Source: Gilliamella sp. WF3-4 (GTDB taxonomy: Bacteria; Pseudomonadota; Gammaproteobacteria; Enterobacterales; Orbaceae). From it: a DNA stretch of 64,000 bases. Location: the NCBI RefSeq assembly GCF_001690275.1, contig NZ_LZGW01000030.1:62001-126000 (forward strand). The letters run 5' to 3'. Below the pieces are notes generated by a model. It worked only from the letters and a program-made list of their open reading frames with translations. It was not told the DNA's origin and did no database searches. Shown here one piece after another: positions 1 through 64,000 of this stretch (its first letter is position 1; every line of letters starts with the position of its first letter). The position numbers and the translations under genes were made by a program.

Positions 1-94
1 AATTAGCATTTGTTTATTTAAATTTAATATCGTTTTACTTGTATTCGCGTTATACTAAATAAACTTATATACCACAGCAAAAGGAGACTTGATA

Positions 95-586
95 ATGGAG
101 TTTGATACTTCAGTTCTTTGCGATTATTACCCAGAAGATGTTAACGTTGTTGAACCAATATTTAGTAATTTTGGCGGTGTGACATCATTTTCAGGTCAAG
201 CTGTAACAGTTAAATGTTTTGAAGATAACGGGCTACTATACGAAATTTTACAATCGGACGGTTCAGGTAAAATACTTGTTATTGATGGTGGTGGTTCTGT
301 TCGTCGTGCATTAATTGATGCAGAGCTAATCGATATTGCCGTGCAAAATCAGTGGGAAGGGATTATTGTTTATGGCGCTGTTCGTCAAGTTGATCACCTA
401 GCTGAAGCTGACATTGGTATTCAAGCGCTGGCAGCAATTCCAGTTGGCGCTGAAGATCAAGGCATCGGTGAAATCGATATTCGAGTTAACTTTGGTGGCG
501 TAACTTTCTTTTCTGGTGATTTTATCTATGCTGATAACACTGGTATTATTTTATCTGAAATTGCGCTCGAAATTGAAGATAAATAA
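95..586 (+). CDS. rraA: RraA, regulator of RNase E activity
   Basis: Inhibitor protein that binds RNase E and modulates the RNA degradosome in the cytoplasm. The 163-residue product matches the RraA family along its whole length. It has the N-terminal [10 protein letters not shown]-type segment, the glycine-rich [12 protein letters not shown] motif, [10 protein letters not shown], and a C-terminal [13 protein letters not shown]-(x)-YADNTGI block. The ATG at 95 is chosen over an in-frame TTG at 89 because AAGGAG (81-86) is correctly spaced for it. The gene stands alone and converges on dprA, with a hairpin between them. Identification rests on recalled family sequence. Confidence 0.96.
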
Positions 587-599
587 AAAATAACCTATA

Positions 600-619
600 C
601 CGCCGAAGCCTATCGGCGG
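600..619 (+). terminator. Intrinsic terminator after rraA
   Basis: Perfect 7-bp stem CCGCCGA/TCGGCGG with a 6-nt loop, followed by GTTTTAT. It lies between convergent rraA and dprA; read on the minus strand it also has a T-rich tail further on, so it may serve both genes. Confidence 0.8.
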
Positions 620-674
620 GTTTTATATTTAAATGCGCACTTTTCTAAAATTTTTAACAAGGATTTTGTTAATG

Positions 675-1781
675 CTAAATTATTCGATTACGAATATAAC
701 CGCCAGTTACTGTTTTAATCAGTCCCTCTAATTCCATATCTAATAATTTCGTTGTCACTTCGGAAATCGGTAAATTGACTTGCTGAGCAATAATATCAAT
801 AGGAATAGGTTGGTGGTGAATCACAGCAAAAATTTCCGGGTACAAAATAGAATGGCTTGGTGCTTCTTTAATTGAATTAAGCGAGTTATTTACTACTGAT
901 AAATAGTTATAATAATGCTCTAAAATATCAGTAGGCTTAGAAACCAAATAAGCGCCTTGTTTAATTAAATAATGAGTTCCACTACAGTTTTCATTATCAA
1001 TATCGCTAGGTAAGGCAAAGACATCGCGATTTTGTTCAAGTGCATAGCGTGCTGTAATTAGTGAACCACTTTTTTCTGATGCTTCAATCACAAAAGTACC
1101 TAAACTTAATCCGCTAATAATTCGGTTTCGACGAGGGAAATAGACTGATCTGGCTTTTTCAAATGGTAGAAATTCAGAAACAATGGCGCCACCTTGTGAC
1201 AAAATATCATTGGCTAAGCTTAAATTTGATCTTGGGGCAATCTTGGCTAATCCACTGCCTAGAACTGCAATAGTCGGGCCAGATACTTCAAGCGCACCAC
1301 GATGGCAAATTGCATCTAACCCTAATGCCAGACCACTAGTTATAGTTAAACCATTCATAGCTAGTTCACCAGCAAAATATCGCCCCCATTGTGCTCCGTA
1401 TTCACTAAATTCGCGACTGCCCACCATTGCCAATTGAGGAGAATCTAATAACTGCCGATTACCTAAAACAAATAATAATAAAGGCGGAGAATCAATTTGC
1501 TTAAGTAGTAAGGGATAATCATTATCGCAATAGGCAATAAGATATTTTGGTGGAAAAGGTGAATCTAACCATTCAAGTATTGGCTCAAAATGTAGGTATG
1601 ATGTTTCATAAAAAAGCGCTAATTGAATGTCTGATAATCCTAGTTTATTTAATAGAAGAGAGACATCTTTTATGCTACTAGGTAAACCGTTAGCAAAAAG
1701 TTGCATAATTTTTTCAAAAATGGCTCGTTTTCCATATCTAAGCATTGAAATTCGTAATAAAAATTCATATTTACTCATCAT
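675..1781 (-). CDS. dprA: DprA/Smf, DNA-processing protein for natural transformation
   Basis: Loads RecA onto incoming single-stranded DNA during natural transformation; cytoplasmic. The 368-aa product has an N-terminal helical (SAM-like) region and then the Rossmann-like DprA core: MVGSREFSEYGA near residues 118-129, TSGLALGLDAICHRGAL, AVLGSGL, and FPRRNRIISGLS ... EASEKSGSLITARYALEQNRDVFALP. A C-terminal winged helix (about 300-365) completes the DML1-type architecture. Length is normal for the family. Two ATGs lie in tandem (1776-1781) after AAGGGTT. It is divergent from def. In many gammaproteobacteria dprA, def and fmt are neighbours; here fmt is absent. Confidence 0.95.
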   Translation of the reverse strand: MMSKYEFLLRISMLRYGKRAIFEKIMQLFANGLPSSIKDVSLLLNKLGLSDIQLALFYETSYLHFEPILEWLDSPFPPKYLIAYCDNDYPLLLKQIDSPPLLLFVLGNRQLLDSPQLAMVGSREFSEYGAQWGRYFAGELAMNGLTITSGLALGLDAICHRGALEVSGPTIAVLGSGLAKIAPRSNLSLANDILSQGGAIVSEFLPFEKARSVYFPRRNRIISGLSLGTFVIEASEKSGSLITARYALEQNRDVFALPSDIDNENCSGTHYLIKQGAYLVSKPTDILEHYYNYLSVVNNSLNSIKEAPSHSILYPEIFAVIHHQPIPIDIIAQQVNLPISEVTTKLLDMELEGLIKTVTGGYIRNRII

Positions 1782-1939
1782 AACCCTTTTTTATATACAG
1801 CTTAAACAGGCGTCATATCTTGAATTGATAAGATATATTTTATCAATAGCCAACAAGGGCTATTCATCAGTATGATAAATGTTTACAATGAATAATAGAT
1901 GGAATAAACCCGAAATTTGAGGAGTAGATCGAATAATTT

Positions 1940-2452
1940 ATGGCTATTTTACCAGTATTACGTTTTCCTGATGAGCGACTTCGCAAAGTTGCTAAGCCTG
2001 TTACCAAATTTACACCAGAGTTACAAACCATTATTGACAACATGATTGAAACCATGTACGCCGAAAATGGTATTGGCCTGGCTTCTACCCAAGTCGATGT
2101 GCATGAACAAATTATCGTAATTGATGTATCAGAAGACAAAAGCCACGTTTATGTGATTATCAACCCAGAAGTCATTAGCCAAGAAGGTGAGACAGGTATT
2201 GAGGAAGGCTGTCTATCGGTACCTGATTGCCGTGGTTTTGTGCCAAGAGCTGAAAAGATTAAAATTAAAGCACTTGATCGTAATGGCAATCCTTACGAAA
2301 TTGACGCTGATGATCTATTGGCTATTTGTATTCAACACGAAATGGATCACTTAAAAGGTAAGCTTTTTGTCGATTATCTTTCACCATTAAAACGCCAACG
2401 AATCGAACAAAAAATGAAAAAACTTGCCCGAGAAGAGCAACGCAGTAAATAA
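1940..2452 (+). CDS. def: Peptide deformylase
   Basis: Metalloenzyme that removes the N-formyl group from nascent polypeptides. All three family motifs are present in the 170-aa product: motif 1 GIGLAST-Q (44-51), motif 2 EGCLS (89-93) with metal ligand Cys91, and motif 3 HEMDH (133-137) with ligands His133 and His137 and catalytic Glu134. It begins with the usual [14 protein letters not shown]-type N-terminus. Contrary to the common def-fmt operon, the next gene is grpE on the opposite strand, separated by a strong hairpin, so methionyl-tRNA formyltransferase must be encoded elsewhere. Confidence 0.97.
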
Positions 2453-2454
2453 AA

Positions 2455-2479
2455 TTAACCGCCAGTACTTGGCGGTTAA
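2455..2479. terminator. Bidirectional intrinsic terminator between def and grpE
   Basis: Perfect 10-bp inverted repeat TTAACCGCCA/TGGCGGTTAA with a 5-nt loop. The A/T-rich outer stem supplies terminal T runs in both directions, which suits the convergent def and grpE. Confidence 0.85.
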
Positions 2480-2494
2480 ACTCATTACGCTTAG

Positions 2495-3079
2495 CTATTT
2501 AGCGACAATAACCATGGCAGGGCGAATTAAACGGCCATTTAAGGTATAGCCTTTCTGAATGGTATTAACAATTTGTCCTGACTGATGTTCAGGTGATTCA
2601 ACCATGCTAATTGCTTGATGCATATCAGGGTTTAATTGAGAATCTTCGGTATTAATCACTTCAATACCAAATTTTTTGACAGTGTCTAAGAATGATTTTA
2701 ATGTCAGTTCTAATCCTTCAACTGTCGCTTTATGTTCTGGATTGGTTTTATCTGTAGATTCTAAAGCGCGTTCTAAATTATCAATAACGGGTAATAATTC
2801 GTTAGAAAATTTTTCGAGTGCAAACTTACGCGCTTTATCAACATCTTGCTCGACTCGTTTACGAACATTATCAATTTCAGCTCGCGCACGAATCATGGCT
2901 TCACTTTCATTTTTTTTCGCTAATTGCAATGCTTGTTCAAGCTCTGCAATACGGGCATCTTTTGCACTTAATTGTTCTTCAAGATTTGGTTGCGCCGGCG
3001 CTTCTTGCTCGGCTGTTGCTTCTACTGGTGTGTCAATGTTAGTTTCATTTTCTGACATATTTTTATCTTGCTCTGTCAT
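2495..3079 (-). CDS. grpE: GrpE, nucleotide-exchange factor of DnaK
   Basis: Co-chaperone that drives ADP/ATP exchange on DnaK. The 194-aa product has an acidic, low-complexity N-terminus, a long coiled coil (about 35-105), the RARAEIDNVRKR and KFALEKFSNELLPVIDNLERAL segments, and the C-terminal beta domain ending QKGYTLNGRLIRPAMVIVAK. I start at the ATG at 3079 (MTEQDKN), which has TGGAG 6 nt upstream, rather than a TTG 12 nt further out. It is divergent from nadK, an order also known from enterobacteria. A sigma-32-like promoter lies upstream. Confidence 0.95.
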   Translation of the reverse strand: MTEQDKNMSENETNIDTPVEATAEQEAPAQPNLEEQLSAKDARIAELEQALQLAKKNESEAMIRARAEIDNVRKRVEQDVDKARKFALEKFSNELLPVIDNLERALESTDKTNPEHKATVEGLELTLKSFLDTVKKFGIEVINTEDSQLNPDMHQAISMVESPEHQSGQIVNTIQKGYTLNGRLIRPAMVIVAK

Positions 3080-3125
3080 AGGGTACTCCAAATAATGTAG
3101 TCGAAAACTTAGTGAATAACGGTTA

Positions 3126-3153
3126 TTATGGGGGCAATTTTTATGATTACAAG
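3126..3153 (-). promoter_or_regulatory. Putative sigma-32 heat-shock promoter of grpE
   Basis: On the minus strand CTTGTAA (3147-3153), a 13-nt spacer and CCCCATAA (3126-3133) match the RpoH consensus (CTTGAAA, 11-16 nt, CCCCATnT) at nearly every position. It lies about 50 nt upstream of the grpE start, a typical heat-shock arrangement. Inferred from sequence only. Confidence 0.65.
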
Positions 3154-3235
3154 CTTATCATCATATTGATATGTGATTTTTTGAATTATTATCAAAAAAT
3201 ACAGATGGTTATGTAAAAAATAACAAGGATATTTT

Positions 3236-4114
3236 ATGGATACACCATTTAAATGTATTGGCTTAATTGGGCTTCCGCGTAAATTAGAAGCAATAGAAAC
3301 TCATCAAGTGCTTTATGATTGGCTTGTTAAACTTGGTATTCGCGTGCTGGTTGAAGATCGCTTAGCGAATCACATTCAATTTTCTGTTAGCCACTACGCT
3401 TCGTTGGAAACAATTGGTGAGCAAGCCGATCTCGCTATTGTTGTCGGGGGAGATGGAAATATGTTGCATTCAGCTAGGCGCCTATCGCACTATAAAATCA
3501 AAGTGATTGGCGTCAATCGCGGTAACCTCGGTTTTTTAACTGATATTTCTCATGAACAAGTGATTGAACAATTAAGCCCTGTTATTGCTGGTAAATATGA
3601 GGATGATCCCCGCTTTTTGTTAGAAGTGTCTATTTATGATAATGGTAACTTGATTAACTCAAGTTTTGCTGTCAACGAAATTGTTGTTACTCCTAATACC
3701 GTTGCGCATATGATTGACTATGATGTCTACATTAATGAACGCAATGCGTTTTCACAGCGAGCAGATGGGTTGATTATTGCCACACCGACCGGCTCCACTG
3801 CTTATTCACTATCAGCGGGCGGTCCTATTTTAGCTCCTCATTTAGATGCATTAATTATTACACCAATGTTTCCACATTCATTAGCGGTCAGACCATTAGT
3901 GATCAAAAGTGATAATGCTATCCGCTTAAAATTCCCAACGACAGCACTGGATCTTAATATTGCTTGTGATAGCCAAATTATTTTGCCTGTCAAACCCACA
4001 CAAGATGTGATTATTCGCCGTTCTTCGTATGAGTTTAATTTAATTCATTCTAAGGAGTATGATTATTTTAATAATCTTTCAAGCAAATTAGGATGGTCAC
4101 AAAAGATGTTTTAG
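3236..4114 (+). CDS. nadK: NAD kinase
   Basis: Phosphorylates NAD+ to NADP+ with ATP. The 292-aa product carries the diagnostic GGDGN motif (VVGGDGNMLHSAR, near 67-79), GVNRGNLGFLTD, the NEIVVTP segment, and RADGLIIATPTGSTAYSLSAGGPI with the conserved TPTGSTAYSLSAGG box. Length and motif order are standard. An SD-like AAGGATATTTT precedes the ATG. It is divergent from grpE. recN, which often follows nadK in enterobacteria, is not here. Confidence 0.96.
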   Translation: MDTPFKCIGLIGLPRKLEAIETHQVLYDWLVKLGIRVLVEDRLANHIQFSVSHYASLETIGEQADLAIVVGGDGNMLHSARRLSHYKIKVIGVNRGNLGFLTDISHEQVIEQLSPVIAGKYEDDPRFLLEVSIYDNGNLINSSFAVNEIVVTPNTVAHMIDYDVYINERNAFSQRADGLIIATPTGSTAYSLSAGGPILAPHLDALIITPMFPHSLAVRPLVIKSDNAIRLKFPTTALDLNIACDSQIILPVKPTQDVIIRRSSYEFNLIHSKEYDYFNNLSSKLGWSQKMF

Positions 4115-4607
4115 CTAGTGTTGTCAAAAAATTTCAGAGAAATAGGCATGTCAATATCAGATCATTGATCCTTGCCTTATTGGCGACATAAACCCCATCT
4201 AATTGCCCAAGCTTAGTGTACGATATTAGAAACTAGGGCTATGATGTATCAGAAAGAATATAAATTAAGCATGATAAAAATCATTCAGAAAAGTCATTGA
4301 TTTTATTGAAGTTTTTATTTTGTTGATTATCAGCAATAATATTCATCTTTTTTACCACAAGTCTATCGCATGATGTACGGCCCAATACATTAAATAGGCC
4401 GTTTAATCCTGTTGAACTCAACCTAGTTTGGATGACCGACATCACGGATATTCCCCCCCCCCTCGTGAAGGTGGGGTATACTTCGGTGTAATGATTTACT
4501 CGGTCGAAAAGCGATCTGCCAGCAAACATACCTTATTTCGTCGTCAATTTAGCGCATTGATAGTGGCAGTTTTGTCTTATAGTTTGGTGAGGATCACGCT
4601 TCATCTC
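4115..4607. other. Non-coding stretch with C10 tract and small repeat
   Basis: No convincing gene. It contains an imperfect hairpin ACGGCC/GGCCGT (4377-4402) and a run of ten C (4453-4462), striking in AT-rich DNA. Bases 4284-4316 match 33222-33254 at 29 of 33 positions. Short open frames on both strands have no family resemblance and I do not call them. It may be decayed mobile DNA between the convergent nadK and pgpA. Confidence 0.5.
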
Positions 4608-5105
4608 TTAAAGAATAAATGTCATCGCATAAACAGTAAATGAGGAAAAGATAGCGGCAATTACATCATCTACCATAATGCCAAATCCACCTGGCACCCG
4701 TTTATCAAACCAGCGAATAGGCCAAGGCTTTACCATGTCAAAAACTCTAAATGCTAAAAAAGCGATAGTAACCCATAAAATAGTCAGCTGAGGAATAAAA
4801 AATAGCGTGATCCACATTCCGACAAATTCATCCCAAACAATGTGACCTGAATCGTGAGTATGGGTATCATCTGATGTTTTTTGACAAATAAAACAGCCAA
4901 AAATAAAAGTCACTAAAATAAATATCCAATACAAAACGGGTTGTAAACCATAAAACAATAGCCAAAGTGGAATAGCCATCAGTGACCCCATCGTACCTGG
5001 CATTATTGACGATAAACCACTACCTAACCCTACCGCTAAAAAATGGATTGGGTTGGTGAGTTTTAGGTGTTTCTTAAAATCTTTATTTCGTTCTTGTTTT
5101 GTCAT
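4608..5105 (-). CDS. pgpA: Phosphatidylglycerophosphatase A
   Basis: Integral inner-membrane phosphatase that converts phosphatidylglycerophosphate to phosphatidylglycerol. The 165-aa product shows the PgpA motifs: LGSGLSSIMPGTMGSL near residues 28-43, the WDEFVGMW box around 91-98, FRVFDMVKPWPIRWFD, and GGFGIMVDDVIAA at the C-terminus. Three to four hydrophobic segments are evident. It lies between a low-information region and argF; the usual partner thiL is not adjacent. Confidence 0.93.
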   Translation of the reverse strand: MTKQERNKDFKKHLKLTNPIHFLAVGLGSGLSSIMPGTMGSLMAIPLWLLFYGLQPVLYWIFILVTFIFGCFICQKTSDDTHTHDSGHIVWDEFVGMWITLFFIPQLTILWVTIAFLAFRVFDMVKPWPIRWFDKRVPGGFGIMVDDVIAAIFSSFTVYAMTFIL

Positions 5106-5130
5106 AATTTCATTTTTTTAGGTAAAATTA

Positions 5131-5149
5131 TGCCGACGTTAAGCCGGCA
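5131..5149 (-). terminator. Probable terminator of argF
   Basis: On the minus strand, stem TGCCG/CGGCA with a 9-nt loop is followed by TAATTTT, about 50 nt beyond the argF stop. Confidence 0.55.
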
Positions 5150-5201
5150 AAAAACTAGCTGCTTATTTTAACTAAGCATTCTTGTATTGATTATGACAAT
5201 A

Positions 5202-6212
5202 TTATTCATCTTTGGTTAATGTTGCAACCATTACCGCTTTGATCGTATGTAGGCGGTTTTCCGCTTCATCAAACACGATGCTATGTTTAGATTCAAAAAC
5301 TTCATCAGTCACTTCTAATCCATTGTTTAAACCATATTGCGCAGCCATTTGTTTACCAATTGTGGTATTGATATCATGAAAAGCAGGCAGGCAGTGCATA
5401 AATTTAACATTTGGATTACCAGTGAGTTTAATCACGTTTTGATTTACTTGATATGGCGTTAATAATTTAATTCGCTCATCCCAAACATTTTTAGGTTCGC
5501 CCATTGACACCCATACGTCCGTGTATAAAAAGTCAACATCTTTAACGCCTTGGGCAACCTCTTCAGTTAAGATAATTTTTGCTCCTGTCGTTTTAGCGAT
5601 ATCTTGGCACTTTTGCACAAGGTCAGCTTCAGGTTGGCAAGCTTTTGGGGCAACTAATCGAATTTCCATTCCCATTAATGCCGCGCCTTCCATTAATGAA
5701 TTCCCCATGTTATTTTGTGCATCGCCTAAATAAGCAAATTTAATACTGTTTAATGGGCGATCGCCGATATGCTCTTGCATTGTCATAAAATCGGCTAATA
5801 TTTGCGTTGGATGTGCTTCGGTTGTTAAACCATTCCATACTGGCACGCCTGCATATTGAGCTAAGGTTTCAACGATATCTTGCCCATAACCTCGATACTC
5901 AATACCATCATACATTCTTCCAAGCACACGCGCTGTATCTGCAATCGATTCTTTATGGCCAATTTGGCTGCCACTTGGTCCTAAATAGGTGACTTGAGCG
6001 CCTTGATCAAACGCACCCACTTCAAAAGCGCAGCGGGTACGAGTTGAATCTTTTTCGAAAATAAGGACGATATTTTTACCAACTAAATGTTTTTTTTCGT
6101 TACCTTGTTTTTTGGCTTTTTTTAGTTCGATAGCCAGTTCAATCAATTGATTAATTTCTGCTGGAGTAAAGTCGAGTAAACGTAAAAAATGGCGTTGATA
6201 AAAACCGTGCAT
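5202..6212 (-). CDS. argF: Ornithine carbamoyltransferase
   Basis: Forms citrulline from ornithine and carbamoyl phosphate in arginine synthesis. The 336-aa product has the carbamoyl-phosphate motif STRTR (56-60), HPTQ (about residues 134-137) and the HCLP motif near residues 274-277. Length is typical of enterobacterial ArgF/ArgI. AGGAGCTCAAT precedes the ATG. The gene diverges from carAB, which makes its co-substrate carbamoyl phosphate, and the shared 268-bp intergenic region has two ARG-box-like sites. The catabolic version (arcB) usually sits with arcA/arcC, which are absent, so an anabolic role is inferred. Confidence 0.95.
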
Positions 6213-6254
6213 ATTGAGCTCCTAAAAAGCGGTAAATTTCGTTAAGATTTTATT

Positions 6255-6268
6255 TGAATAATTATGCA
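6255..6268. promoter_or_regulatory. ARG-box-like operator near argF
   Basis: TGAATAATTATGCA matches the ArgR core TGAAT-N4-ATTCA except for one base in the second half-site. It lies 43 nt upstream of the argF start. ArgR binding is inferred. Confidence 0.6.
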
Positions 6269-6431
6269 ATTTCAAGTTAAACCTTCTAGATTTATTTGAT
6301 ATTATTTTTACGCGTTGAATTGTCTAAAATTTTAGATTTTGTCATTTGGTTATTTTTTATAATATTGCTTTTTTTGTTTAAAAAAGTGTAATAATATGAT
6401 TAAATATTGTATTATCAAAAAACAATTAAAT

Positions 6432-6445
6432 TGAATTTTTATTCA
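6432..6445. promoter_or_regulatory. ARG box upstream of carA
   Basis: TGAATTTTTATTCA is an exact match to the ArgR half-site pair TGAAT-N4-ATTCA. It lies 35 nt upstream of the carA start. carAB is classically repressed by ArgR at a promoter-overlapping site. Only one full box is visible here rather than a clear tandem pair. Confidence 0.75.
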
Positions 6446-6480
6446 CATTTATTGGTTGTTTAATCAAAGGTAGCTTAATC

Positions 6481-7641
6481 ATGCAAACTTATGCCCTCCT
6501 TATGTTGCAAGACGGTTCGCAATTTATTGGTAAATCTATTGGTGCTAACGGACAAACTGTTGGTGAGGTGGTGTTTAATACGTCAATGACTGGCTATCAA
6601 GAAATCCTGACCGATCCTTCTTACAGTGAACAAATCGTTACGTTAACGTACCCACATATTGGTAATGTTGGCACCAATAGTGCTGATGCCGAAGCAAATC
6701 ATGTTTATGCAAAAGGGTTGATTATTCGTGATTTGCCATTATTAGCCAGCAATTACCGCAGTGAATTAGATCTTTCTAGTTATTTAAAACAACATAATGT
6801 CATTGCCATTGCTGATATTGATACTCGTCGTTTAACACGTATATTACGCGAAAAAGGGGCGCAACATGGTGTGATTATTACCGCAAATGATAAACAGGCT
6901 TTATTCGATAAAGCCGAAAAAACCAAACAACAGGCATTAGATTATAACGGATTAAGTGGTTTAGATTTGGCTAAAGAAGTCACTTGCAAGGAAAGCTACG
7001 TATGGACTTGCGGTATTTGGACAAGGCAACAGGAGCATCCTACACCAAAACCTGAAAGTGAGCTGCCATATCATGTTGTGGCTTATGATTTTGGTGTTAA
7101 ACAAAATATATTGAGGATGTTAGTTGAACGTGGATGCAAGTTAACGGTTGTACCCGCTAAAACACTTGCAAGGGATGTGTTAGCGTTACATCCAGATGGT
7201 CTGTTTTTATCAAATGGTCCAGGTGATCCTGCACCTTGTACCTATGCCATTGATGCAATAAAACAGTTCTTAACAACCGATATTCCGATCTTTGGCATCT
7301 GTTTGGGGCATCAACTATTAGCATTAGCTTGCGGTGCAAAAACGGTCAAAATGAAATTTGGCCATCATGGTGGTAACCATCCTGTTAAAGATCTAGAAAA
7401 TAATCGAGTAATGATTACCGCACAAAATCATGGATTTGCGGTAGATGAGGGGACATTGCCAGCTCATTTACGCGTTACACATAAATCGCTATTTGATGGA
7501 TCATTACAAGGTATTCATCATAATCAAAAACCCGCATTTAGTTTTCAGGGGCACCCTGAAGCCAGTCCGGGACCGCATGATGCGGCACCACTTTTTGACC
7601 ATTTTATTGAATTAATCAAAATTTATAAGCAGGAGCAATAA
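6481..7641 (+). CDS. carA: Carbamoyl-phosphate synthase, small (glutaminase) subunit
   Basis: Hydrolyses glutamine and channels ammonia to CarB for carbamoyl phosphate synthesis (arginine and pyrimidines). The 386-aa product has the CarA N-terminal domain ([10 protein letters not shown] ... [12 protein letters not shown]) and a C-terminal class I glutamine amidotransferase domain. The latter shows the nucleophile elbow [21 protein letters not shown], and the His/Glu pair in [22 protein letters not shown] provides the ribosome site. It ends 2 nt before carB, so the two are translated from one operon. Confidence 0.98.
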
Positions 7642-7643
7642 GC

Positions 7644-10600
7644 ATGGCTAAGCGAACAGATATCAAAAGCATATTAATTATTGGCGCTGGTCCAATTGTT
7701 ATCGGCCAAGCATGTGAATTTGATTATTCGGGTGCACAAGCCTGTAAAGCGCTGCGTGAAGAAGGCTATCGCGTTATTTTAGTTAACTCCAACCCAGCAA
7801 CGATTATGACCGATCCTGAAATGGCTGATGCCACCTACATTGAGCCAATTCATTGGACCTGTGTCCGCAAAATTATTGAGCAAGAAAGGCCTGATGCTAT
7901 TTTACCCACTATGGGTGGGCAGACCGCTTTAAATTGCGCATTAGAGTTGGAAAAGCAAGGGGTATTAACAGAGTTTAATGTTGAAATGATTGGTGCCACT
8001 GCTGATGCCATTGATAAAGCCGAAGATCGAAAACGTTTTGATCAGGCGATGAAAAAGATTGGGCTTGATACGGCGCGTTCAGGAATTGCTCATTCACTTA
8101 AAGAAGCTTACGCCGTTCTTGAACAAGTTGGCTTTCCTTGCATTATTCGCCCGTCATTTACCATGGGCGGAACCGGTGGTGGTATTGCGTATAACACAGA
8201 AGAATTTGATGAAATCTGTACACGAGGGCTCGATCTTTCTCCCACTAATGAACTGCTCATTGATGAATCATTAATCGGTTGGAAAGAGTACGAAATGGAA
8301 GTTGTACGAGACAAGAATGACAATTGTATTATTGTGTGCTCAATTGAAAATTTCGATGCCATGGGGATCCACACTGGGGATTCCATTACGGTTGCGCCAG
8401 CTCAAACGTTGACGGATAAAGAGTATCAAATCATGCGTAATGCATCGATTGCTGTATTACGTGAAATTGGCGTTGAAACGGGTGGATCGAATGTACAATT
8501 TTCGGTTGACCCTAAAACTGGACGATTAATTGTTATTGAGATGAATCCTCGGGTATCACGTTCATCTGCATTAGCTTCTAAAGCGACAGGCTTTCCAATA
8601 GCTAAAATTGCCGCTAAGTTGGCAGTCGGTTATACACTCGATGAGCTTTCTAATGATATTACTAGTGGTAAAACCCCCGCCTCGTTTGAACCGTCCATTG
8701 ATTATGTCGTGACGAAAATACCACGCTTTAATTTTGAAAAATTTGCTGGGTGTAATGATCGCTTGACTACCCAAATGAAATCGGTTGGGGAAGTGATGGC
8801 AATTGGTCGCACTTTTCAAGAATCAATACAAAAAGCATTGCGAGGGCTTGAAGTTGGTGTTTCGGGATTTGATCCTAAAATTGATGATTACACTGATGAA
8901 AAAAATATTGCCAAAATTCGTTATGAACTTCAAGAAGCGGGTGCCGATCGTATTTGGTATATTGCCGATGCTTTTCGAGCTGGTTTAACGCTTGATGAAA
9001 TCTTTTTATTAACGCATATTGATCGCTGGTTCTTAGTCCAAATTGAAGAATTAGTACAAATAGAAAATCGATTAAAACAACAAACAATTAACAAGTTAGA
9101 TGAAGAACAATTATGGCAACTTAAACGCAAAGGTTTTTCTGATTTACGTATTGCAAAACTGATCAACTCTACCGAACAAGCCGTTCGTCATTTACGGCAT
9201 CAATACCATATCCATCCTGTTTATAAACGTGTTGATACTTGTGCTGCTGAATTTGCAACCGACACGGCCTATCTGTACTCAACCTATGAACAGGAATGCG
9301 AAGCTAAGCCTCAATTTCGTCGTAAAAAAATCATGATATTAGGCGGTGGTCCTAATCGGATTGGTCAAGGTATTGAGTTTGATTATTGCTGTGTACATGC
9401 GGCATTGGCACTACGTGAAGATGGTTATGAAACCATTATGGTCAACTGCAACCCTGAAACTGTGTCAACTGATTATGATACTTCTGACCGCCTCTATTTT
9501 GAACCAGTTACTCTCGAAGATGTGCTTGAAATTGCGCATATTGAAAAACCAAATGGCGTTATTGTGCAATACGGTGGACAAACGCCGCTAAAATTGGCTC
9601 ATGCACTTAAAGTCGCTGGATTACCCATTATTGGTACCTCACCCGATGCTATAGATAAAGCAGAAGATCGCCAGCGTTTCCAAGAAGTCGTCGATAAATT
9701 GAAATTAAAACAACCAGCTAATGCAACGGTGACCGATATTGATGAAGCTATCACCAAAGCGGAAAAAGTCGGTTACCCATTAGTGGTTAGGCCATCTTAT
9801 GTATTAGGTGGTCGGGCAATGGAAATTGTCTATAATGAGCAAGATTTACGGCGTTATTTTAAAACAGCGGTAAGTGAATCGAATAATGCCCCTGTCTTAC
9901 TTGATCACTTTTTAGATGATGCCATTGAAGTGGATATTGATGTGATTGCTGATGGTGAACAAATTGTCATTGGTGGTATTATGGAACATATTGAACAAGC
10001 AGGGATCCACTCTGGCGATTCAGCTTGTTCATTACCTACACACACACTAACCTCAGAAATTTTAGACCAACTCAGGCAACAGGCCAAACAGTTAGCACTT
10101 GAGCTTGATGTGAAAGGCTTAATGAATGGACAGTTTGCTGTTAAAGATAACCAGATTTATTTAATCGAAATCAACCCGCGAGCAGCTCGCACTGTCCCTT
10201 TTGTCTCAAAAGCAACTGGCTTACCACTCGCTAAAATCGCCGCACGAGTCATGGTAGGCATAACCTTGGCACAACAAAATGTAACTAAAGAAGTCATTCC
10301 TTCTTATTACTCAGTAAAAGAAGTGGTCTTACCGTTTAATAAATTTAGTGGCGTTGATCCTATCTTAGGACCTGAAATGCGCTCAACAGGTGAAGTTATG
10401 GGCATCGGTAAAACCTTTGCTGAAGCCTTTGCCAAAGCACAACTTGGTAGTTTATCAAATATGAAAAAATCAGGGAAAGCGCTACTATCTGTGCGTGACC
10501 AAGATAAAACAAGGCTGTTAGTCGTCGCTAAACGATTAATTGCTCATGGATTTTCTATTGATGCCACCATCGGAACGGCAAAAGTGCTACAACAAGCTGA

Positions 10601-10859
10601 TATACCATGCCAAATTGTTAAAAAAGAAAACGAAGGGCGTCCAAATATCCACGATCATATAAAAAATGGGGAATATAGTTATATCCTTAACACCACATCA
10701 GGACGAGCAGCTATTGAGGCATCCAAAATATTGCGCCGAAGTGCCATTCAATATAAGGTGCATTACGATACGACAATGAATGCAGCTTATGCCACAACAG
10801 CAGCGTTAGATTACGATCCTACGCATAACGTAACACCACTACAGGCGCTTTATCCATAG
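7644..10859 (+). CDS. carB: Carbamoyl-phosphate synthase, large subunit
   Basis: Synthesises carbamoyl phosphate from bicarbonate, ammonia and two ATP. The 1071-aa product has the expected internal duplication. The first half starts with [21 protein letters not shown], carries an ATP-grasp domain ([15 protein letters not shown]) and ends in [21 protein letters not shown]. The second half begins [25 protein letters not shown] with [15 protein letters not shown] and [19 protein letters not shown]-terminal MGS-like regulatory domain (about 935-1071) follows. The ATG at 7644 has AGGAGCAATA upstream. Full length. Confidence 0.98.
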
Positions 10860-10862
10860 CCT

Positions 10863-10887
10863 AAAAGACGAGCAATGCTCGTCTTTT
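10863..10887 (+). terminator. Intrinsic terminator of carAB
   Basis: Perfect 12-bp inverted repeat AAAAGACGAGCA/TGCTCGTCTTTT just after the carB stop, ending in a T run. Confidence 0.9.
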
Positions 10888-11153
10888 ATAATCTATTAAC
10901 TGATATAATCGATTAACTTAAATTAGCTTGCCGGTGAATTTTCTGCTGACATCGTCCAAATATCTGCCTCAGCTACATCATGAATATGATTTGCAAAATT
11001 ATAACAACGTTGAAAAAGCTTATTATCAAGATTGCTTTGCTAAAGTAAAAATAATGAACTCACTGCTTGCAACCACAAGAAAAAGCTCGTTTTTTCTGCA
11101 ATATCGTGTTAATTTATTTATTATATTTTAATTAATTTAACAAGTTATCATAT
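10888..11153. other. Intergenic region before cas1, with possible gene remnant
   Basis: AT-rich leader to the cas1-cas3 operon. The minus strand holds an open frame without start that ends at a TAA (10923-10925): its last residues read DVAEADIWTMSAENSPAS. This might be the 3' remnant of a decayed gene, but I cannot identify it. No clear cas1 promoter was resolved. Confidence 0.3.
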
Positions 11154-12107
11154 ATGGATATGATTCATTCCTCTGATCTAAAAACGATCATGCATTCCAA
11201 GCGTGCCAATATTTATTATTTAGAGCATTGCCGTGTTTTGGTTAATGGTGGGCGTGTTGAGTATGTGACGGAGCAAGGGCAACAGTCTTTATATTGGAAT
11301 ATCCCAATAGCTAATACTACCTGTATTTTATTAGGCACCGGAACGTCATTAACGCAAGCAGCCGTGCGAGAGCTTTCACGTGCAGGCGTCATGATAGGTT
11401 TTTGTGGAGGAGGCGGAACCCCACTTTTTTCATCAACTGAATCTGAGTTTGCCTGTCAATTTTTTTCGCCACAAAGTGAATATCGCCCTACAGAGTATCT
11501 ACAAAGCTGGTGTCAATTTTGGTTTGATGACAAGCGTCGGTTACAAGCAGCTAAGCTATTACAACAAACACGGCTTAAGATTATTAGCGAATGTTGGCCA
11601 AAATTTGATTGGGATATCGACAAAACGAAATTAGAGCAAATCCTTGTGGATGCAACACAACAATTTACTGATGTGGATAATAGCCAAGCACTTTTAGCCG
11701 CTGAAGGGCGAATTAGCAAACGCCTTTATGGCATGGCAAATCAATTAACACTACAAGATGATAAATTTAAGCGTGAGCATGGTACGCATGGTAAAAGTCA
11801 TGACCCGGCTAATCAATTTTTAGATCATGGTAACTACTTAGCCTATGGCCTTGGTGCAACGGCTTGTTGGGTATTGGGGTTACCCCACGGGCTGGCTATT
11901 TTACACGGAAAAACTCGGCGTGGTGGTTTAGTTTTTGATGCGGCTGATATTATCAAAGATGGCATTGTATTACCCCAAGCCTTTTTATCAGCTAAACAAG
12001 GGGATAGTGAAAAAGAATTTCGTATGGCGTGCATTGCGCAATTTGCCCAATTAGAAGCACTCGATAAAATTATTGATACCTTAAAACAGATAGCCGATCA
12101 AATATGA
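11154..12107 (+). CDS. cas1: Cas1, type I-F CRISPR integrase
   Basis: Integrase subunit that inserts new spacers with the Cas2 part of Cas2-3. The 317-aa product follows the I-F Cas1 family closely: SDLKTIMHSKRANIYYLEHC at the N-terminus, RVEYVTE, IANTTCILLGTGTS, the GFCGGGGTPLF loop, and the metal-binding region around DHGNYLAYGLG ... LPHGLAILHGKTRRGGLVFD. The start agrees with the family N-terminus although no strong SD is visible. It overlaps cas3 by 4 nt (ATGA), the canonical I-F arrangement. Confidence 0.97.
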   Translation: MDMIHSSDLKTIMHSKRANIYYLEHCRVLVNGGRVEYVTEQGQQSLYWNIPIANTTCILLGTGTSLTQAAVRELSRAGVMIGFCGGGGTPLFSSTESEFACQFFSPQSEYRPTEYLQSWCQFWFDDKRRLQAAKLLQQTRLKIISECWPKFDWDIDKTKLEQILVDATQQFTDVDNSQALLAAEGRISKRLYGMANQLTLQDDKFKREHGTHGKSHDPANQFLDHGNYLAYGLGATACWVLGLPHGLAILHGKTRRGGLVFDAADIIKDGIVLPQAFLSAKQGDSEKEFRMACIAQFAQLEALDKIIDTLKQIADQI

Positions 12108-15100
12108 ACATTTTACTTGTTAGCCAATGCAAAAAGAACGCCTTAACCGAAACACGGCGAATTATCGATCAGTTTGCTGAACGTTGTGGAGAACGCACAT
12201 GGCAAAGCCCAATGACCGAAGCCGGTCTACAAACACTCTATAAATTGTTACGCAAAACCGCACGAAAAAATACCGCGGTTGCCTGCTATTGGACACATGG
12301 TAAAAATTTAACTGATCTTTTGTGGATTGTGGGCGATCGCAGTCAATTTAATCAAGAAGGGCGCGTCCCAACCAACCGTACGCGGCGTAATATTTTACGT
12401 AGTGATAGCGAAAATTATTGGCAATATGCAACCACTATTCAATTAATTACAACCATAGCGGCACTACTTCATGATTTAGGTAAAGCAACGATTGGTTTTC
12501 AATCTAAATTACGAGCAGAAACGGCTGTAGCTGCTGATCCTTACCGACATGAATGGATTTCGTTGCAATTATTTTTATTAATGATTCAAGACTGCACCAC
12601 CAACGAAGCCTTATTTAATCGATTAGCAAATTTTACTGAATATCGACAACAGCATCCTCATTGGTACAAACAGCTCACCCAAGTCGAAAAAAATGATCTT
12701 ACCCAATTGCCTTTATTGGCACAGTGGATCGCGTGGCTCATTGTGTCGCATCATCGAATGCCGTTTTTATCGGTCTCATTAGATGGCGATAAAGGAAAGA
12801 AGCAAAAGCAAGAATTATATCTTTCAGGTTTAAAAACAACAACTTTCTATAGAATACTAACAGCTGTTGATAAATGGGTTAAAAACAGCTATAGCCAACA
12901 CTCATCCCCCAACGATTTTTGGCAACTAAAAAGTGATATCACCTTAAGCCAACCTTGGCTTAAAAAATTAAGCCGTTATGCAACCAAAGCTCTAAACCAT
13001 ATTCCTTTAATGCACTTATCTACTATTGACCCGTTTTTATTGCATATTTCGCGCTTAGGTTTAATGGTGGCTGATCATAACTATTCTAGTTTGTCTTTAG
13101 CAAATAAAGAAGCTGACGTAAATAAATCCATATTGATTGCCAACACAAATTACCAAAAAAAGCCTAAACAGTGTTTAGATGATCATTTAATTGGGGTCGC
13201 TGATTTAGCGGCTCGTTTTGCTCGTTTATTACCTAAAATAATCACCGAATTACCTGCCATCAATCAACATAAACCTTTTACCAAACGAACAACTATAAAA
13301 CGATTCCAATGGCAAAATCACGCGTTTGATTTAGTCAAAAGTTATCAACAACTATCTGATGAATGTGGCTTTTTTGGTGTGAATATGGCATCGACTGGCT
13401 GCGGTAAAACTTTAGCCAATGGGCGGATTATGTATGCGCTTTCAAATCCTAAACGGGGCGTGCGCTTTACCATTGCATTGGGATTACGTGTTTTAACGTT
13501 GCAAACCGGTAAAGCATTAAGAGAAAGATTACACTTAAGTGATGAACATCTAGCAATTTTAGTGGGTGGGCGTGCCACAAAAACCTTGTTTGAGCTGAGT
13601 AATGAAGACATTGAACAAAACGATTCAGAAAACCAAGGTAGTGAATCTATCGAATCGTTACTTGATGAATATCTTGATGTAGCAGAAAGTGGTATTGCGG
13701 ATTGTGAGTTAGGGACTATTATCGAAGACAGTAAAGCACGGCAATTACTTTATGCGCCCATTGTGACATGCACTATTGACCATATTATTCAAGCGAGTGA
13801 ATGTGGGCGTGGTGGTAAATATATTGCACCCACGTTAAGATTGTTAACCTCAGATTTGATTTTAGATGAGCCAGATGATTTTGATCAACATGACTTACCT
13901 GCACTGGCTCGCTTGGTGCATTTAGCTGGGTTATTTGGTAGCAAAGTGCTACTCTCATCAGCAACCTTAACACCAGATTTAATTGCCGGATTATTTGATG
14001 CTTACCAAGCAGGGCGAAAAATTTGGAATCAAAATAACCAATATGCCAATAATACCATTATATGTGGTTGGTTTGATGAATATGAACAGTCGATATCACC
14101 AATTGCTGATACTAAAACGTTTAGCGATCATCATCAGCAATTTGTAGCAATGCGCATTCATCAATTAGAACAGAGCGCAATCCGTCGTCAAGGGCATATT
14201 TTGGATCTACTAAATTACCAAGAAAATAAAACAGAAAACCAAAAAATCAATTATGGTGTGCTGGCTAAACAATTATTAGATCAAGCTTATCAATTTCACC
14301 AAGATCATCATCAAATAGATAAAAAATCACAAAAAAAGGTAAGTATTGGTTTAATGCGTTTTGCCCATACCGAAGATGTTATTTCACTTACAGAACAAAT
14401 TTATGCCCAAACCAAGTTACCTACTGATACTGCTTTTCATATCGTGGTTTATCATGCTCGGCAACTGCTATTATTGCGTAGCCAGTTAGAAGAAAAACTT
14501 GATAGAATTTTAAATCGCAGTGATGAACAGGCATTATTTCATCAGCCTGAAATTATCAATGCCATCAAAGATAGCGATAAACAAAACCATATTTTTATTG
14601 TTATCGGTACGCCAGTGACCGAAGTCGGACGCGATCACGATTATGATTGGGCAATTGTTGAACCATCATCCATGCGCTCTATTATCCAGCTAGTGGGGCG
14701 AGTATGGCGTCACCGACCACAAAAAATGGCACAAAAAGCCAATGTGGCGATATTAGGATCGAATTTAACGGCAATTAAAGCTAATTATCGTACGGATAAG
14801 GCCTGTTTTACTAAGCCTGGATTTGAAGAAGAGTCATTATTCTTGCTGAAAACCCATAAAACAAATGAACTCATTCCAGCTTATCAGTTAGTTAATATAG
14901 ATGCGGTTCCACGTATTAAGTCTTGCCCTGAAGATGGGCTAACGCTCGCCGAATTAGAACATAAGGTCATGGCAAATCTGTTTGCGATTCATGCCCGTAA
15001 AAGTAATTATGTTACCAGCTATTGGCAACCAGACTTAGCTCATCACCATTGTGTACATTTACAGGCAATTTCACCATTTAGAGGAAGTGATAAAACACAA

Positions 15101-15415
15101 GATGAATATATCTGCCAACTTGATGATGATGGCGATTATCAATTTAGCTATGCAGATATCGCATGGCAAACACCAGATGAGCGCTGCCCAAGTACTCAAA
15201 ATAACCAAATCAAATACAAACACTGGTTATTTGAAAATCCGCAAGTGAAACCATGGTTAGAAAATAGTGTAGAACAAGCCATAACAAAAATAGCGGAACA
15301 TTTCCCCAATAAAAACTTATACCGATTAGCCAATGAGTTTTGTAGTGTCAGCTTATATCGGAATAGCAATTGGCATTTTCATCCTTATTTTGGTTTTTAT
15401 AAAAAGAAAGGATAA
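12104..15415 (+). CDS. cas3: Cas2-Cas3 fusion, type I-F nuclease-helicase
   Basis: Type I-F effector nuclease that also joins the adaptation complex through its N-terminal Cas2 domain. The 1103-aa product starts with a Cas2-like MNILLVSQCKK segment (1-90). It continues with an HD nuclease domain (ALLHDLGK, His123-Asp124), a superfamily 2 helicase with Walker A STGCGKT near 427-433 and a DExD-type LDEPDD box near 587-592, motif III SSAT, motif VI QLVGRVWRH, and a C-terminal domain. Length and order are as in other I-F Cas2-3 proteins. It is translationally coupled to cas1. Confidence 0.97.
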   Translation: MNILLVSQCKKNALTETRRIIDQFAERCGERTWQSPMTEAGLQTLYKLLRKTARKNTAVACYWTHGKNLTDLLWIVGDRSQFNQEGRVPTNRTRRNILRSDSENYWQYATTIQLITTIAALLHDLGKATIGFQSKLRAETAVAADPYRHEWISLQLFLLMIQDCTTNEALFNRLANFTEYRQQHPHWYKQLTQVEKNDLTQLPLLAQWIAWLIVSHHRMPFLSVSLDGDKGKKQKQELYLSGLKTTTFYRILTAVDKWVKNSYSQHSSPNDFWQLKSDITLSQPWLKKLSRYATKALNHIPLMHLSTIDPFLLHISRLGLMVADHNYSSLSLANKEADVNKSILIANTNYQKKPKQCLDDHLIGVADLAARFARLLPKIITELPAINQHKPFTKRTTIKRFQWQNHAFDLVKSYQQLSDECGFFGVNMASTGCGKTLANGRIMYALSNPKRGVRFTIALGLRVLTLQTGKALRERLHLSDEHLAILVGGRATKTLFELSNEDIEQNDSENQGSESIESLLDEYLDVAESGIADCELGTIIEDSKARQLLYAPIVTCTIDHIIQASECGRGGKYIAPTLRLLTSDLILDEPDDFDQHDLPALARLVHLAGLFGSKVLLSSATLTPDLIAGLFDAYQAGRKIWNQNNQYANNTIICGWFDEYEQSISPIADTKTFSDHHQQFVAMRIHQLEQSAIRRQGHILDLLNYQENKTENQKINYGVLAKQLLDQAYQFHQDHHQIDKKSQKKVSIGLMRFAHTEDVISLTEQIYAQTKLPTDTAFHIVVYHARQLLLLRSQLEEKLDRILNRSDEQALFHQPEIINAIKDSDKQNHIFIVIGTPVTEVGRDHDYDWAIVEPSSMRSIIQLVGRVWRHRPQKMAQKANVAILGSNLTAIKANYRTDKACFTKPGFEEESLFLLKTHKTNELIPAYQLVNIDAVPRIKSCPEDGLTLAELEHKVMANLFAIHARKSNYVTSYWQPDLAHHHCVHLQAISPFRGSDKTQDEYICQLDDDGDYQFSYADIAWQTPDERCPSTQNNQIKYKHWLFENPQVKPWLENSVEQAITKIAEHFPNKNLYRLANEFCSVSLYRNSNWHFHPYFGFYKKKG

Positions 15416-15425
15416 AAGAATATTG

Positions 15426-15475
15426 TTTTATACTGAAACACATAGTTACCTGAAACTTTTTTGAGAAAATATCAG
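15426..15475 (+). repeat. Copy 1 of a dispersed ~50-bp element
   Basis: TTTTATACTGAAAC (14 nt) is identical to 63631-63644. The next 35 or so nt align with few changes and one gap (ATAG, CCTGAA, T6, AAAAxxTCA). It lies right after the cas3 stop and before the CreR-like element. Confidence 0.5.
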
Positions 15476-15525
15476 CAGGTGAATAATGGTTGCTAGTAAA
15501 AGCGAGGTAATTCTTTTATACTTGA

Positions 15526-15608
15526 TGGCACTGCTGTGTAAGCAGTTTAGAAACATTAAATTTTTGTTTTAATTTAATAGTTCCACCGCCGCATAGGCGG
15601 TTTTTATT
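15526..15608 (+). ncRNA. Candidate CreR-like mini-CRISPR guide RNA (two pseudo-repeats, one pseudo-spacer)
   Basis: Pseudo-repeat 1 (15526-15553) matches the array repeat at 20 of 28 positions. It keeps the 8-nt handle TTTAGAAA, and its hairpin is CTGCT/AGCAG instead of CTGCC/GGCAG, so both strands of the stem changed together. Pseudo-repeat 2 (15581-15608) has hairpin CCGCC-GCATA-GGCGG, again with a paired stem change and the identical loop, and runs into TTTTTATT so it could also terminate the transcript. Between them is a 27-nt pseudo-spacer (15554-15580). A possible -10 TATACT (15517-15522) would start transcription at the first pseudo-repeat. By analogy with known Cas-regulating RNAs, Cas6f would process this RNA and Cascade would use it for partial-match repression. 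No experiment supports it here. The second hairpin alone could be just a terminator. Confidence 0.75.
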
Positions 15609-15641
15609 TGTCAATAACGCTTAATTTATTAAAATAACATT

Positions 15642-15675
15642 CCCATTAAATTTTATTTTTAATTTATTATTGATC
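15642..15675 (+). promoter_or_regulatory. Predicted Cascade target of the pseudo-spacer, with CC PAM
   Basis: CC at 15642-15643 is the type I-F PAM. The next 27 nt (15644-15670) match the pseudo-spacer at 23 positions: 1-11 and 14-23 perfect, mismatches at 12, 13, 24 and 27. A 32-nt footprint would reach 15675 and cover the predicted -35 box TTGATC (15670-15675). The imperfect distal match fits binding without Cas3 cleavage, as known for CreR guides. Confidence 0.7.
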
Positions 15676-15698
15676 TATTTGCTTCTTTCGTATATATT
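15670..15698 (+). promoter_or_regulatory. Predicted promoter of the 106-aa gene and csy operon
   Basis: TTGATC (15670-15675), a 17-nt spacer and TATATT (15693-15698) form a plausible sigma-70 promoter about 100 nt upstream of the 106-aa gene. It overlaps the end of the predicted Cascade target. Confidence 0.55.
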
Positions 15699-15729
15699 TG
15701 TTTCGTGGTTTACTCACAAATATTAAGAA

Positions 15730-15764
15730 GCTCTTATCCGATGTTTACGTCATTTGATAAGAGC
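15730..15764. promoter_or_regulatory. Inverted repeat in the leader of the 106-aa gene
   Basis: 9-bp perfect arms GCTCTTATC (15730-15738) and GATAAGAGC (15756-15764) with a 17-nt centre. No T tract follows, so a terminator is unlikely. It could be an operator or an RNA structure in the 5' leader. Confidence 0.5.
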
Positions 15765-15800
15765 ATATTTCAACCTAGGCATAAATGAAGGAGAAATACT

Positions 15801-16121
15801 ATGTCTAATAATAAATATTTTGTTATACCTCGTCAAATTTCTTTTGATAAAGAATTACTAAATCAAGTACAAAAATTTGTTATTGATTCACCCGCTGCTA
15901 ATGATGAATTGATTGTTTTATCAGTGCAGTCTAAATATTATTCAATTCGAGATCTAATGAAAATTCTAAATATTTCGACAATTAAAGAAATTAAATATTT
16001 GATTAAGAAATTAAAGCTTGAACAAGATAATTATAGATATCTTAATTCCAATAAAGAATGGGTGTATAACAGTAATGCTTTAAATATATTGAATTTATAC
16101 TTAAAATTTAAAGCAGCATAG
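15801..16121 (+). CDS. Unrecognised 106-aa protein between cas3 and csy1
   Basis: Not a standard type I-F component and I do not recognise a family. The protein is basic, AT-codon rich and probably alpha-helical in its second half. Residues 49-70 (SIRDLMKILNI then KEIKYLIKKLKL) look like a helix-turn-helix followed by a recognition-type helix, so a DNA-binding role is possible. AAGGAG is well spaced before the ATG, supporting real translation. It is preceded by an inverted repeat and the CreR-like element and followed by an intrinsic terminator, so it may be the main product of this promoter. Candidates are a cas regulator, an anti-CRISPR-like protein or a toxin kept silent by Cascade; the sequence does not decide. 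Confidence 0.7.
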   Translation: MSNNKYFVIPRQISFDKELLNQVQKFVIDSPAANDELIVLSVQSKYYSIRDLMKILNISTIKEIKYLIKKLKLEQDNYRYLNSNKEWVYNSNALNILNLYLKFKAA

Positions 16122-16130
16122 CATTAAATT

Positions 16131-16160
16131 AAAGGCTTATATTTAATGATATAAGCCTTT
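16131..16160 (+). terminator. Intrinsic terminator or attenuator between the 106-aa gene and csy1
   Basis: Perfect 12-bp stem AAAGGCTTATAT/ATATAAGCCTTT with a 6-nt loop, followed by TTAATTT, 30 nt before csy1. It would make csy1-4 expression depend on read-through or on an unseen internal promoter. Confidence 0.8.
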
Positions 16161-16189
16161 TTAATTTCGAAAAAATATAAGGAGGGTCA

Positions 16190-17569
16190 ATGAACAATAT
16201 TTCTTGGCAAGATATAAGAAAGGTAATTTTAGACTTTCTACAACAACGGCTTGCCAATAATAGTAATTATAAAAGTGAAACTGCTAAGCTAGAAAAAGCA
16301 AAAGAGGCGGGTGATTTAGTTGCAGTTAATGAAGCTCAGCAAAAATTAGATGAGTTAGCCAAGCGATTTGATTTTGAAACGTGGATGGAAGATGCAGCAA
16401 CAAGGAGAATATTTTGGATTTCTTTATGTCATTTTATATCAAAAGGAATTCATTCTTCTAGCTTGGGTGATAATATTAATCATTCAACTCGATCACAACC
16501 AACAGGACAGCAATATATTTCTTCAGCAACACCTACAATTATTCCGATAGATTGCTCAGGGAATGCGGCTGCCCTTGATATTTTTTCTTTATTAAATCAA
16601 TCTATTAAAGATGATATAACATTTTTACAATTGATAGTAGATGAGCATCCAGCTATTTTACCCGCTCTTTCAGATGATCGACAAAAAGCATCGCTTTATT
16701 TAGCTAATTTTAAAAAAGCAATCTTTAATGATTTTAGCAAACCTAAAACCTCGGAATTGAATAAGCAATTATATTGGACGAATAGTGAAGAGACTTATTT
16801 ATCTGATCAAGAAAATAATTATCGATTATTAATTCCTTTGCATCCGAGCTCATTGTGTCATTTGGTTTATCAAAAAGTACAATCACGATTTTCAGAAGAA
16901 AATAAATATGCACGAGAATTGCGTAAGAAAAAGGATGTTGTACATCAACCTTATTTTTCTTTTCATGATTTAGCCGTTGTTAAATTGGGAGGAAGTAATC
17001 CTCAAGGCGTAAGCCAGTTAACTAGTAATCAGGGCGGGCGCAACTTTTTATTACCCTCAATGCCGCCAAAATTGGCTAAAACTGCTTTTCCTTCAATTTC
17101 AAACTTTAAGGAAACTATTTTTGATCAAGCTCTTCAATATTATTGCCGATATGGTTTTAAATTATTATTTGAGACAGTTCAAGACAAAAAAAATAATTTC
17201 TTAGTAAGAAATAAGAGAAAAGAGGCATTTTTTATCATTTTAACATTAGTTCTTAAGTTTGCGGCACATATCCAAAAAACCAAAGATGCCGGTTGGAGTC
17301 GGGAATCTTCGCTTAAATTTTCGCAACAACTTTGGCTTGATCCAAAACGAGCACTATTGGATGGTGAAACAGATTTTAAACTAAGATACGAACAAGGTGA
17401 TTGGCAACAAGAGCTAGAAAAACAATTTGCCTCTTGGATTCAAACGATTTTAAAAAATAAATTCAAAAATATTGAAAAACAATTTGATGATGTTGAATAT
17501 AGTGAATGGCGAAGTGAATTTAATGCGGCAGTAAAAGCGAGCCAACGCAAAAGAGAGGGGATATTTTAA
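16190..17569 (+). CDS. csy1: Csy1 (Cas8f), large subunit of the type I-F Cascade
   Basis: Binds the crRNA 5' handle with Csy2 and recognises the PAM in the I-F surveillance complex. The 459-aa product has the Csy1 N-terminal pattern (helical, coiled coil about 25-60, then FDFETWMEDAATRRIFWIS). It also has the conserved LIPLHPSSLCHLVYQK segment, the LGGSNPQGVSQLTSNQGGRNFLLPSMPPK block (about residues 264-292) typical of I-F Cas8, and a helical C-terminus. AAGGAGGGT precedes the ATG. It overlaps csy2 by 1 nt (TAATG). Confidence 0.95.
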   Translation: MNNISWQDIRKVILDFLQQRLANNSNYKSETAKLEKAKEAGDLVAVNEAQQKLDELAKRFDFETWMEDAATRRIFWISLCHFISKGIHSSSLGDNINHSTRSQPTGQQYISSATPTIIPIDCSGNAAALDIFSLLNQSIKDDITFLQLIVDEHPAILPALSDDRQKASLYLANFKKAIFNDFSKPKTSELNKQLYWTNSEETYLSDQENNYRLLIPLHPSSLCHLVYQKVQSRFSEENKYARELRKKKDVVHQPYFSFHDLAVVKLGGSNPQGVSQLTSNQGGRNFLLPSMPPKLAKTAFPSISNFKETIFDQALQYYCRYGFKLLFETVQDKKNNFLVRNKRKEAFFIILTLVLKFAAHIQKTKDAGWSRESSLKFSQQLWLDPKRALLDGETDFKLRYEQGDWQQELEKQFASWIQTILKNKFKNIEKQFDDVEYSEWRSEFNAAVKASQRKREGIF

Positions 17570-18492
17570 TGGCATCATTAACTTATTATTTATTCTTTGA
17601 TCATGTCCAAATTCATAATGCTAATGCAATCTCTAGCCCATTAACCTATGGATTCCCTGCTATTTCAGGATTTTTAGGGGCGATTCATGCTTTAAGTCGA
17701 AAAATTGAATCAGAAAATCCAATCTATTTAGATGGTGTGTTAATTGCATGTCATGAATGTGATGTACAAGTTTATCGACCAAGCAACTATGCGGATTATA
17801 CGTTTCGATTAACGCGCAATCCACTCTCTAAAAATGGCAGTACTCGTTCCATTATTGAAGAAGGGCGCGCTCATTTAGATGTTTCATTACTTGTCGAGGT
17901 AAAAATTGAAGATCCGGAGACATTATATGACGTCGAGCAAAAACAAGCATTTATCCAACAAATGGAACAGAAGCTTTACCAACAACGTATAGCGGGTGGT
18001 CATGTGGTATTTATTGGCGATGTCAAATTAATTTCTTCTGATGAACCAGATATTGATTTAGCTAATTTATTATTACCGGCATTTGTTTTAGTTGAAGCAC
18101 CACAAGATTTACAAGATATTACTGCTGAATTGCAGCAACAAGATCCTAATGCTACCGCACTGGATGCATTAATTGAAACGGCAATGCTACACCATAATCC
18201 GCAAGAAGATGGGCATTGGCAAACAACGTCGGTTAAGCAAGATCGTGGTTGGCTTGTTCCTTTACATTTGGGCTATCAAGCAATTTCGCCGCTGTTTGCT
18301 GCAGGTAAGGTTGAACATGCACGCAGTAATGAACATGCCACGCAATTTGTGGAGTGTATATATGGGCTGGGTAAATGGGTCTTTCCTTTGCGTTTGCAAG
18401 AGAATTTATCACAAGCTTTTTGGCGTTATCAATGTAGTCAATTACAATCAAATGATGCAGAAATTTATATTATCAATCAAGAAACCAATTAA
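17569..18492 (+). CDS. csy2: Csy2 (Cas5f), type I-F Cascade subunit
   Basis: Cas5-type subunit that caps the 5' end of the crRNA with Csy1. The 307-aa product has the Csy2 N-terminus with FDHVQIHNANAISSPLTYGFPAISGFLGAIHALSR. It has a central VVFIGDVKLISS region and a C-terminal GWLVPLHLGYQAISPL motif. Length is normal. It is translationally coupled to csy1 and 35 nt from csy3. Confidence 0.95.
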   Translation: MASLTYYLFFDHVQIHNANAISSPLTYGFPAISGFLGAIHALSRKIESENPIYLDGVLIACHECDVQVYRPSNYADYTFRLTRNPLSKNGSTRSIIEEGRAHLDVSLLVEVKIEDPETLYDVEQKQAFIQQMEQKLYQQRIAGGHVVFIGDVKLISSDEPDIDLANLLLPAFVLVEAPQDLQDITAELQQQDPNATALDALIETAMLHHNPQEDGHWQTTSVKQDRGWLVPLHLGYQAISPLFAAGKVEHARSNEHATQFVECIYGLGKWVFPLRLQENLSQAFWRYQCSQLQSNDAEIYIINQETN

Positions 18493-18527
18493 GTAAATTT
18501 AGAAAATTATAGAATAAGGAATACATT

Positions 18528-19562
18528 ATGAGTAAAGATAAAATCACCACCGCCAGCGTACTTGCTTTTGAACGTAGTTTTGATATTTCAGATGCGATTT
18601 TTGCACAGCAGGATCCTAAAGATAGCAATAAATTATCCTCTGTTGTGGTCACTGAAAAATCAGTGCGAGGCACTATTTCAAATCGCCTTAAAAATGCAGT
18701 AGCCAACGATCCAACCAAATTAGATGCTGAAATACAAAAACCAAATTTACAGACAGTTGATGTTGCAGCATTAGATGCCGATAAAGAGACTTTAGTGATT
18801 AAATGGAGCTGTAAAGTATTACCTTTTTTAGGTAAACCGTCGGTATGTAATGAAATTGAATATCAAGAAGCGTTAGAAAAAACAACCCAAGATTATATCC
18901 AAACACAAGGGTTGACTGCGTTGGCTAAGCGTTATGCCATTAATATCTTAAATGGTCGTTGGTTATGGCGTAACCGTATGGCAGCGGAGCAAATTAGCTT
19001 GTTAATTACTCGTAAAGTTGATAAAGATAATAAAGGTAGTAAGGATGAAAAAACAATCGCCGAAGTGAGTGATGTTAAACAATATCAACTTAACTCATTT
19101 GATTATGATGATAAAGCAGTAAATGCTCTCACTGCGCTGATTGAAGCAGGCTTATCAGGTAAAGAATTTGTGATTTTTAATGTTGAAGCTAAACTAAAAA
19201 TGGGCTTAGGGCAAGAAGTTTACCCATCACAAGAATTAATTTTAGATACAGGTAAAACAAAAAGCAAAGTACTCTACGAAAAAAACAAACAAGCGGCCAT
19301 GCATTCCCAAAAAGTCAGTAATGCCATTCGAACTATCGATACTTGGTATGACGATAATGCACCATTCCCAATCGCAATAGAACCGTATGGCTCGGTCACT
19401 TCAATGGGGCATGCTTTCCGTCAACCAAAACAGAAATTAGATTTTTATACTTTGTTTGATAATTGGGTATTAAAGGGTGAAAAACCAACGCTTGAGCAGC
19501 AACATTATGTGATTGCGGTATTAATTCGTGGTGGTGTATTTGGTGCCAGCGGTAAGGAGTAA
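18528..19562 (+). CDS. csy3: Csy3 (Cas7f), Cascade backbone subunit
   Basis: Six copies form the helical backbone that holds the crRNA spacer in I-F Cascade. The 344-aa product begins TTASVLAFERSFDISDAIF and contains KWSCKVLPFLGKPSVCNE, the NILNGRWLWRNR box and a C-terminal GSVTSMGHAFRQPK block, all typical of Csy3. ATAAGGAAT lies upstream of the ATG. It is followed after 5 nt by csy4. Confidence 0.96.
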   Translation: MSKDKITTASVLAFERSFDISDAIFAQQDPKDSNKLSSVVVTEKSVRGTISNRLKNAVANDPTKLDAEIQKPNLQTVDVAALDADKETLVIKWSCKVLPFLGKPSVCNEIEYQEALEKTTQDYIQTQGLTALAKRYAINILNGRWLWRNRMAAEQISLLITRKVDKDNKGSKDEKTIAEVSDVKQYQLNSFDYDDKAVNALTALIEAGLSGKEFVIFNVEAKLKMGLGQEVYPSQELILDTGKTKSKVLYEKNKQAAMHSQKVSNAIRTIDTWYDDNAPFPIAIEPYGSVTSMGHAFRQPKQKLDFYTLFDNWVLKGEKPTLEQQHYVIAVLIRGGVFGASGKE

Positions 19563-19567
19563 ATAAG

Positions 19568-20137
19568 ATGCACTCACACTATTTAGAACTGAAAGCTATT
19601 TCGCAAATTGAAATCACCGAGGTGGATGTGATGAATCAAGTGATGCAGTCCCTCCACCAAATTTTGGTCAATCATCAAGGAAATATTGCAATAAGCTTTC
19701 CTTGCTATAATGTGCACCGAACATTAGGCGGAGTAATTCGCCTATTTGGTACCGAGCAGGAGCTACAAAACCTTAAAGCAGATATACAGCAAAAATCATC
19801 AATTAGTGATTATGCTTTACTGATGTCTATTGAAGCTATTCCCGTTACGATAAAAGGTTATTTACGTTTAATTCGTATTCATCCAAAAGGACAAAGCGCA
19901 TTGAGGCGTGCTGAAAAACGATTAACAGCACAAGGTAAATGGTCGGCAGAGGTTAAACAAAAAATGATAGAAAAATGGGGAAGCGTTAATTTGCAATATC
20001 CCCATATTCACCTTGCTAGTAAAAGTACAGGGCAAAAGTTTATTTTGTGGTTAAAACAAGAAAAATGCTTAAAACCTGTATCAGGTACATTTAATAGCTA
20101 TGGATTAAGCCAAACTGCTACCGTTCCCGATTTTTAA
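19568..20137 (+). CDS. csy4: Csy4 (Cas6f), CRISPR RNA endoribonuclease
   Basis: Cleaves pre-crRNA at the base of the repeat hairpin and stays bound to it. The 189-aa product starts HYLELK and has His30 in SLHQIL, equivalent to the catalytic histidine of known Csy4. It has an arginine-rich helix (RRAEKRL near 113-119), the SKSTGQKF motif (151-158) with the active-site serine region, and the C-terminal YGLS ... VPDF ending. TAAGGAG precedes the start. Its natural hairpin substrate is visible in the array and, modified, in the 15.5-kb element. Confidence 0.96.
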   Translation: MHSHYLELKAISQIEITEVDVMNQVMQSLHQILVNHQGNIAISFPCYNVHRTLGGVIRLFGTEQELQNLKADIQQKSSISDYALLMSIEAIPVTIKGYLRLIRIHPKGQSALRRAEKRLTAQGKWSAEVKQKMIEKWGSVNLQYPHIHLASKSTGQKFILWLKQEKCLKPVSGTFNSYGLSQTATVPDF

Positions 20138-20144
20138 ATTGGCA

Positions 20145-20213
20145 ACCCTTTTTTTGAGGATAATTTTAACTAATTGATTATTATTGATATTAATATGAGC
20201 TCAAAAAAAGGGT
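20145..20213. repeat. Long inverted repeat in the CRISPR leader
   Basis: Arms ACCCTTTTTTTGAG (20145-20158) and CTCAAAAAAAGGGT (20200-20213) are perfectly complementary over 14 bp around a 41-nt AT-rich centre. It lies between csy4 and the first repeat. It may end the csy transcript or be part of the leader; the long loop is unusual for an intrinsic terminator. Confidence 0.6.
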
Positions 20214-20274
20214 AAAAATAGAGGAAAATATCGAAAGCTCTTTTACAATAAGGCAATTTTGCAAAAAAACTCTA

Positions 20275-20362
20275 GTTTACTGCCGCATAGGCAGTTTAGA
20301 AATGGGAAACGTAGAGAAATTTTTTATTTGGATAGTTTACTGCCGCATAGGCAGTTTAGAAA
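20275..20362 (+). CRISPR. Minimal type I-F CRISPR array: two identical repeats, one 32-nt spacer
   Basis: 28-nt repeats at 20275-20302 and 20335-20362 are identical. Each has hairpin CTGCC-GCATA-GGCAG and ends in the 8-nt handle TTTAGAAA, the pattern cut by Cas6f. The single spacer occupies 20303-20334, the standard I-F length. The AT-rich region 20138-20274 would be the leader. An intact cas set with one spacer suggests severe array contraction or arrays elsewhere. Confidence 0.95.
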
Positions 20363-20397
20363 AAAGTGTTTCTAGTTTTTATTAACTGAAACACTTT
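20363..20397. terminator. Terminator hairpin between CRISPR array and flhA
   Basis: Arms AAAGTGTTTC (20363-20372) and GAAACACTTT (20388-20397) are perfectly paired, with an inner AGTT/AACT extension. It sits between converging transcription of the array and flhA and likely serves both. Confidence 0.75.
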
Positions 20398-20418
20398 ATT
20401 ATTAGTATCATCAAGTAA

Positions 20419-22506
20419 CTATTCTGCACCAATTTGTGTACTCATTTTTATCTCTCGATTATCGGCGATTTCTAAATTTGACAATACGGCTAATTGAGGA
20501 AAATTCTGACGTAAAAATTGTGATAACATCGGTCTTAGTGTATGGTTCACTAATAATACTGGTGGAGCGCCGATTGCTTCTTGTTGATTAATGGCTTGCT
20601 TAACTTGCTCTATGATATGCTCAGCTAGTCCTGGCTCAAAATTGCTTGTATTTTGTAGAGCTTGTAATAATAAGCGTTCTAAATTGATATTTAATCCTAT
20701 TACACTGATTGGATCTGAGCCCGGAAACCATTGTTGGGTGATAACTCTGCCTAAAGCTATTCTAACCATACTAAGTAATTGATAAGCATCATTTTGGGTA
20801 GGCGCATGTTCACAGATTGTTTCAATAATGGTACGCATGTCACGAATTGATACTTTTTCGGCGATCAAGTTTTGTAATATTTTATGAAAAGTGGTTAGTG
20901 TAATAACCCCAGGGATAAAATCTTCCACTAGTTTTGGAATATCTTGTTTGATTCTTTCGAGCAACTCTTGGGTTTCTAAGCGCCCTAATAGATCGCTGGC
21001 AAATTGTTGTAATAAATGATTAAAATGAGTGGCAATCATGGTACTTGTATCCACAACAGTGTAACCTAATATTTGTGCATTTTCCTTATTGCTTTCATCA
21101 ATCCATATTGCAGGTAATCCAAAGGCGGGTTCAGTTGTTGGAATACCTTCGATAGTTTCGGTGACATTACCCGGATTAATAGCTAACCATTTATTATTAA
21201 CAATTTCACCTTTGCCGATTTCGCCACCTTTGATAAATATCTTATATTGATAAGGTGCTAATGAAAGATTGTCTCTTATATGAACTTGGGGCGGTAAAAA
21301 TCCCAGTGTTTGCGCAAATTTTTTGCGTAAACTGCGGATCCGACTGAGCAATTCACCGTTTTGGGTTTGATCTACCATAGGGATAAGCCCATATCCTACT
21401 TCCATTGCTAATATATCTTCAATATTAACATCGGACCACGTCGCTTCGATATTGGTTGGTGTAGTTGCTTGTGCATTAACTTGTTTGGGTTGCGTTGTTT
21501 GTTTTGTTTTTCTCTGTTTAGTTAGCCACCAAGAAAGTGATGATAAAATAGCGGTAAAGAGTAAAAATACTAAATTGGGCATACCAGGAATTAGCCCAAG
21601 TAAACCGATGACAACCGCGGTTAAAATTAATACTTGTGGATTGTTAAATAGCTGGCTGAGCATTTGTTCGCTGATATTGTCTTGTGATGATACACGCGTA
21701 ACAATTACACCAGCTGCTGTTGAAATGATTAATGAAGGAATTTGCGCAACTAACCCATCACCAATAGTGAGTAATACATAGGTCTTACTCGCATCAGATA
21801 GTGTCATATCATGTTGGATAACTCCAACGAGTAATCCTCCAATAATGGTAATTGCCATTATCAATAACCCAGCGATAGCATCGCCACGGACAAATTTACT
21901 GGCACCATCCATTGAGCCATAAAAATCTGCCTCTTGACTTACTTCAGCTCGGCGTGCTTTGGCCTCGTCTTCTCCTATTAAACCGGCGTTAAGATCGGCA
22001 TCAATAGCCATTTGTTTACCTGGCATACCATCTAAAGCGAAGCGTGCACCAACTTCAGCTATTCTACCTGCCCCTTTGGTGATGACCATAAAGTTAATGA
22101 TAACTAAAATGATAAATACGACGATACCAATAGCAAAATTACCACCAACCAAAAAGTGCCCAAAGGCTTCAATAACGCGCCCAGCTGCAGCGCTACCAGT
22201 ATGCCCTTTTAGTAATACCACTCGTGTCGATGCAACGTTTAACGAGAGCCTTAATAAGGTTGCAAACAATAAAACAGTTGGAAATGCGGCAAAATCAAGC
22301 ACGCGTTTAGTAAATAATGCCACAATTAATATAATAATTGATAACGCAATATTAAACGTAAAAAATAGATCCAAAATAAATGCTGGGAGTGGTAATACCA
22401 TCATTGAAAGAATCAATAAGATTAGCATTGGGCCAGCTAAGATCTGATAATGTCCATTCTTTAATGTATTTATTGATAATAAAGTCAGTAGTTTAGATTT
22501 AATCAT
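20419..22506 (-). CDS. flhA: FlhA, flagellar export gate protein
   Basis: Inner-membrane export-gate component of the flagellar type III apparatus. The 695-aa product has about eight transmembrane helices in residues 20-320, with the conserved FHIPEP-family stretch (AAFPTVLLFATLLRLSLNVASTR and DGMPGKQMAIDADLNAGLI). A cytoplasmic domain follows from about 360, containing VDTSTMIATHFNHLL and the VIGLNINLERLLLQAL-type C-terminal region. The length fits the family. It starts 17 nt after flhB, so flhB-flhA form one operon; no flhE follows. Confidence 0.96.
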   Translation of the reverse strand: MIKSKLLTLLSINTLKNGHYQILAGPMLILLILSMMVLPLPAFILDLFFTFNIALSIIILIVALFTKRVLDFAAFPTVLLFATLLRLSLNVASTRVVLLKGHTGSAAAGRVIEAFGHFLVGGNFAIGIVVFIILVIINFMVITKGAGRIAEVGARFALDGMPGKQMAIDADLNAGLIGEDEAKARRAEVSQEADFYGSMDGASKFVRGDAIAGLLIMAITIIGGLLVGVIQHDMTLSDASKTYVLLTIGDGLVAQIPSLIISTAAGVIVTRVSSQDNISEQMLSQLFNNPQVLILTAVVIGLLGLIPGMPNLVFLLFTAILSSLSWWLTKQRKTKQTTQPKQVNAQATTPTNIEATWSDVNIEDILAMEVGYGLIPMVDQTQNGELLSRIRSLRKKFAQTLGFLPPQVHIRDNLSLAPYQYKIFIKGGEIGKGEIVNNKWLAINPGNVTETIEGIPTTEPAFGLPAIWIDESNKENAQILGYTVVDTSTMIATHFNHLLQQFASDLLGRLETQELLERIKQDIPKLVEDFIPGVITLTTFHKILQNLIAEKVSIRDMRTIIETICEHAPTQNDAYQLLSMVRIALGRVITQQWFPGSDPISVIGLNINLERLLLQALQNTSNFEPGLAEHIIEQVKQAINQQEAIGAPPVLLVNHTLRPMLSQFLRQNFPQLAVLSNLEIADNREIKMSTQIGAE

Positions 22507-22523
22507 AAGATTAGTAATTACCT

Positions 22524-23654
22524 TTATTTATTTTCGGATAATGATTCAGGTACAGGTAAATTATTCGGCACAGGTGGTTTATCACCGCCATATTTATGCC
22601 AATGTTTTAATTGATATACCCAAGCTAATATTTGTGCGACAGCAGTGTATAATTCAGTTGGAATCGTTTGCCCTATTTCGCCATGGCGATATAAAGCCCG
22701 CGCAAGAGGAGGGGCTTGTAATTGTGGGATATTATGCTCGCTGGCGATCTCTTTAATGCGTAAGGCAATGTTATCTGTTCCTTTTGCTAATAATTTAGGT
22801 GCAATCATTGTTTTTTCATCATATTGCAGAGCGACGGCGTAATGGGTTGGGTTGGTAACAATGACATTGGCTTTGGGCACATCTTTCATCATGCGGCGCC
22901 TAGCAATTGCTTGTTGCATTTGGCGAATACGTCCTTTAATTTGCGGATTTCCCTCTTGCTCTTTAAACTCATCTTTAATTTCTTGTTTTGACATTTTCAG
23001 TTTTTTTAAATTGCTCCATATTTGATAAAAGATGTCAAAACCAACCATTGGTGTTAAAGATATAACGCTTACAATTCCACAAAAGATCACTAGCTGTATT
23101 GCTTTTGCTAATGCATTATTTAAATGCATATTGGGTAATGAAAGCATGTCAGGAAAATGGTGCATTAAAAACAATGTTGAAGCGATAGCAATTAAAATAA
23201 CTTTAAGTATACTTTTTAGTAACTCAGAAAAAATTTTAGTACTAAATAACCTACTCAACCCAGATATTGGATTGAGCTTTTTAAAATTTGGTTTAATTGA
23301 TTGTAGGCTAAAAAGCAATCCCCCCACACAAAGCGGTGCAAAGAGAGCAATAATTACTAGCCCCAAAAAAATTGGTGCAATTGACAAAAAACCATGGGTG
23401 AATGAGTTGACTAAGTTGGAGATGATTAACTTCTCGTCTTTGACTTTGTACGAAAACTTCATTGCTGTTTTTATGATTGCGATTAACTGGTTAACTAAAT
23501 ATGAACCCATCAACCAAAACAAGGTCGTACCGATTAACAAGATTAATAACGAAGTTAATTCACGAGATCGAGGGATCTGTCCCTTTTCCCTAGCCTTTTT
23601 TATTTTGCTATCGGTGGGATGTTCGCTTTTATCTAGATCATTATCGTCAGCCAT
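22524..23654 (-). CDS. flhB: FlhB, flagellar export switch protein
   Basis: Membrane protein that controls substrate specificity of flagellar export by self-cleavage. The 376-aa product begins DKSEHPTDSKIKKAREKGQIPRS, typical of FlhB. It has four membrane segments (about 30-210) and the autocleavage motif NPTH in VIVTNPTHYAVAL near residue 270. The C-terminal tail is proline rich. It is the upstream gene of the flhBA pair. Confidence 0.96.
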   Translation of the reverse strand: MADDNDLDKSEHPTDSKIKKAREKGQIPRSRELTSLLILLIGTTLFWLMGSYLVNQLIAIIKTAMKFSYKVKDEKLIISNLVNSFTHGFLSIAPIFLGLVIIALFAPLCVGGLLFSLQSIKPNFKKLNPISGLSRLFSTKIFSELLKSILKVILIAIASTLFLMHHFPDMLSLPNMHLNNALAKAIQLVIFCGIVSVISLTPMVGFDIFYQIWSNLKKLKMSKQEIKDEFKEQEGNPQIKGRIRQMQQAIARRRMMKDVPKANVIVTNPTHYAVALQYDEKTMIAPKLLAKGTDNIALRIKEIASEHNIPQLQAPPLARALYRHGEIGQTIPTELYTAVAQILAWVYQLKHWHKYGGDKPPVPNNLPVPESLSENK

Positions 23655-23795
23655 GATGAATTAAATGAAACTTCATAGTTTAATTAACGTTTACCATGCT
23701 AACAGTATGAACTAATCGCTAACAAGTTATTGGCTTAATAAGAGGGCATTTTTGGGGTTATTTATCTCGTTTACCATCGACAAAGATCAATTTAC

Positions 23796-24230
23796 TCAAA
23801 CTTTGGCTCGCTTAGATAAGATAACATCGGTTTGTTGATAACCATTATTAGTATAAATAGCAGGGCTATTTAGGCCTTTAAGATAATTAATCGTTTGTTG
23901 GGTTATATTCATACGATTTTGGATAATTAATCCATTATCGCGATTTATATTGGCTAACAATTTTGTTTTATCAGTAATTAATTGCCAATGTGTTGCGATT
24001 GCTGAGTTTTCTATATAAGGCGGTTGAATATCAAATTGTTTATTTAATTTTATCCGTTTTTCATCAAGTAACTTTAATTGAATAAGTAACTCATTTTTTT
24101 TATTGATAATATCATTTAACTGATTGGTTGAACTATTTTCAATTAATAGTTGCTGCTCTGTTTGTAGAATTGTTGAAAGTGTTTGTAACATTTCTGTTAT
24201 TTTATTTAGGATGTCATCGAGTGCTAACAT
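23796..24230 (-). CDS. flgN: FlgN-like flagellar export chaperone
   Basis: Probable chaperone for the hook-filament junction proteins FlgK and FlgL. The 144-aa product is almost entirely helical, with coiled-coil heptads and a central NELLIQLKLLDEKRIKLNKQF segment. A C-terminal QQTINYLKGLNSPAIYTNNG region resembles the FlgN ending (YxxxG). Sequence conservation in this family is weak, and the call leans on position downstream of flgM and flgA. Start chosen at the ATG at 24230 with AAGGGAT upstream. Confidence 0.8.
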   Translation of the reverse strand: MLALDDILNKITEMLQTLSTILQTEQQLLIENSSTNQLNDIINKKNELLIQLKLLDEKRIKLNKQFDIQPPYIENSAIATHWQLITDKTKLLANINRDNGLIIQNRMNITQQTINYLKGLNSPAIYTNNGYQQTDVILSKRAKV

Positions 24231-24260
24231 TTTGGTATCCCTTGTAAATCTGACTTATTT

Positions 24261-24554
24261 TCAAATATCTTCTAGTAATTGGTTTATCAATTTATCGGCA
24301 ATTTTATGCGTATCAATAGCCAATGTACCGTTAGTAATTGCTTGTTTTATTCTTTCGATTTTTTCTTCATCAACGTCTTTGTCAGTTGCGTGTAAAAGGT
24401 GCATTGCGTCTTGAGTTATACTCACGGTGGTACTTGCCTTCGCACTCATTTTGGGAGGTACAGATGCAGTGTGATTTTTCTGTTGCTCATTAACTATATC
24501 ACGGCTAACTATACCTGATATGGTTGTGATGGATTTTGTTGCATCTATACTCAT
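24261..24554 (-). CDS. flgM: FlgM, anti-sigma-28 factor
   Basis: Holds FliA (sigma-28) inactive until the hook is complete and FlgM is exported. The 97-aa product has a low-complexity N-terminus and a C-terminal sigma-binding region. In it DEEKIERIKQAITNGTLAIDTHKIADKLINQLL (residues about 62-94) is the classic FlgM signature (IxxIkxaIxxGxyxid). It lies between flgA and flgN as in enterobacteria. Confidence 0.92.
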   Translation of the reverse strand: MSIDATKSITTISGIVSRDIVNEQQKNHTASVPPKMSAKASTTVSITQDAMHLLHATDKDVDEEKIERIKQAITNGTLAIDTHKIADKLINQLLEDI

Positions 24555-24632
24555 AAAATACCTTTAATCAAATTTACGATTTAAGTGACTGGCTTAATGT
24601 TATTATCGGCAATAATAAAAAAATCATTAATA

Positions 24633-25304
24633 TTATTTATTGAAAATGATTACTCCTTGATAAGTTAACGTACCTTCAACAATATTGTCAGAATTAAGTT
24701 TAACTTTAACTTTATCATTTAATACTGCATTGCTTAGCGCTTTCCCCTTAGTGGCTATTTCATACCCATCGCCATTTATTATCACTTTAACTTGTTGCCC
24801 AGCTTTTACGAGCCAATTTTTTTGAAGCATGGTTGTTTTTATTGGTTCATTGTGATCAATATTTCTTAATGCAATATGATTAAGAATATCGGCTTTATTT
24901 AAAATAATCGTAGCAGGTAGCTTATCTAGCCTGCCTGATTGTATATGTATATGATCTTCGTTAATTACAGTTCCTGCACTTATTGCTTGCTTAGCCACAA
25001 CATAATTACTTATGACAGCCACATTAATCCGCATAAATTTTTTCTTATTATCACATTGAGCATAAATGGTCATGTTTCCCCATGGTTTTTTTTTATTCAA
25101 TAATGAAAGTATTGGGGTATCGCAACTCAATTGCGGTTTAGGGGTAAGGTAAGTAATTAAAATATCTTCTACTTTATGGTTAAACTGCTGAGATATTAAA
25201 TTGTTAATTTGTTTATCAAGACAATTAGCTAAAACACTATTCCAGTTAAATAGCATAACAACAGTTAGTATTAGTTTTGCAATCTTAATCATATTGATCG
25301 ACAT
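24633..25304 (-). CDS. flgA: FlgA, P-ring assembly chaperone
   Basis: Periplasmic chaperone for FlgI polymerisation into the P ring. The 223-aa product has a signal peptide (hydrophobic 8-22, cut near VLA-NC) and a C-terminal SAF/ChapFlgA domain. That domain contains VVAKQAISAGTVINEDHI, RNIDHNEPIKTTMLQKNWLVKAGQQVKVI and GYEIATKGKALSNAVLNDKVKVK, all family hallmarks. It is divergent from flgB. Confidence 0.93.
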   Translation of the reverse strand: MSINMIKIAKLILTVVMLFNWNSVLANCLDKQINNLISQQFNHKVEDILITYLTPKPQLSCDTPILSLLNKKKPWGNMTIYAQCDNKKKFMRINVAVISNYVVAKQAISAGTVINEDHIHIQSGRLDKLPATIILNKADILNHIALRNIDHNEPIKTTMLQKNWLVKAGQQVKVIINGDGYEIATKGKALSNAVLNDKVKVKLNSDNIVEGTLTYQGVIIFNK

Positions 25305-25355
25305 TCAATTAGTGATAAGTTGATTGTACTTTATGATTGCGTGAAGTGAATCTTG

Positions 25356-25382
25356 AAATAAGGGCAATTTTTACCGTTATTT
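25356..25382. promoter_or_regulatory. Candidate FlhDC box between flgA and flgB
   Basis: AAATAAGG (25356-25363), 11 nt, CGTTATTT (25375-25382). This follows the FlhD4C2 consensus core AAATA(A/G)CG-N10-12-CG(C/T)TATT with one mismatch. The outer half-sites are weaker. The location between the divergent class II operons flgAMN and flgB-J is where FlhDC sites occur in enterobacteria. Confidence 0.55.
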
Positions 25383-25444
25383 GCGCGATGACTTTTTTTT
25401 TATTCGCTTAAAATCCTCATTATCAAAAAAAGTGAGATGATTTT

Positions 25445-25855
25445 ATGTTTGATAAATTGGATAACTGGGTTAATTTTCACCAACAAGCATTGAATATACG
25501 TGAAATGCGACAAAATATTTTAGCTGCAAATATTGCCAATAGCGATACACCTAACTATCAGGCTCGAGATATTGATTTTAACGCAGAATTAAGCAAAGCG
25601 CTTAATAATCAAAATCATGTTAATCATGTAGGGCTTAGCATTACCTCAAATCATCACATTGCGGTAAAAACACCAATGGTGGTGAATCAAAATGTACTTT
25701 ATCGCATACCGTATCAATCGGCAGCAGATGGTAATACGGTAGAAATGGATCAAGAACGGACGGCATTTATTGACAATAGCATTCACTATCAAAGTAACCT
25801 GACATTTTTAGGTGAACAATTTAAAAATGTTATGTCGGTATTACAACAAGGATAA
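25445..25855 (+). CDS. flgB: FlgB, proximal rod protein
   Basis: Forms the proximal flagellar rod. The 136-aa product carries the rod-protein N-terminal motif ([24 protein letters not shown], residues 20-43) and a C-terminal D0 helix ([16 protein letters not shown]). Length is normal. It is the first gene of a compact nine-gene flg operon on the plus strand and lies 5 nt upstream of flgC. Confidence 0.96.
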
Positions 25856-25860
25856 GTGTA

Positions 25861-26265
25861 ATGAGTTTTTCTATTTTTGCTATTTCAGGGTCGGCATTAA
25901 TGGCGCAAACCCAACGAATGAATGTCAGTGCCAGTAATTTAGCCAATGCTGACAGTATTACAAGCACGTCTGGTGAAGCTTATCGAGCTAAACAAGTGAT
26001 TTTTCAAGTAGATGATAAAGGTCAGACCAACCCAATTGCAGGTGTGAAAGTGTCGCAAGTCATTGAAGATCCCTCACCGATGAATCTAGTGTATGAACCA
26101 CATCACCCCTTGGCCGATGCAAAAGGTTATATTCAAAAACCGAATGTTGATGTTGTTGCCGAAATGGTCAATACCATTTCGGCTTCACGTAGTTATCAGG
26201 CCAATATAGAAGTGATTAATACGGCAAAAAGTTTAATGCTAAAAACCCTTACATTAGGGCAATAA
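25861..26265 (+). CDS. flgC: FlgC, proximal rod protein
   Basis: Second proximal rod component. The 134-aa product has [22 protein letters not shown] at the N-terminus and [42 protein letters not shown] at the C-terminus, both diagnostic for FlgC. AAGGATAAG serves as the ribosome site inside the flgB end. Next gene is flgD 13 nt on. Confidence 0.97.
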
Positions 26266-26278
26266 TAAGGAGTAACCG

Positions 26279-26998
26279 ATGGGCGTATCTAATGTACTCG
26301 TTTCACAGTCACCAGGGGTAAAAAGCCCACAAACGACGCAAAAAAGTACATCTGATGGTAATTCAAGTAAAGAATTGCAAGATAATTTTTTAACGTTATT
26401 AATTGCACAAATGAAAAACCAAGATCCGACCAATCCAATGGATAATAGCCAGTTAACATCACAACTTGCTCAGATTAATACTTTAGCCGGTATAGAACGG
26501 CTTAACACAACATTAGGGATGGTTTCAGGTCAGATCGATGATAGCTTATCGGTTAACGCTAGCAACATGATTGGTAAAGGTGTAATGGTGCCTGGCAATA
26601 AAATTTTAGTTGCAACGTCTGAGCAAGAAGCTTCAGAGGCAGGAAAAGAAACCATTACAACACCTTTTGGTTTTGAGTTAGTTCGTGATGCAGACTCAGT
26701 TGTTATTACGATTCAAGATGACAAGGGTAATGTGGTGCGAGAAGTTGATTTAGGCGCAATTCCCGCAGGTGTAAGTTCTTTTACTTGGGATGGTATGCTT
26801 TCAGATGGAACGGTAGCGCCAGATGGTAGTTATACTTTTTCAGTTAACGCAAGTTGTGACGGGCAAAAAGTGTCATCTACTTCATTATCCTATTCAGTGG
26901 TATACGGTGTTATTAATAGCAAAGTTAATAATAAAGTATTACTGGATCTAGGAATACTCGGTTCAATTAGTATTGACGAAGTACGTCAAATTCTTTAA
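26279..26998 (+). CDS. flgD: FlgD, hook-capping scaffold protein
   Basis: Hook cap needed for FlgE polymerisation; not kept in the finished flagellum. The 239-aa product has the conserved N-terminal ELQDNFLTLLIAQMKNQDPTNPMDNSQLTSQLAQI stretch. A FlgD Ig-like/FLG domain follows (GAIPAGVSSFTWDGMLSDGTVAPDGSYTF). TAAGGAG precedes the start. The stop is 16 nt before the flgE ATG. Confidence 0.96.
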   Translation: MGVSNVLVSQSPGVKSPQTTQKSTSDGNSSKELQDNFLTLLIAQMKNQDPTNPMDNSQLTSQLAQINTLAGIERLNTTLGMVSGQIDDSLSVNASNMIGKGVMVPGNKILVATSEQEASEAGKETITTPFGFELVRDADSVVITIQDDKGNVVREVDLGAIPAGVSSFTWDGMLSDGTVAPDGSYTFSVNASCDGQKVSSTSLSYSVVYGVINSKVNNKVLLDLGILGSISIDEVRQIL

Positions 26999-27014
26999 AG
27001 GAGATAAACTTCAA

Positions 27015-28226
27015 ATGGGATTTTCTCAAGCGGTAAGTGGCATGAATGCCGCATCAAAACAATTAGATGTCATTGGTAATAATATCGCTAACTCTGCAAC
27101 GGTAGGCTTTAAAAGCGCTAGTATTTCATTTGCTGATATCTATGCTGGCTCAAAAGTTGGCATGGGGGTAAAAGTCGCTGCAGTAATGCAAAATTTTAAT
27201 GATGGAACAGCGACAACAACCAACAACAGTTTAGATGTTGCTATCTCGGGTAATGGTTTTTTTCGTTTAGTGGATAGTAGTGGTCAAGTTTTCTATACTC
27301 GTAATGGACAATTTCAGTTAGATGCTGAGCGAAATATTGTTTCTGCTGATGGTCTTCAGTTAACGGGATATCTTGCAACAGGAACACCACCCACAGTGCA
27401 ACAAGGTGCAGCACCTGGTCCATTAAAAATTTCACAAGAAATGTTAAACGCCACCGCGACCACAAAGGCGACTTTACAAACCAACTTAAACTCTAATAGT
27501 AAAGTTCCAGCCAAGCAACCAATCAATGCACTTGATGCCGATACTTTCAATTATTCTACAACCATTACGACTTATGATTCACTGGGTAATCAACGTAATG
27601 TTCAGCTCTTTTATGTTAAAACTGCGGATAATCAATGGGATGTTCACTGTCTTGATAGTAGTGATCCTAAAGCCACTTTACAAAAAGTAGGCCAAATGGA
27701 GTTTGATTCTTCAGGCAAATTAATTAGCGATCCTGAAATGACCATTAATATTAATGGATTAAACGGCTCGGCTGACAACACCTTTACTTTATCATTAGCG
27801 AATAGTTCTCAGCAAAATATGGGTAAAGAACTCGGTAGTATTAAAACGCCTGTGGTTGATGGTTATGCGCCGGGTGATTTAGTCGGTTATAGCATTAATG
27901 ATGATGGCTCTATTTATGGTGTGTATTCTAACCAACAGACAATGTTATTAGGTCAAATTGCGATGGCTGATTTTGCCAATGTTAACGGGCTTGAATCAGC
28001 AGGAAACAATAACTGGCGATCAACTATTAATTCTGGTGGTGAAGTATTAGGCGTGGCAAATTCAGGCACTTTTGGATCATTAGCTAGTGGCGCGCTTGAA
28101 TCGTCAAATGTTGATATGAGTCAGGAATTAGTGAATATGATTGTAGCTCAGCGAAATTACCAATCTAATTCGCAAACAATTAAAACGCAAGATCAAATTC
28201 TCAATACGCTAGTGAATTTGCGTTAG
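27015..28226 (+). CDS. flgE: FlgE, flagellar hook protein
   Basis: Polymerises into the hook. The 403-aa product begins MGFSQAVSGMNAASKQLDVIGNNIANSATVGFK and ends with the D0 helix QELVNMIVAQRNYQSNSQTIKTQDQILNTLVNLR, as in FlgE. The ATG at 27015 is chosen: AAAGGAGAT lies 8-16 nt upstream, whereas a longer frame from 26973 would overlap flgD without support. Length is typical. Confidence 0.97.
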   Translation: MGFSQAVSGMNAASKQLDVIGNNIANSATVGFKSASISFADIYAGSKVGMGVKVAAVMQNFNDGTATTTNNSLDVAISGNGFFRLVDSSGQVFYTRNGQFQLDAERNIVSADGLQLTGYLATGTPPTVQQGAAPGPLKISQEMLNATATTKATLQTNLNSNSKVPAKQPINALDADTFNYSTTITTYDSLGNQRNVQLFYVKTADNQWDVHCLDSSDPKATLQKVGQMEFDSSGKLISDPEMTININGLNGSADNTFTLSLANSSQQNMGKELGSIKTPVVDGYAPGDLVGYSINDDGSIYGVYSNQQTMLLGQIAMADFANVNGLESAGNNNWRSTINSGGEVLGVANSGTFGSLASGALESSNVDMSQELVNMIVAQRNYQSNSQTIKTQDQILNTLVNLR

Positions 28227-28240
28227 TATAAAGGCTATTT

Positions 28241-28996
28241 ATGGATCGTGTTATTTATACAGCCATGTCGGCAGCAAGCCAGACATTAAATCGGCAGTCA
28301 ATTACTACCAATAATCTAGCTAATGTTTCTACGACAGGATTTCGTGCACAGTTGACAGCGATGAAAGCTGTTCCTATTGTCGGCAATGATACGCCCACCC
28401 GAACCATGGTGGTTGCAACAACCCCAACGTTTGACTCGACAATGGGGGCATTTAACTATACAGGTAGAAATCTCGATGTTGCTTTGGCAGAAGATAACTG
28501 GTTGGCAGTGCAATTAGCCGATGGTAGCGAAGCGTACACCCGCAATGGTGCCATTGAAATTGACGAAAATGGCACCCTTAACATACAAGGCTATCCATTA
28601 CTTGGTGATAGTGGTGTATTGACTGTGCCACAAAAATCGCAAGTGAGTATTAGCAGTGATGGCACACTTTCAGCATTAGGGGCTGGGGATAAACCAACGA
28701 CCATAGCTCAAGTCGGTAAAATAAAAAAAGTCCATATTGAACCTCATCAAATAGTGCGTGGTGATAATGGCTTTTTTCAATTAACCGAACAGGCGCGTAA
28801 TGAAAACGGTATGGTGATGCCAGATAACCCACAAGCTAAGCTGATGTCTGGTGTATTAGAAGGAAGTAATGTTAATCCTGTTACTGCGATGGTTGATTTA
28901 ATTAGCCACGCTCGCCAATTTGAAATGCAGATGAAAGAAATCACTACTGCGGATGAAAATGCACAAAAAGCGAACCAAATTTTATCGCTAACTTAG
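28241..28996 (+). CDS. flgF: FlgF, proximal rod protein
   Basis: Rod component between FlgC and FlgG. The 251-aa product has [31 protein letters not shown] at the N-terminus, the GNFxxT-like NYTGRNLDVALAEDNWLAVQ core, and the C-terminal GVLEGSNVNPVTAMVDLISHARQFEMQMK signature that marks FlgF. AAAGG lies upstream of the ATG. 29 nt separate it from flgG. Confidence 0.96.
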   Translation: MDRVIYTAMSAASQTLNRQSITTNNLANVSTTGFRAQLTAMKAVPIVGNDTPTRTMVVATTPTFDSTMGAFNYTGRNLDVALAEDNWLAVQLADGSEAYTRNGAIEIDENGTLNIQGYPLLGDSGVLTVPQKSQVSISSDGTLSALGAGDKPTTIAQVGKIKKVHIEPHQIVRGDNGFFQLTEQARNENGMVMPDNPQAKLMSGVLEGSNVNPVTAMVDLISHARQFEMQMKEITTADENAQKANQILSLT

Positions 28997-29025
28997 CTTT
29001 ATTAATAATTTAAGTAGGAAAAACT

Positions 29026-29808
29026 ATGATTAAATCATTGTGGATTGCCAAAACAGGCTTAACCGCACAACAAATGAATATGGATATTATTTCCAATAAT
29101 CTTGCTAATGTGAGTACCAGTGGTTTTAAACGGCAACGTGCTGTATTTGAAGATTTATTATACCAAACTGTTCGTCAACCCGGTGCGCAGTCTTCAGAAC
29201 AAACAACACTACCATCAGGTTTGCAAATAGGTACAGGTGTTCGTCCTGTTGCAACAGAGCGGGTTCATAGCCAAGGTAATTTAGAAGCAACGGATAACAG
29301 CAGTGATATTGCAATTAACGGACAAGGTTTTTTTCAGGTGCTATTACCTGATGGAACGCAAGCTTATACACGCAACGGCGCATTTCAAGTCAACCAAAAT
29401 GGTCAATTGGTAACCGCTGCGGGATATGAAATTCAGCCAACTATTAGTATTCCATCCAATGCAATCAAAATGACGGTTGCACGTGATGGTGTGGTTAATG
29501 TGACGTTAGCTAATCAGTCAACACAAGTGCAAGTTGGTCAATTAACATTACATACGTTTATTAATGATGCTGGGCTTGAAAGCATGGGCGAAAACCTTTA
29601 TTTAGAAACGGAAAGTTCAGGTGCACCCACTGAAAATACGCCAGGATTAAACGGCGCAGGTCTGTTATATCAAGGTTATACCGAAACATCTAATGTCAAT
29701 GTTGCTGAAGAATTGGTGAATATGATCCAAGTTCAACGCGCTTACGAAATTAACAGTAAAGCGATTTCAACATCAGACCAAATGTTGCAACGTTTAAATC
29801 AGTTATAA
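29026..29808 (+). CDS. flgG: FlgG, distal rod protein
   Basis: Forms the distal rod. The 260-aa product begins [44 protein letters not shown], includes the FlgG-specific [23 protein letters not shown] region, and ends [41 protein letters not shown]. All are classical FlgG features. Length is exact for the family. Confidence 0.98.
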
Positions 29809-29830
29809 ATTTAACAATATAATAAGCGTA

Positions 29831-30508
29831 ATGAGATATTTTTATATTTTAATTGCATTTTTTTTGTTTAGCTGTGCTCAATTACCTAAACAAGCCTTAG
29901 TTGAGGGTAAAACGAGCATTGTTCCACAAATGCCAGAAACTGTGAACAATAATGGTTCAATTTATCAAGCTAGCCAGCCCAGTAGCTTTGGTTATCAGCC
30001 GATATTTGAAGATCGTCGCCCGCGCAATATTGGCGATGTGTTAACTATTGTTTTACAAGAAAACGTGAGCGCTAGCAAAAGCTCATCTGTTAATGCTGGA
30101 CGAAATGGCTCAGTGAATTTAGGGGTAAAAACCATACCGACATTTCTTGATGGGCTAGTGGGTCGTGGTAAAGCCAATACCGAAATGTCTGGTGACAATG
30201 ACTTTAAGGGATCTGGTGGCGCTAATGCTAAAAATACTTTTAGTGGCACAATCACGGTCACCGTTCAAGATGTCATGATCAATGGTAACTTGAAAGTGAT
30301 TGGTGAAAAACAGATTGCAATTAATCAAGGCACTGAATTCATACGCTTTTCTGGTGTTGTTAATCCAAGAACCATCAGCGGCAATAATACGGTAATTTCA
30401 ACGCAAGTTGCTGATGCACGCATTGAATATGTGGGTAATGGTTACATTGATGAAGCGCAAACAATGGGCTGGTTACAGCGATTATTCTTAAATCTTTCAC
30501 CATTTTAA
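29831..30508 (+). CDS. flgH: FlgH, flagellar L-ring lipoprotein
   Basis: Outer-membrane L-ring subunit. The 225-aa product has a lipoprotein signal ending in LFSC with lipidated Cys15. It then shows [25 protein letters not shown] and the C-terminal [35 protein letters not shown] block of the FlgH family. It overlaps flgI by 1 nt (TAATG). Confidence 0.97.
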
Positions 30509-31629
30509 TGAGTCTCATTATGATAAAAAAATTGCGTCCTTTTTTCTGCTTTACCTTGATGATGATATTGGTTATACCGAATGGTCATGCTGAGCGTATA
30601 CGTGATTTGGTCACCATTGAAGGGGTAAGAGAAAACGCCTTAGTTGGTTATGGGATTGTTGTTGGGCTTGATGGCACAGGCGATCAAACATCACAAACAC
30701 CTTTTACTATCCAAAGTATCACTAATATGCTATCCCAATTAGGGATTACTGTGCCAACAGGCAGCAATATGCAATTAAAAAATGTTGCTGCAGTTATGGT
30801 TACTGCAAAATTGCCTTCTTATTCACGCGTTGGGCAACAAATCGATGTGGTGGTATCTTCGCTTGGTAATGCAAAAAGCTTACGTGGTGGCACATTGATC
30901 ATGACGCCATTAAAGGGGGCTGATAATCAAGTCTATGCTATTGCACAAGGCAATCTTTTTGTGGGAGGAATGGGCGCAAGTAGTAAAGGAAGTAGTGTCA
31001 GTGTTAATCAAACGGCCGGTGCAACCATACCTAATGGGGCAACCATTGAACGAGAACTAGCAACCCGTTTAGATGAACGAAATGTTATCCACTTGCACCT
31101 TAATCAATTTGATTTTACCCGTGCCTTAAAAATTGCTGATGTCATTAACAAGTTACAAAAAAACACGGCGGTTGCACTAGATGGTACAACAATAGCACTA
31201 CAGATGCCAAAAGAAAATACAACTCGAGTGCAGTTACTTTCTCGAATACAAGATCTTGAAATTGGCACAACCCCTATTTCAGCAAAAGTGGTCATCAACA
31301 CAAGAACAGGTGTTGTAGTTATGAATCAAAAGGTTAAATTGGATAATTGTGCCGTAGCACATGGCAATTTATCTGTTGTTGTAAATAGTAAATTAAAAGT
31401 CAGCCAACCCAATACGCCATTAGCGGGTGGTGCAACAGTGGTTACGCCTGATAATCAAGTCAGTGTTGAGCAAGAAGGTGGCGCATTACATAACATCGCA
31501 TCGGGCACTGATTTAAACCGAGTGATTAATTCGCTAAATTTATTAGGCGCTAATCCTACTGAGTTAATGTCGATACTTGAAGCCTTAAAGACGGCGGGCT
31601 GTTTGCATGCTTCATTGGAAACTATTTAA
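30508..31629 (+). CDS. flgI: FlgI, flagellar P-ring protein
   Basis: Periplasmic P-ring subunit. The 373-aa product has a signal peptide (hydrophobic 11-24, cut after GHA) and mature start [31 protein letters not shown]. It contains the [10 protein letters not shown] and [12 protein letters not shown] motifs and a C-terminal [26 protein letters not shown] end. A second ATG at 30520 could be the true start; both give a workable signal peptide. Confidence 0.97.
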
Positions 31630-31656
31630 AAAACGATTTATAAAAGAAATGACATT

Positions 31657-32706
31657 ATGAATAATAAAATTGGACAACCTTTTAATCGCTTTGCTTATGA
31701 CTTTTCAGGGCTAAACCAACTAAAACGCAATGTTGCTAATGGTTCTGCTCAAGGTATCAAGCAAGTTGCTCAGCAATTTGAGTCCTTATTTATTAATATG
31801 ATGATGCAAAGTATGCGCAAAGCGGTGCCTGAAAGCGGTTTATTTAGTCAATCTGCTTCACAACTATTTACTGCAATGTTTGATCAGCAAATTGCGCAAC
31901 AAGCTGCCGGTAAAGGGTTGGGTTTAGCTGATATGCTTACTAAGCAGTTAACTAATAGATCATCAATTAATGCTAATTTGCACTCTAATACTAACTTACA
32001 ATCTAATAATCAATTACAATCTAATACAAACAATACAGCACAACATCTTCAATTAGCCCAATCTTTATTTAGTCAGGCTCCATCTAACATATCGCCTCAA
32101 GCATTAGGGCAAATGTTATATCGTAGTGCTAACAACATGCTTGAAAGTCAGCATAACGAAAAAGTATCAAAAACAACACGTGATAATACAAATGAAAATC
32201 ATGTTACCCAATTTGTCAAAGAATGGCTTGAGCCAGCCAAGCAGGCAGCTAAACAATCGGGAATTCCTTATGAAATCATTATTGCACAAGCTGCATTAGA
32301 AACAGGCTGGGGGCAAAAACAAATCAAGACAGAACATAACCAATCAAGCTATAATTATTTTGGTATAAAGGCAACTCCATCATGGCAAGGGCGTTCAACG
32401 CGTTTAACAACGCAAGAATTCATTGATAACCATATGATAAAAATTCAAGATGAATTTAGAGTCTATAATAGCAAACAACATGCAATCACCGATTACCTTA
32501 ATTTATTAACCAAAAACCCTCGCTACCGCGCAGTAGTTAAAGCTCCTGATGCCAGAACGGCAGCTAAAGAATTGCAAGCAGCACATTATGCAACTGATCC
32601 TAACTATAGCGACAAACTTATCCAAATCATTAGTCGTATTGAAAAAATTGCAAAAAATAGCCAGCCAACGGCCATATCCGGCTTTAAGCAAGTTGCATTT
32701 AATTGA
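31657..32706 (+). CDS. flgJ: FlgJ, rod-cap and peptidoglycan hydrolase
   Basis: Bifunctional: the N-terminal domain caps the growing rod and the C-terminal domain opens peptidoglycan. The 349-aa product has the rod-binding region (QFESLFINMMMQSMRKAVPESG ... MFDQQIAQQAAGKGLGLADML, 42-95) and an Asn/Gln-rich linker (110-185). A glucosaminidase domain follows (PYEIIIAQAALETGWGQK, then YNYFGIKATPSWQG and YRAVVKA). It is the last gene of the operon; flgK and flgL do not follow. Confidence 0.95.
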   Translation: MNNKIGQPFNRFAYDFSGLNQLKRNVANGSAQGIKQVAQQFESLFINMMMQSMRKAVPESGLFSQSASQLFTAMFDQQIAQQAAGKGLGLADMLTKQLTNRSSINANLHSNTNLQSNNQLQSNTNNTAQHLQLAQSLFSQAPSNISPQALGQMLYRSANNMLESQHNEKVSKTTRDNTNENHVTQFVKEWLEPAKQAAKQSGIPYEIIIAQAALETGWGQKQIKTEHNQSSYNYFGIKATPSWQGRSTRLTTQEFIDNHMIKIQDEFRVYNSKQHAITDYLNLLTKNPRYRAVVKAPDARTAAKELQAAHYATDPNYSDKLIQIISRIEKIAKNSQPTAISGFKQVAFN

Positions 32707-32996
32707 TAATAGGATTAAGCGCCCAATACTGGGCACCGCAGTTTTTTGCCACGTTACCCATTCATTCAAGTTGAAATTCAAACTGTTGATAGCTGGGCAG
32801 ATATAGTTAAACAGCGGTTTGATATGGGATGCCGTTTAGGTGGTGATATTGCGACAGAAAGGATTGCCGTAATAATATCTTTCCCCTTTTTGATGCGTTA
32901 AAGTACCAGTAAACATTGAAGGGGAAACGTTGTTGCTAAATTAGATAACAAGCAGATGCTAAGGTCATTTTTAATGATAAGGGTTTGGTTATAGAT

Positions 32997-33215
32997 ATGT
33001 CTGATGTTATCAAAAATTATAAAATGATTTTCAATAGTGCTACCTCTAAAGTAAATAATGTTGTTCATGATAATATTGAAGTTGTTATATTAGATTTCTT
33101 TTCCACTGAATTTAAGCCTGATAAATTGCTATGTTTTGATTTTATTAGTAAAAATAGTATAAGCATTGATTTTAAACACAAGCAATTGTTGATTAAGTCT
33201 AAAGTAAAACAATAA
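32997..33215 (+). CDS. Weak hypothetical, 72 codons
   Basis: ATG at 32997 without a clear ribosome site. The product has a patterned EVVILDFFSTEFKPDKLLCFDF segment that looks protein-like, but I recognise no family. It could be the 3' part of a broken gene, because the surrounding DNA is full of fragments. Confidence 0.25.
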   Translation: MSDVIKNYKMIFNSATSKVNNVVHDNIEVVILDFFSTEFKPDKLLCFDFISKNSISIDFKHKQLLIKSKVKQ

Positions 33216-33261
33216 AAATGGTTCAGAAAACCTATTGATTTTATTAAAGTTTTTAAGGTGG

Positions 33262-33345
33262 ATTTTTAAATCTCTTCCCTCTGGTAAATTAAGAGCAATA
33301 CCAATGTTTAACATCTCACGATGAAGTCATCGATGATATTGAATG
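33262..33345 (-). pseudogene. IS3-family transposase remnant
   Basis: Minus-strand translation gives FNIIDDF, then after a one-base shift an REMLNIGIALNLPEGRDLKI-like stretch. This parallels FNVIDDFNREALGIDIAVSLPAGRI in the intact-length element at 51-52 kb. Roughly 80 bp survive. It marks a former insertion at the edge of the accessory region. Confidence 0.6.
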
Positions 33346-33475
33346 TTAGGCAGCACAGCCAAAATGATAATATTCACAAGAGATGCTAAAATTAGTAGGA
33401 TAAATGGCTTTATGTTCTAGTCTCATTGGTAAACGTAGTTATCTTAGTTCGTGTATAACAATTAGGAGAGGAATA

Positions 33476-33853
33476 ATGAAATATTATGCAAAGTTAATTG
33501 CCTTTGATCCCTATATTGAGGAGCAGGCTACTTTCGCTTTTGGACAGTATCAACTCTGTTGTTTTATTAACTCTTCTCCTTGGGCGCTTAACACGGGTAA
33601 TATTTACTTATTAGAGCTTGGCTTGTGTTTTATTAATAAAATAAAACCAGAATTATCTAAAGATAAATGCTTTATCATTAAACAACAACAAGACACGTTT
33701 ACTCATCATATCAACGGATACTTATTTGAAAATAAATTAATATTATCAAATTTAGTTTTTCAAGATGATCTATTTTATGATTTTTCTTATCTAAGTGGCG
33801 ACTTTATTAAGTGCAATATTGATAGATTTTCTGTTGATATTTTAGATAAATAG
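33476..33853 (+). CDS. Hypothetical protein, possible immunity protein
   Basis: The 125-aa product is predicted mostly beta and has no signal peptide. ATG at 33476 is selected because AGGAGAGG lies just upstream; an upstream in-frame start at 33404 lacks one. The pattern MKYYAKLIAFDPYIEEQATF ... SYLSGDFIKCNIDRF resembles small all-beta proteins found next to polymorphic toxins, but I cannot name the family. It is the only plus-strand gene in the accessory block. Confidence 0.55.
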   Translation: MKYYAKLIAFDPYIEEQATFAFGQYQLCCFINSSPWALNTGNIYLLELGLCFINKIKPELSKDKCFIIKQQQDTFTHHINGYLFENKLILSNLVFQDDLFYDFSYLSGDFIKCNIDRFSVDILDK

Positions 33854-33917
33854 TAGCCTGTTTATTATAAATCACCACGATAGAATTAATATACAAGCTA
33901 CCATTTTGTATCATTTC

Positions 33918-34715
33918 TTAATCTGGCGAAAATTTGGTTATTAATTTTGTTCTCTTTTCTTGATTAACAAATGTGTAATAAGTCTCTCCACCATCAAAAT
34001 ATTGTACAATCTCTAGCTTATTTTTCCCTTTCCATTTATATTCAACTTCAACTCTCATATAATCATCTTCGTAAATATCCGAAAAATCTTCTCCCTGTTT
34101 GATTTTTTTCCTAAACTCATAAGTAGGATTAATACTCATTGCTTCATATACATCTAATATTGTCATATTTTTATAGAAACAAACTTTAGTTGACTCCATC
34201 TCAAAATATTTTGTTTCAAGACAATTTTCATTACGTTTAAAATTATTTATTTTGTTTTCATCTGTAATAGCTAATTGCTTATAAAAAACTAAATGTTTAT
34301 TATAAGGAATCATTAATTCATTATTATTAAGTAGTATGATAATCTCATAATTAAAGCCCATGCACCTTTCTGATAGATTAGAAGGCTCAATAAAATATAA
34401 TCCATTAAACTTATTCAAAGATAGATCATATTTTTTTAAATCTTCATTATAATCCTCAAAGATATTAAGTTTAGTCAACTGATTATAGATAGTTTCTTTA
34501 TCCCCTTTGACTCTCTTAAAATTACAACCTAACACTTTAATTTTTTGTTCATTACCAACAATAAAATTATTTAAAATACTGGCTAGCCATTTCTTTTCTT
34601 TATTTTCTACATTTATTTTATCTTTTATTAACAAATAATAATGATTATTATTTGATGCATAAGTAAAATATGGAACTAAAAACAGTAAAATACATCCAAA
34701 TAAGAATTTTTTCAT
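33918..34715 (-). CDS. Exported hypothetical, probable T6SS immunity protein
   Basis: The 265-aa product has a clear signal peptide (KKFLFGCILLFLVPYFTYA, cut near residue 20) and a lysine- and asparagine-rich periplasmic body. Its end has ITKF preceded by YYTFVNQEKRTK, a loose version of the Y-x-x-N-x-x-G/K pattern shared by neighbours. The gene starts directly after a broken scaffold fragment (34716-34998), as an immunity gene would follow its effector. An ATG with GGAGTGGAAAA upstream supports translation. Role inferred from position and export signal. Confidence 0.65.
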   Translation of the reverse strand: MKKFLFGCILLFLVPYFTYASNNNHYYLLIKDKINVENKEKKWLASILNNFIVGNEQKIKVLGCNFKRVKGDKETIYNQLTKLNIFEDYNEDLKKYDLSLNKFNGLYFIEPSNLSERCMGFNYEIIILLNNNELMIPYNKHLVFYKQLAITDENKINNFKRNENCLETKYFEMESTKVCFYKNMTILDVYEAMSINPTYEFRKKIKQGEDFSDIYEDDYMRVEVEYKWKGKNKLEIVQYFDGGETYYTFVNQEKRTKLITKFSPD

Positions 34716-34998
34716 TTTTCCACTCCTCCAGTAAATGCCCTATGTGTCCGCTGCCCAGCTTCTGAGTAAGCCTTCTTTAAATCCCTTTCTGTAAAAGTAG
34801 GTGGCGGTAGGCCTTTTTTCGTTGGGTTGAATAAATCAGTGTGCCCGTTAATATTTGGTGTAATGCCCGCATCGCTAGCGTGTAATTTTCTTGTTTACCT
34901 AAACGAAATTTACTGCCTTTGAGCAATAAATCCACAACTTTTGTGTTTTTTCCCTTTTCGCGTATCACGCTACCGATAATGGTTTCTACTTTTTTCAT
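34716..34998 (-). pseudogene. Broken fragment of the T6SS effector scaffold (M15-type)
   Basis: Minus-strand frames read ALHQILTGTLIYSTQRKKA and, after a shift, GFKEGLLRSWAAD. These match ELHQILTGTLRYSNQRKK and EGLRRSWAAER in the scaffold of the 36.8-39.1 kb effector. The frame is shifted and a stop follows, so it is a ghost of an effector gene that once preceded the 265-aa immunity candidate. Confidence 0.75.
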
Positions 34999-35052
34999 CA
35001 GCTGTAACTGATGATGTAATTAAATTCAGGAATGATAAAAATAAAAAGTAAT

Positions 35053-35601
35053 TTAATTATTGTTGGTTTTTTCTTTAAGATATCCATCTTGATTTAAATA
35101 ATAATGCTTAATTGTTAAATTATTATCATATTCTGTTGTAACGGTAATGATAAAATCCTTTGAAATAGTAAAATGTGTTTTTTCAATTAGATTTTCATTA
35201 TTTCCTGGTTCGTACCATTCACCTTCAACGTATAAATCTGATCGTATTTGATGATCTTTTATTGTCAATAAATAAAGTCTGTAAGGAAAATCACCACAAT
35301 CCTGTGGTACCAAAATCATATTAATGTCATTTTTTGATGGTAGAGGTATATAACGAAAATCTATTTCGCAATTCCATGATGCCAAATCTTTAATCTTGCA
35401 ATTTTCATTATTAGTTAAATTATATTGTGTATTTTTATGTGCTTTATTTAATGGTAAAGTATCTGTACTTTTTTCAAAACAGGCATTTTTATTATTTTGT
35501 TGGATAATTGTGTTTACATGATGTTGAATAGGGTGTTCTTGTGCATAAGCAAAAAAAGGAATTACACCGAACACTAAATAAATTATATAGTTATTTATCA
35601 T
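35053..35601 (-). CDS. Exported hypothetical, probable immunity protein
   Basis: The 182-aa product has a signal peptide (hydrophobic 5-18, cut after AYA). The C-terminal section FTISKDFIITVTTEY ... IKHYYLNQDGYLKEK carries the recurrent pattern of this block: a beta strand after an acidic/aromatic pair, then Y-Y-x-N-x-x-G-x-x-K. I do not recognise a named family. It lies in a run of minus-strand exported proteins downstream of the M15 effector, consistent with periplasmic protection against a peptidoglycan hydrolase. Confidence 0.6.
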   Translation of the reverse strand: MINNYIIYLVFGVIPFFAYAQEHPIQHHVNTIIQQNNKNACFEKSTDTLPLNKAHKNTQYNLTNNENCKIKDLASWNCEIDFRYIPLPSKNDINMILVPQDCGDFPYRLYLLTIKDHQIRSDLYVEGEWYEPGNNENLIEKTHFTISKDFIITVTTEYDNNLTIKHYYLNQDGYLKEKTNNN

Positions 35602-35804
35602 AATATATCCTAAAATTATTTATTAGTTATTTTTTGCAATAATGAAGCCAATGGCTTTCTACCCAGTACGGCTTATTTTGAAGCATAAACGAATTGTAAA
35701 GAAATCCTCATTATTCTCAGGATTAGAAACATTCCCCCTAACCTTATAGGTGAAAATGTTTTTTTACGTACTTGAATTAATTTTGCCTATTTTGCAATTA
35801 AAAA

Positions 35805-36815
35805 CTATCTTTTTACCTTAACAAATTTTCCTTGTTTATTAATGACATAGTGAATTTTACTGACTAAAGTGGTTGGTCTTTTCTTGTAATCATATGGCGA
35901 GTTAAAATGTTTGATTGTTATGCGATAATTTTTATCGATAAAATATTTACTCAAAATACCTCCATCCTCCAACTCATAAAATTCACCTATTTCTAGTCTA
36001 TCAATCAGATTAAAATCATCCGAAAGGCTAATTAATGATAACTGTCGTGCTGAATTAATAGCAACGGAGGACAGCAATAATAATTTTATTTTTTTATAAG
36101 ATTTTAGTTTCAATGCCCTAAAACAACCATCATCAATCATTCCTTTAAAAAAATAATTAAATTCATCAAAACAATCATCGTTAAACTTTCCAGCAACAAA
36201 AGGATCAACTGTATCCGTTATTGGTAAAAAAATATCATTGTTACTATTAACTTCATCACCCCAATAATAATTATTCAATGGAACATCTATAATATTTAAT
36301 TTTTCATAAATAGTTGCTAGCGTTTGACGCATTTTTTGCTTTAATTTAAACGCCAAAACCATATCATCATTCGTAAATAAAAAAAGGTAATCGGAAATAA
36401 GCACTAATGAGGGATTTAAATTATATTGCTTAGGTAATGTTACAAAATCAAAATATTGATTTTCTTGTTGATTACCCGTTAACTTTAAATGTTCCAATAC
36501 TTTTTGTAACAATTCGTGGGAACGCGGTGATAAATTGTCGGTAACTTGATGTACATTAATTATATGATTTTCATCTAATATTAATTTACTGTCTGAACTT
36601 TTTACCGATATATTTTTTATTTCGTTAAGTCGTGTATATAACGTTAAATCATCAAGTGGGATATCGGGTAGATAAGTAATATCAACTAATTGCCACTCTG
36701 TAATATCCTGCTTTGTTAATGAATTGGGATCATTTTTTGTTTCATTCGCACTTACTGCTAACGTGATAAAACAACAAAAAAATAAAACGAAAAAACGATT
36801 TAGTATTGTTAGCAT
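35805..36815 (-). CDS. Exported hypothetical, likely immunity to the M15-type effector
   Basis: The 336-aa product has a signal peptide (residues 1-23, cut after VSA). The mature part includes ITEWQLVDITYLPDIPL, VLISDYLFLFTNDDMVLAFK and a C-terminus YFIDKNYRITIKHF ... HYVINKQGKFVKVKR. It starts 30 nt after the M15 effector gene, so it is the natural immunity partner. It is paralogous with the 316-aa protein at 40.4-41.3 kb, which also follows an M15 effector 3' end. Function inferred from position and paralogy. Confidence 0.7.
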   Translation of the reverse strand: MLTILNRFFVLFFCCFITLAVSANETKNDPNSLTKQDITEWQLVDITYLPDIPLDDLTLYTRLNEIKNISVKSSDSKLILDENHIINVHQVTDNLSPRSHELLQKVLEHLKLTGNQQENQYFDFVTLPKQYNLNPSLVLISDYLFLFTNDDMVLAFKLKQKMRQTLATIYEKLNIIDVPLNNYYWGDEVNSNNDIFLPITDTVDPFVAGKFNDDCFDEFNYFFKGMIDDGCFRALKLKSYKKIKLLLLSSVAINSARQLSLISLSDDFNLIDRLEIGEFYELEDGGILSKYFIDKNYRITIKHFNSPYDYKKRPTTLVSKIHYVINKQGKFVKVKR

Positions 36816-36845
36816 TATTTCCTCCTCTAATTTATTCTATTTTTC

Positions 36846-39098
36846 TTATTTATTAATAAGGGTAATTAGTTTTTCTTTATTTAAAGTTGCGGCATCAGTA
36901 CAAAAATATTCATCTAATAAATATTGTTTTTCAAATGATCTAACATCCATATGAATCCAACTATATGTATGATTTCTATCTATTATTGAATTATCCTTTT
37001 TTAAACCTATTGGCTCAGTGCTAAAAAGGTTGCTATTTGCCCATTTGTTTTGCGCATTAAGGTAAGTTGCAAAGAAGTTATCACGAATATACATTAAGGG
37101 TTCAATATTAATGTAAAATCGATGTCTGATTTCCCAATTACCTTTATTAAACTGAATATCTAAAGCTTTTCCTCTGTGATTAGAAGTAGTTCCTCCTTCC
37201 TTATGCAAAGAACATCTATATCCCGATGAAATTTCTCTAAACTTATAAACATTTTGTCTACTTAAATAAAAGTTTAGCGCACAAAATCCAAATAATAATG
37301 ATCTATGTAACCCTGGATATTCATATTTATTAAATTGTTCTGGTGAGGTATTTTTTCCTGAACCATTACCAAATCCACTACATTGTTTAGGAGAACACCT
37401 ACATTTCAGTTGTAACCAAATCGTATTATTAATCGTATATTCTTCTTGAAATCTATCAATTGCTTGTATAACTTGTATATCCACAACGCCAGTTTCCTCA
37501 ACTTGCATATAATCACGTTGAAACTGTTTTATCATCTTTTCTGTTCTTTCAGTAAATTCATCGGTTGGTACATTGCCACCAAAACCTGCAAGGCGGATAT
37601 TAATTTCCCGAATAATCTCATGCTTATCCCCTTTCTGAAAAAGAATCTCGCTTTTAGGGAAATAATCTATCATCGCCACCGGATGAATAAACCACGCCTT
37701 GCCGTCTGCGGATAGATTGGACAGTTTAGGGGTATTGGCATCAGTGTTTGCGGTTGGGTTTTGAGCTTGTGCCTGTGCCACTTCTTTCCACCACAGTGAC
37801 GGTTTAATGCGTTGCTCTTTTTCAAGTTGCCAGTTTGATTTGACATGCTCAAGGGCTTCGTCCACTTTTTTCATGGCAAAGTCTCGATGATAGGGCTCGA
37901 TTATGCCGATTTTATCTAATATCGCTTCAATAGACTCTTTTTTTTGTTGCTTTTCTTCTTCAAACAGCTCATCTATCTCATTCCATTTACTTAATGCTTC
38001 ATCGGCATACCATTCACTTTCATATTTGACCAGTAAATGCCCTATCCGCTCTGCGGCCCAACTTCGGCGTAGACCTTCCTTTAAATAGTTATCCGTAAAA
38101 GAAGGTAAGTGTGTTTTTTTTCGCTGATTGGAATAACGCAAAGTTCCCGTTAAGATTTGATGTAATTCCTGCATCGCTGGCGTGTAATCTTCTAAATCCA
38201 ATTTCGCCGCTTTATTCTTACTAATCTTATTGGATAATTCACCTACCGTCGCCTTCTCTTCTACTGTTTTAAATTCCGGCCAGTACCATGGAGAAACCAA
38301 TTTGATATGCGCTTGTGCGCCTGCTGTAATGTTTACCCAACCTTGTATCAGTACCCCTTGTCGATTCAATGCCTGAATATAACGCCATACCGAATCAGGG
38401 TTAGCATCATCGACCGCCATTAAACTCTCATCCCCCGATGTGTCAAGTAATATTGTGCGTGGAAAGTAGACAGTGTTGCTTTCGGTTGCTTTGGGTAAAT
38501 TATCTAACGATAATGGAAATTTTTTCCAATAAGCGAGTTTTTGACTTAATTGCCCAGATTGCCGGCCTAGGTGGGAGACTTCATTAGCGTCTATCCAGTA
38601 ATGCTTATCCTCAACAATAAAACGAATTGTAAAGCAACCTTTATTATCATCGGTCGGCTCAGAGTAGACACCCGGTAGCGTTATCTGTGGCGCGCCACTA
38701 CTCACTAGCTCAACTTCAGTGGGGATGTCATTTAAGGTTAGTTCAGGATAAAGAAAGCGGTTAATATCAATCAACCGCGCTTTATCTGTTTGCGCTAAAC
38801 GGTACCATTGTTTTTGCGGTATGGTGTTTTGCGTTTTACCGTTAATCCCATTAATCCCACCGCCTAACGGCGTATTGAATGAAGACTGTCGTGAAGCGTC
38901 AAAATATATCAATGGTATACTAAAAGTATATTCCGGTTTGATTTTAACATAGTAATAGTTACTGCTATCTATAAAATGAATCCCTATGCCACTGTTTAAA
39001 TAGCTATCTGCCGGAGGCTGGATTAATTGGGCCTCTTTTTCAACTAAAATGATTGTCTTTTCACTTTCCGGAAGCTTGTCCGTTAAGATGAGTTTCAT
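36846..39098 (-). CDS. T6SS effector candidate: scaffold + peptidoglycan binding + M15 D,D/L,D-carboxypeptidase-like domain
   Basis: The 750-aa product has an N-terminal scaffold (1-470) of a different subtype from the vgrG-linked effector, but with the same order: SH3-like/beta region, helical EYESEW region, KPSLWWKEVAQA, then DGKAWFIHPVAM ending at 476. After the junction come a peptidoglycan-binding domain (about 485-555; KGDKHEIIREINIRL ... IKQFQRDY ... TGVVD) and an M15/VanY-type zinc peptidase. Its ligands are His641 and Asp647 in SNHRGKALDI and His716 in WIHMDV. It cuts peptide stems by family analogy. Full length at the 5' end is uncertain: no vgrG or PAAR precedes it, so it may be a displaced cassette. 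Confidence 0.8.
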   Translation of the reverse strand: MKLILTDKLPESEKTIILVEKEAQLIQPPADSYLNSGIGIHFIDSSNYYYVKIKPEYTFSIPLIYFDASRQSSFNTPLGGGINGINGKTQNTIPQKQWYRLAQTDKARLIDINRFLYPELTLNDIPTEVELVSSGAPQITLPGVYSEPTDDNKGCFTIRFIVEDKHYWIDANEVSHLGRQSGQLSQKLAYWKKFPLSLDNLPKATESNTVYFPRTILLDTSGDESLMAVDDANPDSVWRYIQALNRQGVLIQGWVNITAGAQAHIKLVSPWYWPEFKTVEEKATVGELSNKISKNKAAKLDLEDYTPAMQELHQILTGTLRYSNQRKKTHLPSFTDNYLKEGLRRSWAAERIGHLLVKYESEWYADEALSKWNEIDELFEEEKQQKKESIEAILDKIGIIEPYHRDFAMKKVDEALEHVKSNWQLEKEQRIKPSLWWKEVAQAQAQNPTANTDANTPKLSNLSADGKAWFIHPVAMIDYFPKSEILFQKGDKHEIIREINIRLAGFGGNVPTDEFTERTEKMIKQFQRDYMQVEETGVVDIQVIQAIDRFQEEYTINNTIWLQLKCRCSPKQCSGFGNGSGKNTSPEQFNKYEYPGLHRSLLFGFCALNFYLSRQNVYKFREISSGYRCSLHKEGGTTSNHRGKALDIQFNKGNWEIRHRFYINIEPLMYIRDNFFATYLNAQNKWANSNLFSTEPIGLKKDNSIIDRNHTYSWIHMDVRSFEKQYLLDEYFCTDAATLNKEKLITLINK

Positions 39099-39122
39099 GA
39101 TGACTAGCTAGTACTTTTGTCA

Positions 39123-40217
39123 TTAATGATAAGTTAATTGTTCATCTGTTGGTTGTCTGTAAGCAGTAAAATGATTTTCACTAACAAAAAATAATATATT
39201 TTTCATATAAATTGCCTGATTACCATTTAATAAAAACTTTGATAATGGTGTTTTTTCAAAGCCATGGATGGTAATGTATTCTAATTCATTACTAATATCA
39301 ATATCATAACTTTTAAAATTTTCTACATGCTGTTGATATAATTCATTATTATCAAAAAATCGTTTTGAATTAGCCTTGCCAAAGGTGACAGAAAAAGCTT
39401 GTTGATAATTAATACAAAGTTTTTTCTCATTAGAATTTAAAGTTAATATTATACTTTCAAACTGATCGTAATCTAACCCATGAGCAAAACGTAAATAATT
39501 ATTTCCTTGTTTACTGGTTAGTAAAAGACTTTTTTTAGAATGTATATTATTATCTTTAGTAGCAAATTCTTTATAGCAATTAGATATTACAGGCATTTCT
39601 TTAAACTGCCCATCTTTAGTTATTTTATAATGTTGTATTTCAATTGTTTCATCAGTAAAGCGTTGTTGACGTTCAATTTGGTAATTTTTATCAATACTAT
39701 AATAAATAAACCCTTGGGCAAGATCGTCTATTTCAGAGTTTTTTCTTGTTAATCCATTAGGATTTTTCAAAATAATCTTATCAAGCACATCAAAATTATC
39801 AGAAAATAGGTAAAGATAAGTTATCATTTCTCCATTTCCTTGTAGTCCTTCAATTAAAATTGGATTGATATTGTGATGAATGGTTGGAAGTTTTATACCT
39901 GAAATGTTAGTTATATAATCGTGATGTTGAGCATATAAATTATTATTAGATAATTGTAAATAATTAACAAAACTTGGAGAAATATTATGGGGATAATATT
40001 CATTTTCATTAAAAAAATTATAATAAAAATGTTTATAATTATTGTCTTTAATAAAGTTTCCTGTAATCCGAGAATTATGCGGTAGTTTAAGGGATGGAAA
40101 GTGTTCACTTATTTGTTTAAAAGAATTTTTGTTGGCATAACAATAAGAATAATTATAAAAAATAAAAATAAAGAAAATAAATTTCTTTAACCTGTCATAT
40201 TTTTTTAATCTTGCCAT
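39123..40217 (-). CDS. Exported or anchored hypothetical, possible immunity protein
   Basis: The 364-aa product has an N-terminal hydrophobic segment (about 12-28) followed by CYANKNS, a likely signal peptide. Residues near 168-205 read FIYYSIDKNYQIERQQRF ... EIQHYKITKDGQFKEM, the same signature as the other immunity candidates. Here about 150 further residues follow, so the protein may be a fusion of two domains. It lies between the M15 effector and the 316-aa paralogue. No family recognised. Confidence 0.6.
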   Translation of the reverse strand: MARLKKYDRLKKFIFFIFIFYNYSYCYANKNSFKQISEHFPSLKLPHNSRITGNFIKDNNYKHFYYNFFNENEYYPHNISPSFVNYLQLSNNNLYAQHHDYITNISGIKLPTIHHNINPILIEGLQGNGEMITYLYLFSDNFDVLDKIILKNPNGLTRKNSEIDDLAQGFIYYSIDKNYQIERQQRFTDETIEIQHYKITKDGQFKEMPVISNCYKEFATKDNNIHSKKSLLLTSKQGNNYLRFAHGLDYDQFESIILTLNSNEKKLCINYQQAFSVTFGKANSKRFFDNNELYQQHVENFKSYDIDISNELEYITIHGFEKTPLSKFLLNGNQAIYMKNILFFVSENHFTAYRQPTDEQLTYH

Positions 40218-40367
40218 TTTGATATCCCCATTTTTTTATTTTCTTTAGAAAAATTGCTTTTGTGGTTATTAATTAATATGTATTTTATTTATTATAACCA
40301 ATTAGTTATTGATTAAATTACACTCAATAAGCTTTTGTATTTTATTAAATAGCTAAGCCTAAATAGC

Positions 40368-41318
40368 TTATCTTTTTAATTTAACAAAAATTCCATTTTC
40401 ATTAATAATATAGTTTGTTTGATTTAAGAAAATTGTTGTTTTTTTATATCCATCATACGGGGATTCAATTTTTTTAATAGTTATACGAAAATTTTCATCA
40501 ATAAGATACTTGTTCCAAATACCACCATCCTCTAATTCAACATTTTCACCCAGTTCCATACGATCAATGAAATCAAAATCCTCAGAAAGGCTAATTAACG
40601 ATAATTGAGGTGCACCAGAAATGGAATATGAAAATAATAGTATTAAATTTATTTTTTTATATTTTTTCAATTTTATTGCATGAAGATAATCATCCTGAAC
40701 TATGCCTTTTAAAAAAAAATTAAATTCATCAGGTATCGGTAAAAAACTATCATTTTCTTCAGGAGGCCAATAGCGATCAACTAATGGAAGAACCGCAGTA
40801 TTTAAATTATTATAAATATTCGCCAGCTCTTGGCGCATTTTTCGTTTATTTTTAAACGTTAAAATAATTTCATTATTAATAAATAAGAAAAGGTAATCAG
40901 AATTAAACACTAATGATTGATTTAAATTATATTGCTCGGACAATGTTTCAGAAATGAAATATTGATTTTCTTGTTGATGGTCAGTTAAATTTAAACGTTT
41001 TAATTCTTTTTGTAATAAACTCCTAAAGTTTGGTATTAAATTATCATTTATTGGTTTTATACCAATAGAGTATTTCTCATTAAATATTAATTGATACTGG
41101 TTGCTTGTAATCAATAATCCATTAAATAATTCGGATAATTGATAAACACTTTCAGAATCAGATAAGGAATTAGGGAAATAATTAATATTGACTAACTGCC
41201 ATTCTGTCGTGTCTTCTTTTATCAATTCCTTTACATTATTTTCTAATTCAGCATTTGCTATCAATGTGATAAGGCAACATAAACACACAATGGCAAATCT
41301 ATTTATTATTTTTAACAT
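40368..41318 (-). CDS. Exported hypothetical, paralogue of the M15 immunity candidate
   Basis: The 316-aa product parallels the 336-aa protein at 35.8-36.8 kb: TEWQLVNINYFPN, QSLVFNSDYLFLFINNEIILTFK, QLSLISLSEDFDFIDRMELGE, and NYIINENGIFVKLKR at the end. A signal peptide is present (cut near ANA). It follows a 209-bp relic of an M15 effector 3' end, so the duplication carried effector tail and immunity gene together and the toxin part was then lost. A retained orphan immunity gene is the simplest reading. Confidence 0.7.
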   Translation of the reverse strand: MLKIINRFAIVCLCCLITLIANAELENNVKELIKEDTTEWQLVNINYFPNSLSDSESVYQLSELFNGLLITSNQYQLIFNEKYSIGIKPINDNLIPNFRSLLQKELKRLNLTDHQQENQYFISETLSEQYNLNQSLVFNSDYLFLFINNEIILTFKNKRKMRQELANIYNNLNTAVLPLVDRYWPPEENDSFLPIPDEFNFFLKGIVQDDYLHAIKLKKYKKINLILLFSYSISGAPQLSLISLSEDFDFIDRMELGENVELEDGGIWNKYLIDENFRITIKKIESPYDGYKKTTIFLNQTNYIINENGIFVKLKR

Positions 41319-41346
41319 TATTAACCTCTATAGTAGGCTATTTAAG

Positions 41347-41555
41347 CTATTTATTAATAACTGTAATTAGTTTTTCTTTATTTAAAGTTGTGGCATCAGT
41401 ACAAAAATATTCATCTAATAAATATTGTTTTTCAAATGATCTAACATCCATATGAATCCAACTATATGTATGATTTCTATCTATTATTGAATTATCCTTT
41501 TTTAAACCTATTGGCTCAGTGCTAAAAAGGTTGCTATTTGCCCATTTGTTTTGCG
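41347..41555 (-). pseudogene. 3' end of an M15 effector gene (relic)
   Basis: Nearly identical to 36846-37054, the last 69 codons of the M15 effector, ending in its own TAG (41347-41349) instead of TAA. Homology stops abruptly after 41555, so this is the truncated tail of a second effector copy preserved in front of its immunity paralogue. Confidence 0.85.
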
Positions 41556-41580
41556 AGGACCACTGGATTAATTTTGTAGC

Positions 41581-41811
41581 CTAATCTATTGGTTTGCGTA
41601 TCATATTCTTTAGAGCGGTTACCTGTTTATTCATTGCAATTTCAAAATGTAAATGAGGGCTACAAAGCCCTTTAGCGTTACCCATATCACCAGTATATGC
41701 AACTAATTCTCCAGATTTAACTCTTCTTTTTTTAAAACTGTCGAACTTAAATAAAAATATCGAATTTCTCTTTTCGAAATATGATTTATCATTGTTGGTT
41801 TTTTCTTTTTT
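41581..41811 (-). pseudogene. C-terminal fragment of an M23 (LytM-type) endopeptidase toxin domain
   Basis: Minus-strand translation ending at TAG (41581-41583) gives KSGELVAYTGDMGNAKGLCSP-HLHFEIAMNKQ in frame. GELVAYTGDMGN plus HLHFE is the C-terminal zinc/catalytic motif of M23 peptidases. About 76 codons are open but the domain start and any scaffold are missing. It is probably the relic of an effector whose immunity gene is the 192-aa protein downstream. Confidence 0.8.
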
Positions 41812-41880
41812 TGTTTATCATAACAATGTCCTTATAAAACGGGTAATAATTAATGTAGCCTATCCACTATCTAGAGGGAA

Positions 41881-42459
41881 TTAGTGTTGTAGTACTTTAT
41901 CTACTAATTCAAATTTGCCAGATTGAGGATTAATTTTATATTTACTCCAATTGTCAGCTGTTGTTGATTCTAAATCATAAGTGAAAAATAGTGTCCATAA
42001 ATTATAATCATTCAAATAGTATAATTTTTCTGTAGCTAAACTGTTATTGGGATCGTTCATATATTCATAACATACTATAGAATCTACTCTTTCATTATTT
42101 TTATAAGATATTAACTCTATCTCCATAGAATATGGATTGTTAGTTTTTCCTTTTTTCAATTTTAATTCAATATTATTTTTTAGTTTAGAAATTGCTATTT
42201 CATGGTTATTTAGACTACTAAACTGGAGATAATAATTTTTTTTTATTTTTGAAATTGTACATGGCCCCGAGGCATCTTCTTTACAAGTTTTATTTATAGA
42301 TAATATAAATTCTTTGTTTGATACCAATTTTTCCCCGTAAAAATTATTATATGATAAAGAATTTTTGTCTATTCCCCCTACTGCATATACAGTTTTAATA
42401 TTGTATGTAACAAATATTGTAATCAATAGTAGAATTTCAATAGTAACTAGTTTTTTCAT
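41881..42459 (-). CDS. Exported hypothetical, possible immunity to the lost M23 effector
   Basis: The 192-aa product has a signal peptide (hydrophobic 8-25, cut after VYA). The C-terminal region KLYYLNDYNLWTLFF ... WSKYKINPQSGKFELVDKV fits the shared immunity signature. It lies directly downstream of the M23 relic. The start codon abuts four tandem copies of a 5-bp repeat, which could vary its translation. Confidence 0.6.
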   Translation of the reverse strand: MKKLVTIEILLLITIFVTYNIKTVYAVGGIDKNSLSYNNFYGEKLVSNKEFILSINKTCKEDASGPCTISKIKKNYYLQFSSLNNHEIAISKLKNNIELKLKKGKTNNPYSMEIELISYKNNERVDSIVCYEYMNDPNNSLATEKLYYLNDYNLWTLFFTYDLESTTADNWSKYKINPQSGKFELVDKVLQH

Positions 42460-42477
42460 GTTATGTTATGTTATGTT
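42458..42477. repeat. Four tandem ATGTT units at the start of the 192-aa gene
   Basis: Plus-strand ATGTT x4 (AACAT x4 on the coding strand), the last unit forming part of the ATG. It occupies the ribosome-binding region. Changes in copy number would move any SD sequence; phase variation is possible but unproven. Confidence 0.6.
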
Positions 42478-42540
42478 ATTTTATTTCCTTTATAGAGCTG
42501 TCATCAAAACCTGAATGTAAATGAGAATCATGCAGAGTTC

Positions 42541-42607
42541 TTTTTGTCTCTGGTGTGGCACTTTCATATCAGGCGTGTAAACTTCTAAATCCTGACCTAT
42601 TTTATTC
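42541..42607 (-). pseudogene. Effector scaffold scrap
   Basis: Minus-strand translation KNKIGQDLEVYTPDMK matches KNKAAKLDLEDYTPAMQELHQ in the M15-type scaffold. It follows the first 353-aa immunity gene. A related scrap sits after the second copy (49683-49760). Confidence 0.65.
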
Positions 42608-43669
42608 TTAATCATTGTGACATTTTACGATTCCTTGTTTATCACGATTTTCACACGAAATCGATTCCAATAGCTTGAAATGCCCACTGTTATCTATTTT
42701 ATAATGCCTCCATTTTTCAATATCATGCGTTTCTTCACTACCAACATAATTTAGTAACCAAATATTCTTAAAATCTTCATCAATATAGTAATACTGTATA
42801 AAAGCAGCCGAGTCTAAAATTCTCCAGCTATAAATGGATAATCTATCAATTAATTTATTATCTTTTTCAATATTTAAATACATTTCGAAACCAAACTCTT
42901 TGTGCGGTTTTTTAGTTAAATTGTATTGATATTCTCCTTTTTGATATATCACTTTCTTTTTGTCAAATAAAGTTTCACTAACTTTACTAAAATAAGAAGC
43001 TAATTCGTGCAAATCACACTCATTATAAAAGTATGAATTATAATAAGATCCATCATCAGGGAAATCACACTTCTTATTCATATCATCTACAATTTTTTTA
43101 TTAGTCAACATTGGATGACCAAACCAACTAAATTCACGATTTGGTATCTTATAATTAAATCCTCTATAGGTTACAGGTGATCCGTTATTTTTTTCTATAC
43201 GCTTCGAAAATGTTATCAAGTAACCTGACTTGGTCAAAAAAACAAAATAATTGTCGATCCTTATTAAATCAGTCAAACCTTCTTTTAAGCATAAATCATC
43301 TTTGTCATTATTAGGAAATTTTATTGCTTCAAATTGATATCCTAAAGGGATTTTTTCCTCTGAAAAAATTTTTTTATACTCCTCTACTTTTTCTGTGGTT
43401 TTCCAATAAGATAAAGGGGAAGCAATATCTGTTGTCGTCTCATACGCAATAAAACAAATTGTATCGACTATAACTTCTCCATCAATTAATATGAGTTTAA
43501 TTTTCGAATATCTTTCTATTAAACTTTCTCTTTCAGAATCGGATCCTCCTCCAGAAACAGAATTTTTTGAAACTTTATAAAAATCCCAAATATCCGGAGA
43601 TTCATTTGAATGTACATATCCTATAGAAAACATAAAAAATAAAATCAAAGTTAAACAATTTTTTTTCAT
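42608..43669 (-). CDS. Exported hypothetical, immunity candidate (copy A of a duplicated gene)
   Basis: The 353-aa product has a signal peptide (KKNCLTLILFFMFSIGYVHS, cut near residue 21). It ends AAFIQYYYIDEDFKNIWLLNYVG ... WRHYKIDNSGHFKLLESI, the full form of the shared C-terminal signature. It is nearly identical to the gene at 49763-50824. Both copies follow the tail of the same lost effector (HNSHL ... EKFDF) and precede scaffold scraps. Family not recognised. Confidence 0.7.
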   Translation of the reverse strand: MKKNCLTLILFFMFSIGYVHSNESPDIWDFYKVSKNSVSGGGSDSERESLIERYSKIKLILIDGEVIVDTICFIAYETTTDIASPLSYWKTTEKVEEYKKIFSEEKIPLGYQFEAIKFPNNDKDDLCLKEGLTDLIRIDNYFVFLTKSGYLITFSKRIEKNNGSPVTYRGFNYKIPNREFSWFGHPMLTNKKIVDDMNKKCDFPDDGSYYNSYFYNECDLHELASYFSKVSETLFDKKKVIYQKGEYQYNLTKKPHKEFGFEMYLNIEKDNKLIDRLSIYSWRILDSAAFIQYYYIDEDFKNIWLLNYVGSEETHDIEKWRHYKIDNSGHFKLLESISCENRDKQGIVKCHND

Positions 43670-43701
43670 TTCACATTATCCTGCTAATTTAAAATTTCGA
43701 A

Positions 43702-43773
43702 TTATTCAATTGCTTTAATTGCATTAAAATCAAATTTTTCTGTATGCAAATGACTATTATGCCAATCCAAAAT
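43702..43773 (-). pseudogene. 3' tail of an unidentified effector (copy A)
   Basis: In-frame minus-strand tail LDWHNSHLHTEKFDFNAIK ending in TAA (43702-43704), directly before the 353-aa immunity gene. The same tail, with a 2-nt deletion, precedes the second 353-aa copy. The toxin family is unknown. Confidence 0.6.
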
Positions 43774-43832
43774 TGACATTTAGCATTGTCAAAGTTAATG
43801 ATATTTTTTACTAATCGTTTTGATAAAGTGCT

Positions 43833-43859
43833 CTCTGTGTCAATTAAATTGACACAGAG
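43833..43859. repeat. 27-bp palindrome
   Basis: CTCTGTGTCAATT (43833-43845), one central A, AATTGACACAGAG (43847-43859): perfect 13-bp arms. No T run follows on either strand. Only one arm is kept in the duplicate at about 49441. It could be an operator, a mobile-element end or the recombination joint of the duplication. Confidence 0.7.
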
Positions 43860-43946
43860 TTATGTAAAATCTTGAGCATCAATATAGGCTAGTAAAAGTA
43901 ATGAAGAAAGCACCTTATTATTCTAATTTATATTTAGTCACATTCA

Positions 43947-44543
43947 TTATTCAAAGTTAATATTACCTTTATCATCAATAAAATAATAACTTACCTTATG
44001 TTGTTCAGTCATAAGCTTGTTTGTTTCTATACCAATGCAATATTCTGATTCTATTATTTCAAATTTCTTATTTTTATAAATACGTGTTTTTTTATTGATT
44101 GAGCATTCTGCTTGTGCACCATCCACAACAATCATTTTGCTAATCAGTTGATTACTCTTATCAAAAATCTGTAACTCAAGGGTTGGAAGGTTATAATATG
44201 AATCTTGATCATTATGATCCCAATAAGCAAAAAGAAACACATTTAGATTGCTATCAAGTGGAAGCTTTTTAAATAATATAGCTTTACCTGTGTAAGGTTT
44301 TCTATGCTCAACCATACTTAATAAAGGCGTATTAGGGTCAAAAAGTGCGTTTAGTGGGTTTTTTTTATCATAAACTTGATTATTATCAGCAAAAAAGTCT
44401 TTTAAAGAATGATAGGACGATGTTTTTTTTGAATATCCCTTAAATTCATAAAGAATATTATTGGGATCTTTATTTTTATCTTCTGCGAAAGAAAATAACG
44501 AAATCAATAAAATGCATATAGGGAAAAATTTAAATCTAATCAT
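43947..44543 (-). CDS. Exported hypothetical, immunity candidate
   Basis: The 198-aa product has a signal peptide (ICILLISLFSFA, cut near residue 20). The C-terminus is IGIETNKL ... VSYYFIDDKGNINFE, a variant of the shared signature. Its last 45 or so codons are duplicated at 49508-49673. It lies 70 nt after the 180-aa gene, in the run behind the AmpD-like effector. No family recognised. Confidence 0.6.
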   Translation of the reverse strand: MIRFKFFPICILLISLFSFAEDKNKDPNNILYEFKGYSKKTSSYHSLKDFFADNNQVYDKKNPLNALFDPNTPLLSMVEHRKPYTGKAILFKKLPLDSNLNVFLFAYWDHNDQDSYYNLPTLELQIFDKSNQLISKMIVVDGAQAECSINKKTRIYKNKKFEIIESEYCIGIETNKLMTEQHKVSYYFIDDKGNINFE

Positions 44544-44612
44544 TTTTAATCCTGTACATTTATAATTAAGTTAAAATCAAAACTGCCGTGGTTTTTTACT
44601 ATTAAAAACAAT

Positions 44613-45155
44613 TTATAATTTATCTAAATATGCACAACCTTCAAATATTTCACCTTTATAATCAATAAAAATTTCATATATTGAAGTTATCTCATCAAGA
44701 TTTGCTTCACAAAAAGTTCCTTTGGGAAGACTGCGAATTAAGCCATATACACCATCTTTAGAATGAAAAATAACCAAAAAATTTCTTGTTAAAGAAGAAT
44801 TTTTTATATCTATGGCAATATTTATATTTTTTTCTTTTAGAGATATGAATTGCAATTTATTCTTACTTATTTTAGCATTCCAAAATGGTTCATAACCATT
44901 AGCATAAAAACCTATAGAGTTTTTGTTAACTTTATCCCAAAAATTATGTGGCGATAACATATCTGTTTGTTCCATTTTCTGTAACTCTGATAAATTTATC
45001 CAATCTATCATTCCATTTTTAAGATTTAAGAAATTCTGCTTACCATTTTCCATGCTTCCTAAAGATAAAAATTCTTGATAGGATGAATTAGTATATACCT
45101 CTTGAGCTAATAACAAGTTAGGTAATAGCAAAAATAATAAAATTAATTTTTTCAT
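44613..45155 (-). CDS. Exported META/COG3650-like protein, probable immunity to the AmpD-like effector
   Basis: The 180-aa product starts with a short signal peptide (LILLFLLLPNLLLA, cut before QEV). It has GFYANGYEPFWNAKISKNKLQFISL and a final FEGCAYLDKL. The G-x-EPFW ... GC-(Y/x) pattern recalls small envelope proteins of the COG3650/META type. It begins 9 nt after the amidase effector stop, the position expected for a cognate immunity gene. Confidence 0.65.
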   Translation of the reverse strand: MKKLILLFLLLPNLLLAQEVYTNSSYQEFLSLGSMENGKQNFLNLKNGMIDWINLSELQKMEQTDMLSPHNFWDKVNKNSIGFYANGYEPFWNAKISKNKLQFISLKEKNINIAIDIKNSSLTRNFLVIFHSKDGVYGLIRSLPKGTFCEANLDEITSIYEIFIDYKGEIFEGCAYLDKL

Positions 45156-45164
45156 ATAATAACC

Positions 45165-47468
45165 TTATTTTTTATGCGGATTTCCAGATAAAATTGGAGG
45201 CCATGAATATTTATCATTTGCAAATGGAATTTTTGATTTGCTATATCCCCAGTACCGTTCATGTTCGAAATGAGGAATATCATCTATCGGTACATTTCTA
45301 CTTCTTAAGATAGAATAAAATTTATTATAATCAAAATCTGTAGGATCACCATGACCATTTGGAATGCCTCTATCAACTTCTATATGAGGTACGATAATTG
45401 GCCAACATCCTTCAATATCGGAAGCTTCAATATATAAATCAGCAAGAGCTTGATATTGGTAATCTGTAGGTACATCTGGACTTTTATAATTGATTTCGAC
45501 ATGGAACATTCTTCCTTTTAAATTATTTCTAGATTCAGCTTTTGTAGCCCATACATTTTTTTCGGTAAAAGGCCATATTTCAATTACATCCCCATTTCTC
45601 ATAATATATTTATGAGCTTTACTCCTTATTTTTTTATCTGGATTGTTAACATTATTTATTGCCTTGATAGTCTCTTCTGACATATTTCCATCAGTACAAT
45701 GTAAAACAAAATGACTTCTATAGTCAGGTGTTATAGGACAAACGCCTTTATTTTTTTCAACTTTAAAATAATCCATCATTGCTACCGGATGAATAAACCA
45801 CGCCTTCCCATCAGCATTCAGCGTGGCTGGTGGAGCTGAGTCTGTTGGGGTGGTTGTGGTATTGGTTGTCTCGCCATTTTCTGGAGGCGTGTCTTGGGGT
45901 TGATTCAACTTAGCTAAGCCTTTAGCAACATCATCCCACCATAACATTTTCTTGATTTTCTCTTTGGTTTTGTCCCAAGCCATGACTTTGTCTTCTAACT
46001 TTTGTACCTTTTTATAAATTTCGATTTGTTCTGCGTTCAATTTCTGCTTTGGATTGCTTTTGTAGTCTTTTGGAAATCGGTCAATTTTTCTTTTTAGCTC
46101 TTCAAACCCTTTTTTTTCTAACTGTTGTTTACTAGTTTCTAACGTGTTGATATAAGCATCCAGTTTTGCTTCGTCGCCTTCCGTTAAATAATCCAATACA
46201 TTGCTGACATTTTCTGTCATTTCACTATTTAACGCTTCCCATTTTGGCAATTTGCCCTCCGAATCCAGTTTGCCATACCATTCACTCTCATAATGGATTA
46301 ACAGGCGACCCAGTGATGAGGCTAATATTGGTTTATTAATTATCCCGTTAAAGCTATTAATATCTATCTTCGCATATTTCTGATCGCTAGAATTGTATTG
46401 CTTGTCTAATATTGTTAATGTTTCTTTTATTGTTGGCGTGTATTGTTCAAGTGATGCATTATCCTTATTTCTGCTTAAGGTTTTTTTAGCACTCAGATAA
46501 ATGTCTTTCAGACTGGCATTTTCTTTAATTTGTTTAAAATCAAACCAATCCCAGCAACTCACTTTCTTCACGCCTTCGCTTTCGGTTGATAGCCAACCGG
46601 GAGAGATAGTGATATTTTTATCGTCAAGGGCTTTTTCTATGTATATCCATAAGGTATCTTGCTCATCCACCGCTCGATGCTGGTGTGTTTTTACGTTATT
46701 ATCACTCATATCAAGTAGGAGTGGTGTGCCAATATTATAATTGCTGCTCGTTAATTGGCTAGCTTGTAAGGGGTGTTTACTCCATGCCTCGGTGTCTGAG
46801 GCTAATTCGATTTCATTATTCGCGTTTGCTTTTTTGGCTCTCTCCTTAGTATTTTCAATCCATAATGTTTTTGTGTCAGTTGCAGAGGTTTTAATTTCTA
46901 TTTGTAGCCAGTTTATGTTGGTTTCTTTACTAAGCACCTTTATTTTGCTGCCTTTAAGTGGTGTACCAACGGTGGTGTCGGCTAGACTTGGGCGCGTCAG
47001 TATTTTGGCGCCTTTGGATATAGCTAATAATGTTTTTGCTTCATCAGCTATTTTACTCGCCTCTGCTTGCGTTTGCGCAATGTACTTGGGTAAGTCTTCA
47101 CAGGTAAAACATTCAACATGTAAATTTGGTTGAAATTCGCTCCCTTTCATACCTTGTGCAAGCGGTAGGGTTTCTATATCAATATAATTCCCCTCTTTAT
47201 CTTTTTTTTTATCAATCGCCTTATCTTGATTATGACCAATATGTCCAACTAAATCACCGGCTTCAATTGGAAAAGGCTCGTCTAATACCACAACTTCATT
47301 ATATTTTTTACCTCTAACTACATTTTCAAGACAATCAAAATAAACGTATTTTTTCCCAGCTGGCAAAGGAATAGTGGGGCTTCCATCTCGAATCACTTCA
47401 ACTAATTCAACATAATTTTTTGGCGCTTTGGTACCTGATATTTTAATTTGAGTACCTTCTGGTAGCAT
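45165..47468 (-). CDS. 5'-truncated T6SS effector cassette with Amidase_2 (AmpD-like) toxin
   Basis: Residues 1-563 are nearly identical to residues 332-894 of the vgrG-linked effector, and residues 564-767 are unrelated to it. Scaffold homology actually begins about 50 nt before the first ATG and is cut by an in-frame TAG, so the front third (first M23-like part and SH3b-1) is missing. After DGKAWFIHPVAM the toxin domain shows FVLHCTDG (His590), VPHIEVDRG (His695) and GHGDPTDFD (Asp708), the zinc ligands of N-acetylmuramoyl-L-alanine amidases of the Amidase_2 family. Whether this cassette is translated on its own is unclear. It could be a silent donor for toxin exchange. Confidence 0.85.
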   Translation of the reverse strand: MLPEGTQIKISGTKAPKNYVELVEVIRDGSPTIPLPAGKKYVYFDCLENVVRGKKYNEVVVLDEPFPIEAGDLVGHIGHNQDKAIDKKKDKEGNYIDIETLPLAQGMKGSEFQPNLHVECFTCEDLPKYIAQTQAEASKIADEAKTLLAISKGAKILTRPSLADTTVGTPLKGSKIKVLSKETNINWLQIEIKTSATDTKTLWIENTKERAKKANANNEIELASDTEAWSKHPLQASQLTSSNYNIGTPLLLDMSDNNVKTHQHRAVDEQDTLWIYIEKALDDKNITISPGWLSTESEGVKKVSCWDWFDFKQIKENASLKDIYLSAKKTLSRNKDNASLEQYTPTIKETLTILDKQYNSSDQKYAKIDINSFNGIINKPILASSLGRLLIHYESEWYGKLDSEGKLPKWEALNSEMTENVSNVLDYLTEGDEAKLDAYINTLETSKQQLEKKGFEELKRKIDRFPKDYKSNPKQKLNAEQIEIYKKVQKLEDKVMAWDKTKEKIKKMLWWDDVAKGLAKLNQPQDTPPENGETTNTTTTPTDSAPPATLNADGKAWFIHPVAMMDYFKVEKNKGVCPITPDYRSHFVLHCTDGNMSEETIKAINNVNNPDKKIRSKAHKYIMRNGDVIEIWPFTEKNVWATKAESRNNLKGRMFHVEINYKSPDVPTDYQYQALADLYIEASDIEGCWPIIVPHIEVDRGIPNGHGDPTDFDYNKFYSILRSRNVPIDDIPHFEHERYWGYSKSKIPFANDKYSWPPILSGNPHKK

Positions 47469-47519
47469 GGAAATAATATTTTTTTTACTTTCATCCTTTA
47501 TTCTTAGCCCTTTTGTTTT
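45780..47519 (-). repeat. Long scaffold repeat shared by three effector genes
   Basis: About 1.74 kb here matches 58121-59860 in the vgrG-linked effector. The 3' half (codons for CWDWFDFKQIKEN onward) also matches 56131-56870 in the Amidase_3 cassette, with few differences. The three copies are in the same orientation, so recombination between them would exchange toxin domains or delete intervening genes. Confidence 0.9.
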
Positions 47520-47614
47520 CTAATTGAATTGTTTACTAAATTTGGAATATTTACAGTACAAGGCAAGCCCCAAAACAAAGTGCATAAGTTTTAAAATAAA
47601 CTTCATTTCTCCAG

Positions 47615-48589
47615 TTAATTTTCTATCTGGTTTAGCTTGTTATCTATTTTTTCTATTTGTTGTTTTATTTGTTCTGTTAAACAACGGGTAATTTTATGGG
47701 TAAAGGTGGTCGCTTCATTATGGTAAACTGGTGGCGGTATCATTAAACAAGCTTTATTAATTTGCTTATCTATTACCTCAATAGAATCTTTGGGCTCGTT
47801 TTCTTTTGCTTGAAGTAATGCTAATTTTTTAACTAAAAGGTCATGATAATAGTTGTAAGATTCTATATTGCAAGTCGTATTATATTCATCTTGATAACAA
47901 GTTCTAAGTTTATCCGTTTCAAAATTTGATGGTTCAGATTTATCGGGCACTTCAAATTGATCTGGATAAATAATACGATATTTATAACCATCATCAAATA
48001 AAAATTCTTTAAGCTTAAATTGCAAATTTTCTTTATCAATTTGATAATGTTTCCAAAATACTGGCTGAATATAGCTACCAAAGTCTTTTACTAATAAGAT
48101 ATAAATATTTCCATTAGGATTAATATAATAATATTGATTACTTAACCAATAATAACTGATGACGTCATAATAAATATTTGCTAATGTAATTGTATCTTTA
48201 ATATTCCCTTGATAAGTAAGTGATAAATTCAGTGCATTAACTGGATAACTATTATCATTAATTGTTCTATTAAACTCTTTTTTATTAATAATTAGCTTCA
48301 GCTCACCGTTATCGTATATATCAATATTCTTATTAACAACCTCATATAAATTATTAAAATAAGGAGCAATTTGGTTTATTGGGCAACTTTCCCTATTTTT
48401 TTCTCTTTCATTATTAGTAAGTTGCCAAAAATCATGTATTTTTTGACAATCTTTTTCCAATTGTCCCATACCTATAGATTCAATAATGGGCACACCTTTG
48501 TAACCATCAGCAACATCAAATTGCTTGCTGTACACATATGAACTAAATGCCAGTAAAATCAACGAAAAATATAATGAAAACTTCATCAC
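47615..48589 (-). CDS. Exported hypothetical, immunity candidate
   Basis: The 324-aa product has a signal peptide (hydrophobic 5-17, cut after VYS). The middle part YYINPNGNIYILLVKDF ... FWKHYQIDKENLQFKLKEF matches the shared signature, followed by a Cys-containing helical tail with coiled-coil character (KQIEKIDNKLNQIEN). It lies upstream of the truncated amidase cassette in transcription order. No family recognised. Confidence 0.6.
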   Translation of the reverse strand: MMKFSLYFSLILLAFSSYVYSKQFDVADGYKGVPIIESIGMGQLEKDCQKIHDFWQLTNNEREKNRESCPINQIAPYFNNLYEVVNKNIDIYDNGELKLIINKKEFNRTINDNSYPVNALNLSLTYQGNIKDTITLANIYYDVISYYWLSNQYYYINPNGNIYILLVKDFGSYIQPVFWKHYQIDKENLQFKLKEFLFDDGYKYRIIYPDQFEVPDKSEPSNFETDKLRTCYQDEYNTTCNIESYNYYHDLLVKKLALLQAKENEPKDSIEVIDKQINKACLMIPPPVYHNEATTFTHKITRCLTEQIKQQIEKIDNKLNQIEN

Positions 48590-48612
48590 TTAACCCTTTA
48601 TAATTAATGATA

Positions 48613-49215
48613 TTATTTAATTTTATTGAAAAAACCAGAACGGCTCATTTGGTATTTAATTTCCTTAGTCTGAATATCATTTTTTTTAGGATCTTCATCG
48701 AATTCAAAAAGGTTTTGTTGTTGATGTTGTTTTATCAAGATCTTTCCATTTGTTTTTATAACAAAATCATTCCAGTAAGATATTTCGCCATTTTGTATTT
48801 TATAAAGCACTATGGCATCAATTAGATTATTTTGAGCATCAAAACTATTCAACTGAAAAGTAAAAACATTAGCATCATTCTCGCCAATAGCCATATAAAT
48901 AATTCCCTTATATAAAATACCTTCATAATAAAAATAAATATGTGGAAAATAGAATGCACTTTTAGCTAAATATTCAAATAGTTTAGGCTTAAATGAAAAT
49001 TCTTTATTAGAGAATCTTAATGGAAAAGGCATATTAGGGGATAGCTTTATACCGAAATCACTCCAATAATAGTATTTTTCTAATTCCTTAGAAGAATAAG
49101 GCAATTTTATTTTCTGATAATAATGTAAATCATTTTTTTCATTTACAGAAAATACAGCATTTATATTGGAGAACATTAATAGGAAGATAATTATAAAACT
49201 ATTTAAAAATTTCAT
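48613..49215 (-). CDS. Exported hypothetical, immunity candidate
   Basis: The 200-aa product has a signal peptide (SFIIIFLLMFSNINA, cut near 20). It is aromatic-rich (YYYWSDFGIKLSP) and the end KTNGKILIKQHQQ ... IKYQMSRSGFFNKIK is a loose form of the shared signature. It lies 23 nt before the 324-aa gene, so the two probably form one transcript. No family recognised. Confidence 0.6.
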   Translation of the reverse strand: MKFLNSFIIIFLLMFSNINAVFSVNEKNDLHYYQKIKLPYSSKELEKYYYWSDFGIKLSPNMPFPLRFSNKEFSFKPKLFEYLAKSAFYFPHIYFYYEGILYKGIIYMAIGENDANVFTFQLNSFDAQNNLIDAIVLYKIQNGEISYWNDFVIKTNGKILIKQHQQQNLFEFDEDPKKNDIQTKEIKYQMSRSGFFNKIK

Positions 49216-49762
49216 TATTTAATTTCCTTGATTTTTTCTTCTTTTGATATATAGCTAATACTTTTTCAAATTTAGATAGTTTATAATTTTTTACAATATA
49301 ATAGTCAAATTAGTCATTATTTGAGGCCGCCTTAAACACATGAAATACGAAATTTTTATGTATTCTGCTTTTAGCTTACACAAATAAAAAAATACCTATA
49401 TGAGAAACTTTGAAACTAGCAATTAGCGATTGGTATGTCCACACAGAGTTATGTAAAATATTGAGCATCAATATAGGCTAGTAAAAGTGATGAAGAAAGC
49501 ACCTTATTATTCTAATTTATATTTAGTCACATTCATTATTCAAAGTTAATATTACCTTTATCATCAATAAAATAATAACTTACCTTATGTTGTTCAGTCA
49601 TAAGCTTGTTTGTTTCTATATCAATGCAATATTCTGATTCTATTATTTCAAATTTCTTATTTTTATAGATAGATGTATTTATATTTTTGTTCATAACCTT
49701 TTAGATAATTCACCTATCGAGGCTTTTTCTTCTACGCTACTAAATCCTGACCAATGCTATTC
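49216..49762. other. Mosaic spacer with gene fragments
   Basis: 49216-49440 shows nothing recognisable. 49441-49673 duplicates 43853-44085, including the last codons of the 198-aa gene. 49683-49760 translates on the minus strand to VEEKASIGELSKRL, a scrap of the M15-type scaffold (compare VEEKATVGELSNK). No intact gene. Confidence 0.7.
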
Positions 49763-50824
49763 TTAATTATTATGACATTTTACGATTCCTTGTCTATCAC
49801 GTTTTTTACACGAAATCGATTCCAATAGCTTAAAATGCCCACTATTATCTATTTTATAATGCCTCCATTTTTCAATATCATGCGTTGAGTCACTACCAAC
49901 ATAATTTAGTAACCAAATATTCTTAAAATTTTTATCAATATAGTAATCCTGTTCAAAAGCTGCCGATTCTAAAATTCTCTGTTTATAAATGGATAATCTA
50001 TCAATTAATTTATTACCTTTTTCAATATTTAAATATATTTCGAAATCAAACTCTTCGTGCTGTTTTTTAGTTAAATTGTATTGATATTCTCCTTTTTGAT
50101 ATATCACTTTCTTTTTGTCAAATAAAGTTTCACTAATTTCACTAAAATAAAAACCTAATTCGTTCAAATCACACTCATTATAAAAGTATGAATTATAATA
50201 AGATCCATCATCAGGGAAATCACACTTCTTATTCATATCATCTACAATTTTTTTATTAGTCAACATTGGATGACCAAACCAACTAAATTCACGATTCGGT
50301 ATCTTATAATTAAATCCTCTATAGGTTACAGGTGATCCGTTATTTTTTTCTATATGCTTCGAAAATGTTATCAAGTAATCTGACTTGGTCAAAAAAACAA
50401 AATAATTGTCGATCCTTATTAAATCAGTCAAACCTTCTTCCAAGCATAAATCATCTTTGTCATTATTAGGAAGTTTTATTGCTTCAAATTGATATCTTAA
50501 AGGGATTTTTTCCGCTGAAAAAATTTTTTTATACTCCTTTACTTTTTCTGGAGTTTTCCAATAAGATAAAGGGGAAGTCATCTTTGTTGTTGTCTCATAT
50601 GGAATAAAACAAATTGTATCAACTATAACTTGTCCATCAATTAATATGAGTTTAATTTTCGAATATCTTTCTATTAAACTTTCTCTTTCAGAATCAGATC
50701 CTCCCCCTGAAACAGAATTTTTTGAAACTTTATAAAAATCCCAAATATCCGGAGATTCATTTGAATGTACATTTCCTATAGAAAACATAAAAAATAAAAT
50801 CAAAGTTAAACAATTTTTTTTCAT
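49763..50824 (-). CDS. Exported hypothetical, immunity candidate (copy B)
   Basis: 353 residues, nearly identical to the protein at 42608-43669, with the same signal peptide. Substitutions cluster in the second half (for example HELASYFSKVSETL against NELGFYFSEISETL). Both frames are intact, so selection probably kept both. It follows the same effector tail as copy A and precedes another scaffold scrap. The two divergent copies may protect against different effector variants. Confidence 0.7.
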   Translation of the reverse strand: MKKNCLTLILFFMFSIGNVHSNESPDIWDFYKVSKNSVSGGGSDSERESLIERYSKIKLILIDGQVIVDTICFIPYETTTKMTSPLSYWKTPEKVKEYKKIFSAEKIPLRYQFEAIKLPNNDKDDLCLEEGLTDLIRIDNYFVFLTKSDYLITFSKHIEKNNGSPVTYRGFNYKIPNREFSWFGHPMLTNKKIVDDMNKKCDFPDDGSYYNSYFYNECDLNELGFYFSEISETLFDKKKVIYQKGEYQYNLTKKQHEEFDFEIYLNIEKGNKLIDRLSIYKQRILESAAFEQDYYIDKNFKNIWLLNYVGSDSTHDIEKWRHYKIDNSGHFKLLESISCKKRDRQGIVKCHNN

Positions 50825-50864
50825 TTCATGTTATCCTGCTAATTTAAAATTTCTAATTATTCAA

Positions 50865-51045
50865 TTACTTTAATAGCATTAAAATCAAATTTTTCTGTAT
50901 CAAATGACTATTATGTAACTTATCACCATCTACTACTCCTGATATTCCACTAAATAAGTTATAAATTTCTTCTCCTATTCGAAAAGTTCGAAAATGAAAT
51001 TTAGCTAAAGCATTAACAAATGCTTTATCTTTTTTCCAATCTGAT
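50865..51045 (-). pseudogene. 3' part of an unidentified effector (copy B), cut by the IS
   Basis: Minus-strand frame reads SDWKKDKAFVNALAKFHF, EEIYNLFSGISGVVDG and then DKLHNSHL before a 2-nt deletion shifts it; unshifted it would end like copy A (EKFDFNAIK). The 5' part is lost at the IS left end (51046). Toxin family unknown. Confidence 0.6.
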
Positions 51046-51085
51046 TGTAAATACCCCAAACTTAGTACACAACTCACGTAGAAAA

Positions 51086-51910
51086 TCATGCTGCTTGTTT
51101 TAGTGTTTTATACTCAATCGGTGTCATGTTATTTAATGCCTCATGCGGTCTTTCGGTGTTATAAACCGTTAACCATTCTTCAGTTATTCTCCTTGCTTGC
51201 GCTAAGTTGTTAAAAAGATATAAATCGAGTACTTCAGTACGATAGGTACGATTAAATCGTTCAATATAGCCATTTTGATAAGGGCTACCGGGCTGGATAT
51301 AATCAATGGTTATATCATGTGATTTAGCCCAGTTTATAAAGGTTTTTCCTGTAAATTCTGGCCCATTATCGACCCGTATTTTTAATGGATACCCATGATA
51401 TTCGGCCAGTTTATCTAAGTAACGGGTAATCCTTCCTGCTGGTAAGCTTACTGCAATATCAATACCTAACGCCTCACGATTAAAGTCATCGATGACATTG
51501 AATGTCCTAAAGCGACGTTGATTACGACTACTGTCACTCATAAAATCCATTGACCAACATTCACCTTGTTTATTGGGGACTAATAACCTTTCCGGGCATC
51601 GTGGAGGAATGCGTTTTTTACGCTTTACCCTGAGATTAAGCTTTAATTCACAATACACCCGATATATCCGTTTATGATTCCATTGATAGCCGAGCTTTCT
51701 GATACGATTAAAACATTTAGGAAAGCCTCAGCGTAAATGCCGGTCTGTGATAGCATTCAACACCGAAACAATCACCGAATCATCCTGTAACTTAGCTTGA
51801 TAATAGTAAGCACAACGGCTTAAGCCAACAATGGCACAGCTCATAGCAATAGTAACTGAATGATTTTGTTGTAGTTGCTGTGCCCACGTTTTACGTGCCT
51901 CAGTTGGCAC
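51086..51910 (-). pseudogene. IS3-family transposase OrfB with premature stop
   Basis: The DDE integrase half: WSMDFMSD, RVDNGPEF and YIERFNRTYRTEVLD carry the Asp, Asp and Glu. The frame is interrupted by TGA at the codon where relatives have Trp (RHLR-stop-GFPKCFNR; complement of 51727-51729). TGG to TGA would be a single base change. The element is probably immobile unless read-through occurs. Confidence 0.85.
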
Positions 51911-52170
51911 TAAAGCTTTTTTATGATTTCTTCCTGAAGCTGGGATTTTAAGCTCAGTTCGGCAAACATCTGCTTAAGCTTGCGGTTTTCCGCTTCGAGT
52001 TCTTTTAGACGTTTGATGTCTGAAATTTCCATACCGCCATATTTTTCCCGCCATTTATAAAAAGTTGAATTACCCATGCAATATTTACGGCACAGCTCTT
52101 TAACGGGAATACCCGCTTCAGTTTCTTTTAAAATAGCTACGATTTGATGTTCAGTCATTTTTTTCATCAT
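51910..52170 (-). CDS. IS3-family transposase OrfA
   Basis: The 86-aa product has a helix-turn-helix (EHQIVAILKETEAGIPVKELCRKYCMGNSTFYKWREKYGG) and a leucine-zipper-like coiled coil (RLKELEAENRKLKQMFAEL). In this family OrfA fuses to OrfB by -1 frameshifting at a run such as the A6G present here. Confidence 0.9.
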   Translation of the reverse strand: MMKKMTEHQIVAILKETEAGIPVKELCRKYCMGNSTFYKWREKYGGMEISDIKRLKELEAENRKLKQMFAELSLKSQLQEEIIKKL

Positions 52171-52219
52171 TAAATCCCCTTTTCTTTTATCATAGAGAAT
52201 TTTCTACTTTTTTGCTGTA

Positions 52220-52411
52220 CTATTTTAGGGGGTAGTTACAGGTCCCTTTTTCAGCACTTTCATCATCACAAAGGTAATTTGTAAACTGATAAGATTTAGA
52301 ATTAATACGAAACCAAGCCTCGTCTACAGATGTTTTATTTAAACAAGGCTCTTGAGCATAACAAATAACACTGGTTGTCACCATGGCTATTAATAGTGTT
52401 ATTTTTTTCAT
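52220..52411 (-). pseudogene. Immunity-like exported protein truncated by the IS
   Basis: Signal peptide (KKITLLIAMVTTSVICYA) and about 38 mature residues before the reading frame runs into the IS end at 52240. The remaining gene is not found on the other side of the IS, so part of the locus was lost. Confidence 0.7.
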
Positions 52412-52431
52412 AAAAATCTGATTCCTTATTA

Positions 52432-52980
52432 CTATTTTTTATTGTAAGTTTTATTAATATATTTTTTTACTTCTGTTGCGGTTTTATATTTGAAAGAAGA
52501 TATAGTTGAATCAGACATACCTTCCATTCCAGTTAACTCTCTATCATGATAAAGAGTCATATTTTTGACAAATTTATTCTCTTTATTATTTGATTTGTTA
52601 TATGCATATACTTGATACAATTTTCCATATGTACCAACTCCACGACTATTTATTTCCCATGAAATAATAACAAAAACAGTTTTATCTTTTAGCACCTTAT
52701 CAAAAAATACTGACTCGACTTGTGGCTCTCCGCCTTCTATTTCATAGTTGTCTATTATTTGAAATTTTTCTAATTTAAAATCATCTAGATATTTCAAAAC
52801 AAAATCAACAGAACCATTATCTTTTCTAGTAAAAAATAATTCTCCATTTTTATACCAAGATATATTAAACGGCCCATGTATAATAGTAGCACCTTCTTCA
52901 CTAAAGGCTAAAGATGAAAAAATTAACCCAAAAACAAGCCATAACACACCTATTTTTTTTAACATCTTTTTACTCCTCAT
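52432..52980 (-). CDS. Exported hypothetical, likely immunity to the GH19-like effector
   Basis: The 182-aa product has a signal peptide (VLWLVFGLIFSSLAFS, cut near residue 26). The mature part is beta-rich (ISWYKNGELFFTRKDNGSVDFVLKYL ... VFVIISWEINSRGVGTYG). It overlaps the stop of the GH19-like effector by 11 nt, the strongest kind of effector-immunity linkage in this block. The family is not one I can name. Confidence 0.7.
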   Translation of the reverse strand: MRSKKMLKKIGVLWLVFGLIFSSLAFSEEGATIIHGPFNISWYKNGELFFTRKDNGSVDFVLKYLDDFKLEKFQIIDNYEIEGGEPQVESVFFDKVLKDKTVFVIISWEINSRGVGTYGKLYQVYAYNKSNNKENKFVKNMTLYHDRELTGMEGMSDSTISSFKYKTATEVKKYINKTYNKK

Positions 52981-53929
52981 CTAAACCAAGTAATCTAGCA
53001 AGCCGATTAAATCTTTGTTTCCTATCATTATATCCATTTTGACCACCATTAACGAGCTGAGTTACTTCTTGCACTGTTCCTGATTTAGCAAGGTCTTTTA
53101 ATTTAACAAAATGATTTATATCGCGATTGGGCCTACCTGTTTTAGTAAACCAAAATACAAAGGCTGATTCAATTCCATATTGTGTTGAACTTATTAATAA
53201 ATCAGGATTAGCAACAAAATCTTGAATATCATCGGGATTATTTTTGTTATGAACATTTGTAAAATTATTATAGGCATCTTTACCTGTTAATTGAATCATT
53301 CCTCTACCTCTATAACGATAACCATCCCCTGATGATTCATCACCATTTCCCATTCTATTTGCATAAACATAATTTGCCAAATTTTCAGGATTTCTTTCAT
53401 AATAAGAAGTATTAGTCCATAATTTAGGCCTAAGCTGTCCTAAATCACAGCTATCTTTTAGTTGGTTATATTTCCCTCCCTTACAACCATATACTTGCTT
53501 CATTCTAGATGAGCTAAAATATAATTTTTCACTATCTGATTTAAATCCACTTTCATGCCCAATTTGTGAAAGGAAATGAGCTATTTCTTTAGATTCAACT
53601 AATCCATACACTAAAGCATATTGATTGAGATAAGGTAAAATTTCAGCGTAATAACTTTTTACCCCTGTTGGATGAGAGGCGATTAGCATTTCCATTGTTA
53701 TCATTGAATCATTAGCAATAAATGCTCCCATCGCCACCGGATGAATAAACCACGCCCTACCATCAGCACTAAGCGTGGCCGGTGGGGCTGAGTCTGTTGG
53801 GGTGATTGTGGTATTGGTTGTCTCGCCATTTTCTGGAGGCGTGTTTTTGGGTTGATTCAACTTAGCTAAGCCTTTAGCAACATCATCCCACCATAACATT
53901 TTCTTGATTTTCTCTTTGGTTTTTCCCAA
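52970..53929 (-). pseudogene. GH19-like (chitinase/lysozyme) toxin cassette, scaffold frameshifted
   Basis: Only the last part of the scaffold (TKEKIKKMLWWDDVAKG ... DGRAWFIHPVAM) is in frame. Upstream, a one-base deletion (GGTTTTTCCC here against GGTTTTGTCCC in other copies) breaks the frame at about 53925. The toxin domain is intact: AHFLSQIGHESGF with the putative catalytic Glu, YRYRGRGMIQLTGKDAY and NGGQNGYNDRKQRF are GH19 hallmarks, known in endolysin-like muramidases. The only start in frame is a TTG. It is a cassette that could be revived by recombination with an intact scaffold. Confidence 0.75.
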
Positions 53930-54180
53930 GCCATGACTTTGTCCTCTAGCTCTTGCGCTTTTTCACAAATTTTGATTTGTTCTGTGCTTAATTTTTGACT
54001 TGGATTGCTTTTATAGTCTTCTAGGGAGCGGTAAATTTTTCTTTTTAAATAGCCATGATACTCCGTTAATTTATCCAAATAACGAGTAACTCTACCTATC
54101 GGTAAACTAACGGAAATATTAATGTCTAACACCTCACGGTTAAAATCATCTATCGTATCGAAGGCTCTAAAACGGTGCGG
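53930..54180 (-). pseudogene. IS3 transposase remnant fused to effector scaffold
   Basis: One minus-strand frame runs from an IS3 OrfB segment (FRAFDTIDDFNREVLDINIS, then LPIGRVTRYLDKLTEYHGY) straight into the scaffold (LEDYKSNPSQKLSTEQIKI). The joint near 54046 marks an IS-mediated break that removed the 5' part of this effector gene. Confidence 0.8.
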
Positions 54181-54315
54181 GATTTCCAGTCATTGCCAAG
54201 CTCTTGACAAAATAGCTCCAATATTATTCATACAGTGGATTTTCTATTGATTTATTTTTAGTTTTTTAGGTGCTTATTAGGATTTAAGATTATTGTAACT
54301 ATATTTAAATCAACA

Positions 54316-55002
54316 CTACTTCTTTTTCTTTATGGTAGAAGCTAAATGACAAGCATCTGTTAAATTATTTTTACAGGCTTGATTAAGCCAGAAAAATGCT
54401 TGCTTATAGTTTGACTGAGCCATTTCAATAATTCCTAAATTAAGTTGAGCAAAAGCATTATTCTTTTCAGCTGCTTTTTTATACCAATAAAGACCTTTTT
54501 TATAATCTGTATCTATTCCACTACTTGTCAAATATAAATTACCCAATTCAACTTGAGCGGCTGTATAATCTTGTTGAGCCGCCTTTGTTAGCCAATATAA
54601 TGATTTTGAACTATCAGGTTTAACTCTCCAAAATCCAAATCTATAATTAACCCCTAAAGAGTATTGAGATTGTACATGATTTTGTTTTGCGGCTTTTTCT
54701 AACCAAATAATAGCTTGTTCATCATTGCCCAGTTCTTCATAAATAATGGCTAAAGCAAACTGAGCTTCTGCATATCCTTGTTGCGCTGATTGTTGATACC
54801 AATAAAAAACTTTATCATTATATTTTTTATCAATATTTTGAGATAAAAGCAGATTAGCCAAGGAATATTGAGCAATCTTATCGCCATTTTCCGCCTGTAT
54901 AATTAAATTATTTTTGTTAGTATCAGCAGTTAAAATATTAGAGTGACACAGCATAAAAGCTAACATTATCATTAAGACGAGTTCCTTATTTAGGTATTTC
55001 AT
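54316..55002 (-). CDS. Exported Sel1-repeat protein, immunity candidate
   Basis: The 228-aa product has a signal peptide (hydrophobic 8-24) followed by about five Sel1-like repeats, each with A-x-x-x-LG/A and the W-(Y/L)-x-K/Q-A/S-A core: FYWYQQSAQQGYAEAQFALA, IWLEKAAKQNHVQSQYSLG, LYWLTKAAQQDYTAAQVELG, LYWYKKAAEKNNAFAQLNLG. Such alpha-solenoids are known as immunity or adaptor proteins beside secreted toxins. It overlaps the MORN-like gene by 17 nt, so the two act as a unit downstream of the Amidase_3 cassette. Confidence 0.8.
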   Translation of the reverse strand: MKYLNKELVLMIMLAFMLCHSNILTADTNKNNLIIQAENGDKIAQYSLANLLLSQNIDKKYNDKVFYWYQQSAQQGYAEAQFALAIIYEELGNDEQAIIWLEKAAKQNHVQSQYSLGVNYRFGFWRVKPDSSKSLYWLTKAAQQDYTAAQVELGNLYLTSSGIDTDYKKGLYWYKKAAEKNNAFAQLNLGIIEMAQSNYKQAFFWLNQACKNNLTDACHLASTIKKKK

Positions 55003-55399
55003 TAATTTCTACGTCCTCTGTTTCATATAAATCGCTATAATTAAAAATTTTTTTAGTTAAGACCTTACCATTTTTATCGTAGGTTATAATGATTTTATAA
55101 TCTTTACCAAACTCATCTGGGTGATAATACCTTGTACGAATAAGCATACCCAATAAATCATATTCATACCAATTACCCACAAAAATACCTGTCGCATTAT
55201 AATGTCCTTGACAACCTTTTTCTTTTACTTGACCATTTGGATAATAATCAATAAGAAATGAATAACAAAAAGGAGTATTTGAATTACTTGATACTATTAA
55301 TGATATGGCGTAAGGATCAAAATTTTCCTTAACAGAGTTAGCAAAAGAATGACAAACAATAAATAAAAAGATGGGTAGTAAAATAATCATTTTTTTCAT
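54986..55399 (-). CDS. Exported MORN-variant repeat protein, immunity candidate
   Basis: The 137-aa product has a signal peptide (IILLPIFLFIVCHSFA). Repeats YYPNGQVKEKGCQGHYN, GNWYEYDLLGMLIRTRYYHPDE and YDKNGKVLTKKIFNY follow the MORN-2-like pattern common in toxin-associated immunity proteins. It begins 11 nt after the Amidase_3 cassette and overlaps the Sel1-repeat gene. Confidence 0.75.
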   Translation of the reverse strand: MKKMIILLPIFLFIVCHSFANSVKENFDPYAISLIVSSNSNTPFCYSFLIDYYPNGQVKEKGCQGHYNATGIFVGNWYEYDLLGMLIRTRYYHPDEFGKDYKIIITYDKNGKVLTKKIFNYSDLYETEDVEINEIPK

Positions 55400-55410
55400 T
55401 ATGCAACCTT

Positions 55411-56931
55411 TTAATAAAATTTTTTAATATTTTTTAGTAACCCTTCATATAATTGTTGAGCAATTAGATCAATATTTGAAAATAAGGCTTTTGCATCTTT
55501 AGGTGATGTAATAAATCCTAACTCAACGAGAACTTTACGTTTGGTTTTATTTGAAGTTCTTAAAACCTGAAGGTTTCTTACATCTTTTTTGGGGGAAGAT
55601 GATTCAACAGGAACCACATTATAATAACTAAATATATCTACCGCTAACTCCTTACTAAGTGCAACAATTTCGCTATCCGATATGTTCGGATAGATTACAT
55701 GGGAACCAGATGCAGAATAATTTAAAGCACCATCAGCATGAATAGAAATAAAATAATCAGCATTATTTTTATTCGCTAGATCAATTCTAGCTTGTCTTGT
55801 CTCTGGACCATCTATACCTTTGATACGCCTTTCAGTCCGAGTGAGAATAACCTTATAACCTTTTAGTTCTAGTAATTTTTTCAGTTTTATGGATACATCG
55901 AATACTAATCCTCTCTCATTTTTCTCAGGATCTTCTGTATCCGATATAATCAATGTTGTATCATCAATAACTTCTTGTGGTAAAGTTTCGATATTTGCTG
56001 TAGCTGTTTTATTTTTGCTTATCTTATAAGTATATATCTTAGCTGTAGCACCTGAACTTCCTTTCTCATATCCGTGACCAGGATCAATTACAATTGTTAA
56101 TTCGCTATTTTTTAACGCAAACATTTTCATTGCTACAGGATGAATAAACCACGCCTTACCATTATCGCTAAGGGTAGCTGGAGGCGTGTTTTTGGGTTGA
56201 TTCAACTTAGCTAAGCCTTTAGCAACATCATCCCACCATAACATTTTCTTGATTTTCTCTTTGGTTTTGTCCCAAGCCATGACTTTGTCTTCTAACTTTT
56301 GTACCTTTTTATAAATTTCGATTTGTTCTGCGTTCAATTTCTGCTTTGGATTGCTTTTGTAGTCTTTTGGAAATCGGTCAATTTTTCTTTTTAGCTCTTC
56401 AAACCCTTTTTTTTCTGACTGTTGTTTGCTTGTTTCTAGCGTGTTGATATAAGCATCCAGTTTTGCTTCGTCGCCTTCCGTTAAATAATCCAATACATTG
56501 CTGACATTTTCTGTCATTTCACTATTTAACGCTTCCCATTTTAGCAATTTGCCTTCTGAATCAACTTTGCCATACCATTCACTTTCATAATGGATTAATA
56601 GGCGACCCAGTGATGAGGTTAATACTGGCTTATTAATTATCCCGTTAAAGCTATTAATATCTATCTTCGCATATTTCTGAGCGCTAGAATCGTATTGCTT
56701 GTCTAATATTGTTAATGTTTCTTTTATTGTTGGCGTGTATTGTTCTAGTGATGCATTATCCTTATTTCTGCTTAAGGTTTTTTTAGCACTCAAATAAATG
56801 TCTTTCAGACTGACATTTTCTTTAATTTGCTTAAAGTCAAACCAATCCCAGCAACTCACTTTCTTCACGCCTTCGCTCTTGGTTGATAACCAGCAATCAA
56901 CCTTCTCCGTATGACCAGTTATTAAAAGCAT
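55411..56931 (-). CDS. 5'-truncated effector cassette with Amidase_3 toxin
   Basis: Residues 15-267 match the C-terminal part of the vgrG-linked scaffold (from WLSTxSEGVKKVSCWDWFDF). The first 14 residues come from unrelated DNA at the breakpoint. After WFIHPVAMK the Amidase_3 domain has zinc ligands His286 (IDPGHG), Glu339 (NERG) and His398 (SIHAD), and the catalytic Glu470 (VELGF). This is an N-acetylmuramoyl-L-alanine amidase cleaving the glycan-stem bond. The proline/threonine linker (ENGETTNTTTTPTDSA) present in other copies is shortened here. It is probably a donor cassette or a poorly expressed effector, followed by two immunity candidates. Confidence 0.85.
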   Translation of the reverse strand: MLLITGHTEKVDCWLSTKSEGVKKVSCWDWFDFKQIKENVSLKDIYLSAKKTLSRNKDNASLEQYTPTIKETLTILDKQYDSSAQKYAKIDINSFNGIINKPVLTSSLGRLLIHYESEWYGKVDSEGKLLKWEALNSEMTENVSNVLDYLTEGDEAKLDAYINTLETSKQQSEKKGFEELKRKIDRFPKDYKSNPKQKLNAEQIEIYKKVQKLEDKVMAWDKTKEKIKKMLWWDDVAKGLAKLNQPKNTPPATLSDNGKAWFIHPVAMKMFALKNSELTIVIDPGHGYEKGSSGATAKIYTYKISKNKTATANIETLPQEVIDDTTLIISDTEDPEKNERGLVFDVSIKLKKLLELKGYKVILTRTERRIKGIDGPETRQARIDLANKNNADYFISIHADGALNYSASGSHVIYPNISDSEIVALSKELAVDIFSYYNVVPVESSSPKKDVRNLQVLRTSNKTKRKVLVELGFITSPKDAKALFSNIDLIAQQLYEGLLKNIKKFY

Positions 56932-57174
56932 TCCCCCGAATCCATTTAATTATTTCACCGTGCTTTTTACTATAACTGGCAAATACACAAAATTTAGGGG
57001 AGGGTTTTGTTATTCCATGTATGAAAATCAATACCTTTCCTTTCCCATATTCCTATTACTTTTTTAAATAATTTTTGAAATTTTTTGCATGTACTTTTAG
57101 TATGCCTTTTTTTGAAGATATTTGCCATTCCAGCCAGAAAGTGCAAATAACTAAATGATTTACCACGCCGTTAT
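56932..57174. other. Intergenic, no feature seen
   Basis: AT-rich, no convincing coding frame. It separates the immunity gene of the main effector from the Amidase_3 cassette and includes the point where scaffold homology begins. Confidence 0.4.
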
Positions 57175-57606
57175 TTATTCTGAAGTAGCAAGATCTTTTA
57201 TATTTATTTTATAAAAATCCAAACATTGATTAAATTTTATTTCTAACGCTTTGTTATAAATAACTTTGACTGGGTTTAATTCATCATATGTAATATTTTC
57301 CATGCTTTTTCGTTTATAGTTGTATTTCAACCAACCTAATGTAGCCAACATTCCTCTATTTTTATTTTTTTCTGTATCAGAGTCATAGACTTTGAAAAAA
57401 ATTGAATCATCATTAACATAAATATCATATAAATCAATAGTTAAAGTTGCCCTTGATGTTACTTCTGGAAGAAAATCACTAGCTTTAATTATTTCTTCAA
57501 AAATAGATACACAATCGATCGATTTGGCATTTGCATTACATGTTATACTTAAAATTAACAAAAATTGTAAAACAAATATTATCGTAGCTTTAATTTTTTT
57601 TTGCAT
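57175..57606 (-). CDS. Exported hypothetical, likely immunity to the vgrG-linked effector
   Basis: The 143-aa product has a signal peptide (TIIFVLQFLLILSITCNANA, cut near 27) and a mature domain of about 115 residues with two Cys (SIDCVSIFEEI and NQCLDFYKIN) that could pair in the periplasm. It overlaps the end of the effector gene by 17 nt, typical of cognate immunity. No named family recognised. Confidence 0.7.
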   Translation of the reverse strand: MQKKIKATIIFVLQFLLILSITCNANAKSIDCVSIFEEIIKASDFLPEVTSRATLTIDLYDIYVNDDSIFFKVYDSDTEKNKNRGMLATLGWLKYNYKRKSMENITYDELNPVKVIYNKALEIKFNQCLDFYKINIKDLATSE

Positions 57607-60600
57607 TTTCTTCCTCTATTTTATTAACAATTCTTGGAATAATTTTATTTAATATGTTTTTATAGGTTTCTTGAACAACAGAATTGGTCGAATGCCAACG
57701 AGCATAATTACCATTATATTTATTAATATAGAAAACTAAATACTCCATTGCAGCTAACACAGAAGGGAAAATTATAAACTCTTTAGGCCTATCTTTTATT
57801 TGAACATTTCCTCCCTGCTTACTCAACCCAACATTTTCAAATAAATATGTAGTTCCTATAGGAGTATAATTTGGATTTAATAAAAAAAATTCTTTATCCC
57901 AGCCATAATATGGAGGTGAACCAAAAGACTCCATTCCTCCTGTTCCTGTCTTCTTATATTGTAAAGATTTAAAATGTGCAGTTTCAGAACGATACATTCT
58001 TTCAATTATTATTGCCATATCTTTACCATACTTCGCGTATATAGCCCTTAACGCGAGTTCTGCATTTTCTAAAGTATAATTCCTTATAAGATTAATTTTC
58101 TCATTAAAATAACCAACCATTGCTACCGGATGAATAAACCACGCCCTACCATCAGCACTAAGCGTAGCAGGTGGGGCTGAGTCTGTTGGGGTGGTTGTGG
58201 TATTGGCTGTCTCGCCATTTTCTGGAGGCGTGTTTTTGGGTTGATTCAACTTAGCTAAGCCTTTAGCAACATCATCCCACCATAACATTTTCTTGATTTT
58301 CTCTTTGGTTTTGTCCCAAGCCATGACTTTTTGTTCTAGCTTTTGTATTTGTGTATAAATTTCAAGTTGTTCTTTGCTCAACTTTTCCTGTGGGTTACTT
58401 TTATAATCTTCTGGGAACCTTTCAATTTTTCTGCTTAACGCTTCAAAACCTTTTTTTTCTGACTGTTGTTTGCTTGTTTCTAGCGTGTTGATATAAGCAT
58501 CCAGTTTTGCTTCGTCGCCTTCCGTTAAATAATCCAATATATTGTTGGCATTTTCTGTCATTTCACTATTTAACGCTTCCCATTTTGGCAATTTGCCTTC
58601 CGAATCCAGTTTGCCATGCCATTCACTTTCATAATGGATTAACAGGCGACCCAGTGATGAGGCTAATATTGGCTTATTAATTATCCCGTTAAAGCTATTA
58701 ATATCTATCTTCGCATATTTCTGATCGCTAGAATTGTATTGCTTGTCTAATATTGTTAATGTCTCTTTTATTGTTGGCGTGTATTGTTCAAGTGATGCAT
58801 TATCCTTATTTCTGCTTAAGGTTTTTTTAGCACTCAGATAAATGTCTTTCAGGCTAGCATTTTCTTTAATTTGCTTAAAATCAAACCAATCCCAGCAACT
58901 CACTTTCTTCACACCTTCGCTTTCGGTTGATAGCCAACCGGACGAAATGGTGATATTTTTATCGTCAAGGGCTTTTTCTATGTATATCCATAAGGTATCT
59001 TGCTCATCCACCGCTCGATGCTGGCGTGTTTTTACGTTATTATCACTCATATCAAGTAGGAGTGGTGTGCCAATATTATAATTGCTGCTCGTTAATTGGC
59101 TAGCTTGTAAGGGGTGTTTACTCCATGCCTCGGTGTCTGAGGCTAATTCGATTTCATTATTCGCGTTTGCTTTTTTGGCTCTCTCCTTAGTATTTTCAAT
59201 CCATAATGTTTTTGTGTCAGTTGCAGAGGTTTTAATTTCTATTTGTAGCCAGTTTATGTTGGTTTCTTTACTAAGTACCTTTATTTTGCTGCCTTTAAGT
59301 GGTGTACCAACGGTGGTGTCGGCTAGACTGGGGCGCGTCAGTATTTTGGCGCCTTTGGATATAGCTAATAATGTTTTTGCTTCATCAGCTATTTTACTCG
59401 CCTCTGCTTGCGTTTGCGCAATGTACTTGGGTAAGTCTTCACAGGTAAAACATTCAACATGTAAATTTGGTTGAAATTCGCTCCCTTTCATACCTTGTGC
59501 AAGCGGTAGGGTTTCTATATCAATATAATTCCCCTCTTTATCTTTTTTTTTATCAATCGCCTTATCTTGATTATGACCAATATGCCCAACTAAATCACCG
59601 GCTTCAATTGGAAAAGGCTCGTCTAATACCACAACTTCATTATATTTTTTACCTCTAATGATATTTTCAAGACAATCAAAATAAACGTATTTTTTCCCAG
59701 CTGGCAAAGGAATAGTGGGGCTTCCATCTCGAATCACTTCAACTAATTCAACATAATTTTTTGGCGCTTTGGTACCTGCTATTTTAATTTGCGTACCGTC
59801 AGGTAACATGGAAATAATATTTTTATCTTTATCCCTGACTCTTAGCCCTTTGGATTTGACTAACTTACTATCTGTTCCCGTTATTTCAACTATCGGGTCG
59901 GTGAGTTGTTTTTTAGTGTCGTTGTAAATCCAACCAATAATTTTATTTCCCTTATAGTCATAAGGTGTTAATTCCGGAATCGAACAATATCCTTCCACTA
60001 AAGACGAAACAGCATACCATTTATAATCTTGTTCATGTAAATCAAGATTTAGATTCACTTTGGTACCCGCTTGTAATACAGCTAAAATATTAGTGCGCTT
60101 TGAACTATCCGCTGTCTTTCGTATATTTAACCCAGCTACGTAATCTAAGTCCTTATGCCCTACGCGGACACGATAAATATCCTGCTCCCAAAATGCGGGT
60201 GCAGGCTCTTTGGGGTTATCATCGTAGTATTGAGTATCAGCCAGATGCATATACAAACTATAAAAATAAAGACGGTGCCCGGGCTGTTTTTCTTTTTTAG
60301 TTTCTGCTGTTTCCGCGGTTGACGCTTCATTTGACGGCGTTGAGGTGTCGGTAGCTGGATTGGTAGTGGCATTAGATGATTCAGTGGCCTCAGTCGTTGT
60401 TGCTGATGTTTGCGTCGTGTTGTTATCCGTCGGGGTATTGCTTTCTGCCTCAGCGGCTTCTTCTACACGCTCCATTTCTAGCAAGTGCCTAACCAACACA
60501 AAACCCGTTGAGAAAAACCCCACTTTTTCGCCATAATCCACTTTTTGATAATGATCATTAACTCGATAAGCGATAACTTCACCCGAGGCAAGACAATGCA

Positions 60601-60802
60601 CTTTTCGCTCTTTTGTGTCGCCTAATTTTTCAAGTACCGTCTCATCAAAATGGATCCCTCCATGCAACTGTTTGTTTATACTGACAGGATAAAACCCTCT
60701 AGATGCCGACATTAATGCGGTATAATAAGCATTAGTGCTTATTGGTTGTTTTTCATTGACAACAACTGGATATTTCCATTTTTTTATTGGTGTTAGTGCC
60801 AT
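57590..60802 (-). CDS. VgrG-linked T6SS effector: degenerate M23 + SH3b scaffold with lysozyme-like toxin
   Basis: 1070 residues. 1-110 and 175-190 form an M23-like fold (LHGGIHFDE at 46-54, GFVLVRHLL, FYSLYMHL), interrupted by a Thr/Ala/Glu-rich linker (118-172). SH3b-like segments follow near 208-275, 312-345 and 475-510. The M23 fold is closed by GDLVGHIGHN and QPNLHVECF (His448), where Asn replaces the usual first His of HxH, so this domain is probably inactive and structural. A helical region and KMLWWDDVAKG lead to DGRAWFIHPVAM (894-895). The last 176 residues are the toxin: ERMYRSETAHFKSLQYKK and GGMESFGSPPYYGWD resemble a lysozyme-type hydrolase, with Glu939 or Glu945-equivalents as candidate acids. 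It starts 11 nt after vgrG and is probably delivered by it. Confidence 0.85.
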   Translation of the reverse strand: MALTPIKKWKYPVVVNEKQPISTNAYYTALMSASRGFYPVSINKQLHGGIHFDETVLEKLGDTKERKVHCLASGEVIAYRVNDHYQKVDYGEKVGFFSTGFVLVRHLLEMERVEEAAEAESNTPTDNNTTQTSATTTEATESSNATTNPATDTSTPSNEASTAETAETKKEKQPGHRLYFYSLYMHLADTQYYDDNPKEPAPAFWEQDIYRVRVGHKDLDYVAGLNIRKTADSSKRTNILAVLQAGTKVNLNLDLHEQDYKWYAVSSLVEGYCSIPELTPYDYKGNKIIGWIYNDTKKQLTDPIVEITGTDSKLVKSKGLRVRDKDKNIISMLPDGTQIKIAGTKAPKNYVELVEVIRDGSPTIPLPAGKKYVYFDCLENIIRGKKYNEVVVLDEPFPIEAGDLVGHIGHNQDKAIDKKKDKEGNYIDIETLPLAQGMKGSEFQPNLHVECFTCEDLPKYIAQTQAEASKIADEAKTLLAISKGAKILTRPSLADTTVGTPLKGSKIKVLSKETNINWLQIEIKTSATDTKTLWIENTKERAKKANANNEIELASDTEAWSKHPLQASQLTSSNYNIGTPLLLDMSDNNVKTRQHRAVDEQDTLWIYIEKALDDKNITISSGWLSTESEGVKKVSCWDWFDFKQIKENASLKDIYLSAKKTLSRNKDNASLEQYTPTIKETLTILDKQYNSSDQKYAKIDINSFNGIINKPILASSLGRLLIHYESEWHGKLDSEGKLPKWEALNSEMTENANNILDYLTEGDEAKLDAYINTLETSKQQSEKKGFEALSRKIERFPEDYKSNPQEKLSKEQLEIYTQIQKLEQKVMAWDKTKEKIKKMLWWDDVAKGLAKLNQPKNTPPENGETANTTTTPTDSAPPATLSADGRAWFIHPVAMVGYFNEKINLIRNYTLENAELALRAIYAKYGKDMAIIIERMYRSETAHFKSLQYKKTGTGGMESFGSPPYYGWDKEFFLLNPNYTPIGTTYLFENVGLSKQGGNVQIKDRPKEFIIFPSVLAAMEYLVFYINKYNGNYARWHSTNSVVQETYKNILNKIIPRIVNKIEEENAKKN

Positions 60803-60813
60803 TGTTTGTACCT

Positions 60814-63321
60814 TTAGCCTGAAAAATCGATATGTTCACTATTTATTAATCTGATAAGCGCTATTTCAACATCACTTTTCAAGAAGTTGTCTGTGTTATT
60901 TTCTATACTTGCTGGCCCCATCTTTTGCATCACGTTACATTTAAGATACACATTATCTTGCGTGCCCAGTTCAATGCCTGCACTGCTGATTTTGATATAA
61001 GAGCCACCACAGATAAGCGTGAGTTTATCGCTGGCGGTGATAGTCACTTTGCCGTCAACGCTATCCACTTTGATATCTTGCTTAGCCGCCATATTGAGGT
61101 TGGCATTTTGGGCTTGCACTGCAATATCGCCTTGGTTGGCAAACAGTTTCATGCCTGATTTATGAGCAAATAGTCCTATTGCTTCGCCAGATGATACGGT
61201 GATGTTTTTTAATGCGGTGATATCGGTTTGGTTTTCACTGGTTAGGGTTAAGCTATTGCCTGTTGTCAGTTGGATGTTTTCTGGGCTGGTTAAGGCAATG
61301 CCTTCTTGCGCATAGGCCAGTAGGCCACTTTGAGTTAGCTCACTTAAGTTGGCTTTAAGCTGGTCTTGACTGTCGGTATCTGCGCTGTGTGCGTCGGACT
61401 GGCTAGCGGCATTTTGTAACGCTTTGGCAATCGATAAGGCATTTTCAAGTTGGCTTATTGCCGCTTGCATATCCAGTTGTTTGCCTTGTGCTTTCGGCTC
61501 GGTTTGGGTGGTTAAGTATAAGCCTTTGTTGGCAGCAATCGCCCCCCATTCATCCGTCCTCAGTTCAAAGCCTTCACCACGTTGTGCTTTTTTATTATCG
61601 ACTAAATGCCCTAAATTAAGTTGGCTTTTGCCATATTCGGTGGCGAGTTTGATATGCTCTTGCCCGCGTTTATCATCCATGCGCAGTTTGTTGTTGGCGG
61701 GGGTGCGAATCACATTACGGTGTTTGTTAATGGTGGTCACATGGTCAGGGTGGGCGCTGTCGTGCATGGCATGGGCAATATACGGCCTATCGGGATTGCC
61801 ATTCATAAAGGCAATCGCCACTTCCGTGCCGTCAATTAACGGGAAGTGAAAACCATAGGTGTTACCCGAATAAGGTTTGGCTAAGCGTACCCATAAGCTT
61901 TCAGTACCCTTTTTCCACGCTTTTAAGTCAAAGTTGAATTTAACTCGGTAGCGCCCGTGAGTGTCAATATAGCCATAGGTGTCATTATCAGGGCTAGTGA
62001 CCCGTGCGGGTAAGGTGCCACTGACTTGTGGCCAGCGTATGGGCGCGGGGCGATAGGGTTTTAAGGCTTGATAGGGAATGGCGGTAAAGGTGAGTGCATA
62101 GGCATCAGTACGGTTACCTTGCCCTTGTACACTTAAAATGAGGATACCGTCATTAATATTCGTTAGCGGACTGCCGTTGATATTAATCCATTGACCGGGG
62201 GCAAGGTTATAGCGATTACTCTTACCTTTAATGATAATTTGCTGGCTAATCGCCTGCTCATGGCGGATTTTGGCATACCACTGACCGCTTTCAATGGTGT
62301 TATCTTGTTCAATACCGTCATCTTGCGGTGACGGGTTAGCGGTTTGTGGTTGGTTGGAGTTAGCGGCTTTATCATTTGGCTTACTCTGCTGACCTTGTCC
62401 GCTTTTATAATGCTCTTCGTAACGGTAATCAGTGCCTTGCGTGGTGGAGGTTTTCGGTTGGGTGTTGATATCGGTGAGTAAATCGGCTTTGGCATCACGG
62501 TAGTTATAGTCTTGAACGGTCACTGAGGCGGGTACCACTTCGCTATGTAAGGTGATATCCCAAACACTTTCTATGCCCGTATCGGCCATACCACTCGGCG
62601 GTTTATAGTCGATATTGGCCACCTGTGCATAGCCTTGTTCATAATCACTTAACACCATCACATCACAGTCATGCTCGGCGTGGGTTTCAAAGCGGAACCA
62701 GATACCGACATCGGCCAATAAGCGTTGAATAAATTCCAGGTCACTTTCTTGCCACTGGGTGATAAACTCCCGTTCAGGATAACTGTCTTTGAGCGCTAAC
62801 CGGTAATCAATGCCGGTAAAGCCGTGACTGCGTAGCACTTCTTCAACCACACTGACCACGCTTTGATTTTGAAATATAGCACTATTTTTCCCTATCGCTA
62901 AGCGAGCTAATCGGGAAGATAACACGACTTGGTAATGAGCTTCATCTTTATTGACTGATAGCTGGCTAAATTCAGTGATAACCCCATGCAAGGTGCGTTT
63001 ATTCGTCACGGCGGGCAAGTCGCTTAACGAACGAATAGCGGAAGTTAATGGCTTGTTAATAACAGGATTAAAGAAGAAAGTCGATTTTTGATTAAGGAAC
63101 GCATCGGGCGATAAGGTTTTGTCAGGGCTGGTAAAGGTAATCACATAACGCCAAGGTTGGTTTAACTGCTCATTACCGTCAACATGCAAAACTGAAATTG
63201 GTGCGGTCAGCCCGTCAACGGTTAAGGTATAGCGGTTGTGACTAACGCCCCCTAAACCGGCCATTAAATGGCTAAACTCGCCACCGAGTTGCCCCAAAAG
63301 GCGATTAAGTTCATTCGACAT
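60814..63321 (-). CDS. vgrG: VgrG (TssI), type VI secretion spike protein
   Basis: Forms the trimeric tip of the T6SS tube and carries effectors. The 835-aa product shows the gp27-like part (YTLTVDGLTAPISVLHVDG, SYPEREFITQWQESDLEFIQRLLADVGIWFRFE, near 170-220), the gp5 OB-fold (RVKFNFDLKAWKKGTESLWVRLAKPYSGNTYGFHFPLIDGTEVAIAFMNGNPDRPYI), and the RTPANNKLRMDDKRGQEHIKLATEYGKSQLNLG motif. A C-terminal DUF2345 beta-helix (about 560-790) follows with GLFAHKSGMKLFANQGDIAVQAQN. AGGAGAGC precedes the ATG. It is the first gene of the minus-strand effector region. Confidence 0.95.
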   Translation of the reverse strand: MSNELNRLLGQLGGEFSHLMAGLGGVSHNRYTLTVDGLTAPISVLHVDGNEQLNQPWRYVITFTSPDKTLSPDAFLNQKSTFFFNPVINKPLTSAIRSLSDLPAVTNKRTLHGVITEFSQLSVNKDEAHYQVVLSSRLARLAIGKNSAIFQNQSVVSVVEEVLRSHGFTGIDYRLALKDSYPEREFITQWQESDLEFIQRLLADVGIWFRFETHAEHDCDVMVLSDYEQGYAQVANIDYKPPSGMADTGIESVWDITLHSEVVPASVTVQDYNYRDAKADLLTDINTQPKTSTTQGTDYRYEEHYKSGQGQQSKPNDKAANSNQPQTANPSPQDDGIEQDNTIESGQWYAKIRHEQAISQQIIIKGKSNRYNLAPGQWININGSPLTNINDGILILSVQGQGNRTDAYALTFTAIPYQALKPYRPAPIRWPQVSGTLPARVTSPDNDTYGYIDTHGRYRVKFNFDLKAWKKGTESLWVRLAKPYSGNTYGFHFPLIDGTEVAIAFMNGNPDRPYIAHAMHDSAHPDHVTTINKHRNVIRTPANNKLRMDDKRGQEHIKLATEYGKSQLNLGHLVDNKKAQRGEGFELRTDEWGAIAANKGLYLTTQTEPKAQGKQLDMQAAISQLENALSIAKALQNAASQSDAHSADTDSQDQLKANLSELTQSGLLAYAQEGIALTSPENIQLTTGNSLTLTSENQTDITALKNITVSSGEAIGLFAHKSGMKLFANQGDIAVQAQNANLNMAAKQDIKVDSVDGKVTITASDKLTLICGGSYIKISSAGIELGTQDNVYLKCNVMQKMGPASIENNTDNFLKSDVEIALIRLINSEHIDFSG

Positions 63322-64000
63322 GTTTTGCTCTCCTATTATTCCTCATAATTTATCTCGTTTGTTTTTATTTTAGTTATTATTTCATTTTATACTCATTATA
63401 CTCAGCATGGCTGAGCGCAAAAAACAGACGGTTTAGCTAAAAAGCATACACTGTTTTAGTGTAAAATTTAATCTTTTTTTTAAATTGTTAAATAAATAGT
63501 GTTTAATATTAATTGTTTATATTAGTTAAATCAGTCAGTGATAACCGTTTAACGTTTTAGCTAAATAAGGGATTTAAGCCATTTGATGCTTTATGAAAAA
63601 TAATTTATTAATCCCTTAAATTTAAAATGATTTTATACTGAAACGGTATAGATTCCTGAATATTTTTTACAAAAATCACTCTAATTTTTCGCCAATAAAA
63701 TAGGGGGGTAATGCTTATATAAATAGCAAATTCATTCAAACAATCGAGAGAAAGTAGAAAGTGTAATATGTCATTTAATCGTGAGGTATCATCTGTAAAT
63801 ATTTAGCGGTTATAAAGATAGGGTGTTAAGATTAAATTCTTGATTAATCAATATAATAATGTGAGCGCATAAAGCGATTTTTGATAAAATGCCTTATGCG
63901 TTTTTAGTGAATTATTTTAATTATGAAGTGTAAACAACTCGGTGTTTTCTACACTTTATTTCATTTGAAACAGTGACATATTTTGCATGGTCATAAAGGT
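63322..64000. other. Upstream region of vgrG
   Basis: No gene found in 679 bp. ACACT/AGTGT (63448-63462 region) forms a small hairpin. 63631-63680 resembles 15426-15475. CGCATAA/TTATGCG (63866-63872, 63894-63900) followed by TTTTT looks like a plus-strand terminator with a 21-nt loop, although no gene feeding it is seen. AAGTGTA/TACACTT (63926-63956) is a second weak hairpin. A vgrG promoter must lie here but I could not fix it. Confidence 0.4.
63631..63680 (+). repeat. Copy 2 of a dispersed ~50-bp element
   Basis: See 15426-15475. This copy is 310 bp upstream of vgrG. Function unknown; regulatory site or short interspersed repeat. Confidence 0.5.

Follow-up and report, generated by a model that had tools for sequence, protein, structure and literature searches.

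A probable CreR-type guide RNA in the type I-F cas locus of Gilliamella and related Orbaceae

We identify a mini-array (positions 15526–15608) in the type I-F CRISPR–Cas locus of Gilliamella sp. WF3-4 that, judged by sequence, is very probably of the CreR type, with a guide that would be loaded into the Csy complex and repress the promoter of orf106–csy1–4. Sequence comparison reveals a guide-like anatomy, guide–target pairing in the register of Cascade, a PAM, and a position at the likely csy promoter. We strongly infer that an RNA loaded into the Csy complex and selected to bind its target DNA is the simplest account of these features. Coordinates refer to the window, the 64-kb stretch of the 2.85 Mb host draft genome that was analyzed.

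Anatomy of the mini-array and its target

The window encodes a complete type I-F set at 11154–20137 (profile searches and ORF reading), with the gene order cas1, cas3, a 385-nt gap, orf106, csy1, csy2, csy3, csy4 and then a two-repeat array with the repeat GTTTACTGCCGCATAGGCAGTTTAGAAA (Table 1). Its csy1 is the single copy found in the host genome. A second array of three I-F repeats is present on another contig (G000:C7:14129-14276, L058), and its repeats, GTTCACTGCCGTGTAGGCAGTTTAGAAA, differ from the array repeat of the window.

Table 1. Features of the type I-F locus and its mini-array in the window
Feature	Position	Strand	Details
cas1 (type I-F)	11154..12107	+	PF01867 4.4e-14
cas3 with N-terminal Cas2 domain (type I-F)	12104..15415	+	PF21384 5e-40, PF22590, PF18019
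Putative −10 TATACT of creR	15517..15522	+	3 nt upstream of psi-repeat 1; no clear −35
psi-repeat 1, degenerate I-F repeat	15526..15553	+	stem CTGCT/AGCAG, intact handle
Pseudo-spacer (guide), 27 nt	15554..15580	+	between psi-repeats
psi-repeat 2	15581..15608	+	hairpin CCGCC-GCATA-GGCGG; TTTTTATT replaces handle
PAM CC	15642..15643	+	flanks target
Target (protospacer) of guide	15644..15670	+	23/27 match
Putative orf106-csy1-4 promoter	15670..15698	+	TTGATC 15670-15675, 17 nt, TATATT 15693-15698; consensus match only
Leader hairpin/inverted repeat, upstream of orf106	15730..15764	+	−16.1 kcal/mol, z −5.2
orf106	15801..16121	+	C-terminal MerR/RacA-like winged helix-turn-helix (predicted); found only in Orbaceae
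csy1 (cas8f)	16190..17569	+	PF09611 3.9e-96
csy2 (cas5f)	17569..18492	+	PF09614 5e-89
csy3 (cas7f)	18528..19562	+	PF09615 1.2e-133
csy4 (cas6f)	19568..20137	+	PF09618 7.3e-43
Canonical array, two repeats and one spacer	20275..20362	+	repeats 20275-20302, 20335-20362

Downstream of cas3, two degenerate repeats (psi-repeats 1 and 2) flank a spacer, and such a pair within a cas locus is a recognized hallmark of CreR. Folding places both psi-repeats in the hairpin of the array repeat. The first-pass annotation had proposed two degenerate repeats with perfect hairpins in the cas3–csy1 interval, compensated stem changes and a handle kept by the first repeat; all coordinates hold, the paired changes CTGCT/AGCAG and CCGCC/GGCGG are confirmed with 5/5 pairs also kept in psi-repeat 1 of relatives, and the handle TTTAGAAA is intact in psi-repeat 1. 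The match of psi-repeat 1 to the Rfam family CRISPR-DR4 reaches 25 bits (E 0.035), under the gathering score of 35, and psi-repeat 2 is absent from Rfam matches at E up to 1. The TATACT motif of the putative creR promoter is not picked up by a consensus promoter scan. Of the 19 Orbaceae units, 17 have it directly 5′ of psi-repeat 1; L036 carries TATAAT in its place, and in L052 the motif precedes an extra pseudo-repeat rather than psi-repeat 1. This extra degenerate repeat in L052 (~5555–5620, oriented as csy1) is followed by a spacer before the creR unit, creating a three-repeat mini-array.

Psi-repeat 2 is the sole terminator-like site of 15416–15815 (1 found, shuffle mean 0.1) and probably also forms an intrinsic terminator. 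At least five T occur in the eight bases 3′ of its stem in 15 of 19 units, and a weak run of 3–4 T is present in L044, L047, L051 and L055. That psi-repeat 2 has exchanged its handle for a T run is understandable if its stem is needed as the 3′ hairpin of the RNA and the handle goes unused.

Comparison of the guide with the downstream interval confirmed the proposed target in full, with a 23/27 match between the 27-nt spacer and 15644–15670, perfect identity at positions 1–11 and a CC PAM; the mismatches fall at positions 12, 13, 24 and 27. A chance match in AT-rich DNA was considered and rejected for the window: none of 400 dinucleotide-shuffled versions of the downstream interval equals the match of the first 20 nt, and a search of the 2.85 Mb draft genome finds the PAM with positions 1–11 only at the target. 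The promoter-like pair starts on the last base of the guide match. A −35 box had been placed at the end of the footprint, and TTGATC does occupy that position, but the hexamer pattern is not above chance, with two promoter-like pairs found here against a shuffle mean of 2.6 in this AT-rich DNA. If this consensus call is right, the guide has a partial, PAM-flanked match at a cas promoter, a further property by which CreR elements are known.

Guide–target pairing across Orbaceae and other families

A search of 149 genomes, host included, recovered csy1 in 36, with 23 of these in Orbaceae, and we compared the csy1 surroundings of the window and the 22 other Orbaceae genomes. The unit of psi-repeat, guide and psi-repeat with its own downstream target is present in 19 of 23 csy1-bearing Orbaceae genomes, in each case between cas3 and the next gene, under a unit search that required a psi-repeat 2 pattern. 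Three genomes are without it: L049 encodes cas3 and csy1 separated by a 121-nt gap with no element, and L041 and L057 show neither an element nor a cas3 match in the stretch compared. L043 is cut by a contig end and was therefore not judged. In all 19 units the psi-repeat 1 stem retains 5/5 pairs (G-U allowed) as CTGCT/AGCAG, CTACC/GGTAG, CTACT/AGTAG, CTGCC/GGTAG, CAGCC/GGTTG or CAACC/GGTTG, and this persistence across variants indicates a stem held through changes on both sides.

The Orbaceae guides range from 20 to 38 nt and include clearly differing sequences that each have their own target, such as CATTAAATTTT, TATGACATTCTTTTGA, ACATTACGATT and TTTTAAGTATT. Defining the target as the best match of the first 22 nt of the guide (20 in L050) on both strands of the downstream interval, we found the best site on the + strand and PAM-flanked in 19/19 loci, with CC in 17 and CT in L037 and L052; in L038 a TC-flanked site ties with the best target. 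Co-variation in Orbaceae had been set beforehand as the check on the first-pass reading, and each of the 19 loci matches its own guide, with guide and target changed together. In 13 of 19 loci, window included, the 32-nt footprint extends to a TTG-type hexamer that has TAnnnT at 15–19 nt, and a promoter-like pair lies 6–7 nt past the footprint in L042 and L056. Our pattern detected no promoter-like pair within 75 nt of the listed target in L039, L044, L045 and L047; in L039 and L045, another CC-flanked site lies closer to the promoter. In L040 and L046 the creR–promoter stretch looks duplicated (~5610–5780, oriented as csy1), with handle and seed kept in the downstream copy, no psi-repeat 2 seen there, and a second CC target upstream of the proximal promoter.

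In type I Cascades the Cas7 backbone flips out every sixth guide base. For a position-wise count of mismatches, near-identical or related loci were merged to one row (L040/L046, L044/L047, L048/L054, L051/L055) to give 15 groups, targets were assigned manually for L037 and L052, which have a CT PAM, and one site was used where two equal or near-equal CC sites exist (L039, L045, L040/L046). The 15 groups contain zero mismatches at positions 1–5, 7 and 8, and 6, 12 and 8 mismatches at positions 6, 12 and 18, respectively. These three positions hold 26 of 45 mismatches versus 7.5 expected, with 0 of 20,000 row permutations as high (rows share ancestry, and permutation values here and below are not exact probabilities), and the other five phases hold 1, 3, 5, 7 and 3. 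With L037 and L052 left out, 22 of 39 mismatches remain at 6/12/18. This register test is not circular, since the target pick counted all 18 positions alike. Mismatches on every sixth position, together with Cascade base flipping, point to pairing inside Cascade and support the CreR-like reading of the first-pass annotation.

Retention of pairing in evolution, our own added mark of a CreR, is likewise seen when guides are re-paired with foreign targets. At positions 1–17 without 6 and 12, own guide–target matches number 206/225 in the 15 groups (best of 20,000 re-pairings 165) and 331/360 in all 24 loci, including nine outside Orbaceae described below (best of 20,000 re-pairings 213), in a test that is partly circular because each target was picked as its own guide's best site. 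Across all 24 loci, own agreement at positions 1–5 is 1.00 versus 0.31–0.55 for unrelated pairs, and at positions 6, 12 and 18 it is 0.42, 0.21 and 0.42 versus 0.42, 0.21 and 0.38; best-site choice inflates the level of own agreement but leaves its course along the guide unaffected. Restricted to Orbaceae, agreement at positions 6, 12 and 18 is 0.60, 0.20 and 0.47 for own pairs versus 0.49, 0.15 and 0.40 for unrelated pairs. Positions 6, 12 and 18 thus look as free as if never paired. In a whole-guide cross-comparison (first 20 nt, whole interval) the own guide outscored all others in only 11 of 17 loci, a weak outcome explained by the far half of the guide hardly pairing, and the position-wise tests were therefore added.

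Beyond Orbaceae, we compared 40 of 43 csy1-bearing genomes (G100, G368 and G476 left out; some stretches cut by contig ends), applying a generic hairpin-plus-handle rule to the 1300 nt upstream of csy1 and scoring all 18 positions. Eleven candidates were recovered in other gammaproteobacterial families, all on the strand opposite csy1, and in nine of these the target clears the next site by the required margin of 2 and is likewise on the minus strand; L087 (12 matches versus 11 at the next site) and L092 (15 versus 14) failed the margin and were dropped before the count. The nine loci have 31 mismatches, of which 21 are at positions 6, 12 and 18 versus 5.2 expected (0 of 20,000 permutations). 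Looser co-directional candidates in the 40 genomes had no target above 10/15 (positions 6 and 12 unscored), and the co-directional layout is therefore seen only in Orbaceae. Some of the divergent elements may be CreA guides of toxin modules rather than CreR. A short ORF lies between the divergent guide's target and csy1 in L069 (~−674 to −482 relative to the csy1 match) and likewise in L087 (~−178 to −1), where the target is the one that failed the margin; the two ORFs start alike (NKKYVKEETFTL.. and AKRYVRKETLTV..) and are candidates for small toxin or regulator genes.

orf106, the leader hairpin and alternative explanations

In the window, a 106-codon gene, orf106, separates the putative promoter from csy1. 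Scanning 84,980 species genomes with two conserved peptide patterns from orf106 recovered 11 relatives, all in Gilliamella or Frischella, Orbaceae that inhabit the bee gut. We found no convincing orf106 match in Pfam, PHROGs or PDB sequences; the PADLOC profile mad1 matches 4 of the 11 members (best E 0.00023). The structure model of orf106 has pLDDT of at least 90 in 54 of 106 residues and is confident only in its C-terminal part, with block means of 92–95 across residues 51–100 and 41–50 across the first 40 residues. In the model this C-terminal domain has a helix-helix-strand-strand-helix order like MerR/RacA DNA-binding domains, at middling scores: the best Foldseek match is RacA at E 0.018, with none at 0.001 or below, and VIA comparison aligns pSK1 Par (Z 8.3, rmsd 1.3, 53 aligned) and RacA (Z 8.1, rmsd 1.9, 58 aligned). 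orf106 is tentatively predicted to carry a MerR/RacA-like winged HTH DNA-binding domain.

In the window the leader upstream of orf106 contains a hairpin, and leader hairpins are present in 7 of 14 orf106 loci (L037, L038, L040, L042, L052, L053, L054) under a rule of exact arms of at least 6 within ~80 nt of orf106, and by eye some further orf106 loci have a version with mismatched arms. The stem varies on both sides between loci, CAGATG/CATCTG in L040 versus CAAATG/CATTTG in L037, and no comparable hairpin was seen in the five element-bearing loci without orf106. In many orf106-bearing relatives the leader hairpin differs from that of the window and is of the AACCCCAGATG/CATCTGAGGTT type, in a similar place. 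The leader hairpin is a candidate operator or RNA control element, and a second regulatory layer formed by orf106 and this hairpin is a lead.

One alternative is that the guide is the antitoxin of a CreTA/CrePA addiction module. Csy with the guide would then silence a toxin encoded just after the target, either orf106 or a small leader RNA, and csy1–4 would be co-repressed through the shared promoter. A I-F CreTA occupies the same cas3–csy1 interval in Acinetobacter (PMC10097628), and 14 of 19 element-bearing loci, as well as L043, carry orf106 (104–107 codons) after the targeted promoter and before csy1; the other five element-bearing loci are without orf106, and their guides target the interval directly before csy1. 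CreP toxins typically carry KilA-N (PMC12737573), and orf106 too has a predicted DNA-binding fold, but no KilA-N Pfam match was found among the 11 orf106 members and the predicted fold resembles MerR/RacA domains. One of the 11 members weakly matches the PADLOC profile AbiEii (E 0.0018), a toxin family, and inspection of the leaders by eye revealed no conserved mini-ORF. On balance we regard an addiction module as improbable.

The remaining alternatives appear considerably less probable still. Degenerate repeats and a window guide of 27 rather than 32 nt would fit leftover repeats around a spacer once acquired from the promoter and now without function, and AT-rich DNA gives long chance matches, as in L037, L047, L048 and L051, where shuffle P is 0.095–0.345 when the PAM is ignored; such decay is the hardest to credit, however, given that stem pairs are kept through changed stems, that positions 1–5 hold zero mismatches in 24 loci, and that mismatches follow a 6-nt register, which argues against drift, as drift would spread them evenly. 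It is also very improbable that psi-repeat 2 is a plain cas1–cas3 terminator that resembles a repeat by accident: although the interval has no other terminator-like site, psi-repeat 2 shares the GCATA loop of the array repeat and resembles it in the stem, it comes after psi-repeat 1 and a guide in 19/19 units while the other cas3 locus, L049, has neither part, and its T run is weak in 4 of 19. More likely, from its sequence features, psi-repeat 2 serves as both hairpin and terminator. Activation of the csy promoter by target-bound Csy, for which the lack of a promoter-like pair within 75 nt in L044 and L047 would leave room, since the complex may there sit upstream of RNA polymerase, is similarly hard to reconcile with a footprint that reaches a −35-like hexamer in most loci and with the published I-F case, which represses (PMC10097628).

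Proposed circuit and relation to known systems

We propose that creR is transcribed from the promoter just upstream (TATACT), as the 3′ end of the cas1–cas3 mRNA, or both, and that the transcript would end at the psi-repeat 2 terminator. By analogy with I-F crRNA biogenesis, Cas6f would cut in psi-repeat 1 to release an RNA resembling a crRNA, whose 5′ handle would be 8 nt long and whose 3′ end would be formed by the psi-repeat 2 hairpin. Csy bearing this guide would pair with CC-flanked 15644–15670 in a five-paired, one-flipped register, a pairing constraint drawn from the comparison of loci. The complex would then cover the −35 of the orf106–csy1–4 promoter and repress it, presumably with no recruitment of Cas3 because pairing is partial. 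The result would be negative feedback in which abundant free Csy complex lowers its own synthesis, and competing crRNAs or disabling anti-CRISPRs should lift the repression.

Mini-arrays matching cas8 promoters were reportedly described by Shmakov et al. in 2023 (NAR), with one I-F1 mini-array said to have been tested as a regulatory guide. For CreR (Liu et al. 2023, Cell Host Microbe), types I-B, I-E and V-A are the ones named in PMC13131331. The Orbaceae element shares with CreR a mini-array in the cas locus, a guide partly matching a cas promoter and the logic of feedback (PMC13131331, PMC12737573), and differs in belonging to a I-F system, with Cas6f hairpins and a terminator-shaped psi-repeat 2. 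Another close system is the Acinetobacter I-F CreA (Wang et al. 2023), which has a CC-flanked target and Csy-dependent repression; its mature RNA, with psi-repeat 2 replaced, carries 8-nt and 20-nt handles, and positions 6, 11 and 18 are unpaired (PMC10097628). Acinetobacter CreTA and the Orbaceae element have in common the cas3–csy1 interval, two degenerate repeats with hairpins, a CC-flanked partial target, the Csy effector and an unpaired position 6. In CreTA, however, the guide is divergent from a mini-ORF/toxin and silences creT (PMC10097628), whereas the Orbaceae guide is co-directional with csy and its target is the promoter before orf106–csy1–4; moreover, CreA is reported to lack a canonical seed (PMC10097628), in contrast to strict positions 1–5 here. 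The RNA anti-CRISPR Racr, a solitary repeat in viral genomes that engages Cas6f/Cas7f (PMC10651486), is alike as a repeat mimic engaging these proteins and unlike in that here two repeats and a guide sit in a host cas locus and are common across the family; the window element is not a solitary repeat in a mobile element. One pattern scan of viral contigs, with the stem end, handle and common seed, recovered no phage-borne copy.

The novelty implied by the first-pass annotation was too high, because a CreA guide in the same I-F cas3–csy1 interval is already published (PMC10097628). Given the CreR and I-F CreA precedents the kind is known, and the Orbaceae element is a well-supported further case with no new principle. 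It is unusual in its co-directional guide, its terminator-like psi-repeat 2 and the placement of orf106 under the same promoter. Our literature search found no paper joining CRISPR, Gilliamella and type I-F, and an earlier description of Orbaceae loci may exist; within the literature searched we did not meet a mismatch-register test over many species.

A broader and speculative reading, which we hold to be doubtful though somewhat less so than an addiction module, is a two-layer Orbaceae circuit in which the guide would derive from the cas1–cas3 3′ end, psi-repeat 2 would double as terminator, and orf106 with the leader hairpin would either add a second, protein-based control of the cas genes or report that anti-CRISPRs have inactivated Csy. 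If true, the adaptation and nuclease operon would throttle the effector operon. For the CreR-type reading, the distribution of the element suggests that the family maintains I-F Cascade under RNA-guided self-control and that other gammaproteobacteria have counterparts. The 6-nt mismatch register offers an evolutionary read-out of Cascade–DNA pairing without experiment, and its count a simple statistical test that separates working mini-arrays from decayed ones. Gilliamella provides many natural guide–target pairs for asking how little pairing suffices to repress without cleaving, which is relevant to autoimmunity and anti-CRISPR sensing.
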